Part shown: positions 1-64,000 of the stretch, in pieces | How positions within the stretch are numbered: position 1 is the first letter of the stretch | Layout: the number at the start of each line of letters is the position of its first letter | Origin: Citrus sinensis | Lineage: Eukaryota; Streptophyta; Magnoliopsida; Sapindales; Rutaceae | Length of the DNA: 64,000 bases | Reading direction: 5' to 3' | NCBI RefSeq assembly: GCF_022201045.2 | Contig: NC_068562.1 | Span: 310,001-374,000 of the forward strand | Notes under the pieces: generated by a model | What the model was told of the DNA's origin: nothing | The model's database searches: none | What the model saw: the letters and a program-made list of their open reading frames with translations, nothing else | Translations under genes and position numbers: made by a program

Positions 1-17
1 AGACAGAGAGATAAAGT

Positions 18-52
<35 letters not shown>
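1..52. repeat. GA-rich microsatellite
   Basis: A (GA)n tract occupies roughly 23-50 within a GA-rich stretch, inside an intron of RRP44A. Confidence 0.9.
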
Positions 53-83
53 AAAATACGTATGCTTTAAATTAGCCATATAC

Positions 84-3000
84 CCGGAGGATCCACACTA
101 AAGACACGCAGATCTCGTAAATCAAGCCTTATAGGATTGGCCAAATCTTCAGAAGAAACCGACCATGGCAATGGCGGCAAGCATGCCAAAACTTGAGTGG
201 AAAATGGTCTAGCATCAATATCATTATCTATGAGGACCATCTGCAGCATCCACAAAGTAACTGATGTGATGTCGATCTCAAGATTAACTGCTTTTTTAAC
301 TTCTTTAACCAGCACAAAATCTCCACACACACATTCACAAAGGTGAAATCACTATTAAGTACCTCACTTTCAGTATCTCTGTCACCTATTTCTCCTATGA
401 CCCGTACATAATGGCCAAAAGGATAACGTGATTGGCAGTCCCAAGAATCAACTGCCACAATTATTCTCTTGTCCAGAAGATTCCCAAGCTGTCGAGTTTG
501 AATCCGAATCTTAGGAATTCTTCGGTCTTTGGGGACAAATAATGCATGGGCAACACTACCACTACCGGCAGGCATGGGCATTGGCTCCAATGATCCACAA
601 TAACTGCATTGAATGATTAAATTTATAACATATATGAGAAAAGATAAAAGGTATTGAACAGGAAAACAAAATTATGCAAGCACCATTTTCACAAACAAAT
701 AAAGAAGCACAAATATCAGTCAACTTACGAATGCCAGTTTCGCTTTATAATACCGACAACACGGCCTGACGGACGACTTGGAGCAGAATTTTCACCACCA
801 GCAGCAGCAGCGACACTTGCAGTTCTAGGAGCATCATCAGCACTACTTGGAGCCAGATGAACATCATCCTCATCTTCATCATCTGTGAGGAAGTAAGATG
901 CTTAAAAAAAAAAATGATCGCAAACATGTGCCTGAACTCATGCAGAGAGAAAAAGAGAATCCAATAGGTAGGGGAAACTCACTTTGTCATGACCCAACCC
1001 AGACCTGGCAAGATATTGTCCGCTTTGGGCCTTAACAAGGCCCGCACGGATTTGTTCTTGGGGCGCCCATACACCCCAAAACGCGTCTTGCCAATTAAGG
1101 TGTGGATCACCCCTTATAAACCCAGCATCTCTCCCGTGCTTTGCCGATGTGGGATTCACCTAGGGTGTTACATACACCCCCCCTTGGGGACTCAGCGTCC
1201 TCGCTGAGGTGTGCCCCACCATCGCTCAAGAGGACACGCGGAGCTGCTCTGATACCATAATTTCATGATCCAACCCAGACCTGGCAAGATATTGTCCGCT
1301 TTGGGCCTTAACAAGGCCCGCACGGATTTGTTCTTGGGGCGCCCATACACCCCAAAACGCGTCTTGCCAATTAAGGTGTGGATCACCCCTTATAAACCCA
1401 GCATCTCTCCCGTGCTTTGCCGATGTGGGATTCGCCTAGGGTGTTACACACTTTCATTCGTGTGCAACTGTCAATCAAAAGCTATACCAATAGCAAATAT
1501 TTGCAGTTCCTAATAGTAAGTTGCTGAGAGATAGTAAAGAGTCAGTATTTACTGAACCCTCAATTTGTTCAGTCATGCTGTATACTGTTAGGTTCTGCAA
1601 ATATTTCATTATTGGTATAACTTTTGACTAACAGCTGCATGAGAGTGAAGGTGAGTTTTTCCCTGCCTAGAGGATAATCTAATGCAAAAGGGAGTCCTAA
1701 CAAACATGTTGACAAATTCATAAGCTCAAGTACCTTACTAGAAGATTAGGTTTAACAAAAGAAATCTATCGACTGGAACATCTTAAGTGCACATGCATAT
1801 GGAATTAATCAATTATTAAGCGTTTTTGTTAGATCTAAGAGGAACCAGAGGCACAATGGCAACAAACCTTCCTCTGCTGCTATAAATAAAGACTTCTCTT
1901 CATGCCACTGTTCTTGGGGTAGAAGTTCCACGGCAACTATGTCACAATCAAAAGCCCTATTCATGTTTGTACGTCCATAGATGATTATTTCATCACCAAT
2001 ACTTTCACTTCCAACATATGCTTCAAATGGATTGTAACGGTTAACTCGCAATTTTCCCTGATGGTATATTCCACGACGCAACCCAGAAGTAATCTCTGAC
2101 ATGGGCTTGTGCTGAACAAACACCAATAAAAAATAAAGTCTAAAAATTCCAACCTTTCAAGTAAACACATAACCATCCAAACTTTTGAATCAGAAATTTT
2201 AAAAAACAAAGAAAAAGATTTGACCCTGATACCTCTGTATAAATAACTTTCCTCTTAGATGGTCTCAAATCTTCAACATCTTCCATGTTTACATCTTCAG
2301 ATGCAGGATGGACAAGCAGGTCAAGCAAATTGGGTTGACCCAATGACTTCACATACGACTCGACTGAAATAGAGATTTCAACGTTAGGCTTCATGAACAA
2401 GTAGTTCCACCGATATGCTATAATAATCATGAAAAAGTTGTAAAAGACGGCCACTATTTGAACCTTAAAGGTAATATACATACTTGTCTCAGCAAATATG
2501 CCTTGTTCAGTAGCCTTCCTCATATTTTCCCTATCATTAGTCACAAGTAAAACCTTTGTTGCATCACCAAGATGCTTCTGGTACCACTGAGTTGCCACCC
2601 GAATTGCTATATCACAAGTTCACAGAAATGCACGATACATAGAGAAACAGAAATTCCGGCTTACAAAGCAGAGATTAACTACATTAATTATTCTGAAACA
2701 AATATCATAAAAAAAATAAATTCGAACAAACCTCTATCATTCAAATCATTAGGACTTTCTTTATCCATCTTATCTACATGTGTATCCCTGGCAAGTAAGC
2801 AACATCTAGAATGTAACTAGAACCTCAAAAAAAAAAAAAGCTAGGAACTGAAGGGAAGTAAAATTGAAAAAGAAAAGAAAGTTATTATTGCTTACTTGTG
2901 AAATGTATTTGAGAAAACATAGAAATTTCTCAAAGAATTACTGCAAAGAGCTCTAATTCTATTGTAAACCGATAAGTTCTTGTTCTTAACTTCATCCAAC

Positions 3001-3344
3001 ACCACAGACAGCACCACCACGTCATCAATCGCGGGATTCTCCAGCAAATCAATCTAAAACATAAAAGTAAAAAAACAACACAGTTTCACTCAACGCGTAA
3101 AATAGAACTGAAAAAGAAAAAAAGAAAAAGCAAAAGGCAAAAGGTGAAGTATTAAAACCTGATTAAGGACGACGTTAGTGTCGACGACAAGAATCGTGGA
3201 AGCGGACAAGCGAGCGGCGGAGGAGTCGCAGGTTGAGCAAGAAGCAGCACCGCACCAAATGTCATCTCGGAGATAGACTTCTCTTACTTCCTTTTTAATT
3301 TTATTACTTTTGGTCTTCCTACTGTATGATTTGCTCTTTAACAT
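84..3344 (-). CDS. RRP44A: RRP44A/DIS3 exosome exoribonuclease, N-terminal part (truncated by window edge)
   Basis: Catalytic RNase II-type subunit of the RNA exosome, which degrades and trims RNA 3'-5' in the nucleus. Exons traced on the minus strand: 3344-3159, 3053-2897, 2787-2732, 2616-2484, 2363-2233, 2111-1868, 882-729, 603-363, 230-84; the gene runs off the left edge. The start ATG gives MLKSKSYSRKTKSNK, then YLRDDIWCG and the PIN endonuclease core beginning ILVVDTNVVLNQ. The PIN domain continues through LLVTNDRENMRKATEQG, followed by cold-shock-type segments (HKPMSEITSGLRRGIYHQG, PAGSGSVAHALFVPKDRR). The RNB exonuclease domain must lie outside the window. All junctions keep frame. Identification rests on a close match to remembered plant RRP44A (Arabidopsis EMB2763). 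The 985-bp intron between exons 6 and 7 carries a TRIM element. It is divergent from the neighbouring IRE1 gene. Confidence 0.93.
985..1172 (-). repeat. TRIM terminal repeat (3' copy in element orientation)
   Basis: This 188-bp repeat is nearly identical to 1261-1448. Its outer end abuts the cactt target duplication at 980-984. Confidence 0.9.
1261..1448 (-). repeat. TRIM terminal repeat (5' copy in element orientation)
   Basis: This 188-bp repeat is nearly identical to 985-1172. The tRNA-Met primer-binding site lies immediately inside it, and the cactt target duplication follows at 1449-1453. Confidence 0.9.
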
Positions 3345-4576
3345 GTTTGCCTCTCCTCTGAACCCAATTAAGATGCCTGATGTGCCTCAGCCTTCAGTAG
3401 TTTGCAGAACCTTTCTTCCTTTTCTTTTTTTTTTTTAATTAATTAATTTATTTATAATGCGTCGCTGCCGCCACTGTAACTGTGAGCCTCTGATGTGAAG
3501 ACGCTTGAGAGGCGAGGAACAGCGCCTTTTTTTTGTTTTGCCCCTTCTTCTTTACTTTCTTCAAACGAATAGTCAAAACAGAAGATCAATGAAGGTGAGG
3601 GAGGGAATCGGAAATTTTTTACTAAAAGCGCCACTGCGCCAGGCCTACATATTTACCCATCACGTCGTTCAATAAAGATCCAGTAGTCAAAAGCGGGTGT
3701 ACTGAGAAATATACAACCTACGTTCCATGGGTCTCTAAACAGGCCCAGATCTGGCTCAAAGAACCCATAAGATTCTCGCCAGATTACGATTTTTTTTTTA
3801 ATTTTTTAATTTTTTAATTTTTTTTCGAAAATCGATTTTATTTTATTTTCTAAGATTCACCCGCCCCCACCATGCTCAACAGAACAACAGCATGACTGAG
3901 CTCTCCTTGATTTGAATCCTAATCTAACCTGAAGTCAGAATACAACAATATTTTACCAGTGTCGAATTGTGAGATGAGGAAATATTTTCTTTCTTTCGAT
4001 AAATTAAGAAAAGATTTAGAACACATTTTTCAAAATAAAAATTAATTTGAACTACTCGCCCCTCTACTTTTTCAAAAAAAAAAAAAAAAATTAACCAATT
4101 TATAGTTAGTACAAAAACATTTTATTTTGTATGCATTGAGCCATAAAATATGTAAAATTTATTTCCTTCGTAACTGAGGCATCAAAACATTAGTTAAATG
4201 CCAGCGACCCTTCTCGGGACACGTCTAAACTTTGGTTAATTACTTTTGATTTTTCTCCAGCACTGGGTTGTACCCTGTTGAGCTTTATGGGTAAATTTAC
4301 CTGTACATTTAAAATATTAAAGAAAGGAAATTAGCTGGGGAAAATGCAAATTGCAGACACAAGACAAGCTGATGCTGATCCTAAAATTGGAAGATTAGAA
4401 GAAGCCAGGAATCTTCGAATCGGAACAGTCTTCATAAGAATGTTTTTGTCTTTTGACTTGACTTAAAGTTAAACCCCTCCAATCGATCAGGCCAAGCAAA
4501 CCAATATCTCCTCTTCTGTCTTCTTCTCTTCTCTACATATAACAACGGTTTCAGTTTTGAATCCCCGCCATTTGCA
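3345..4576. promoter_or_regulatory. Shared divergent upstream region of RRP44A (-) and IRE1 (+)
   Basis: About 1.2 kb between the two start codons. It is AT-rich with homopolymer A and T runs (3420-3440, 3790-3830, 4075-4090) and a CT-rich leader just before the IRE1 ATG (4507-4535). A GGCCCA motif near 3734 resembles the site II elements of housekeeping promoters, but one copy proves little. No gene, RNA or transposon was recognised here. Confidence 0.5.
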
Positions 4577-7500
4577 ATGAGCCCCCTGACTCATCGTTCT
4601 TTTCGTTGTTCATTATTACTAGTATTATTATTAACGGTGGTTCTAATATCTGGGTTTTGTAATGGAGAAAGCTCTGCATCTGCATCTGCAAGTTCGCTTT
4701 CAACTTCTTTAATTCGTGATTCCACGGCCTCGGACCGATCCTCAGGACCGGGAAGATCCCTCTTGTCTCTTCCGTAAGTGATAATTTCCTCTCTATTATT
4801 TTATTAGTTTTTTTTGTTTGAATAATAATAATAATAATAATAAATAAATAAATAAATACGGGACATTAGTATTACAAGAATAGGAGCTGCGCTGGATGGA
4901 ACAATTTCTCTTAGAGATAGTAATGGAAGAGTGTCGTGGACATTTGGAACTGGGACTCCAATTTACTCTTCATATCAGGCTCCGGTTCAGGCTACAGTCG
5001 ACCAAGATAATGCTTCTGAACTAACCAACAGTTTTTTCATTGATTGTGGAGAAGACTGGGGCTTGTATGCTCATGGCTTGCTTGGCAGAATGGTAGGAAT
5101 GCCTTTCTTACTTTATTGTTTATGCTTGCTAATTGCTAACTTTTCTCTACGAATCTGTGCCCTCAAATTACATGTCACCGACAATAATACAATATTCTGA
5201 TTTATTAACCTTAAGTTCTTTTATCTAAATTATTAATCTACCATTGCTTTCCACTGGCTTTTTGTTGTCGCTGTTTAAATTTGCTGTCCCGTTGCCTCGT
5301 TTTTTTTTTCCTTAGTACTCTTTAATCATTAGTTCATCGTGTTGTACTCTCAGAAACTTCCACAGTCTATTGACGATTACGTCAAGACTGCACCACACAT
5401 AACAGAGGAAGGAGCAGTTACGCTTGGATCTAAGACAACGACCGTTTTTGTTCTTGAGGCTAAGACTGGAAGATTGATTCGCACTTACGGCTCACCTCAT
5501 TCTTCATCCACATTGCAGAATGAGGAACAGAAGAGTGCTTCATATAAGCATGATAAAGTTAATAATGAGCAGCTGGTGAAGTCTGGTCTAACAAATACTG
5601 CTGAGCTGCAACACAAGGAGCCTTACCTCCTTTTTATAACCAGGACAGATTATACACTGCAGTCTTTCGAACCAAACTCAGACAACGTATCGTGGAGTAT
5701 GACGGTAGCTGAAATAGGATATGCTTTTCTTTGTCAAGATTTTGAGAATCCATTTATTGGAGCTACTATGAATACAAGCTATGAGCTTGGTCCAGAAATA
5801 GGCCATGATTTTGATTTGCCATTTGCATGTCAATCAAAGGGCATTATCCAGCGTTTCCGAAAGCACAATAATTCAGATTCTTCTAGAAGGGATAATCATG
5901 GAAAACCTAAGATGCTTCCAGCACCTGCTCCAGATCCCATGGCATTTATGCAACCCAAGGCTGATAAATTATCAGAACTTCACCATAATGACGGAGGCGA
6001 AGGAGTGCTCACTTTGCCTCCACTAGAGACTCGTGTATCTGGGATAGTGGATGCATATGATGTGAGAACGCCTTATAAAAATGTGTTGAGCATGCTTTTT
6101 GAGCAGTCAACTGCTTTGTCTCTCCTTCTGTTGGCAATGACTGTAGTGGGATTTGTTGTTCGCAATTCTTTGGTAGCTAAAGGGCAATTTCTGTTGAGTG
6201 GGCATCCTAGTCTTTCTAATTCAAGAACTGCAGCATCAAAAAGAAAGAAAGTCTGTAAATTAGGAAAGAATGGTGCGGTTGTTGAGAAAAAGGTTGAGAA
6301 CATGTCATCTGGAAATGAAAACGGATTTTCAATAAGTAAGGATGCTAGCGACCCGTTTCTGGACCTTAATAAACTTGTTCGTGGTGGTGCCCAAGGACGT
6401 AATGTTGGTAAGTTATTTGTGTCAAATACAGAAATAGCCAAGGGAAGCAATGGCACTGTTGTCTATGAGGGAATATATGAAGGTCGACCTGTTGCCGTGA
6501 AACGCCTTGTCCGAGCTCTTCATGATGTGGCTTTTAAAGAAATTCAAAATCTTATTGCATCTGATCAACATCCAAATATTGTTCGATGGTACGGGGTGGA
6601 GAATGATAAAGATTTCGTGTACCTTTCTCTAGAGCGTTGCATGTGCAGCTTGGATGATTTGATTCAAACTTACTCTGATTCATCTTGCAACTCAGTCTTT
6701 GGTGAAGATCAAGCTACTAGAGCTATGATTGAGTATAAGCTCCGGCTGGATTCAGTGAAGGTTATTATACGTGATCTTAGCTTGTGGAAAGCAAATGGCC
6801 ATCCCTCGCCTCTTTTACTAAGCTTGATGAGGTTAGTTTAGAAGTCTTGCTAGTGGAATGATATTTTACATAAGGAGATTGTAATTTTCTTTTTGACATT
6901 TCGTTGCACTATTTTGGAATTCTGTGATTGTCTATCCTCCAAATCTGAAAAAAATCAGATTGACACTGGCATTAGTATTACATGATTATTACTAATATGG
7001 GTTCAGTGTGCATAACCAGTCATTGATCTTTATGTAATGCAGGGATTTGGTTTCCGGGCTTGTACATCTGCATGAGTTGGGAATAATTCACCGAGACTTG
7101 AAGCCTCAAAATGTGTTGATCATTAAGGAGAGATCATTATGTGCAAAGCTTTCTGATATGGGCATTAGCAGGCGCCTCCTTGGGGATATGTCTTCTTTGG
7201 GTCATCATGCTACCGGAAAGTATTCTGTCTTGTTTTAGCAGCACCTTTCATGTATCTCATGTTACTAAATTAATGTGGATGGTAGGCTGAAGACAACCTT
7301 CTCATGATGAGTTATGCACTATAATTATGCCAAGTGAAAATGACCTACAAATCTATGTTGTGGCCTTTTGCTCAAAACTATAGTTTTATGACTCTGGGTC
7401 ATGGCAGAACTTGGTTTGTAGATTCATCTGCTGATCCATTGTGCGCTGTGTACTTTATCTTTAATAACTTATTGATTATTAGTTGTTTTACTCTTGACAC

Positions 7501-8805
7501 ATGTAAACTTTATTGCAGGTTGTGGCAGCTCTGGTTGGCAAGCACCTGAGCAACTTCTTCATGGACGGCAAACTCGTGCTGTTGATTTGTTTAGCTTAGG
7601 TTGCGTCCTGTTTTTCTGCATCACTGGTGGTCAACATCCATTTGGTGATCGTCTTGAACGAGACATCAATATTACGAAGAACCAAGTCGACCTTTTCTTA
7701 TTGGGGTGTATCCCTGAAGCTGAGGATCTTATTTCTCGTTTGTTAAACCCAGACCCTCAATTGAGGTAAGATCATTATTTCCCTCAAATGCAAGCTCCTG
7801 GCATTAAAGTTGAATACAACAATGGTTGTTGCAGCTTTCTTCAATGATCAATAGTTTCTGAAATGCTTTTGATTTTTTTGGCAGACCATGTGCGTTGGAA
7901 GTGCTGCACCATCCTCTGTTTTGGAGTTCTGAGATGAGACTCTCGTTTCTTCGAGACACTAGTGACAGGGTAGAATTAGAAGACAGAGAGACTGATTCTA
8001 ATCTTTTGAAAGCATTGGAAAGTAGTGCATCAGTGTCTTTGGGTGCTAAGTGGGATGAAAAGATAGAACCTATATTCATCACTAATATTGGCCGTTACCG
8101 ACGTTACAAGTTTGACAGTGTTAGAGACCTATTGCGAGTTGTACGAAACAAATTGAATCATTATAGAGAACTCCCAGAAGAAATTCAGGTTTAGTTCTAG
8201 ACTAATGATTACTCATTATGCTGTAGATTTCTTGATTAAGGCTTTTGAAATAGAGCTTATTTAAGCAGAGCTTTTATTGGTAGATTTTTTTTTTTTTAAC
8301 AAGTGGAGCTTTTACCAAGAAAAAACTTTAGTTGTTTAATTGTCAATGAAAGTTTTTATAAAAATGTGTAAAATTAGTTCTACAGGCAAGTTTTTTAAAG
8401 TTATGTCATTAAAGGAATAAAATAAAATTGTGAAATAACTAAAGGATTTTTCAGGCAATTTAACATTTTAGAAAGCTTTCTTTATTGGATTGTCTGTAAA
8501 ATCAAATATAACTGATCTATTCAAAAGGACATCTTCTCATTTGCCTCCAAAATCTTGTACAGCCTTTTGTTAACGAGTAGATTTTATCTATGATCTTTAG
8601 CTGACTCTAACGATGTACGCCATGCTGCACGGCAATGACATTTATATTTTGCTGTCTATACTAGGAACTTGTTGGACCAGTTCCAGAAGGATTTGATGGC
8701 TATTTTGCAACTCGATTCCCAAGACTCTTAATTGAAGTATATAAAGTTGTGAGCAGATACTGCAGGGAAGAGGAATGCTTTCACAAATATTTCAAAAGCA
8801 ACTAA
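4577..8805 (+). CDS. IRE1: IRE1 ER-stress sensor, kinase/endoribonuclease
   Basis: Type I ER membrane protein whose lumenal domain senses unfolded proteins and whose cytosolic RNase splices bZIP60-type mRNA. Exons: 4577-4773, 4870-5092, 5354-6831, 7043-7215 (or 7219), 7519 (or 7529)-7765, 7885-8188, 8665-8805; predicted 920 aa (918 with the alternative junction). An N-terminal signal peptide precedes the lumenal beta-rich region (LDGTISLRDSNGR, TLGSKTTTVFVLEAKTGR). A membrane span follows (ALSLLLLAMTVVGFVV), then a kinase domain with GSNGTVV loop, VAVKRLV lysine, HRDLKPQN catalytic loop and DMG instead of DFG, also usual in plant IRE1. The RNase domain has YKFDSVRDLLR and RNKLNHYREL, holding the known catalytic Arg/Asn/His positions. 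Intron 4 has an unusual donor (see findings). It is convergent with the first glutamate receptor gene. Confidence 0.95.
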
Positions 8806-9240
8806 ATTTAAATAGCTGGCTGCCTGGCTCCATCTAATTTCTGAAGAAGGTATTGCTTTAAGTCCAGCCAAGAATTGGAGAACAGTGGAAGCTACTTATT
8901 TTCCTCCCTTCACAGTTGTATATATAGAAATATGTCTGTAACCTAACATGTGGAAATAACATGTAGAAACACTTTAATTAATCAATATATTGTTTTTTTC
9001 ACAAAGCCACAGCAGTATGTATGCCTATTGGTTTACTTTCTTGTTTTTAATCTCTAAAGGTATTCCGTGCCAGAATCCTCAGGACTGACATTTATAGGTT
9101 AGGATCCTTCCTGGGAAAATGATTTCTAATGATCCTCTGAACTCCATTTTTGTTTAAAATTTTGAAATTTATTCATCTCAGTGGGTTGCACAAAACAGTT
9201 GATTGGAGCAGTGCTCTTTCAAGTTATGAAGATAAAATGG
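8806..9240. other. Convergent 3' spacer between IRE1 and the first GLR gene
   Basis: About 435 bp between two stop codons, presumably the two 3' untranslated regions. No coding signal was seen. Confidence 0.6.
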
Positions 9241-12604
<3,364 letters not shown>

Positions 12605-13742
12605 GGCGACTTGCCAGGTCGATTGTTAATACACCCCTGATTTACCTTGATCTTCCGTGCAGGAACCTATTAAAAACAATGATAGAATCCAAAAGATTGC
12701 GTATTTGGGTTTCACCAAATACATATGCAAACCATATGCGTAGCTATATATCCAACAACAGGAAGCAAGGACTTGTAAAGAATATTGAAAGGTGAATAAT
12801 AGACTGAAAATTTTAGGTAAATAAGAACGTCAAAAGATCTAAATCAGGGAAAATAAAATAAAATATAAAAAACTATGACAGCAGCAGCCGGAACTCAGGT
12901 GGCGGTGCTTTTAAATGAACCGAATACCCAAAAACAGTTTTTTTAAGGAAAAAGAAAAACAGGAAGAGATGAAACAACGAACGAGCAAACAGTTCAAGAC
13001 ATACACAGCAAATAGCAGCAGATAACTCATGGAGTTGGAACTTATCAAAAAAAAAAAAAAAAAGGCCTCACAACAGTAGCAGCAACTGAAGACTGAAGAG
13101 CTTCAGCAGGCAGATATGGAAGAAAACCAGACCGTTGACATCTTATTTGAGCACCGGAGCTTGGAGGGAAATGATAGGAATCAATGAAGCTAGCACACAC
13201 CAAATTATTTATAATGCAATAAATGAGGTTGTAAAAGTATATTTGGATATATACATGAACTTGATGTATGTATGTGGTGAAGAGAATTTCTTTTCCCCAG
13301 TTAGTGATAATTGTCATCGTTGTTCAATGCATAGTACATGCATTATCATGAGAGAGCCATCTAATGGCAGTCCCATAAATCTCAAAACCATAGTTGGTGG
13401 ACCATGTCATTAACTATAGTGGAAATAATAGGAAGGGTATTTTAGTCGTTTACTGGTTAGATAATGGCAAAGTGGCTGATTTCAAGTCTTAATAAGTATT
13501 TCTTTCAAAAAAAAGAAAAAGAAAAAGAAAAAAAAAAGGGTCGGAATAAGTGCCTTGAAAATGATTGCAAGGCTGAAACCTTTTGTTTCTAGAGAAAGGT
13601 GAGAGTGAGTCTTGTGTGGACTTTTCCCGTTAGAGAACCTGTGGAAAATACACCTCCAACAAAATGTACGAAAATACAAAAAGTAGGACCGGATTCTTGG
13701 TCCCTTGTTACGAAAGTACTATCATCTTTTTCTTAAGGCAAA

Positions 13743-13853
13743 CATTACCTTACAATTAATGTAAGATATATCTCTCATTTATAAACAGTATATGAATGGA
13801 ATTCACTCACTGTTTATGTGAGGAATGTAACATACATTAATTATAAAGTAATG
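13743..13853. repeat. Foldback (hairpin) element, MITE-like
   Basis: The whole 111-bp segment folds on itself. The outer arm cattaccttacaattaatg pairs with cattaattataaagtaatg, and the inner arm ctcatttataaacagt pairs with actgtttatgtgag, leaving a loop of about 20 bp. This is typical of small inverted-repeat transposon relics. No clear target duplication was found. Confidence 0.55.
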
Positions 13854-13944
13854 AGATCCTTTTCTTAATGCTTAAGGACAATCAACAATCAATCAGAACC
13901 ACGTATTTTGTTGAATAAACATGTTTCTGTTCAAGATTCCTCCT

Positions 13945-13972
13945 TTGTGTGTGTGTGTGTGTGTGTGTGTGT
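13945..13972. repeat. (TG)n microsatellite
   Basis: About 14 uninterrupted TG/GT units in the spacer upstream of the germin-like gene. Confidence 0.95.
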
Positions 13973-14304
13973 AATTCACTCATTTTCATCGTGGATTGGA
14001 TTTGCGGTAGATTCCACAGCAGGGACGTAGAGCAAATTCTGGGTAAGTAGTAATATGAGTGTGATCCACGATTTCTTGTGTCTTTTATTACGTGGGTCCT
14101 CTCTTCATCAGTCGTCAGCCGCCCTGCTTGCCATTTATCAGCGCGTGCACTTTAAAACATTTATCAGTAATGTCATTCGGTCTCCTGACGACTTGGTACA
14201 GCAGCTGTTATGTTTACAACCATTGAAATTTCCAAGTAGCAATAAAGGCACTCTCTTCACAGAAGAAGACAAGAAAATGCATTATCAACTCTACCGAGAC
14301 TAAT

Positions 14305-14771
14305 GGGCGTTTATTAAATGAAAATTGAAATGGGCTGTAAAAATAGTGAACTGTATTTTTATTTTAAAATTCTAACGAACTGTTTAAAGTTATTAAAATA
14401 TCTTTTTTAATTGTTGTCGCTAATATTATTTGTATAGATATTATAATAATAACAATAATAAGAGTAATAATAATAAAAATATATAAAATTAATAATGATG
14501 AAGAAATTAATAATAATAATGATCTATTTGTAAATAATATAAAATTTTGAGGTATTTTCATAAATTTAATAGGGATACAATGAGTAATTTTGAGAATAAG
14601 AATTTAATTCCCAAATCCCAATTCCCTCTTTGGAAATGAAATCAACGGGAATAATTTCTAATTTTGCGTGGATCCCATGATTCCGATTTCGATTTTTACT
14701 TTTATTTTATAAAGTAAACACTATCAATGATTTTAATTTTGAATTTCGATTCCTCAATTTTCAAGTAAACA
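14305..14771. mobile_element. Possible MITE with imperfect terminal inverted repeats
   Basis: The left end (gcgtttattaaatgaaaatt) roughly matches the reverse complement of the right end (gtgtttacttgaaaattgag). The interior is very AT-rich with no coding sequence. Target duplications were not clear, so the ends and superfamily are uncertain. Confidence 0.35.
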
Positions 14772-15379
14772 CACTATATTTGTTGTATATATCTATTGTA
14801 TAATGAATCATTGACATTGCCCGAGTTTGTATTGCATGCAAGTAAACTTGCCGAGGGTCAATTTAGTTCCATTTGCAGCCATACAAAGCCAAATACCATT
14901 TGAAATTTTGAAATCTGAATGAAGATGAGATTTATGACAAACGATATTTGATGGGATCGCTTACTAGGCAAGCAAGCAAGTTTTCACATAAAATTAAAAT
15001 AAAATAAACCCAGAAACTTCTAAGATGAAGCTGGTCTACTTGCTTTGTGCTTTCAGAGGATTGTAGACTCTCACATCATCTCATTGAATACTTCTACCCA
15101 ACCCAAATTGTAAATTTAAGCTTTCTATATTAAGCTTAGGTAGGAAGCGTTCTCTCTACAACCCATTGCATTCTTGTTTACCATGTCAAACTCTTGAAAA
15201 ACAAAAAGAAAACTCTTTTGATTCATCATCTTCACTCGGGTAGGAGCTTAAAAGTTGTTATCATGCCATCCAAAGTCAACAAACTCAACTAACCTTAACC
15301 TGTTTCCGCTCTCTGACAATTCAACATTTTACCCCATAAGTAGACCAACATCTTCCTTTCATCAAAGTATCCTGATACC

Positions 15380-16045
15380 ATGATTCTTTCAACGATCTCA
15401 CACTTCCAGCTGCTATGCTGCCTGGTACTTCTATTGATTCTCCCTCTCCCTCTATATTCAGCTGATCCTGATCCTTTACAGGACTTCTGTGTGGCAGACT
15501 TGAAAGCCTCTGCTTCCCTCAATGGTTTCCCCTGCAAACTTGCTGCAGAAGTAACTTCGGGTGATTTTTTCTTCGATGGACTGAGCAAAGAGGGAAACAC
15601 AACTATATTTGGATCTGCTGTAACTCCGGCAAATGTTCTTGCATTTCCAGGAGTAAATACTCTCGGAATTTCAATGAACCGAGTTGACTTTGCACCGGGT
15701 GGAATCAACCCGCCTCATTCCCATCCTCGCGCAAGTGAATCTGGTATTGTCATCAAAGGAAAGCTCCTCGTAGGATTCTTTACAACTAATAATGTGTTTT
15801 ATTCTAAAGTTTTGAGTGCCGGGGAGATGTTTGTTATTCCTAGAGGGCTCATTCACTTCCAGCAAAACGTTGGAGAAGGTAAGGCTCTTGCCTTTACTGC
15901 TTTCAATAGTCACTTACCTGGCGCTGTGATTGTCCCCACCACTCTATTTGCTTCAACACCTTCCGTTCCTAATCAAGTGTTAACCAAGACATTCCAAGTT
16001 GACGATGATTTGATCAGTACCATCAAATCCAAGTTTGGTTCTTGA
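15380..16045 (+). CDS. Germin-like protein (secreted cupin)
   Basis: Secreted, manganese-binding beta-barrel glycoprotein of the cell wall. Family members act as superoxide dismutases or auxin-binding proteins in defence and development; which activity applies here cannot be read from sequence. It is a single exon of 221 aa, the usual size. A hydrophobic signal peptide (about residues 1-27) precedes [17 protein letters not shown], with the paired cysteines near the mature N-terminus. Germin box 1 ([16 protein letters not shown]) holds the His-x-His and Glu metal ligands, and box 2 ([16 protein letters not shown]) holds the third His. The C-terminus KSKFGS is typical. It is inserted between two tandem GLR genes, on the opposite strand. 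Confidence 0.93.
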
Positions 16046-16699
16046 TGCTATGCTACTTATCTCCCAAGTGATGGATCAGAGTTTCGCTTTTACTTGCCCG
16101 TTCTCGACAGCGGATTAGATTTGATTTGGTGTTTCTTTTCTTGTTAGTGAAGTATGTATAAAACAGATACAATTAATTCTACAACAAATAAAAAAAGAAA
16201 ACAAATTAATAAAGAGGTAATTTGTGATTCGTGAGAAGCAGAATGGTGTTTGATTTCTCTCTCGCTCTCTCTTTTTTTTTTAAAAAAATTTTCTTTCTTT
16301 CCTTTTCTCCAACAAAACAATCAGAAAGTACATATGATCATTGTTCTTCTGTGAATAATCCAATGACTATCTTCTCTATAGGCTATAGAGAGAATTACTA
16401 ATACATTAAAAAAAAAAAATCATTGAAATTGCACAATTTAGAGTTTTATCAACAATTTTTGCTTGTGTAGGCAGGGATCTGGTATTTTCAGAATCCCTAC
16501 GTTAGGAACTACAAAAGAAGTTTTTTTTCACTAAAGATGTGAATTAGGAAAGATTGGTAGACAATATGAACCAGAGACTAAATTGCCATAAGATTTATTG
16601 GCAGCTGTAGATTTTGTTTGCCTACAATTACACTTGCAGAGTGCTAACACAATTCCATTTGCAACTATAAAGACAAGTACTATCCTAACATTGACATAT
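16046..16699. other. Convergent 3' spacer between germin-like gene and GLR copy B
   Basis: About 650 bp, AT-rich, with a CT tract at 16256-16280 and poly-A runs. No gene was recognised; it presumably contains both 3' untranslated regions. Confidence 0.55.
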
Positions 16700-20263
<3,564 letters not shown>

Positions 20264-21715
20264 GATGGATTGCCTAAACACTACTCCAAAATCTTATACG
20301 AATGCAGATTGGAGAAAAATATCAGTCAAAAGAAATACAAGAGTAGACTCAAGCACTCAGCAGTTAAATATTAAATAAAATACTTATGCAAGGAAGAACA
20401 AAAGCAAAAATACAGATTCCATTCTCCCAGTCCCAGATGTGTTTGTGCTCTACACTTAATACAACCATACGTAACCCAGTCATTGGAAATGAAGATTTAT
20501 ACAGGCACCAAGTAAACAAAGAGGAAATATTACACTGCATCACTAGTGCACCTTTACCTGCTGGCTGCTGCGGTGCTAAAACTTTTTTGTTTCCATGCTG
20601 GAAAAGTCAATGAGAATTGAGAAATGGACAAAGATCATGTGCAAAACATGAAACGTAATAGAAACGACTCACCAATTAGTCAATTATTAATTATGATGCT
20701 GACGCCGCATGCCAAATAAAACAAAGGAAGGAGATTCCGAGAAGCTTTGAATATTGGGCATGTGAGTGAGACCGAGACTTGAGAGTGAGACCACGCAGAT
20801 AACACATAGATGGACATTGTTTTGACAGCACTTAGCAGCCAGCCTTACCTTACTGCAAATAGTTCGCATATAAAATCTGTGAATATTGTTCAGATAATAT
20901 AATAAATGAGTAAATTTTGGTTGTGTAAAATAAACATGACAATATAATTCATTTAAGAAACTATTACACATAATATTATTATGTAATGAAACAATCAACT
21001 CAAAGCACAATTATTACGTTGCGAGTAGGCTCCTTCCATATTAATATTTAAGCAAAAAAATTAAGTAGATACTAAAATTTCCAAAATCCGGAAAAAAAAA
21101 AAAACATGGGACGGGATCAATGTTCATGAGACAGGGGCACTGCATCATCAACTAATTAATAACAAGCAAAGACAATTAATGTAGATACATTCATTTATTT
21201 ATTTATTTATTTAATTACGAGAGGAGGGAGATTAAAAACCACGTGTCAGTGCCCTATCTAACTCTCAGTCTGAACCGCTACAATGGCGACCGGGAAACCT
21301 GGAATCTCCAGTCACACAACTTCCTCTCAACGGTCCTCCCTTTCCTACTACAATGCTGTGGTTTTAACTTTCTCTTTTTATATTCTTCTTCTTTCTTGAT
21401 TTCCTTTTTGATCTTGAATGTTAGTTTAGTTTTAAGGAAAATGTTGGGCTGTCCCTGTGATTGTGTTCTTCCTGTAAGCAAAAGAACCGGATTTTATGAT
21501 CTGGGTTAGCTAGCTAACTCGAATCTTGCGTTGACAGCTGGTTTTTGCTGCGTGTCTGTTTGTCTAAAAATGGCTTCTTAATTTTCAAGAAATGAACAGT
21601 TTGTTTTCAAGGTCCAGCTAAGTTCTCTCTCTGTTTTGACGATGTTTTGAGTTTCTTATTTTTATATATATATAAAATGGACTAGGACTATATTATTCAG
21701 TGAATGTGAATGTGA
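20264..21715. promoter_or_regulatory. Divergent upstream region of GLR copy B (-) and the PP2C gene (+)
   Basis: About 1.45 kb. A CACGTGTC motif at about 21240-21247 fits the ABA-response element/G-box core and lies about 475 bp before the PP2C start codon. A CT-rich stretch near 21340-21390 may belong to the PP2C leader, and a TATATATATATAAAA tract precedes the ATG at about 21663-21677. No gene was recognised. Confidence 0.4.
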
Positions 21716-24322
21716 ATGGCTGAGACTTTAGGGAGGAGAATTATGGCTCATGGTACTGATGTATCTGTACCGCCACAACAAATGGCAAGATTGGATGGCA
21801 AATGCTGTAATGGAAATATGCCTATGAATGCAATGGAGGATCAAAATGTTGAAACTTTGGACAATTCTAATCAATTCAATAATACAGCTGGGAAACCTCC
21901 AAGGAATCTCTCAGTTATGAGGCATTCTTGTAGCTCTGCTTGGCTATCTGAAGCGGTAAGTAGAAGCCCCCACACCGCCTCAACTTTTTTTTTTTTTTTT
22001 TTTTCTGTCAATTGGCTTTGGTATATGCTCTTTAGTTAATTTCATTCCAAAATTTCTCAAATTCAGGCTCCATAGCAAGGCATGCATTTTATGATTGATT
22101 TGTTTCAGTTGGATTTGCTTATTTCAACTTTCAAGAATGAGGTTCCATGTGGAGCTTGAGTTGGGTGAGGTTTTAGGATCCACATGACTCTTCTTGGGCT
22201 TGACGCTATAACAGTATATGTTGCTTAGAATGGAATGGAATGTTGCATTATGGCTATTTTTTAAGTAAATCTGCAATACCATTTCCTAAAAACTTTGAAA
22301 AACTTTGAAAAACATGCTTATTTTTCTGATCACTTTCTACCAAAACAATTTTGGGCAACGGTTCTTCAAGATTAGTGATTGGTTTACAACTTTCTTTGGT
22401 TCTTGGTGCCAGACAAGTAAAACAACACATTTCAGACAGATAAACTTGTAAGTCGTGGAATCTGAACTGACTCCCAAAGCAAACTGCACACTGCAAATGG
22501 TAAATTGCCGATTTGCTTAGACCCAAAAACTGGAGTCGTTAAAGATCTTTCTTGCAACAGCACAAGCTTGATGCCACAATGCCCCATAACTTATTTGATC
22601 CCAACTCTGTATTTATTATTAATCTCTGATAAATTGTTATTTATTTATTTTTAACAATGCTAGGATTGTCTATGCATGCATGATAATCTGTTTGTCTTAG
22701 CTTAGGTGGAGTGCATATTTCTTAGTGGCTACTTGGAACCAGGCTTTAATAAGACAGTTATCACAAAAGAGAAACATAAGATCCAACCTCACCATAGTCC
22801 ACAACTTTAAGATCTGAGCTAAGGCTTAAAGACAAGGCTTTAATTAGTATATGAATTATGGCTCTGGAAACAGATTTCAGTTGATTAATTTTTATTTTTT
22901 TAATCTGTGCAGGAACAGGATTTGGGGATTATGAACTTGAAGCCACCATCAGCTAATGATTCTGAGTTTCAACCTGTATTCCGTTCAGGAAGCTGTTCTG
23001 AAAGAGGACCAAAACAATACATGGAAGATGAGTTCATCTGTGTCGATAATCTTGACGAACATCTTCCTTCAGTTTCAAAATTATCTACTTCCGGAGCATT
23101 TTATGGGGTATGTTGCTGTTATAATAAGCAACTTTAAGAAATACATAAAACTTCTGTTAATTCCTTTGAATTGCAATAATTTAATGCTGATGGTTTCCAG
23201 CACATGCTAAATCAATTTCATACACCGTGGCCAACCATGAATACCAACTTGGATATGCTTGATAAATCATTTACAGTTCTATAAAACTACATTTATATGA
23301 GAGTCTCTACATCATGAGCCGTCAGGCAGTCTAAAATGAATTTGTTTGATTATTCATTACATAGACATACACATTTACTTGCTTGTGCCAAAGGTGTTTT
23401 ATCATTTAAAACGGAATTAGTTGACAAATGGCAAATGCAAGAGTTCTTAATTGGTGGACACTGAGATATTGTTTATAACTGTAGGTGTTTGATGGACACG
23501 GTGGTATTGATGCAGCATCATTTACCAAAAATAACATCCTCGGGTTCATTGTTGAAGACACTCACTTTTCAGCTGGCACTAGAAAGGCTGTTAAGAGTGC
23601 TTTTGGAAAGGTTGATCATGCATTTGCAGATGCTAAATCTCTTGATAGTTCCTCTGGCACCACTGCCTTGACAGCCCTTATATTGGGCAGGTGTGGAACC
23701 TTACTAGTCAAAATTTACATCTAGCTTTCGCTTGTTTACATCTCTTTTTGACCCTTACTCCTGCAGGACCATGCTGATTGCGAATGCTGGGGATTCGCGA
23801 GCGGTGTTAGGCAAACGGGGAAGAGCAATTGAACTGTCCAAAGACCACAAACCAAATGTCACTTCTGAGAGATTAAGAATTGAAAAATTAGGCGGTGTGA
23901 TATATGATGGCTATCTGAACGGCCAACTAGCAGTAGCTCGTGCTCTTGGAGACTGGCACATCAAGGGCTCTAAAGGTTCGAGCTGTCCTTTAAGCTCTGA
24001 GCCTGAGCTGGAAGAACTTGTTCTGACAGAAGAAGACGAGTATTTGATATTAGGCTGTGATGGTCTTTGGGATGTAATGAGCAGCCAATGTGCAGTTACA
24101 ATGGTTAGGAAGGAACTGATGCAACACAATGATCCTGAAAGGTGCTCAAAAGCGCTGGTCAAAGAAGCACTTCAACGCAACACATGTGACAATCTTACAG
24201 TTGTTGTGGTCTGTTTCTCCCCCAATCCACCTCCCAAGATTCAAATTCCTAAATCGCACAAAAGGAGAAGTATATCGGCCGAAGGCCTTGATCATCTCAA
24301 AGGTGTCTTGAATGGCTTGTGA
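21716..24322 (+). CDS. Protein phosphatase 2C (PP2C 27/22-like)
   Basis: Metal-dependent Ser/Thr phosphatase (PPM family). Exons: 21716-21955, 22913-23107, 23485-23690, 23767-24322; 398 aa. The N-terminal 75 residues are low in conservation. Catalytic motifs are in order: [19 protein letters not shown] (metal-binding Glu/Asp), [59 protein letters not shown] and [11 protein letters not shown]. All metal-coordinating acidic residues known for the family are present. It resembles the Arabidopsis group that includes PP2C 27 (PP2CG1), linked to ABA and salt responses, but the clade assignment is from memory. An ABRE-like motif lies upstream. It is followed on the same strand, after a 350-bp gap, by the uL11 gene. 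Confidence 0.92.
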
Positions 24323-24581
24323 ACAGAAATTACCTTCAGAAAATTCTATTTTGTATATTTTTTTAAGATTCCCATTTTTGTAACACAAGTACAAAACTGT
24401 TGTAACTTGTTCTAAGGGATCTGCTAACATTTTTGTCCTTATTTTTGCCCCTTCCTTTTCCTGATATGATTATGAGGACACACATTCCAGTATCACATGG
24501 ACAGAACTTCGGAAAGTTGTGATGCCACCGCGTACGCATCAAAATTTATACCTTATTATGCTTTTACATTTTTTATGAATG

Positions 24582-24655
24582 TGGGCCGGGAAAGCCCAGC
24601 CCAAAAACTTGTACTAGTTTTGATAACGTCTTGAGCAATCCTGCGTCAAAACCCT
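24582..24655 (+). promoter_or_regulatory. Site II elements plus telo-box in the ribosomal protein promoter
   Basis: TGGGCC (24582-24587), followed by two reverse-orientation GCCCA motifs within 24594-24603, and AAACCCT telo-box at about 24649-24655, just before the uL11 ATG at 24674. This pairing is characteristic of plant ribosomal protein and translation genes. Confidence 0.6.
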
Positions 24656-24673
24656 CGAGTAAATAGAAGACCC

Positions 24674-25141
24674 ATGGCAACCTTGAAGGAGATCCTGACC
24701 CGGCGCCCTGTGGCCGCCACGATCCGGCTGACGGTCCCAGCCGGCGGCGCAAGACCGGCGCCGCCAGTGGGTCCAGCACTAGGTCAGTACCGGCTCAATT
24801 TGATGGCATTCTGCAAGGACTTCAATGCCCGCACGCAAAAGTACAAGCCAGAGACGCCGATGTCCGTCACGATTACGGCTTTCAAAGACAACACGTTCGA
24901 GTTCACCGTCAAGTCTCCGTCGGTTACTTGGTACCTGAAAAAGGCGGCGGGTATTGAGTCGGGTAGCAGCCGACCCGGGCACGTGACGGCGTCGACGGTG
25001 ACGTTGAAACATATTTACGAGATAGCGAAAGTGAAGCAGTCTGATCCGTACTGTCAGTACATGCCGTTGGAGAGTATTTGTAAGTCCATCATTGGGACTG
25101 CTGCTACGATGGGGATTAAAGTTGTCAAGGAATTGGATTAG
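24674..25141 (+). CDS. MRPL11: Ribosomal protein uL11, mitochondrial type (MRPL11)
   Basis: Large-subunit ribosomal protein of the GTPase-associated centre, predicted mitochondrial by resemblance to Arabidopsis MRPL11 (from memory). Intronless, 155 aa. The N-terminal domain holds TIRLTVPAGGARPAPPVGPALGQ, the conserved Pro-rich uL11 signature, then FCKDFNARTQ. The RNA-binding C-terminal domain holds FTVKSPSVTWYLKKAAGIESG and ends CKSIIGTAATMGIKVV. The bacterial-type arrangement shows it is not cytosolic eL12/uL11. There is no long transit peptide: the mature domain starts near residue 10, as in other plant mitochondrial copies. The coding sequence is clearly richer in G and C than its neighbours, especially in its first half. 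Confidence 0.92.
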   Translation: MATLKEILTRRPVAATIRLTVPAGGARPAPPVGPALGQYRLNLMAFCKDFNARTQKYKPETPMSVTITAFKDNTFEFTVKSPSVTWYLKKAAGIESGSSRPGHVTASTVTLKHIYEIAKVKQSDPYCQYMPLESICKSIIGTAATMGIKVVKELD

Positions 25142-25628
25142 ATTTTTATTTTTCTTTTTTTATTTTTTCTTTTTTTTAAAAAAAAAGAGTTGCTTGATTT
25201 TTATTTTGGTGTTTGTTAGATTTTTGATGTATGGCATACGGGATTATCTTGGCTTAGAATAAAATGTACGCTTTACTTAAGATTTGATTAATGCATTAAG
25301 CATTGACGTCGGATTTTCCTTTTTTTAATCTTCTTGTGGTGAAGTTGTTGCTGCAAAATGTGATTTTGAGTACATGTTTGCATATGATGTGGACTTCTTG
25401 TGGTAGATGGAAGGGAAGTAATGCCAATATGCTCGGTGCATTTTGAATTTTGAGGGTGCATTTGTTCTTGGTTGCTGCTATTTAGCTATTCGAATGACAC
25501 AGGTTGTATAAAGCTTGTCAGATATTCTTCAATTTACTTCACAGGATAGTAAGTAAGAAGGTGCAACAATTTGTGCTTTGTTTATATGCCAAGTGTGGCT
25601 CTGTATATCCTAGGTTTCTCTAGATTAT

Positions 25629-25946
25629 ATTATGAAAAAGTCTTCTTCATTTTCTTGGCATTATCATCTGGTTTGTGAACCTTAAATTCACGATTGCAAA
25701 TTTTGATCCTTCTTCAGTCTTGAGCATTGGAACACCTTCATCTAACATCCCATTTCCTATTATTGAATGGTTTCTTCTGTCTTGGACTATTTCTGGAGTC
25801 CTGTTTTGCTTATAATCAGAATCTGCTTTCTTCATGAGCAATCGTGACTTTGGATTATTGGCTCCCTCTTTTGCTTTGTCCAGCAACAAAACCTTCGCGT
25901 GATTTATTTTCCTAGATGTATTATTGTGTATGCCCTTATCGGGCAT
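25629..25946 (-). pseudogene. Unrecognised coding-like fragment
   Basis: A minus-strand frame opens at 25946 and runs about 105 codons. Its composition is protein-like: charged and hydrophilic, with a stretch NGMLDEGVPMLKTEEGSKF and few rare codons. An in-frame stop lies two codons upstream of the ATG and I see no clear exon partners. I do not recognise the family. It could be an exon remnant, a diverged gene fragment or chance. Confidence 0.25.
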
Positions 25947-26284
25947 AGGCTAGTATTGCCAAGAAGATGCTGGACCGAATAGGTTGCACAAGATTCAAAG
26001 CCGAATTTGATCATCATGAACCGTGCAGGTTTTGTTTTGTTGTGATTATTTATTCTTCTTTTAAGTCGGTCTTATGTCTTTCATTTCTCGCCTTCAGCAA
26101 AGTGATATCAATTTTTGGTAAAGGAAAATTTTGTTTTAAGGAGCACCAGAAAGAATTGAAGTTTCTTCTTGGACTAGTTACAAGAGATTCATTTGCGGTT
26201 CATCTTTGGAGCTCAAATAGTGTTGGCGTTTTGGCAATTAAAAATCAATTTCCAATCAAGAAACAAAAGCAAAGACCATATACA

Positions 26285-26316
<32 letters not shown>

Positions 26317-27257
26317 CACAGTACTGAACGGGTAATGGTGGCAAGAGCTGCACATCGATGAAAGGGCTATGCTGTCTACAGTTGTGCACTTGGCTGAAAT
26401 GGAAAAATTTGGGGATCAGGCTAAATTGAACTGAATCCGAGACTCTTGAAACTCATTTTATTTATATTTTTTCATTTTGAGTTTGGTTCAGTTCGGTTTA
26501 ATCTTAAAATTCGAACGGATTCAAAATTAGAAATAGACCAGTTTTTTTTTTTTTTTTAATTTCAGTTTGAGTAAACTCGACTGGGTTTGCCCGTTAAAAC
26601 AAAGGGAAATAATAATAATAATAATAATAAGAACCCAAGCAATCCTTAATACACCCGGTCCTAACCTTAAGCTGTCACTTCCGTTTAGGCGTGTTGGCAA
26701 CTTCTTATCGTTACTTGAGCTAATTTGCTTCTTCGTTCCATGCTTCCAACTGCTGTTGCTTCCTCTCTGCCTCCTTCTTCTTTCGCCGTTGTCAACTGCA
26801 CAAGGTCAGGTTATACGTACGTGGCGCATGAATGGGACAGTTGTATTGTAATTTGTATAAAGTTTGTTTGTGTTTTGTAATTCAATTGAGGCAATAAACA
26901 ATAGCTGATATTTATATTGTAATTTGTATGATGGTTGTTTGTATTTTTAAAAAAGACTTGTTCAGGAGGATGATGCTTGATAGTTGATTAATAGTATTTG
27001 TTTTTGACACAGTTAGTTGATTGGGATGTGATTTGAGATTTTAGAATTTTAGGTTACTACCTAGTGATTTTTGGAATTGAGTTAGTTGTAATTCGAATTA
27101 AAATTAAACTAGAATTTAGACCCGAATTTTTAAATCGAACTAATTCAAAATACGAACATAAACCACACCGAACCGAATAATTGATTGAAACTCAAAAAGG
27201 AAGAGTAAAATTTCCTTTTAAAATGTGGTATGGACTTTGAATTGAAGAGCTAGCAAA

Positions 27258-27259
<2 letters not shown>

Positions 27260-27302
<43 letters not shown>
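27260..27302. repeat. (AT)n microsatellite
   Basis: About 21 uninterrupted AT units, roughly 110 bp upstream of the PPR start codon region. Confidence 0.95.
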
Positions 27303-27303
<1 letters not shown>

Positions 27304-27412
27304 CTAACTCAAGGCTGACGCGGGAGACAACACACTCAACCGTTGGACTGGGAAAGAGCCTCCTCATTCCTCAACCTCTCCAGTTACCAAATCGAGCAGT
27401 CGCAGTCGCTCA

Positions 27413-29269
27413 ATGCCGTCAAAGATTACAATACCAACAGCTATTATTCCTCTAAGTCTAAGATCACTTCCCGGCTTGCAATCGAAACCCATCTCCTCAT
27501 TGCCATCGCCAACTCACGAACACATTGCCCGTCTCATTATAGACCAAAAGTCAGCCTCCCATGCTCTCCAAACCTTCAGATGGGCCACGAAAATCCCAAA
27601 TTTCACCCATTCTCGATCCACCTATCGTGCTTTGATTCACAAGTTATGCACTTTCCGCCGCTTTGACACCGTCAAGGAACTGCTCGACGAAATGCCCCAC
27701 TCAATTCAATCACCCCCTGATGAATCTATTTTCATCACAGTTATACGCGGTCTTGGGCGGGCCCGCATGATTAACGATGTTGTCAAAGCTACCGATTTGG
27801 TTTCAAGATTTAACATGACCCCATCTTTGAAAATTTTCAATTCCATTCTTGATGTTCTTGTTAAGGAAGATATTGATTTGGCTAGAGCATTTTATAGGAA
27901 AAAGATGATGGCCAGTGGTGTTCAAGGTGATGATTATACTTATGCAATTTTGATGAAAGGTCTTTGCTTGACTAACAGAGTTGGTGATGGTTTTAAGCTT
28001 TTGCATGTGATGAAATCTCGTGGTGTAAAGCCAAGTTCTGTGATTTATAACACGTTGATTCACTTGCTTTGCAAGAATGGAAAAGTTGGGAGGGCAAGGA
28101 GTTTAATGAGTGATATGGAAGAGCCTAATGATGTAACTTTTAGTATTTTGATTTGTGCTTATTGCAAAGAAGAGAATTTGGTTAATGCTCTTGTGTTGCT
28201 TGAGAAGAGCTTTAGTTTTGGGTTTGTACCCGATGTTGTTACAATTACTAAGGTGTTGGAACTTCTATGCAGTGTAGGTCGAGTCATGGATGCTGTTGAG
28301 ATTTTGGAGAGAGTGGAGAGCAAGGGAGGTGTGATTGATATTGTTGCATATAACACCTTGATTAAGGGCTTTTGTAGATTAGGGAAGGTGAAAGGCGGGT
28401 GTCGGTTTTTGAAAGAGATGGAGAGGAAGGGCTGCCTTCCCAATGCAGACACATACAATATCCTAATTTCCAGTTATTGTGAAACGGGTGTCTTAGATTC
28501 AGCCCTTGATGTGTTTAATGACATGAAAATTGATGGGATCAGTTGGAATTTTGTTACTTATGATACACTAATAAGGGGTTTGTGTTCAGGAGGGCGGATA
28601 GATGATGGGTTAAAGATTCTACAACTGATGGAGGATAGTAAGGAGGGTTCCAAGGGCCGTATTAGTCCATATAATAGCGTGTTATATGGTCTCTACAGAG
28701 AAAACCAACAGGATGAAGCACTTGAGTATCTAAAGCAAATGGAGAAGTTGTTCCCCAGAGCTGTTGATAGGAGCTTGAAGATATTAGGCTTTTGTGTGGA
28801 TGGCAACGTGGAAGATGCAAAAAGGTGCTTTGATCAAATGATTGAGGAAGGGGGGGTTCCAAATGTTGTTATTTATGACTGCCTAATCCATGCATATTGC
28901 CAAGAAGAGCGAGTGCGCGAAGCATCTGAGCTAATGAAGGAGATGACCGGCCATGGTTATTTACCTATTGCATCAACATTCAATACTGTTTTAAGTGGGT
29001 TATGCAGGCAAGGCAATGTTGGGACTGCTTTGAAGCTCGTTGAGGAGGATATGCGTGGGATTGGGAGGGGTTCTTTACCTGGTAGTGGACATTACAGCCC
29101 TTTAATCAAGGCTCTTTGTGAGAAGGGTGGTTTTCAGAGTGCGTCAATGCTCCTTGTGCAAATGGTTGGCAAGGGCATCCTTCCTGATTATCTGACGTGG
29201 AATTCGTTGCTTATTTGTCTTAGTCAACAAACAACATGGTCAGTCAACATGTCCCATTTCCCTAAATAA
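27413..29269 (+). CDS. Pentatricopeptide repeat protein, P class (organellar RNA binding)
   Basis: Predicted sequence-specific RNA-binding protein imported into mitochondria or plastids, acting in transcript stability, splicing or translation. It is a single exon of 618 aa. The basic, Ser/Leu-rich N-terminus (about residues 1-35) looks like a transit peptide. The rest is built of 35-residue helical repeats with the typical YNTLI...G...A...F..M...G pattern, for example [80 protein letters not shown] and [21 protein letters not shown] count about 13-14. There is no E, DYW or SMR extension, so it is not an editing-type PPR. It resembles the PPR gene adjacent to IRE1A in Arabidopsis (At2g17525, from memory). 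Its RNA target cannot be inferred. Confidence 0.93.
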
Positions 29270-30383
29270 ATAATTGCGATTGATTATAAAGACCTGAACC
29301 GTTGCTGCCGAAGGCTTCTCTTGCTCTTGCTGAATGAGATGGTGGTTCACGAGCTGTCGGCAAAAGAGAAAAGATGCAAATTGCGCATTTGGCCCACGGA
29401 GCTGGTTCGGTTTGGTTAGGTTTGCGCATACACGATACGACACATACATTCATAATCCATCGACGTGTGGAAGTTGGCCACGTCTTTTGCTCTTCAAGTT
29501 CACTAAAAGACGACGTTGACACTTGACGCACAACACGCTCATTATTCACGTGGTCCTCAAGCTGTAAAATACTAAAATCACAGGGGCCTTTTTGTACGCA
29601 AGTTGATCCATAAAGGTCTCTCCTGCACTGGAAAAATAAATAAAAAATCTCAACCTGCCCGCTATCCTACATCTTTTTCCAAATCAGGTGGACCCACAAA
29701 AGAAAGATGTTTAAATCAATTTTATGTTAACTAATGGTTCTTTTTAATTTTAGTTTCAATATCACATCAATCTAAAGTCTAAACATAAGGATTTTGCTCC
29801 CTAAACATAAATCTTGAAAAACGAAGATAACAAATCTCATTTGGCATCTTGGATTTGGACACGCACCGTTACTTTTGATCCACTGCTCCTCCCAATTGTT
29901 TAGAGAAGAATCCGTGCGGGCCGTCACTTTCTAAGAAACAACTGTAGATCCCTGGATTTCAACAAAATTACAAATAAAAGAAATAATTTTGCTTTTATCA
30001 TTAGATTTAATATAAAATAGAAAACTAACAACCTAATAAAGGTCCTAATCTAAACCTTCACCTGGGACTGCACAAAGTAAATGGCAAAATATATTATCTT
30101 TGTTTCAGATTTTATAAAATATTAGGGACCCAGATGTTATTAACCCAACACGGATACGATAAAACCACCACCATTGACTTCATCTTCTTCATCTGTAATA
30201 TGCCCATTTTCCTTCTTCATCTCTTATCTCACGAAAAGGTCATTTTTTCTCCTACAACTCACCTGAAAAGTGCTTAATATACCCAACCCATTTGATCACC
30301 TGAATCATTTCATTAGCCCCATCTAATTCTTCTGATACGTGATTTCAATTCTCAAACACAACAAACACAATAAGGAAGAAAAC
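29270..30383. other. Spacer between the PPR gene and AVT3
   Basis: About 1.1 kb of AT-rich DNA with no recognised gene or element. It presumably contains the PPR 3' end and the AVT3 promoter. Confidence 0.5.
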
Positions 30384-31664
30384 ATGGGATTTGATGAAGA
30401 AGCAGGCTCATCTTCATACACACTGCCAGTGCCACCTTACCCAAGAGAAGACACCCCACTTCTAACCAAATCGAAGACTCTCTCTACACGATCCAAGACC
30501 TTTGCTAATGTCTTCATAGCCATAGTTGGTGCGGGGGTATTAGGCCTGCCTTACACCTTTAAGAAAACTGGATGGATCATGGGCTCACTTATGCTCTTCT
30601 CTGTTGCAGCCTTGACTTACTACTGCATGATGCTTTTGGTTCACACTCGTCGCAAGCTTGAAACCATTCATGGCTTCTCAAAAATCAATTCTTTTGGCGA
30701 TCTTGGCTTTACCGTTTGTGGTTCAGTTGGTCGTGTAGCTGTCGATGCTATGATAGTCCTTGCGCAAGCGGGTTTCTGTGTTAGTTATCTAATCTTCATT
30801 GCCAATACTTTAACTCATATGATTAATAATAGCACTACTTCACAAACTATTCTTGGCTTTTTGTCGCCTAAGGCTCTGTATATTTGGGGGTGTTTCCCTT
30901 TCCAACTAGGGTTAAATTCAATTCCAACTTTGACTCATTTGGCCCCTTTGAGTATTTTTGCTGATATTGTTGATCTTGGAGCTATGGGAATAGTGATGGT
31001 TGAAGATGTCATGATTTCCATGAAACAAAGGCCTGCTTTAAAGGCTTTTGGTGACTTTTCTGTCTTCAGTTATGGGATTGGTGTTGCTGTTTATGCCTTT
31101 GAAGGGGTTGGCATGATATTGCCGTTGGAATCTGAGACTAGAAACAAACAGAGATTTGGTCGAATATTGGGATGGTGTATGGCTTTCATTTCTCTATTGT
31201 ATGGTTCATTCGGTGCATTGGGTTACTTTGCTTTTGGTGAAGAAACCAAAGATATAATCACTACCAATTTTGGGGCTGGATTGGTGAGCACTTTGGTGAA
31301 TGTGGGTCTGTGTGTGAATCTGTTTTTGACTTTTCCATTGATGATGAATCCTGTTTATGAGGTCGTGGAGAGAAGATTCTGTGATTACAGGTACTGCTTG
31401 TGGCTTAGGTGGGCAGTTGTTTTGGGTGTGAGTTTGGTGGCTCTGTTGGTGCCTAATTTTGCAGATTTTTTGTCCCTGGTGGGCAGCAGCGTGTGCTGCA
31501 TACTGGGTTTTGTGTTGCCTGCTCTGTTCCATTTGATCGTCTTCAAGCAAGAGCTGGGCTGGAATGGGATTGTTATGGATGCTGCTCTTCTGGTTTTTGG
31601 GGTGGTTATTGGAATCTCAGGAACCTGGTCTTCGCTTATGGAGATTGTAGCGCCCAAAGCGTGA
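30384..31664 (+). CDS. AVT3: AVT3-type vacuolar amino acid transporter
   Basis: Member of the AAAP (Aux/amino acid permease, SLC36/38-like) family; Arabidopsis AVT3 proteins export neutral amino acids from the vacuole across the tonoplast. Intronless, 426 aa. The start at MGFDEEAGSSSY was chosen because the frame is open further upstream but has no ATG there. The N-terminus holds an acidic/PLL-like sorting segment (EDTPLLTKSK). About eleven membrane spans follow, beginning FANVFIAIVGAGVLGLPYTF, the family's signature first helix with the GxGxLGLP motif. Later helices include AVDAMIVLAQAGFCVSYLIF and VALLVPNFADFLSLVGSSVC. Length and ends match AVT3A-C. It is convergent with the EH-domain gene. 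Confidence 0.92.
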   Translation: MGFDEEAGSSSYTLPVPPYPREDTPLLTKSKTLSTRSKTFANVFIAIVGAGVLGLPYTFKKTGWIMGSLMLFSVAALTYYCMMLLVHTRRKLETIHGFSKINSFGDLGFTVCGSVGRVAVDAMIVLAQAGFCVSYLIFIANTLTHMINNSTTSQTILGFLSPKALYIWGCFPFQLGLNSIPTLTHLAPLSIFADIVDLGAMGIVMVEDVMISMKQRPALKAFGDFSVFSYGIGVAVYAFEGVGMILPLESETRNKQRFGRILGWCMAFISLLYGSFGALGYFAFGEETKDIITTNFGAGLVSTLVNVGLCVNLFLTFPLMMNPVYEVVERRFCDYRYCLWLRWAVVLGVSLVALLVPNFADFLSLVGSSVCCILGFVLPALFHLIVFKQELGWNGIVMDAALLVFGVVIGISGTWSSLMEIVAPKA

Positions 31665-32759
31665 GAGATGTTTATGTTTTAGAAAAATCAAAATATTTGT
31701 TAATATTCATTTGAATTCGGTACTGAGTTATTATTGTTTGATGTGCGGTTTGAAAATTATTATCAGTTCAGAATGAAAAACAAGTAAAAGCAAGCAAATT
31801 AGTGAAAGTCAAAATATATTATTATATTTGCAACGCGTATGGGCGTTTTTATTTGTAGATGTTTGTAAGTTTGGTGCGTACGCTCTATGTATGTTAATTA
31901 TTTTGATTTTTGAAGGACTTGGTCAGATTCTTGTGCTTCTATTCTTCAACAACACAGTACAAAGAAAGGATTGAATTAATAGATTCTCCTTTCTTAGTTT
32001 CGCCTCAGTTGTATTGTAACTCTCACACGCCATACTTCATTTGAACCCAAGCTAAGTCATTCGGCTCTTCCCACTTCCGATACTTCATTTGATCCCGAGC
32101 TATTTTATTCGGCTCGTCCCAGTTCCGATAACTTCGCTTGTACATAATGTGACGTACTTTCGCCGCGTTCATCTTCTTTAGCTTCCAAGCCCCAGGGCAG
32201 GCTTGGCTTTTGGTACTTTTTCGAATGCCTAAAATCTTTTGCTTGAAGAAAACAATACGGACTGCAACGGCATCGATGAACTACCGATCAATTTCATGAG
32301 CAACCGGCAAGCAAAGATTGAATGAGCCAATTTCATTCAATTCGAGGGCTTACACACAATTGTATCTCCCAACACGTGTTCAAATAACCTACTTCCGTCA
32401 GAAGTGTATTGAGTTTAAAAGGCAAATTACAAAGCATGAAGCTCAAAGTCGAGGAACAAAATGCAAACAGAAATAATGATTTAGCATCTCGTATTTAAAA
32501 AACAAAGATTACATATATATCCAGTCTACCCTGATTTCAAAAATTACAAAAGAATACAGCATAAAAGTAAATCAATCTTCAAAACAGCTGAAAAGAAAAA
32601 CGAATTGACAAAATTAACCATATGGCACAACCACTCATTGTCACAATATATACTCATGGACAGAACCAAGCCGCCAAACCTAGAATCAACAAATCTTACC
32701 AAGAGGCTTCAAATTATGAAGAAAGTGAATAACAACAGTTCCATCACATTTTACCTAAA
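31665..32759. other. Convergent spacer between AVT3 and the EH-domain gene
   Basis: About 1.1 kb. It contains the minus-strand coding-like relic at 32023-32280; the rest is AT-rich and presumably holds both 3' untranslated regions. Confidence 0.5.
32023..32280 (-). pseudogene. Unrecognised coding-like terminal exon with a 16-residue tandem repeat
   Basis: A minus-strand frame stays open for about 85 codons from a possible acceptor (cggtag at 32286-32281) to a TGA at 32025-32023. It encodes a basic, Trp/Tyr/Met-rich peptide ending in two adjacent similar units, YRNWDEPNKIARDQMK and YRKWEEPNDLAWVQMK, followed by YGV and stop. The DNA repeat period is 48 bp (about 32033-32128). Substitutions between units fall mostly where the reading frame tolerates them, which suggests past coding. 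No start codon or upstream exon was found nearby, so it is probably a gene relic. I do not recognise the family. Confidence 0.35.
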
Positions 32760-35700
32760 CTAAAAGGCATTCCAATTATCAGAACTTCTCTTTTGAGTAT
32801 TACTCTCTACGGATGTCTTAAATGGCCCAGTTGATCCAAATGGATCTGTATCGTCAAATGCCAGCACCCCAGAACCATTCCTTGGAGTATCTACTGATGT
32901 CTTGGAGTTGGATGGCCCAGTTGTCCCAAACGGATCAGTGTCGTCAAATGACTCAAATGCGGGGAACCCATGACCATGATCAAAGTCTTTAGTGCTACGC
33001 ATGGAATCAAATCTTGCAAGGGAATTCTGCGATTGGAAGAATCCACTATCGCGTGCATTAAAGGAATTGTCACGTGCATTAAAGGAATCAAACCTTGATG
33101 AAAGCCCATAATTTGGATCAGAATCTCTGGTGCTGTGAACAGAATCAAACCTAGAAAGGGAATGGCTTGGGGATTGGAAGAGTCCACCGTCATGCATATT
33201 AAATGAATCAAACCTAGACAAGTTGTCAAATGCATGATCCTCTGACCCTCCACTAAACCTTCGTGGGGAGTTCCCAAAGTTGTAGGCAGGGGTACTTGGA
33301 ACAGAATCAGCAAATATAAATGGACTCTTTCCCTTGTCAAATGAGTAGTCATCTGGCCCAGCACTAAACCTCCGAGGGGAGTTTGTAATACTGTAGGCTG
33401 GGGTGCTTGGAACAGAATCTGCAAAAATAGATGAGCTCTTTCCCGGAAATAAGTTATTACTGTGGAAGAGCTCTGTTTTTATTGGCTTTATATTGAAGTC
33501 ATCAAGACCGAACATAGAGCTGTCAAGATGTTGGTCGTGAGCAGCTTCCTGCATTGAAGAATAAAAAATATATTTAGCCTCTACTTATATTTTATAAATA
33601 TATATCATTTTCAGTAAATCTTTTTCTATGAAACAAGTTCACTGAAATGCTTTCACAAATTTCACAAGAAGCCTGATAGCAACCATCAAACCCCGTCTCA
33701 AAATTCAGTTTTCAAAATGACATCTAAATTGGCTAGACATCAACCATCAATCCCCATCACAAAATTCAGTTTCCAAAAATAACATATAAATTGGCAAGTT
33801 GGAAACAATAAAAGTTTCAACACCCAGAAAAAAGGTTGACAATGCTAAGTTTGAAGCAAGTGAATCTCAGCAATCTTACTCATGATTAAATAAGGAAAAG
33901 AAAGCAAACTGAACTAGGAAGCTGCATAGAAGATAGAGTAAGGTAACCCTACATGCCATCAACATCAACCATCAATACCCGTCACAAGATTCAGTTTCCA
34001 AAAATAACATCTAAATTGGCAAATTGGAAACAATAAAGGTTTCAACACCCAGAAAAAGGTTGACAATACTAGGTTTGAAGCAAGCAAATCTCAGCAATCT
34101 TACTCATGATTAAATAAGGAAAGGAAAGCAAACTGAACCAGTTAAGCTGTATAGATAGAATAACCTAACACTAAATGCCCTCAAAAAAAGGAAAAAAAGT
34201 TCCATCACCTTCTGTTTAGTCAGTGTGAAACCACTCCCCACCCAGAGAGAGAGAAAAAAAAAAAAAGGAAAAAGGGCAAATGGATAAAATCAATTTCAGT
34301 TCCTGTTTCAATTTAAGCCACCATGAAATACTTGCATGCTAAATAGGATTGCTGTTGAAACTTAAATAAAAGGGAAAGACAAATGATCCCGACAACACAA
34401 TGAAAACTGGAGACCACTGCTTTTGTTACCACTCTCCAGCCAAGCACTGTAATTAATTGGCAATGTAGAATAATAATTCTTCACAAACCTTAGAATTATC
34501 AGTGTCAAAGCCCCAAACTGATTCTGCATCATAATGAGTGTCAAATGTTCCCCAGCTAGGTTCATCAAACCCTTTGTTTCCAGAAAATACAGATTCAGGA
34601 CCAACCTCATCACTGAACAAATAATCACCAAAAATCAGTCTAAAGAAAAGTTGAAAAAGAAAAGAAATTAACTTCCACAGCCAAGGCATGTCTGTACAAT
34701 AATTTCAGTCTGCAGATCAGCCTCAAAAGAATGAAAAAGAACATATATTTAAAAGAACAAACACACACAAACCTTTGTGTTTCTTTAGCTTGGGGTGAAC
34801 CATCAGCACCAATGTCTTTCATGATTTGGAAATCTTGGACTTCTTTAGATTGGTTCTCTGTTGCACCACTTCCAGCTGAACTGTTTGGTCGACCTCTTGC
34901 CAAGCCATCTTCATTTTGTTCATGAGCTGGTTCATTCTCAGAAATCTCTTCACCTTTACTTGCATCCTTCTCTTTACTAGCACCCTTTTCTTCTGTTGCA
35001 TCTTTCCCTTCACTTGCATCCTTCTCTGATTTACTATCAATATTTGACGATGAAGCAGTTGCATCATGTTTATTGGAAGACGTTTCATTTTTAACTGACG
35101 AAGATTTTGGTTTTGGAGGAGCTACGACATTTTGCACTTCTAGGGTGAGTTCCTTGACAAACGTGAATCCTGGAAAATGATAAAGTTGATGACTTATCAG
35201 AAACATAACCCGGTTTATGACTTAACACAGAATAAAAGAAAATCTAATTGTATAACCATCAAATCGGTTTCACAGAAAAGTTTCTGAGACGCAATCAAAT
35301 CAATCCCACAGACAATTGTTTGACAAACCTTCATCCTCGAGCTTGTCCCAATCTTCATCCCAATCAGCAGTTCCTTCTTGAATTCCTGGCTGCCAGCCTT
35401 AAGAAGACCATCAAGAAAAGTCAAGAGAAGTTGAAACACAATTTCTACCACACAATAATATCTTTTATTCGGCCTAAAAAATCCATTTTCGAGTACCAAT
35501 CATTGCTATGAATCTTAGAAAAATTTTAATAAGTTGTTCTTATTTTATATCTTCTACTCACTTTGTAGATAACCACAATTTAAGACCTGTACAATACAAT
35601 GATTGCAAAATAGATAATGTGATTATAAGTTTTGCTTACTAATCAACTTCGTTCAAATTAGTAAAAGAAAAAAAATAAATAAATAAACACTGTAAAATTT

Positions 35701-38700
35701 ACAGAGAAGAGATTGAATTGAAATCAACGAATACCTGAATCCATTTTACAAGACTAGTCCTTTCTACAGACTAATGTGGTCAGTTTATTTATTTAACTAC
35801 TAAAATGGCCATACTATGATTAATAATAGAACTCACTAAATTAAGTAAATCAGCTAATTAACTCACAAGTGAACACGAATTATGTAGGCCAAATAGCTAA
35901 TATGAAATTAGACATACCAAAGGGAAGCTCAACCAGCAAAGTAGGCTTGGCACGCAATCCATATTGTTTGCAGCGATCGTTCAAAATTTTCACCAGTTCC
36001 TCGAGCTCGTTTTGGATATGGTCTGCATGTTGCTGTAGAAGCAAACAAAATCTTTACTTAAATGTAGGTTTTCAGATAATCTCCACCCATTCAATTGTGT
36101 TACCAACATACCTGAAGAGTTCCATCACCACTCTCTCCTTCCATTTTGAGAATTGCCTGATATAACTCCATTTTTTTCTCCTGCAAGTGACCCAACATAG
36201 CACATTTACTCATTTAGGCCGGATGGAGAAAAATCAGATAAGTTCATACAACAAATTTTCATTGGCCATCACTCAATCAAAAGTACCTGAATATCACGAA
36301 ATGTAGCCTCTTCAAGAGTTAATTTGGAGGCTACATCTCCAGACTGTTTGTATTTCTCTTCATACTTCTTCGCCAGCAACTCAACCTGAAACAAAAATTC
36401 CTCCCACTGGTCAAAGAAGTAGCAAAGTGATTTAAAAGAACACATGAAATCTACATAATAGAAAAAGATACCTCGCGTTTATCACCAGACACCCTTTCTG
36501 TAATCTCATTAAGTCGATTGTCACATCTGCTTTTGTATAAAATCTGACACCAGATGACAGAATAAAGAATAAAGGAAATATAAGTTTATGATAACTTCCA
36601 ATCTACGCTAAAAATAATAATGATAAATATTTTCTAAGTAAACCATCCTCAACAGCTATTTACGAAGCTTAAAAGTTGTATAATGCATTATAATTCAACT
36701 ATGATTCATCAGCTCCCTCAATTAAAGGTAAAATGTTATCATCCTTAGTATTGTTATATGTTCACTCTAAAGGACGAATTGAAGCACCCCGAGATACTGT
36801 AGACATCAAAAGCCTGTCTTAGAAAACTATGTCATAAACTGATTAGCCAATGAGTGAAACACTTACAACTTCCACTTTCTTGGTTTTTTTTTCCCCCAAC
36901 AATATCACTTTTAACATCATGACAGTCGAGGCTTTGAGTTTCTGGCCCCAGAATATTGGACTTCGATATGTCCTTAGGCACTATTTGAGCTAAATTTATT
37001 AACACCAAATAAGACAAAGTTTCCTTCCCAGCCCTAGAAAATAATCCTAACTCCTCCACGCATCACATGCAAGGCTATGACAGTTAAACCAAACTGTATT
37101 GAGAAAGTAAAGTTGATATTTAACATGGATTACAATCTTAATGGAATGCAGATCATTTTAAATTGCTGAAATCTTAACGGGCCAGTATGAGCATAAATGC
37201 AAGTAATTGGTGTCCTGGTCAATGATATATGGGTTCAAATCAAATAGACAATTTTCAAATATCAAATGATGAAAATAGAAAATTTATAAGTACACTCACA
37301 AGTTCCTGCATTTTGGTGCTGCAGAACTGTATCTTCTCCCTGGAGGTCAGTATCTCCTTTTCCAATTCTTCAACCTTAAAATCAGAATTCCAGAAACAAA
37401 TCAGATGTGAATTCTCCACCCAAAAAAAAAAAAAAAGTCATGTTGCTTCCAGTCAAAATACAGCAACAAGCAGAAACACAAGTTAATGCAGTTCAAACTT
37501 TTCCATATCTCAATAACAACTGGACAAGCTCACTTAAACAGAAAAGGTTAGAGAACAGGTAAGTAAAACCAAGATATTCTAAAGAACAACTGATAATGAC
37601 GTCCAGACTATTGATTTTAATCCTCGTAAAAAGAATAAATTAAACTGGAGAAGAAATTATACTGGTAAACAACAATGATTGATGGTCCACGTATACCTTG
37701 TCATTTCCAATAGTATAGGTTAAATTGAACAAATCAGCTCATGTAAAATGATCTAAATCTTGACACATTGCTCAAATTTTTTGGGAGATTTCTTTTGGTG
37801 GTAAGGGAAATGGCAGTTCTTAGTCAAGATTAAAAATTAAGAAAATGGCAACGATCTACATTATAAAAATAAAATAACATGATTATGAGTGGTGATGCAT
37901 GTTTCAAAGGTGACAAGATAAGAGCACAGGAAATGCCTTTTTATCCGCTTCAGTTGCCTCTTTGAGCTTTGCATTTAAAGACTCTTGTTCCTCTTTGCTA
38001 AGCTGATCCATGAGATGCTTTTCCAGCTCTGGAACTTTGGACTTTTGCGGAGTGGTTTGCACGGATCTATCAGCCTGAGGAACAGGAAAAGGCCTCGGTG
38101 GCTTACCCGTAGGAGGTCTAGAAGCATGAGGTTGTTGCACACCTGATCAATAATTTACTTTTCTTAACTGATGAATAGATCAATAAAAGGGGGAGGGTGT
38201 AACAAATGATGCTGAAAGATTATGCCACCATAAGATCATCCTTACCAGCAACAGGGCCCCATGTTCCACTAACATGTGGAGCTTGAGGTTGACTTGTAGT
38301 GGAAAACAGAGCTTCATCAGGCATGATAGTGCTTGGAAGCATTGTAGGAAGAGGGCGCCCTTCTCTATAACGTTCCATCAGATAGAGGGCAGTACAGAAC
38401 TCCTTCAAAGACAGCATACCATCATTATCTTGGTCAGACAAATCCCACACCTGCTTTAAGACCTCTGAAACACCAAGAATAACAATATAAATGAACATCA
38501 TGTGATAAGCAGTTACCATTTAATTTAATGAGCTGCTACATTATTCAGAAATGATATCAAAAAGATAAACGCGAGCACTTGATATGGTACCAAATATTCA
38601 ATTTAAGCTTTAAACATTAAAAAGATTTTAACAAATGACTCCAAAGATACAAACCAACTAAAGGCGCAAATATTGAAGTTCAATTTGCTCAAGCAACCCA

Positions 38701-41131
38701 CTTTTTCACCAAATGTATGATGGAATTTATTAGGCCTTTTCTTACTTTGGAAGCTTTGCAAAATGGCCTAAAAGAATATCCCTTCAAATCTTATCTTTAC
38801 AATCACAATATAGGAGCACACCCAAAATTAGCTCACTATTAATGCATCTATAAGTTTGACAATAAATGAGCTTATGTCGATCCAACAGATTTAAACCAGT
38901 AAGGGGGAAAAGTTAAGATAATCTCGTGGACTACCTCGTGGGAGCCTCCAACTCAAGAAAAGGTTGTAAGCTTGTTCACCAGTGATTTTTCCGTCTCTAT
39001 CTATGTCTACTTGGACAAACACTTTACTATACTTTTGAACTTCAGAATGAGTCATCTTTGGCCATGGAACATGGGACTGAGAGGAAGTTGAATTAAGAGC
39101 TCCAATAGGAAACCCAGTTGAAGCAGCAGCAGGGGTACTTTTAACTGCAAACTGCTGATTCTGTTTCCCTGCTGATTGACCTTGCTGATACTGACCATCT
39201 ACGGGTGGCTGAGAAAATGCATGCTGTACTGGTTCAACTGGTCCAGCCTTCAGTGAAGGTTTGGGTGCAGGAGATGCTGGAACACTCGCTGTTGAGGTAG
39301 GTACACTACCCGATATAGCTACATCTTGCTTTGGTTGAACTGGAGATGCAGAAAATACATCTCCAAAAAGTGAGTCAGAGGAAAACCCATTTCCTGATAC
39401 GACCAATGATTTGGAATCTGGAGCTTGGGGCTTTGGCGCAGTGGCTGGTGTCTGTGCAGAGGTTCCCGGTGGTCTAGGTTGAACAGAGGGGGCCACACTT
39501 GAAGCTGGCAGGCCAAATCTATCCAGCGTGGAGGAAGCACTAATCCCTCTGTCAGAAACTTGTGAAGTGGTTCCCGTTAAAGGACTGCCTGCCCTTCCAC
39601 CAGAGGTTATTGGTGGTCTAGGTTGAACAGAGGGAGCCAAACTTGAAGCTGGCAGACCAAATCCCTCCTGAGGTAAGGAAGGACTACTCCCTCTGTTAGG
39701 TAGTTGTGTGGTGCTGCCTGCTAAAGGACTAACTGTACTTCCACCAAGCCAATCAGTTGACACGTTTGAAGTTGGAGGACGAGGAGCTGTCATGATACCT
39801 CCACTAGGCATACTTTGACCTGAAAGAACTTGTTGGGGATGCAGTGTAGTACCAGGAAGTACAGCCTGGGGTGTCCTGACAAAGTGATTTGACTGAGACG
39901 GGGGAGACTGCTGGTTTGTACTCGCATTCCCAAGGCCTTGTGGTCCCCTGACACTAACATTTTGAGGTGATGGAGCACTGCTCACCTGTAAAGCAGGTGC
40001 TCCCACCCTAGAATGAGGACTAGGCATAGCCGCAAGGTTTATTTGGGGTGCTGGAATTCTGGCCGAAGCAGGACCATATAATGCTGCCTTCACTATATCA
40101 GGGGTCAATTCTCGCTTACTTTGTGCCACGGTAACAAGTTTAAGAGAATTAAAAAACTCAGCTCGATTAAGAAACCCGGCCTTTCTTTGATCAGCATGTG
40201 ACCATACCTGCATTCAACAAAAGCCACATGTAGACCACCAACTGAGTGACAAACAATTAAGTTGCCAAGATAAGGCACCTCACAAAAGCAAAAAACTAAG
40301 TACAGCCCCAAAGTTAGAAGAAACTCCAAGTAACTAAATCCCTATACACACACACACATGCATTTTTTTATCTTATGCAAGTGCTTCCTATTCTGTTACA
40401 GTGTGACAGCATCAAAAAACTCTAAGATAAACGTTAGCCACCAAACATCTAGAAGCAGATTGTCAACCCCAATCAACTTAACTACAAAGGATTATGCATC
40501 GACATAAAGTTGCTGTGGCAATTGCTACAACAGAAACAACATAGTTTTCCACTTGATTCAATACACTGACAAACTACTAACAACAAATTCCTACACACTT
40601 CCTTAAAATACTTACGACCATTATCTTTACTCACACATAAACTCTTCTGACTGATAAAAGCAACTACAACTATTAATATCTTCAAAATCATCAGATACCA
40701 AATTTTCGGTCAAGTTAAAATCTTTTATCCTCATTCTTTACATCAAATTCAAAATTCACCAAAGATCTTCCTATCAAGTTCAACATTCTTATTATTATAC
40801 CAACCTAAATTTAACTTGAAATGTAAATAACAAAATTTATGACCAGCGCGGGCCCTAATTATGCCAAAAACTGAATCTGACTCATAATCCGTAACAAGTT
40901 TAGCGAATAGATAGCTCAGGGAATACAAGATGATTTAAATTCAAAAACGCCGTCGGACTGGATTGGCGTATGGATAACAACGAATACCTGAGCGAGGACT
41001 TGTTTAGGCAAATTGGAGCCTTGAAAGAAGGCGACGGCTTCAGCTCCACTGATCTGACCGTCACCGTCCAAATCGGCTCTTCTAAAATATGCTTCGAATA
41101 GATCACTGTTGGCCGCAGTTTGCCCCGCCAT
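32760..41131 (-). CDS. EH/PAN1: EH-domain endocytic scaffold (AtEH/Pan1, TPLATE complex type)
   Basis: Plant Eps15/Pan1-like protein; AtEH1 and AtEH2 are subunits of the TPLATE adaptor complex in clathrin-mediated endocytosis and actin-linked autophagy. Thirteen exons on the minus strand: 41131-40988, 40207-38935, 38464-38246, 38142-37937, 37374-37300, 36543-36472, 36385-36287, 36180-36112, 36032-35918, 35397-35329, 35169-34773, 34612-34489, 33548-32760; 1216 aa. EH domain 1 holds the EF-hand loop DLDGDGQISGAEA; EH domain 2 has DIDRDGKITGEQA and DLSDQDNDGMLSLKEF. A Pro/Ser/Gln-rich linker lies between them. A coiled coil follows (VPELEKHLMDQLSKEEQ to about EELVKILNDRCKQYG), then an acidic W-rich patch (DWDEDWDKLEDE). 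The C-terminus has DPF motifs (FDDTDPFG twice) and repeated ADSVPSTPAY/NSPRRFS units, likely adaptor-binding. The donor of intron 4 is ambiguous (see findings). Confidence 0.92.
33682..34183. repeat. Tandem duplication inside an EH-gene intron
   Basis: A segment of about 225 bp (33738-33962) is repeated directly after itself (33963-about 34183) at roughly 90% identity by eye. A shorter related partial copy lies just upstream (about 33682-33737). The whole array lies in the last intron (33549-34488) and is non-coding. Confidence 0.85.
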
Positions 41132-41497
41132 TTTCAATCGATCGCGAGAAGAATACCTCGCCGGATCGCGATTAGATAACTAAATAAATCAATATTTGAC
41201 AGTGTGGTCCAAAAATAAATTTTTTTTAAAAAATAAAATAAAAATAACTGAACGGGGGCCCGAAAATGTCCCTTCGATAGAAAGAGTTGGCTGGATCTCA
41301 TTAGCTAAGTGGATCAAATGAGTATTTCAGGAAGAGTACGGTGCTGTCTGTCCGGAACGACACCGTTTGAATTTCAGCGACGAGACGCATCGTTTTACGA
41401 ACACGCCGTCATTCTTTTTTTTTTTTTTTTTTTTCACGTGAACTATTTCTAGAGCACGAGAGATTTTTAATATAATATGGCATGTGGAGAAGTCTAT

Positions 41498-41626
41498 GTT
41501 ACAGATTCTGTAACATACATCCCCCCACTCCATGCACTCCACGTGTCCCTGCATGTGGAAACAAAGCAAGCAAATGGCACCCTTGGGGGCTGGCTAACCT
41601 GGTCTGTATGTTACAGAATCTGTACC
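41498..41626. mobile_element. Small inverted-repeat element, MITE-like
   Basis: The sequence gttacagattctgtaacata at the left end is the near-perfect reverse complement of tatgttacagaatctgta at the right end (41606-41626), enclosing about 87 bp that are richer in G and C than the surroundings. Each arm is itself partly palindromic. No target duplication could be assigned. Confidence 0.45.
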
Positions 41627-43447
41627 GTAGCCAGCTCCTATGGCATGTTTATGTAGTTTTAACTTTTTATAAAGTGGTTTATAATAAATTAAATAAAATA
41701 TATATGAGATAGGCATACAAACTATTTCTAGAGCACCTCCGGATCTCTAATATAATAAGGCATTTCAAATTTTATTACGTAATATTATTTTAAATGATAA
41801 GATATGTGATGTGTTATTTATAAAATGATTTATAATTTTGCACATGTTTTAAGTAAATTAAAATTAATAATATTATCTATGATGAAATTTGAGATGCAGT
41901 TTTAAATGGCTATTTCATCTATATTTTATTTAATCTATCATTTTGCTCTTAATATGGTAGTTTATTTTTTTATGGCATTTTATTTGTTTTTATGGCATTT
42001 TATTTGGAAGCGAATCACATAAAAGAATCTTTTTTTATTTATTTATTTCAATGCACGTTTTTAATTCATTCCATCAAAATATAAATGTGTAATCATAATT
42101 TTATGAGTACCATGTAACAATATTATATATAATCAAATGATTAAAAATTAAATATTATTTGTAATCGTTTTTCTGTTTTAATGAATTTCTCTTCAAAAGA
42201 AAATTAAATACAATTTATTGAATGAAAGAAAATATGTGAATTTCAATTTGCGAAATTCTTAGAATCAATCGTGTATTTATAGAAGAAGAAGAAAAATGAT
42301 GGGTTTAAAAAAAAGGAAAAAGAAAAAGTATGTACGATTCCAATTGAAATTTACAATTAAAGTATATTATAGAAGTTCATAATTAAAACTCCAACACAAA
42401 AGCAACGAAATAAAATCTCAAAGTCTATTAAAAGACCTAAACCCTCTATTCGTCTATTGAAATGATAAAGAAATTAGACACCGATAGACTCGAAAAAATA
42501 AAGGTGAAATAAGATAAAATTTCCTTGTTTTACATAATGATGAAAATGGACTGGCTATCCAAATTTTGCACATTGTATTCGTCTCAATTGTAGCATCAAC
42601 ATGTAAAATCCACAAAAAATGTCCAAATAGTGATAAAAAAAAAAAAGTTGAAAATGGTATTGTGAAAAATAAGCAAAGTAATAGATACTAATGACTAATC
42701 CAGTCACGATTATCATGTCATTTATAATTTTTGATCATTTTCATCCCCTTCAAGAAAATAAAATTGATCACTAGTTTCACTCTTTCAATTCTTATGTTGA
42801 ACCATCTCTCTTTTTCTATGCAGGATAATGGTATTAATATAATGTTGTTATTTATTTTTTTTAAAATTTATAATTTAAAAAAAAAAATTGTTAGACGTAT
42901 GTCTAAATCTCAAAATCGTAAAAGTTAAAACAGTGGCATTGGAAATTATCAAACTTGCCCAATGAATCATTGGAAATTAACAATGCAACAAAATTAAAGA
43001 TGTAATGTACCCCAAAACCAATCGTTTGGATATTTATTTTTGGCTTAATAATAAAGAACGTACATATACCTCTCAAACATATTTCTTCTTTATTTTAATG
43101 TTATAATACAAATATATTGATAGTAAAACAATAATAAATGCACGAGAAAGAAAAGCGTTGTCTGCTTAAGATTATCAAATGATATTCTTAAAAAAGAAAA
43201 AAATGTGCCTTGTTACTATAGAAATTCAAAATTATTAATCTGAGCTACGTAAAGGTTCATAAGATGATCTCCTTTCATTTATGAAACCTGCAATAAATTT
43301 TTATACCAATGTGAGAAAAATGCAAAATGATATACAACACAATGACAGATATACCCTCTACGACGCCAGCGAGCGATCAAATGAAAAATAAAATCACAAA
43401 AGCAGAAGCTGTTGGGAGAATTTGATCACAACACTCCACCTAATGCT

Positions 43448-43498
43448 AATAGTAGTAATAATAATAATAATAATAATAATCATCATCATCATCATCAG
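43448..43498. repeat. Compound trinucleotide microsatellite
   Basis: Nine or so ATA-type units are followed by five or six ATC units, about 270 bp upstream of the SRPK start codon. Confidence 0.95.
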
Positions 43499-43763
43499 GG
43501 GCAAAACAATAATAAACGCGCAAGAAAGAGAAGAGAGAAAGAAAAAGCTTTAAAAAGAGCAAAGTTAAATTAGGAAAAAAGTGGGGAGGGTCTCTCTCTT
43601 GTGTTCGTATTGAATTTAATTCAACCCACAGGGCTCGCAAAAAAGCAGGAAAATAAAAAAAAAAAGTATCAAATTTATCAGAATAACATTTTGGAAACCA
43701 AACTTTCCAAATACGCTCCATCAATCAATTGCAGCTGCAATCAAATCAGGCGGTGGTTATACG

Positions 43764-46700
43764 ATGTCGTGTTCGTCGTCGTCGGGCTCTGAGGATGACG
43801 ATGAGGGAATCGACTCCTACCGTAAAGGCGGTTATCATGCCGTTAGAGTCGGCGATCTGTTTAACGGTGGCCGGTACATAGCTCAGAGGAAGCTTGGGTG
43901 GGGCCAGTTTTCCATCGTCTGGCTTGCTTACGACACTCGAACTTCTGTAAGCGTTTCTGTTTCTTTATTCATTCACTTGGATTCAACCTTGCTTTTTCGT
44001 CAACTAGCGTGGAGGTCATTCGGGCCTGTCACAAATTTTGATTTTCATCGATTTTGATCTATTTCATGGACTCGGCGTATTCCTAGTTTAGTTTTGTTGA
44101 GCTTTTACATGCCAGACCAAAGATCATAATTTTTTTTCCTTTTATTTATTTTTCAAAATAAAATTAAAAAATAAAATAATTTTTCGTACCTAGTTTTAGA
44201 TAACTTTATTTATTTATTTAAATCATACTCTCTTTGTTTCTCAAACGAAGTTTCTTGTTCTTGTTTCTATATTTGACCGAGACACTTTCCCTTTCTCCTT
44301 TTGGTGGACGATGGGATCAACGCCAGATTGCTATGTTTAATGAAACTTTTACAAATGTCAATAGGGACAAATGATCATCTCGGCCTTTTCCTTGCCTGGT
44401 GTTTTGTTGGTTTCTGTGTCTGTTTTATTCACCTGTTTTCTTAAGTTAAATGATAAGTACATGTTTTAAATTTCATTCTTATATTTACCATTGGCTTACT
44501 GTCTCTTCTCTATTTAACTGAATGTGAAGCAGTAGTTCGTATATAGTAATAAAACAACAGTAATAAGCAATGCATTTGCATCAACCCAGGCCCACAGCAT
44601 CCAAAAGATGTTGTAGCCGTTTATGGAAATGATTCACAGGTGATCTGAATGGTGTTTACTAAAAATTGGGGTTAACCATGTAGCTGTTGCCAATCTTGAC
44701 ACACACTGGAGTGTGGATTATCAATATTAAATGCTTTTCTGACTGTTCTCTCTTCGTCTATATATTGCTAATTACAAGTTCATCACCGATGGATTTGGTG
44801 AGATTATTTGAATTAGCTGCGAATGTGTTTCACTTATTTTTTTTACCATCGGTTCACGTTATGAGACATTGGCATGGAAATCAATTTTATGCTCTACTTA
44901 ACCAGTGTACAAGGTTATTGGTGTCAGAGAAAAACATGTGAGATAGGAGATAGGAGTCTTTATCAGGTTTTGAAATTGGTTTCCTGTGCATTGCATGTAT
45001 ACTTTTTGTGATAATAGGATTTGTCCCCTGCGATTGCTAAAAGAAGTCTCCTATTGAATACATCACGTATGTATGCATTCCTCTTCGTTTCTCCTAAAGT
45101 GAAGTAAAAGATTTTTTTAGAGATTTTAGTCCTTGTATCCTTATTTTGTTTCTCTGTTTGCCTGTCCAGAGTTATGTTGCTCTTAAGATTCAGAAAAGTG
45201 CAGCACAGTTTGCTCAAGCGGCTCTTCATGAGATTGAAGTCCTTTCCGCTGTTGCTGATGGTGACCCCTCAAATGAGAAGTGTGTTATAAGACTGATTGA
45301 CCACTTTAAGCATGCAGGTCCAAATGGGCAGCATCTTTGCATGGTCCTTGAATTTCTTGGTGATAGCTTACTCCGGCTGATCAAATATAGTCGCTACAAA
45401 GGACTTGAGTTGAATAAAGTTAGGGAAATCTGCAAATACATTTTGACAGGTCTGGATTACTTACATAGAGAACTTGGTATTATACACACGGACCTAAAAC
45501 CCGAAAATATTCTTCTTGTTTCTACCATTGATCCTTCCAAGGATCCCATTAGGTCTGGGCTTACTCCGATTCTGGAAAGGCCTGAGGGGAGCATCAATGG
45601 TGGATCTACATCTACCATGACTATTGTGGAGAAGAAGTTGAAAAGGAGGGCAAAGCGAGCAGTTGCCAATATTTCTATAAGGAGAGCTTCAATGGGAGGG
45701 ATAGAACTTCCAAAGCCTGAAAGATGTCTGGATGGGATTGACATGAGGTGCAAGGTTGTAGACTTTGGAAATGCATGCAGGGCTAATAAGCAGTTTGCAG
45801 AAGAAATTCAAACAAGGCAGTACAGAGCTCCTGAAGTCATACTCAGGGCCGGATATTCCTTCTCTGTTGATATGTGGTCATTTGCTTGCACAGCTTTTGA
45901 GCTTGCTACTGGTGACATGTTGTTTGCACCTAAGAGTGGACAAGGCTTTTGCGAAGATGAGGTAGGATGGTTTTGCATATTTATCTGCTTTTTTGTTGAT
46001 CCACTGCAGCATGACATCCGTGACGTCATTAATAGTTGTATGTAATAAGAAAATGGAAATGCACTTATGCCCTGTGCTGACTTCCTTAAGTTGCAATCCC
46101 ATTTTTTTTCATGATTTGTGTCAGATGATAGTGGAAAAAGGGAAACAGTAAGGAACATAGGCAATTAATGTGGACTCACATTAATGATAATCAACATTGG
46201 TTGCTTCAAATTAAATGGTAAAGATATCACCAGTTATTGGTATACCAATCTTTTCTGCACTAGCCTCGTAAATTTGCAAACGTTGTACCTGTTTACCTCC
46301 TGTTTTACATTGTTCCAGCCAAGAATGAGGAATAGAAAAACAGAAACTGTTTATATTTGAGATCGAGGGTGACGCTAATGAACTGTTCATTGGATTGATT
46401 TCAGGATCACCTTGCTCTCATGATGGAACTCATAGGAAAGATGCCTAGAAAGGTAAGCACATTATTCCCGTTATGCCTGCGATTACCAAGTTTTAAATAC
46501 ATTGATAACCCTCTGTCTCTAATGTTTGTATGAGCAGATTGCTATTGGGGGAGCACAATCAAAAGATTATTTTGATAGGCATGGCGATCTCAAGAGGATA
46601 CGGAGACTGAAGTTCTGGTCACTTGATCGATTGCTTGTTGACAAGTACAGGTTCTCTGAGACTGATGCTCGTGAGTTTGCAGAGTTTCTTGTTCCCCTTC

Positions 46701-46858
46701 TCGATTTTACTCCAGAGAAGCGTCCAACTGCTCAGCAGTGTCTGCAACACCCATGGCTTAGTCTCAGGAATTCTACACGAGATGAAACCAAAAATAAATC
46801 TAATGTGGAAAAGGTGGATGTTGGAATGAGCAAACTTGAGATCAAGGTGGGAAAGTGA
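43764..46858 (+). CDS. SRPK: SR-protein kinase (SRPK)
   Basis: Ser/Arg-rich splicing-factor kinase controlling localisation and activity of SR proteins. Exons: 43764-43946, 45170-45961, 46405-46452, 46538-46858; 447 aa. The N-terminus is Ser/Asp/Glu-rich (SGSEDDDEGIDSYRKGGYH), followed by VGDLFNGGRYIAQRKLGWGQFS, the family's glycine loop. Then come VALKIQKS (lysine), HTDLKPENILL (SRPKs have Thr in place of Arg here), VDFGNAC, and QTRQYRAPEVIL with the P+1 loop. An inter-lobe spacer with basic RRAKRAVANISIRRAS lies between the catalytic loop and VDFGNAC; in SRPKs this insert governs localisation. The C-lobe ends QQCLQHPWLSL. All frames close. It matches the SRPK of the At2g17530/At4g35500 type (from memory). 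The first intron is 1.2 kb. Confidence 0.93.
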
Positions 46859-46990
46859 GGGTGGGGGATCACAGGTGCTGGCCGGCGCACGGCGTCACAT
46901 TCAAGTCCCACCCTGCACTTGTGTGAGTGTTGATTGTGATTGTTATTTTTTGGTTTGTTACGTTAATAATAAGATTTTTATTTTTTGGTT
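46859..46990 (+). mobile_element. Possible tRNA-derived SINE fragment
   Basis: Immediately after the SRPK stop codon lies a GC-rich stretch with a B-box-like motif attcaagtccc (about 46899-46909), an A-box-like gctggccggcgcacgg upstream of it, and a T-rich 3' tail, as in plant SINEs. Target duplications were not found and the 5' end is uncertain, so it may be chance. Confidence 0.25.
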
Positions 46991-49384
46991 TACGATTTGA
47001 CTAAAATGTAAAATAGTAACGATCATTCCAAGGAAATGACAAGAAAGAGATAAATTTAATCGCAATGACGAACATTAGCTGTTGTTCGTGCTTTGTGCAT
47101 GGAAATATTGAATAAACGATCATTCATCATTTTGTTGACTATTGATTTTGGGATTGGCAGTTGCACCATATAAGTGAAATGCTAAAGGAATCAGATTCTA
47201 TGTAGATGGATGCATAGATAAATCAGCAGTCAATAGAAAAAATAATCCATCTGTGACTGTGAGTCTGTTATCTTGTTCTTGTACATACATACTACTGACT
47301 AGCGGATAAGGTAGATGGAGGAGAAGACGCCACTGCTGCAGGTATATTAAATTATTAATAAGTGTATGCAAATGCAACCATCCGTTGTTAATTGTGAATT
47401 TCTTATCTGTGCCCGCTTTCATTTACCATTTACTATTTAATATTTATCTATGCATCATATTCGTGCGTGCGAGAGAGTATTGTCGATTCCGTTGTGTACT
47501 AAATAGATGTCAATGGTGGGGCCGGCTTCAGCCTGCAACATGCAATGTGCAACGCAGCAACTCCTTATTATCTATCTTCTATGGAATTCATTCAATCCAA
47601 GTTGCTTAAAGGTGGTGGCCTCACTCTTTACTTGCGTGCCACACTCACTTTTCATTTTCAATGAGTATGGGTGGTTCTTTTAAGTTCTAACTAAATAGTC
47701 AGCTATAAGCTATTTACTTTAATTTCCCTTCTCAAAGGAACAAAAAAAGCACTATATATATATATATATATATTCAGATCTTTGGCTCATTTTTGTCACT
47801 AAAACTTTGATGGGTTTTTCCAGTTAAGATTACGATACCATTATTTTCTTCAAATGCAGTTACTACAACAAAAATTGGCACAAAATTCTATCCATCGAGT
47901 CCCGGCCAGCTTAGTTTAGTCATGATAAAAGGGCATGCAAAATTTACACCAATGTTGCTTCCTCTGGTTGATATGTTTTTAGCAATATTTTCGTTCTTTG
48001 ATTTTGTGATAAGGCAGGTTGTAATCTTACTTACACGCACATAAATGGTCAAGTCACAACTAGGGGCTGGTCCCCCTTCCGAACCCTTTAATCATCAAAA
48101 TCCAAATAGACAACAATGGTTGGAATATGCTATTTAATATATATTCTGATGCGTCGTCGCCTCAACTTAGATGATCCCCACCTTTTAGTTACTTTTCTTT
48201 TCTTTTAATTTATTTACTACGTACATGTCTGTAAGAAGAGAAAGAGATCTAACTGGTCTCAGTGATCCAAAAAATAATAAAGAACAGTAAAAAATGGCAA
48301 TTATTTTAGGCAAGTGAATTGAACTTTTGGCAAGATTTGTGTTAGGATTTGAACACTTAATTAAAAGAATAGATTTGACTCTTGAATCAAGATCTTAGAA
48401 GAAGACAAGCGCAACCAGCCATGAATCATTGCACCCAATTTGTTTAGGTGATGGTAGAGACATCCACCACCGAATACTTGTTACAATAATATTGAAGATT
48501 TTCATGTGGCACATCATGTCAAAGAATTCCTTCACTCATTCATTCATTAATTGCATGTTACATAAACAGTTTGCCAATTTTTGGTCTTGACAAATATTTC
48601 ACTCGATTTTTAAAGGGGTTTCTCTAAGAAGTAAGTAAGTAGTTTCATTCAATAGTTTTTAGAAAGGCAAACCATTTTCACTCTGTCGGTGGCACTTCAT
48701 AATGGAAAATGGAACCCTACCACATGGATCAAGCATTCTCAAGACAAATGAAAGAAGAAACATTGCAGATGTCACTTGAAGGTCTTACAGCATAACATAA
48801 GCAACGCCCATAAATCTAAGCCCTTTCCTCCGAACAAGTTTTCAGAAAGCCATTCATTGATAATGATGTTACTATTCTTCAAATTTTCGTCCCATTCCCA
48901 TGAGCTGCAAAGGCCAATTTATTGCGCTTGCATTTATACAGGGTAGTAGTAGTACTACATCCATTTCCTCATCAAAATCATTTCTTCTGCATTTACGATG
49001 ACAGAAAAGAACCATTATTTATATGTTAACGTAATAAGTTCACACTGCATGAATTCCCAAGCAATCACAGAGATGATATGACTTGCTAAAATTACAAAAC
49101 CAAGAAATAAAAAATGACTTTTGGTACATCTGTCACTGGGACATTAAAGCAACAAAGACTGGGCAAAATTTGATACGCGAAGGCTAGATGCAAACATTTT
49201 AACATTTAATTTCTTTTTTTTAAAAAAAAAATATACACATTAATTTAACTTCCTTACAAAGCAAGAGAAAAACAAAAAGATAAATCAAATCAAGCCGTTC
49301 CTATAAAAAGTGCATTTGAAATCCTGCCTCAGCTATCAAATTCTATCATGGTAGCCGCCAGTTGCCACAGTAGGACTTTGAACA
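46991..49384. other. Convergent spacer between SRPK and the minus-strand nuclear-protein gene
   Basis: About 2.4 kb of AT-rich DNA with an AT microsatellite at about 47752-47773. I see no gene, RNA gene or recognisable transposon in it. Confidence 0.5.
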
Positions 49385-50524
49385 CTATGACTGCACCACT
49401 TTATTTTGTTTGATACATTCAGGTGCCTTGAAATCCTGGCATTTCCATGGTGTAGCTTCAATTGGCATCACACCATCTGAAGAAGGCTCCATAGAAAACA
49501 AGGGCACGGCATTACCACCAGGAGGATTGCCAATATTCTTATCAGTTAACGGAGAGGTTCTAGTAATCATCCCCTCCTTGGTATTCTCTCTATCCCTTGA
49601 GGTGCAATAGCTTAAGGGAAGCTTTTTTAACTTCAGCCTTCCCCTCTTTCTCCCAGGTGAACTCGTTTCTTCCAAAGCCTTTTCTTTCGAGTGACTTACT
49701 CCAGCCTCCCCACTGCCCACCTGCATTTGGTCCACCTTTTCATCTTCATCAACTGTGTACACCTCCCTAAAGATGCCCTCATTTTCAAAGTCCACCTCGC
49801 CTACTACAGCATGTCTACTGGATGTACATACTGTGTTTCCTCCCAAGACTAAACCCCCATAGGAAACCCTAATTTTTTCAGATGCCGGAGAGATTTTAAG
49901 CTTCTTATGTTTATGACCCTTCAAGTCAGAGCTCGTAAGGTTCTTTGAGATCCTGGGGGAGCTGTTCATGACTCGATGTAATCTTCGAGCTAGTTCTTCG
50001 TCGGTCTTACTGTCCTCCTTTAATTGGTTCTTTTTGTACAAAAGCTGAACCGGAACATGCTTCTTCAGCTTATTCTTTTTCAAGTGTCTCTCCTTGGAAG
50101 CTCCCTCTTCATTAAATGAAGCAACCAAGTCTAAAGCACTTTTAGCTGCAGTAATCGCTCTAGTTGCAGTAGCAGCTTTCTCCTCTGCTGCAGTTCTGGC
50201 ATCCTCCGCCGCCTTAACTGCAGCAATAGCTGCTGATTCGGCCAACTCTGCAATCTCTTCAGGTGAAAGATTTGAACTACTCATAGTAGATTTCAATAAA
50301 TTGTTAAGACGGGCATTAAATTCACTTGAATATTCACTAGAAGAAGGACTGTAAGGTGATGAAGAAGAAGGAACATCTGGCTGATGCACAGCACCATTAT
50401 CATTGTCATTGCAATTACCGTTGCCATCAGAACTCTGTTTCTTGAATCCAGCAAGAAGACGCTTACGAGGAGGCAAAAGGACATCACCATCTAAGTGATT
50501 GATGTCACAAATGTTAGCCTCCAT
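49385..50524 (-). CDS. Conserved plant protein, probably nuclear (PHD-finger-like annotation in Arabidopsis)
   Basis: Intronless coding region of 379 aa; biochemical function unknown. The N-terminus (LLPPRKRLLAGFKKQ) is followed by an Asn/Asp/Ser-rich stretch. A helical Ala/Glu-rich segment (SPEEIAELAESAAIAAVKAA, about residues 87-145) is probably a coiled coil. A Lys-rich segment with nuclear-localisation character follows (HLKKNKLKKHVP), then DEELARRLHRVMNSSPRIS. The C-terminal half is low in conservation until a short WKCQDFKAPECIKQNK end. No canonical PHD zinc cluster is visible despite the name I recall for its Arabidopsis homologue (At4g35510). The conserved position between SRPK and MLH3 supports the homology. 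It is divergent from MLH3. Confidence 0.8.
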   Translation of the reverse strand: MEANICDINHLDGDVLLPPRKRLLAGFKKQSSDGNGNCNDNDNGAVHQPDVPSSSSPYSPSSSEYSSEFNARLNNLLKSTMSSSNLSPEEIAELAESAAIAAVKAAEDARTAAEEKAATATRAITAAKSALDLVASFNEEGASKERHLKKNKLKKHVPVQLLYKKNQLKEDSKTDEELARRLHRVMNSSPRISKNLTSSDLKGHKHKKLKISPASEKIRVSYGGLVLGGNTVCTSSRHAVVGEVDFENEGIFREVYTVDEDEKVDQMQVGSGEAGVSHSKEKALEETSSPGRKRGRLKLKKLPLSYCTSRDRENTKEGMITRTSPLTDKNIGNPPGGNAVPLFSMEPSSDGVMPIEATPWKCQDFKAPECIKQNKVVQS

Positions 50525-52574
50525 TATTCTTTGGCAATCAAACCCTAGATACAGAAATGAATAGAGTATGTGATCGCCCCAGCTACATTTAATACTAACA
50601 TGACAACAACAATCACTTAATCATAATTGAATGCATAGCCAAACCCAAAATAAAATCTGAATTCATTAAAAAACCTAAACAGAAAACACCGTTGAAATAA
50701 TTCAAAACCAACATAGATTTATCCTCTGCTTGCAACTGAATCGGATTTCAGCCATACTTCATATCCACAATTAGAATCCATAGCAAACAAACAAAAACGA
50801 ACACAATCTGAAACCCTAAAACTCCCCATCCTTTCAACTTGTGATAAAACAAAAAGGTACCAACTTAAACAACCCCTTTCACAGATTGATGATCTTCTTC
50901 TTCTTCTTCTCTCTTTCTCTCTCTCTATACATAAATAAAATAAAAATAACACACATCACAATGCAAAACCTTAACTTTCTTTCATCCCCATCTCAGCACC
51001 ATCAAATCAAGCTCACGAAACACAGCAACAGAAGGACAAAACAAAAACAGAATTCAAACAAACACACACCATGCAATACGATCAAACACTAAAAAAAAAT
51101 CATGTAACCGACAGAATTCCCACATTCCCACCTCAATTCCAATCCAGAAAACTAAATTACGCCAACGCAAACAACAATTTTTATCAAAAAACAAGCTTGA
51201 TTTAAAAGAATTATATGAATCAGCTTAATTTTCTAATCCTTTTTGACATTTGATTCAAAACATGATAATGAAACAGAGCTAATAGCCGAATTCTAATATA
51301 CCTCAAAACTTGATCATATGTTTAACGTCTGCGTGTTGTGTTTCTGTTATAAAAACAGAGGAAAAGCGAGTTGAAAATTAGGGTTTTTTTTGTTATTATT
51401 ATTATTTTTTTATTTTCTTGTATTTGTTTTCGGCTCACATAGAGAGGATGAAATTGAAGGTCTCAAAGAAATGATCGCTTGTGTGTGTGTATATATACAT
51501 ATATACACGTATAATTTAAATGTCAGAAAGAATTTTGATTGGTTCTGATTCTATAAACCCAAGACGCAAATCCCATTTGGAAACTACAACTTTCACCACC
51601 ATATTTTTACCCATATGGATCCTGTTTTTCTTTCTTACAACTCACCTCCTTTTTATGTCTCAATTACCTTATTGCCACCGCGGATTTACCTGTATATTAG
51701 TATGATAATTGATTTAAATAATTTTTAAATATTTATTGATTATTATATATATAATGATATTCAGACATAAATAATAGATACATTTAACTCTTCTCAAGTT
51801 ACAGTTTACTTGAACTTCAAATTGAAAAATGATTGAACTATGTAGAATATTATTAAAAAAATTTCTTAATCAATTGATTCATTACATTAGTCACTACTAT
51901 TTAGAAAGTTCAAAATAAAAAAATAAATGAAAAAACAACGAATAAAAAAATGATTTAAAGTTTTATTGGTCATTCTTGACCATCTTGATGCATATTATTA
52001 TTTAAAAAATAAATTTAAAATGTAATAATAAAATTTTTAAATTAAATTTCTGTAAAAATTAAAGATGTTTTTATATCAAGTTTTTAAGAGTTTTTCTTTT
52101 CAATAATGCTATGCCTACTTTATTTCTTTCTATTTTCTTTCTTAAGAGGTATGAAGGGTATTTCAGTAACTTTGCTGGCCAGCAGAGTAATTACCCGCCG
52201 GGGACTAAACCTATGTTACTCCACCGGAAAAATTACGGCAGCCAAACCTTAAGTAAGTGGGAAAAATTAATTAATTAATAAATAAATATCAATCAACTCA
52301 TCATCTTACGTGTTGATGTTAGAGATGACGTGTTGCGCAATGGAACAAGACAACTAACCACCTAACCTCACGTGTGATTTCATTTCCCGTCAGTTATGGT
52401 TAACACATTTCACACAAACGGCGCAAGTTGGCTCCCTTCGCTTTCATATACGTAGAGAAACCGCCTTTTTTCCCCCCCCAACCCTCTTCGTTCTCGAAAA
52501 CCCACAAAAGAGAAGGGAAAAAAAGATCGAAGCTTTATGCGTGCCCGCGAAAAAATACTGAAACTTTATCTTTA
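50525..52574. promoter_or_regulatory. Divergent upstream region of the nuclear-protein gene (-) and MLH3 (+)
   Basis: About 2 kb. Minus-strand leader sequence, perhaps with a 5' UTR intron, likely extends to about 51350. A TCT-rich run lies at 50890-50930 and an alternating TG/TA tract at 51480-51510. The MLH3 frame is open upstream of its ATG to about 52428 but without an ATG. Confidence 0.45.
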
Positions 52575-55500
52575 ATGGGGACCATCAACCGATTGCCAGA
52601 GGCAGTTCGCAATACGGTGCGTTCTGGGACTGTCTTGTTTGACTTAACAAGGGTTGTTGAGGAGCTCGTTTTTAACAGTGTTGATGCTGGGGCAACAAAG
52701 GTAATAAATTCAAGCCGTTGACATTTTACCAATCTCTGAATTACTTGTGGGTTTGTGAATGTGACTTGCATTTGAAGCAAGTATTGTGTTTTGAAACAGG
52801 GTTTTTGGTGATTCTTTGTTGTTTCAGGTATTTGTTTATGTCGGGGTTTGCAATTGTTATGTGAAAGTAGTGGATGATGGTGAGTAGTTCTGTACTGTTT
52901 TGTTGTTATTCTTTTTTAGTTCAAAGAGTAAAATGTGCATAGGTGGTCTTTGTTTCCGTCTTTATTTGACTCCAATTCATGTGATTTCAGGATCTGGCAT
53001 TTCTAGAGATGGGTTGGTGTTGTTGGGAGAAAGACATGGTAGATAAATTATTTGCTTATTTTGCTTTTTAGGTTTTTATTAGTTGATGCTTATGATTAAG
53101 TGATGGTATTTGAGTGTATTTATAATGTGTTAGCAGCAACGTCAAAGCTAGGCCATTTGGCTGATATGGATGATGCGACTGGCATTGGGACCTTTGGATT
53201 TCGGGGAGAAGCATTGGCTTCTATATCTGATGTCTCGCTGTTGGAGATTATAACTAAAGCCCATGGGAGGCCAAATGGATATCGTAAGGTCATGAAGGTA
53301 CAGATGATAGAATATTATACTTTTAACAAAATATGTATTTTTGCTGCTGTTTATGCAAGTTAAGTTTTTTGACATTCTTTTCAGGGATCCAAGTGTTTGT
53401 ATCTTGGAATTGATGATGAAAGGAAAGATGTGGGTACAACAGGTAAATATCTGTTACCTTGTGACACTGTTAGCATGTGTGGACCAGTTACCCTCTTCCA
53501 GATTTTTTGCTAATCATATTCAGTTTATTTCTTGTTCTAATAAACTAATGGCTTAGCTTCTTTCAGTTGTTTCTCGCGATTTATTTTACAACCAACCAGT
53601 TCGAAGGAAATATATGCAATCCAGGTAGTTATTTTCTTTAGTTCTTTCCGTTCTTAATCCTGCTTCCAATTGTTTACACTTATATGTTGTGCTTGTGATT
53701 TGCGTTATCTCTTTGGAAGCCCCAAGAAGGTCTTGCACTCAGTGAAAAAATGTGTACTCCGAATTGCCCTTGTGCACCCAAAGGTTTCCTTCAAATTTAT
53801 TGACATGGAAAGGTTTTCCCCTGCCGCTATTGTGATATTGTGCTTGATAGTTTTTATATTTGTTTATTGATGATATTCATTCTTTGTATCAGTGAGGATG
53901 AGATTCTTTGCACATGTTCTTCATCTTCTCCTTTGGCACTTTTGATAAGTAGTTTTGGGATTGAGGATTTCAGCTTTCTTGATGAAGTGAATGCTAATGA
54001 TGGTGCATTAGAAATTTCTGGCTACATATCCAGTCCTTATGATAGTATTTCCGTTAAGGTAAAGTTGATTTATAACTGAAAACCTGTATTATTCATCATT
54101 TATTTCTTATGTTATTTCTCTTTTTTATAATAGAATATTTTCCTTTTTGCAGGCCTTCCAATATGTTTGTATCCATGCCTGAATTTATCCCTGGGTGATA
54201 TACAGTTTTTTAGTTTCATTTAAATTTGGGGCTTAAGAGGAATTAGTAGGGGTGGGCATGTCTCAGTTCAGTTTCATTCTGAATCGAACTGAACCTATCA
54301 GTTTTTGCTCTATATATAAAAACGAACCGAACCAAATTGGTTTGGTTTGATTTTTTCCCTTTTTTCCAGTTAATTCCTTTGTATCTTGTGGTTCTTTTGG
54401 TTTTCAACTTTTTGTTTTTAATATGAACCAATTGGTTTTTATTAATTTTTTAACATTCGGTTCGGTTTGGTTTTTTTGTGGGCAACGTTTTTTTTTTTTT
54501 TTTTTTTTTTGCCCACTCCATATCATATTTTTTTGTAGACCTTCATAATGTCAGATATTAATTCAAGGTATGTATGCAAAGGGTCCATCCACAAGTTGTT
54601 GAATCATTTGGCTGCTAGTTTTGATTGTTCGGATTCATGGAAGGCCAATAATGGATTCCTTAAAGGAAAGAGAAGTAAGTCTCAAGCATGTCCAGCTTAC
54701 CTGTTAAATTTACGTTGCCCACATTCTCTCTATGATTTGACCTTTGACCCATTAAAGACACATGTTGTATTCAAGGTAATGAATTTCATGTCTGATCATG
54801 AATTGTGACCTAATTATGTATATTTATTAACATCCTCAAGTGGTTTATTTATTTAGCTTTTTTGGGGCTATTGAGCTCTGTCTGTTCGCTCTTGTTCCAG
54901 GACTGGGAACCTGTACTTGCCTTCATTGAGCGGGCTATCCGTTCTGCATGGATGAAAAAAATAGCGCATGGTATACTCACTCTCATGAAAATTGCTTGCT
55001 ATGGTTGTTGCATTCATATAATGGGTCAAGAAGTGATTCTTAATGACTGAAATTTCCAGGAGTATCCATGAGTTGCACAGCCAATAAATTTGGAAAAGAT
55101 GAAATGTTGAATAAACATAACAACATCATATCTGCTGGAGGTACCTTTCATACTTTTGTACGTCAAAAATCTATCTGTGTCAAGTTCTTCATCCCCTTTA
55201 TATTAGAATTATTTCATTTAATGCGGCATAATATCTTGTGGATGCTAGAGGAATAACTTTTTCATTAGTTAATTTTTCCATTGATTTCTCCAGAAAAACT
55301 TTTTTTTATTCCTCTGTGCTGACATATTAAGTTTTCTTTTTGTTGCTAGATTCTTTTGATGTGGATATGTTAGAGGATGCTGAGCTGCCATTAGAAAGTA
55401 GCAGGTTCCAAAGTCACCAGTCTTCTACTCACCTTCACTCTTCCCCTTTGAAGAATCTTGCCAAACAGCGTGATCATATGTTTCATAAGGAATGTGAAAG

Positions 55501-58500
55501 AATCACATTTCAAGAGTTCCAGAAAGATCCTGTAGAACTTGCAGAAGAAAATACTGAGATGGAATTTTTTTCTCAGCCAAAACACTCTTCCAGTTTGTTG
55601 GATGGTTCATTTGCTGAATGCTTACCCATAGTGCCCCCGAAGATTGACCACCGAGTGTGGACAATAGAAAGTAGCTGGTTCCAAGATCATCAGCCTTCTC
55701 GCCACCTTTTCTCTCCCCCTTTGGAGAATCTTAAAAAAGAGGGAGATCATTTGTTTCGTAAGGAATGTGAAAGAATCACATTTGGAGATGCTGAGAAAGA
55801 TCCGGCAGAGCTTCAAGAGGAAAATACTGAAATGGAGTATGTTCCTCAGCCAAAATATTCTTTTGGGTTGTCGGATGGTTCATTTGCCAAATGCTTGCCC
55901 ATAGTGCCCTGGAAGATTGACCGCCATGCTTGGACAATAGAAAGTAGCAGGTTCCAATATCATCAGTCTTCTCCTCACCTTTACTCTTCTCCTTTGGAGA
56001 ATCTTTCCAAAGAGGGTGATCATTTGTTTCGTGAGGAATGTGAAAGAATCATATTTGGAGAGTTTGAGAAACATACTCCAGAACTTGAAGAGGAAAATTC
56101 TAAGAGGGAACTTGTTTCTCAGCCCAAATACTCATCTAAATTGTTGGATTGTCCGTTTGCTGAATGCTTATCCCCAGTACTCCGGAAGATTGACCTCCAT
56201 GGATGGACATCTGGTAACAGATTTTCATTAAAAGGAAGTTATTTCTTGGAGACTTGCTTTTTGGCTGATGGAAGATCCAGCATTCCAGTGGAGGGTGACC
56301 TTTTGAATTCACAACGGGGGTATGAATACCTTCAAATTGAACCTGGTGTGAGCAATGGAGCGTCAGGTACCGCATCACCTTTAGATAAGGATGAATTTAG
56401 CAATGAATTTGAGGTTAGCAAGGACATCAAAAAGCCTCTTCATCAAAGCTGCTTTTCACAAGGAAGCCCGCCACTTGGTGGGGCTCTGTTTTCTGGCGGC
56501 GAGGAAAGATGTGAATCATCGACTGGGTGCTTCAAGTACAAACGGAAGCGGAAGCGGGTTTGTTATGATAAAAGGATGGATATCCTAGAAGCTGATTTTA
56601 GTAACCAGAGTTTTGATTCATTTTCAAGGACTCCATTGCAGGATGAGGCATCATGCTCTCAGCACCTCCCCAGGCTCACGACAGCTGGGGACATAACAGC
56701 TGGATTTGATCTTATGTCAAGAGCTTCCCTGAACTTATTCCCATCTCATGCAGAGCCTTTTACTAAAGAAACTAACTTCTTATCTGATTCTATTGAACCA
56801 GTGGGGAACTCTATCTCAGATTATAAGGCCTTGAATTCTGTATGGTGCTCTAAAATCTCAGATCCCTTTCCTCAAGGTGCTTCTTGGAATGATGGACATT
56901 TTATCTATAACAATGCACTTGAAGGAAACTCCATATTGGGTGAAGGAACTAGTCGTGGGCAATTGGCAGATACTGAAGAGAATTACAAATTTGATTATGA
57001 CAGTAAATTGAGGAGATCCAACCAAGAAAAGTGCACCACAGCAAGAAGTGGATTACGTTTTGACTATTATGAGAGTTCTAGCGAAGACTTCTGCAAATAT
57101 CTCCAGGAACATGACCCTTGTAATAAATTCTCCCGAGAACATTCTGATGTGCCATTTGATAAGACAGACTGGTTATGCTCTGTCTCGAGCAGTATAGAAT
57201 ATGATAATCCTGAAACCCAAAGGTATAAATTTAGAAATCATAACTGTGAACCAAATCCTATTCATAAAGAATTGTCAAGAAGAAGCCATTCGGCTCCACC
57301 ATTTCACAGGTATAAAAGGAGGTATATCTCCTTAAATTGTTGTTCAGTGGAAGCTGGAAAATCAAATGCTCATACCTTGCATTGTGCCAAAAATTCTCCA
57401 GGTGGTGGTCATGGGATGTATTTTCCCTTTTGAGACTAGGCACTCAAAATGCTAGCTTCACTAATGTCTGTAATTTTTGCAGAGGCTGGTGCATTTAAGC
57501 ATCTCCAACAATCTTCTGGTGTCTGTAATACAAATGTTAAGCCAAGTTCTGAGGAGGAGGATTTCAGGTATGGCCCCAGGTAACACTATTTTATGTCACC
57601 AAAATAAGCGGTTTTGGGGTTGAAGAATGTTACCTTTTGCCTCCTAATTGTGGCTTGATTGCAGACCGGATTTCAAGATTGAGTCAAGTACCATTTTGGA
57701 CTTGGAGGAGACTCATAAAGCTGAAAATTTTAAGTTATCCCTTTGTCCACATGCTCACCTTGCAGCTCAGGCTGAAGGTACTATTATTTCAGGGACCAAA
57801 TGGCGGAATGGTCATCCACAGACTACAGTTGAGTATATTTTAAAATATACTCAAGTACTGATAAATCTTTTATCATTTTAGGTTCACAAGAGTCAATGAT
57901 TTTAATGTTTGTTTTTCAGAATAACAATATATCCTGTGATATTCACAATCAAGATAATATACTCGACATCTCTTCGGGACTCTTACATCTTACTGGAGAA
58001 TTTTTTATTCCTGATTCTATCAATAAAAGTTGCCTTGAAGATGCCAAGGTTCTCCAACAGGTGGATAAGAAATTCATCCCGGTAGTGGCTGGTGGAACAC
58101 TTGCAGTAATTGATCAGGTTCATCCAATATGTCTTCTATTTTTTATTTGTTTTGTCCTAGCATGGAATTTCTGCTTCTCCATTATCATAATAAACACAAT
58201 TAGATATCATACATGTGACAATAAAATTTCGATGAATATGATCTGTTATTTGCCTAGTTCTGGAAACCATAAAATTCTCCCCAAGGGTTCAGGTGGACAT
58301 CTAATCTTTGGTAACAGTGTCTGGCATGTTATGTCTTGTACAATTAAAACACGGACTTTGAAAGAGTTATTGAAAGTAATTGTTACTTATATTTAGAGAT
58401 ACTTGTACACAACCCTCAGCACAAATAAAATTTGTCTTATGCTAGATAGTGGGTTGCCTCTGTGGGTTCATTACTTATAAATTGCTGATTTGCACCGTGA

Positions 58501-60425
58501 ACAATTTTCTATGCTGGCATAGAATATTGTTCATAGTGCACACGCCCGTACCGGAGTTCTATCTTACGCTTGTTAACACATGAATGGATATCTTTGACAA
58601 TGGCTTTTAAAATACAGCATGCTGCAGATGAAAGGATTCGACTGGAAGAACTTCGTCATAAGGTGAGAATTATTGTGCAATTTAAATCTTAAAAATTGAT
58701 GTATTTATTGCGACTCATAACACTAGTTGAATGCTTAGGTGTTATCTGGAGAAGGGAAGTCAGTAGCCTATTTGGATGCTGAACAAGAGCTGGTAAGTTT
58801 TCTTTTGTTTTGATGCTGTTGGGGGTTTAGGCCTGAAATTGTTTGTTATTTTCAGTGATGCCTAAGTTTGATATATCACGACAGGTCCTTCCAGAGATTG
58901 GGTATCAATTACTGCAAAATTTTGCTGAACAGATAAAAGATTGGGGTTGGATCTGCAATATTCATACTCAAGGTTCAAGATCCTTCAACAAGTAATTTCT
59001 CTCTCTATCTAAAACTGCTTTCGTTCGTACAGAATACTACATGAAGGAGCTTGCAATTATTGCTAGCTAGAGATCAGACAACACAATAAACTAAACTCAG
59101 ATCATCATTCTGATCTGAGATGAATTTATATATGTGATGGTTGTTAGAAGATTTCCAACATGCAATTGTTAACCTAATGGCCACTAAGCAGGATTCTGAG
59201 TAGTAGTCTGTTATATATTCATTCCTTCATATAATTCATCAGTTAATTTTAGTGATAGCTTTTTATTAATGTTTACCCACTTTTGCAGGAATTTGAATCT
59301 TCTTCAGCGGCAGATAACTGTTATCACACTTCTCGCGGTAAAGCACTGTCATTTTCTTACTGAGTTATTGGCCAAATGGTTGTTTGGGAGAAATGTATTA
59401 CCTGGTGTGAAGCAGGCTGTCTCTGGTGTGTTTATCTGTTGCTGATATTATCATTTCATGTAAATGGCTTGCAGGTACCCTGCATTTTCGGCGTCAATTT
59501 ATCTGATGTAGACCTTTTAGAATTTCTTCAGCAGGTGATATACGAAGTTTTTCTCTTATTTGAACCATTTCTCTTTTCATTCTTGTTATTCTTTTTTCTT
59601 TATTTAATGTCTTTCTTTCTGTATTTCGCATCCCATTCCTAGCTTGCTGATACGGATGGATCGTCAACAACCCCTCCTTCTGTTCTTCGAGTCCTTAATT
59701 CTAAAGCCTGCAGAGGTATACATGCTTTATCCTGGTTGAAAGATGCCAGTCACGCGGCATGATTAAATGTAACTAAAGCTTAATCTTGTGGGTGAATATT
59801 TTATGTTAGACATAAGAAATATTTGCATTGTTAATGTTCATTCCGCCGCTCCCCCTCCCCCCACTCAACAATATCAAAATGCTTTCTTATGTCTTGATCT
59901 TACTCCTGTGAACTAATGCTTTGTCAGGCACATGTTGGACTCTTTATTTTTCCTTTCTCAAATTCTACAATTTTTCTTTCTTTCAACCTTCTTTTTTGGT
60001 CCCACCCCACAAATTGCGGCAATAACTTGTGTGTGCAAAGAATTTGTTCTTCTAATGCCCTTTTCTTTGTTCTTTGTTATTGGTAATCTTTTGATTGTTA
60101 AGGAGCAATTATGTTTGGAGATTCTTTGCTGCCTTCAGAATGTGCCCTTATTGTTGAAGAGCTAAAGCAGACCTCTCTGTGTTTCCAAGTAAGTTAAATT
60201 TTTAGAGTGTGTTTACCAGAAAGAGGTTTTTGAATGATGCACTCAAGAGATTTTATGCAGTGTGCTCATGGACGACCAACAACGGTACCACTTGTCAACT
60301 TGGAGGCATTACATAAACAGATAGCTCAGCTTAACAATTCAAGTGAGTTGTGGCATGGCTTACATCGTGGAGAAATAAGTCTTAAGCGTGCAAGCCGGCG
60401 TTTATTAACTGGGGTTAGAGGATAG
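52575..60425 (+). CDS. MLH3: DNA mismatch repair / meiotic crossover protein MLH3
   Basis: MutL homologue that pairs with MLH1 (MutL-gamma) to resolve meiotic double Holliday junctions into crossovers. I traced 23 exons: 52575-52700, 52828-52879, 52991-53038, 53134-53297, 53385-53442, 53567-53624, 53720-53812, 53893-54058, 54539-54775, 54901-54970, 55060-55140, 55350-57401, 57483-57567, 57665-57827, 57920-58117, 58618-58662, 58739-58792, 58885-58991, 59289-59337, 59475-59534, 59643-59715, 60103-60188, 60261-60425; 1429 aa. GHKL ATPase motifs are VVEELVFNSVDAGA, VVDDGSG and TFGFRGEALASIS. The endonuclease motif DQHAADERIRLE is intact and split by a 500-bp intron. QCAHGRPTTVP lies near the C-terminus. 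The protein is longer than Arabidopsis MLH3 (roughly 1,150-1,170 aa from memory), partly through an internal triplication in exon 12. Confidence 0.93.
54249..54519. mobile_element. hAT-like MITE in an MLH3 intron
   Basis: The left end ggggtgggca and right end tgcccactcc form a 10-bp terminal inverted repeat with one mismatch. The interior is rich in ggttcggttt and cgaaccgaacc motifs, a pattern common in dicot non-autonomous hAT elements. It is about 270 bp, with no coding sequence. An 8-bp target duplication is not obvious. Confidence 0.5.
55394..56212 (+). repeat. In-frame tandem triplication of a 273-bp unit in MLH3 exon 12
   Basis: Three head-to-tail copies start at 55394, 55667 and 55940, each exactly 273 bp (91 codons) apart. 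Each encodes a unit opening ESS-x-FQ-x-HQ, continuing through SPL-x-NL and H-x-F-x-x-ECERI, and ending KID plus W. The array covers about residues 400-672, in the variable linker between the ATPase and endonuclease domains. Confidence 0.93.
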
Positions 60426-61521
60426 TGTTCACATAACTATCTATTTGGCAGCTCTTTACGTGTTCAATCGACACATTCTTTCTCAAGCTATGTGTAATAA
60501 TGGAGGTATTCATTCCTTGTGTAAAGTCATTCTCTGTCTAGTGCATTGCACACTTTTTATTCTGAGGTATGCTGAAGACAAGTATATTCGGCAGATGGAT
60601 GGGTTCTGTAATTACGGATTTGTATGTAATGAAGCACAATCTCCGCTCTTCCATTTCTCTCTCTCATGATTGAAGCGTGTGAGATTGTGCATGGTTTGGT
60701 TCCTTGGTATTCCAAAACAGGACGGCATACGCCGTGGACTCTGTAAACAAAGAAGTGTTGCAATTACCTTCATCAGATTGAGGCCGATCAATACATAAAC
60801 TAATGGACTTAATTAACCTCTGAAATTTGCGTTAGAAGTTTCCCCTTCGGTATGGTTTTATACGTCTGATGACAACAGAATATTGCAATTTCGTTAACTG
60901 AATAGTAATTTACTCACCCTCTTAATAGACAAAAATCCACCAACGCAAAAGAGAGGAGGAATCAGGGGAAACTCTCTGCAATTCGTTTGAAGGGAGGGCA
61001 ACAGGGCCAGAAAGAATATCATGTCATCACTATTTCCTTTGTTTTTTTAATTTTTTTCCCAAGTATTCAACAAACTAGAAGAAACTAATCAGTGGGAAAG
61101 AAAACAGCCTGGGGAAAAGAGAATCCAAGTAAATGTGGTGCTGCACTGCTGCCCCATCTATTATGGGTTGCTGTCCGATTATAAAACAAAATATATTGTG
61201 GTTTTATCACTCATTGAGGCTTGTAAAGTATGGAGATGATTTCAACTTGGTCAGTACTTAAGCATAACAGTTTATCTTCTTTGACTTTGAGGAGTTCCAT
61301 TTATGTTGCAGATGACAGATTCAATCTAACAGAACTGCTCCAACAATTTAAAGCCAGATGTTGTGATATTTCACACTAAGTGGAGCAGTTGAAATGAGAG
61401 CAGAGGTTGGTTGAACTTGACGAGCATTCATCTGCACTTGTCCCACTATGTATATTTTCCATCAAGGGCTTCTCTGCTACATCAAATCTGTTGATACATA
61501 ATTGTTTAAGCTTTAAAACCA
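60426..61521. other. Convergent 3' spacer between MLH3 and PIG-H
   Basis: About 1.1 kb between two stop codons. No gene was recognised; it presumably contains both 3' untranslated regions. Confidence 0.5.
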
Positions 61522-63722
61522 TTAACCATCATCTGCATCTGGACTTTCTTTACAATCAATGGTGGCACACAAAGCCTTCCAGATTGGAACCAACATCTTC
61601 ACTGGTGGGCGTAATTCCTGATGGTCATAAACCAATCAAAAGCCAATAGGTAAAATATAGAAGAACACTTAAAGCTAGTCAATCTCCTAATTATTAACTT
61701 TTTTTCAATGTATTTCCCGTTTTACATGTTGAAGGACTACAACCATAAGTGAAATCTATATTTCATTTCCATACCATCCTGCTTCGCAGAATAACAAGTT
61801 GAAACAAAGATGACTTTACCTTGAACACAAGCATCAGTTCTCCTTCATCTCGAACAATTAATGAAAGGCTCCAATAACAAGTCAAGGGAGTAACACATTC
61901 AAGCAATACAGGTCTCAAAATTTTGCCAATTGGAAAAAATCGCCGAGTGGTTCTTCCACTGCAAATAAATAAACAAAACAAAAATTATTGCAGTTATTAA
62001 GATGTCCCCTTGCTAGCAGTAGAAAAATGGAGACTGCAAAGAGCTGGTTAACAAAGGAAATGAACTAAAAGTAGCCATTTCTCATTCTCTTAAAATGCCT
62101 AGGCATTTAGGGGAAGTAGAAACATTCCAGAATTATTCTCAAGAAAAAAAAAAATCAGAATTCTTGACAGGTCCAATGGAGAATAGTATAGATTAGAAAC
62201 TCGATCAAAGAAAATCAAAATGCATCAGACTAACGCTTAAGCTAAGAATGCATTTGAACACAACAGCAACATTTAGCAACTCAGACAATTCCCTCTTCCT
62301 AAATGATCCTTTATCCCATTAAAGAGGAACCTAGTGTGAGATTAGTTTTATGCATCCAAGGATCTTTAACAACCATGCTATATAAGATAAAAATCTGAAA
62401 AAGGGGAATGATTCTAACCCCTAAGAAATTAATTTGTACCAGTAATACACTCAACAGTAGATAATTGAAGCCTCATTAAATGAATTATAAAAAGAAAAAT
62501 ACTACCTCAAAAAGTGAGTCTCCAGTTGTACTCCCAAAGCTGGCATAATAATAATAGATTCTGAAATCACTCAAACATTTAACAAAGTTAAAAGATGAAT
62601 ATTTTTCCACATTGCCCCACGGGCATAGTTTAGCTGCCCGCAAATGCGTTTTGCATCTGCGGTCACTTAAGTTCATGTCACAATAGGAGGCAAGGGTTGG
62701 TGTTTAGGCGATGAGATTTCACATCCTCAACCAAACCTTTAAAAAATTTAAAAAAAAAAGAGTTATTTTCTAAATCCAAATGATCTTTCATACTATTCCT
62801 TGATAAGTGAAACAGAAGTGATGCTTAAAAGCACCGACAAGACCAGTATATCCAGTTCTCACCTTGTTTAACAGGCTTCCAAAGAAACAGCTTAAGAAGG
62901 GATGCACTCAAAATAAAGCTCCAGAAAAGAATGGTAACTGATTCGTGCTGTCATTTATGTAGCCACTACATCAGATATCAACACCAACAACTCTCTCATA
63001 ATTACATATTAGTATATTCATTCAATGTTGAGCACTACGGAACAAAAACCCACATGCATTTTCAGGCCATGAAATTAAGAACTAACATCCTAATGCCAAA
63101 GCCCAACTTAGGTTAAAATTTCCAGGTACTTGTCTACTTCCTGTGAAAGTAAGTAGAAAAATAATTCACCGTCATTTATAGCGTAAAGTCACTGTATCAG
63201 ATATCAAGACAATCATCTCTGCAGTGCCATGAATTTGCTTACTCAATTCAATGTGCAGCACAAAATATTAAAAAACCCCACATGTCTTTTCAAATCTTGA
63301 TTCTAAAGCTCACAGTATGATCCCAAAAACCAATTTACATGTAGCGACTTCTCTAATTCCGTAATTTCTAAGAAATTAAGAAGTACGATAATTTTCCAGT
63401 CAACTCAGAAAACAAAAAATTGCGAACTTTAACACAGAGCAACATGAACAGAAGCTCAGATTCACATGAATGTTAACCAAGAACTGAAATTTGCAGCATT
63501 AAAACAAATGGGTGTTGAAAGAAAAAATCGTAAATTTGGTACCTTTGATAGGACAAGAAACACAGCATTTGAAAGGCCAATCACGAGACAGACATAGATA
63601 AAGAAACGACTTGCTCTGCTTCTTCGCACAACTACATGGTGTATGTCAATCGCTTCAACAGGCCATTTAAGTTCACGTCTGTATGTATATTTTCTATTTT
63701 CAATCCAATTTTCACCCACCAT
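61522..63722 (-). CDS. PIGH: PIG-H, GPI N-acetylglucosaminyltransferase subunit
   Basis: Subunit of the ER enzyme complex that transfers GlcNAc to phosphatidylinositol, the first step of GPI-anchor synthesis. Five exons on the minus strand: 63722-63543, 62947-62863, 62560-62506, 61958-61820, 61617-61522; 184 aa, close to the family size. The N-terminus (YTYRRELKWPVEAIDIHHVV) leads into two closely spaced hydrophobic spans (FFIYVCLVIGLSNAVFLVL and ILFWSFILSASLLKLFLW), the usual membrane hairpin. The cytosolic PIG-H domain follows: SIIIMPALGVQLETHF, then GRTTRRFFPIGKILRPVLLE and CYWSLSLIVRDEGELMLVFK. The end is LRPPVKMLVPIWKALCAT. All exon phases fit. Lying next to MLH3 in convergent orientation also matches my recollection of At4g35520-At4g35530. 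The promoter lies within the last 280 bp of the window. Confidence 0.9.
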
Positions 63723-64000
63723 TTTGATAATTCACCATTCCTCTGCTCGGTGTTATATTTGCAGAGCATCCATTTGGATTTGATGAAGCAAACGAGGACG
63801 CTTTGTGGGATTCGAGTTTTGGCTCGCCCAACCGAGCGACGTCGTTTCGAATGTTTTCAAAATGAAAATAAAAGATTGATGATATTTTTTGACCTTCCAT
63901 TTACACAGTGGTGATATGGATCCAACTTGTATATATCCGAAGATGAATACGAATCACATAATCCGTAAAATTATTATTATACTGTCCAATGAATTAATGT

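Follow-up and report, generated by a model that had tools for sequence, protein, structure and literature searches.

In-frame tandem triplication of a 273-bp segment in the MLH3 linker of Citrus sinensis

In the MLH3 gene of Citrus sinensis, a 273-bp coding segment stands three times in a row, which raises the question of how the protein came by these copies and whether they have been kept for their sequence, for their length or for their open frame. We analysed the locus within the window, the 64,000-nucleotide stretch of contig NC_068562.1 in which it lies. TRF reported a period of 273 and 3.0 copies at 55392-56199 (indels 0%, score 1050), and an independent repeat search of the window found three head-to-tail copies at spacings of 273 and 273 without an indel. 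Set at 55394-56212, the array consists of three adjoining 273-bp units in a single shared frame, with no in-frame stop or indel; similarity between units starts at about 55389-55392 and fades out at about 56199-56209. The units are identical at 218/273 (units 1 and 2), 221/273 (1 and 3) and 216/273 (2 and 3) DNA positions (79-81%) and, for the same pairs, at 61/91, 57/91 and 58/91 residues (63-67%). Their alignment scores against one another were 283-321, compared with means of 28-35 when a unit was aligned to shuffled sequence from elsewhere in MLH3, a similarity far beyond chance. Homologous units that adjoin one another in a single frame make the array a protein tandem repeat. The initial annotation, made from the letters alone, had described exact tandem units that kept frame and period, were not recent and had survived as coding sequence. 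TRF, the repeat search and the pairwise comparison agree on the first point, copies that differ at 19-21% of DNA sites bear out the second, and a frame that is open through all three units bears out the third.

The MLH3 model was built by hand, with exons joined by eye at GT..AG junctions in continuous phase (Table 1). It places the array in coding exon 13, one further along than the exon 12 first assigned. The product carries an N-terminal GHKL ATPase and transducer domain by Pfam, and a C-terminal MutL_C domain with endonuclease motifs at residues 1215, 1343 and 1375, as expected of MLH3. Such MutL_C endonuclease motifs are of the DQHA-x2-E-x4-E, ACR and C-x-HGRPT type. The best PDB matches of the C-terminal part were to yeast MLH3 (6shx, 8.4e-20; 6rmn, 1.3e-19), followed by bacterial MutL (1.9e-6) and yeast PMS1 (4.8e-4), in a comparison confined to PDB entries. 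The array (residues 399-671) begins 49 residues after the Pfam transducer match, near the N-terminal end of the 845-residue inter-domain stretch between the Pfam matches (350-1194).

Table 1. Features of the MLH3 gene, its repeat array and the other in-frame duplications of the window.
Feature	Position	Strand	Details
MLH3 coding region	52575..60425	+	24 coding exons, 1428 aa, no internal stop; stop codon included
Exon 13 (2052 bp), bulk of linker	55350..57401	+	whole array within this one exon
Unit 1	55394..55666	+	aa 399-489
Unit 2	55667..55939	+	aa 490-580
Unit 3	55940..56212	+	aa 581-671; final codon unlike units 1-2
HATPase_c_3	aa 25-122		Pfam, 36 bits (cut-off 25)
DNA_mis_repair	aa 221-349		Pfam, 40.9 bits (cut-off 26)
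MutL_C	aa 1195-1354		Pfam, 36.2 bits (cut-off 25)
In-frame duplication, 2 copies of 37 codons	33223-33444	-	period 111; 85/108 bases; dN 0.15, dS 0.78
In-frame duplication, 2 copies of 48 codons	39457-39746	-	period 144; 115/144 bases; dN 0.22, dS 0.29

We consider it probable that the array arose through tandem duplication in frame, within a linker that is tolerant and evolves fast, and has been kept mainly for its frame, perhaps also for its length. A 273-bp piece of exon 13 would have been duplicated twice in succession, in tandem and in frame, through replication slippage or unequal exchange, and so have extended the disordered linker between ATPase and endonuclease; given a one-unit ancestor, the gain comes to the 182 residues that had been proposed at the outset. 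The duplications would have been tolerated because 273 is divisible by three and because the linker would depend chiefly on being long, flexible and open in frame rather than on a fixed sequence. The units would then have drifted under weak constraint, roughly for as long as the Citrus/Zanthoxylum split, and the likeliest effect would be a somewhat longer flexible tether in MLH1-MLH3.

The selection analysis bears directly on this reading. A comparison of dN/dS among the units, put forward in the initial annotation as a check, points to weak constraint, and omega = 1 is not rejected by it. The three-branch codon model gave an omega of 0.727 with an interval of approximately 0.43-1.3 (ends interpolated at the 3.84 cut); 2dlnL was 1.27 for omega = 1, 11.2 for omega 0.3 and 24.3 for omega 0.2, and an omega of 0.3 or less is rejected. 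The NG86 values of dN/dS were 0.56 for units 1-2, 0.88 for 1-3 and 0.51 for 2-3, and their bootstrap intervals were broad. Neither the first 40 codons of the unit (omega 1.3, 2dlnL 0.23) nor codons 41-91 (omega 0.59, 2dlnL 2.58) differed from 1, and branch-specific omegas (1.36, 0.43, 0.87) fitted no better (2dlnL 2.4). Differences by codon position had no third-position excess (21/16/18, 24/15/13 and 23/15/19). Across the three units 48/91 residues are invariant, compared with 46.2 ± 3.3 expected from a simulation matched for total changes and with 36-54 (omega 0.7), 26-43 (omega 1.0, fixed dS) and 52-69 (omega 0.4) from codon simulations. The observed count thus lies inside the omega 0.7 range and above that of omega 1.0 at fixed dS. 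Since the omega 1.0 simulation yields too few invariant residues, weak constraint is likely, though at most a diffuse one. The probability of dodging all stops over 79 random changes is ~0.026, a modest sign that the frame has been retained by selection, and the presence of zero in-frame indels at ~20% divergence may mean that the length of the units matters.

By charge-hydropathy, each unit and the remaining linker are negative (disordered side) and both end domains positive (folded side). AlphaFold, run for unit 1 on an alignment only three sequences deep, says little (pLDDT 55, pTM 0.17; two possible short helices at 29-40 and 46-55), and the units are predicted to be disordered, without a confident fold. 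They are acidic (net charge -4, -6 and -6), and therefore unlike the patches of Lys/Arg residues that contact DNA in the linker of yeast Mlh3 and were mutated there, as far as these are described in PMC5448812. The citrus linker resembles the MLH3 linkers treated in PMC12642689, which, going by the accessible parts of that study, are disordered stretches between ATPase and endonuclease, under lower constraint than the domains and of a length that depends on the species. It differs from them in that its extra length can be traced to a tandem repeat of 3 x 91 residues; the selection datasets there come from rodents, birds, primates and yeast, whereas the citrus case is from a plant.

Selection for the lengthening itself, through a longer tether that would alter how MLH1-MLH3 encircles or crosses obstacles on meiotic DNA, appears improbable to us. 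Linker length is of consequence in related systems, where shortened E. coli MutL linkers abolished roadblock bypass (PMC6902014) and yeast Mlh1-Pms1 IDRs that were shortened, scrambled, lengthened or swapped gave mild to severe repair defects (PMC6393296), and all three citrus units are free of indels. However, an addition of 182 residues is modest next to the 845-residue inter-domain stretch, and MLH3 linker length varies widely, from 113 residues in yeast (376-488; PMC8495741) to the 800 quoted in PMC10325900.

An unlikely alternative, on a par with the last, is that the unit carries a short interaction motif, H-x-F-x-x-ECERI or KID-x-x-x-W, whose triplication provides three putative docking sites, like the BRC repeats of BRCA2. 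Those repeats, also a repeated segment in a recombination protein, bind RAD51/DMC1 via a conserved motif. The blocks noticed at the outset as retained in every copy are indeed there: H-x-F-x-x-ECERI (7/10 positions invariant) and KID-x-x-x-W (4/7 positions invariant) each occur in 3/3 units. Weak overall constraint (omega 0.73) still leaves room for a few fixed residues, and a functional short motif, MVRTD, matters in the MLH1 linker according to PMC10325900. Nevertheless, the interpretation of the blocks as an interaction motif in triplicate was not supported: the invariant residues are neither more numerous nor more clustered than weak constraint would give with no special motif. The densest 11-residue stretch, with 8 invariant residues, was reached in 45% of omega 1.0 and 89% of omega 0.7 simulations; the longest invariant run of 5 (ECERI) was equalled or exceeded in 37% (omega 1.0), 78% (omega 0.7) and 82% (matched) of simulations. 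No Pfam match in the array exceeded its cut-off (best LRR_5, 16.9 bits against 27.7), no confident fold was obtained for the unit, MVRTD does not occur in this MLH3, and the genome yielded no further unit among the best candidates scored. The citrus units differ from the BRC repeats in having neither a conserved-motif signal nor a known partner; no selection on the same residues in each unit was detected, a comparison that has limited power with three units. The presence of the blocks makes a triplicated docking motif possible. That a lineage-specific triplication gave three putative docking sites for a meiotic partner and so tunes crossovers, much like BRC-repeat number in BRCA2, is less probable again and strikes us as far-fetched.

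The search for further copies covered the genome of about 300 Mb in 11 contigs. One locus of that genome (L005) encodes 209 residues that agree at 209/209 positions with CSPYL1, the Citrus sinensis receptor (PDB 6zuc), in keeping with a Citrus genome. A protein search to E 10 and a DNA search found no unit beyond the three among the best candidates scored, which makes a transposon origin of the unit unlikely. Within MLH3 itself, local alignments of residues 1-398 and 672-1428 gave no extra degenerate units, being no better than shuffles in 6/6 comparisons (shuffles matched the scores in 23-93%). Neither was a second MLH3 copy usable as an outgroup found among the best candidates scored: 19/21 matches of the MLH3 search fell within this gene, and the other two, both weak, lay on C3 (E 1.5e-5 and 2e-3). 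A MutL_C family search of the genome gave zero matches and was uninformative in that it missed MLH3 itself, presumably because introns cut the domain. An assembly or annotation artefact, or removal of the array from the mRNA by splicing, can practically be dismissed, since artefactual duplicates would be near-identical where these copies differ by 19-21%, making a copy-number error unlikely, and the frame is open through an exon of 2052 bp with splice sites at both ends.

In the preferred reading, in-frame duplication followed by drift, the copies would be old. Summed branch dS under the codon model was about 0.30 (units 1-2), 0.29 (1-3) and 0.33 (2-3), and NG86 dS was 0.37, 0.24 and 0.41 for the same pairs. 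These values of about 0.3 are close to the Citrus-Zanthoxylum Ks of 0.277, placed at 35.3 My (95% interval 18-58) with a rate of 3.92e-9 in PMC8417289. The units would have separated ~37-42 My ago at this rate and ~56-63 My ago at the 2.6e-9 preferred in another Zanthoxylum paper (PMC5711952); the Ks peaks given in the two papers disagree. The accessible text of PMC11920794 and PMC7059373 held no usable Citrus Ks and nothing on the MLH3 linker. We infer an age of roughly 40 My, with 15-65 My, our own estimate of the error, as a fair range given only ~54 synonymous sites per unit pair. Since the three pairs are about equidistant, the distances do not tell which duplication came first. Unit 3 carries 3 private changes within positions 1-120 and 21 in the remaining 153 bp (binomial P 0.0016, post hoc), and this crowding toward the 3' part would fit a second duplication in a shifted register. 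A test for gene conversion among units revealed no long run of agreement (P 0.11 for 1-2, 0.93 for 1-3 and 0.9996 for 2-3).

We also surveyed repeats with a TRF score of 100 or more in 264 kb made up of the window plus 20 sampled pieces of 10 kb, a small set taken from the opening 2.5 Mb of four contigs, with a window chosen for its repeat among them. Among 19 rows with a period of 60 or more, 7 lay in an open frame, all with periods divisible by 3, compared with 1/12 of the remaining rows; the link is partly built in, because a repeat whose period is no multiple of 3 has to stay open in three phases. The 7 rows represent five places, three of them in the window and the others a coiled-coil-like ORF (L011) and a leucine-rich-repeat ORF (L019), both labelled by eye. 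Of the open-frame rows, the MLH3 array had the top TRF score. Both other duplications of the window lie on the minus strand outside MLH3, with about 80% DNA identity, and their ORFs, ~5 kb apart, are probably one gene. The ORF at 39457-39746 has an EH-domain match below threshold and that at 33223-33444 no Pfam match; by its dN and dS, the latter duplication looks more constrained than the MLH3 units. Separately, intron 9 of MLH3 holds a GGTTCGGTTTGG-rich stretch at 54240-54530 with GGGGTGGGCA and TGCCCACTCC close to its ends. Elsewhere in the genome it has six partial matches (70-84% identity) and an exact one of 31 bp; judged on sequence, it resembles an old insertion of the MITE type, and inspection by eye showed no target-site duplication.

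At title and abstract level, the open-access literature on MLH3 with Citrus, Rutaceae or linker duplication gave no account of the triplication. Adjacent similar units in predicted disorder that originate by duplication are a shared feature of the protein tandem repeats of disordered regions in one census (PMC7230257) and of long intragenic repeats in plant coding sequences (PMC11462849), as characterised in the accessible parts of both; the citrus array differs in lying in an MLH3 linker, in having three units only and in having no known fold. In other respects it is ordinary, with two other in-frame duplications in the same window and with protein tandem repeats described as widespread, with an enrichment in disordered regions (PMC7230257).

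Overall, the array would illustrate one concrete route by which the highly variable MLH3 linkers grow, the in-frame tandem duplication of whole segments, and it may serve as a natural test of linker length versus sequence in plant crossover formation.
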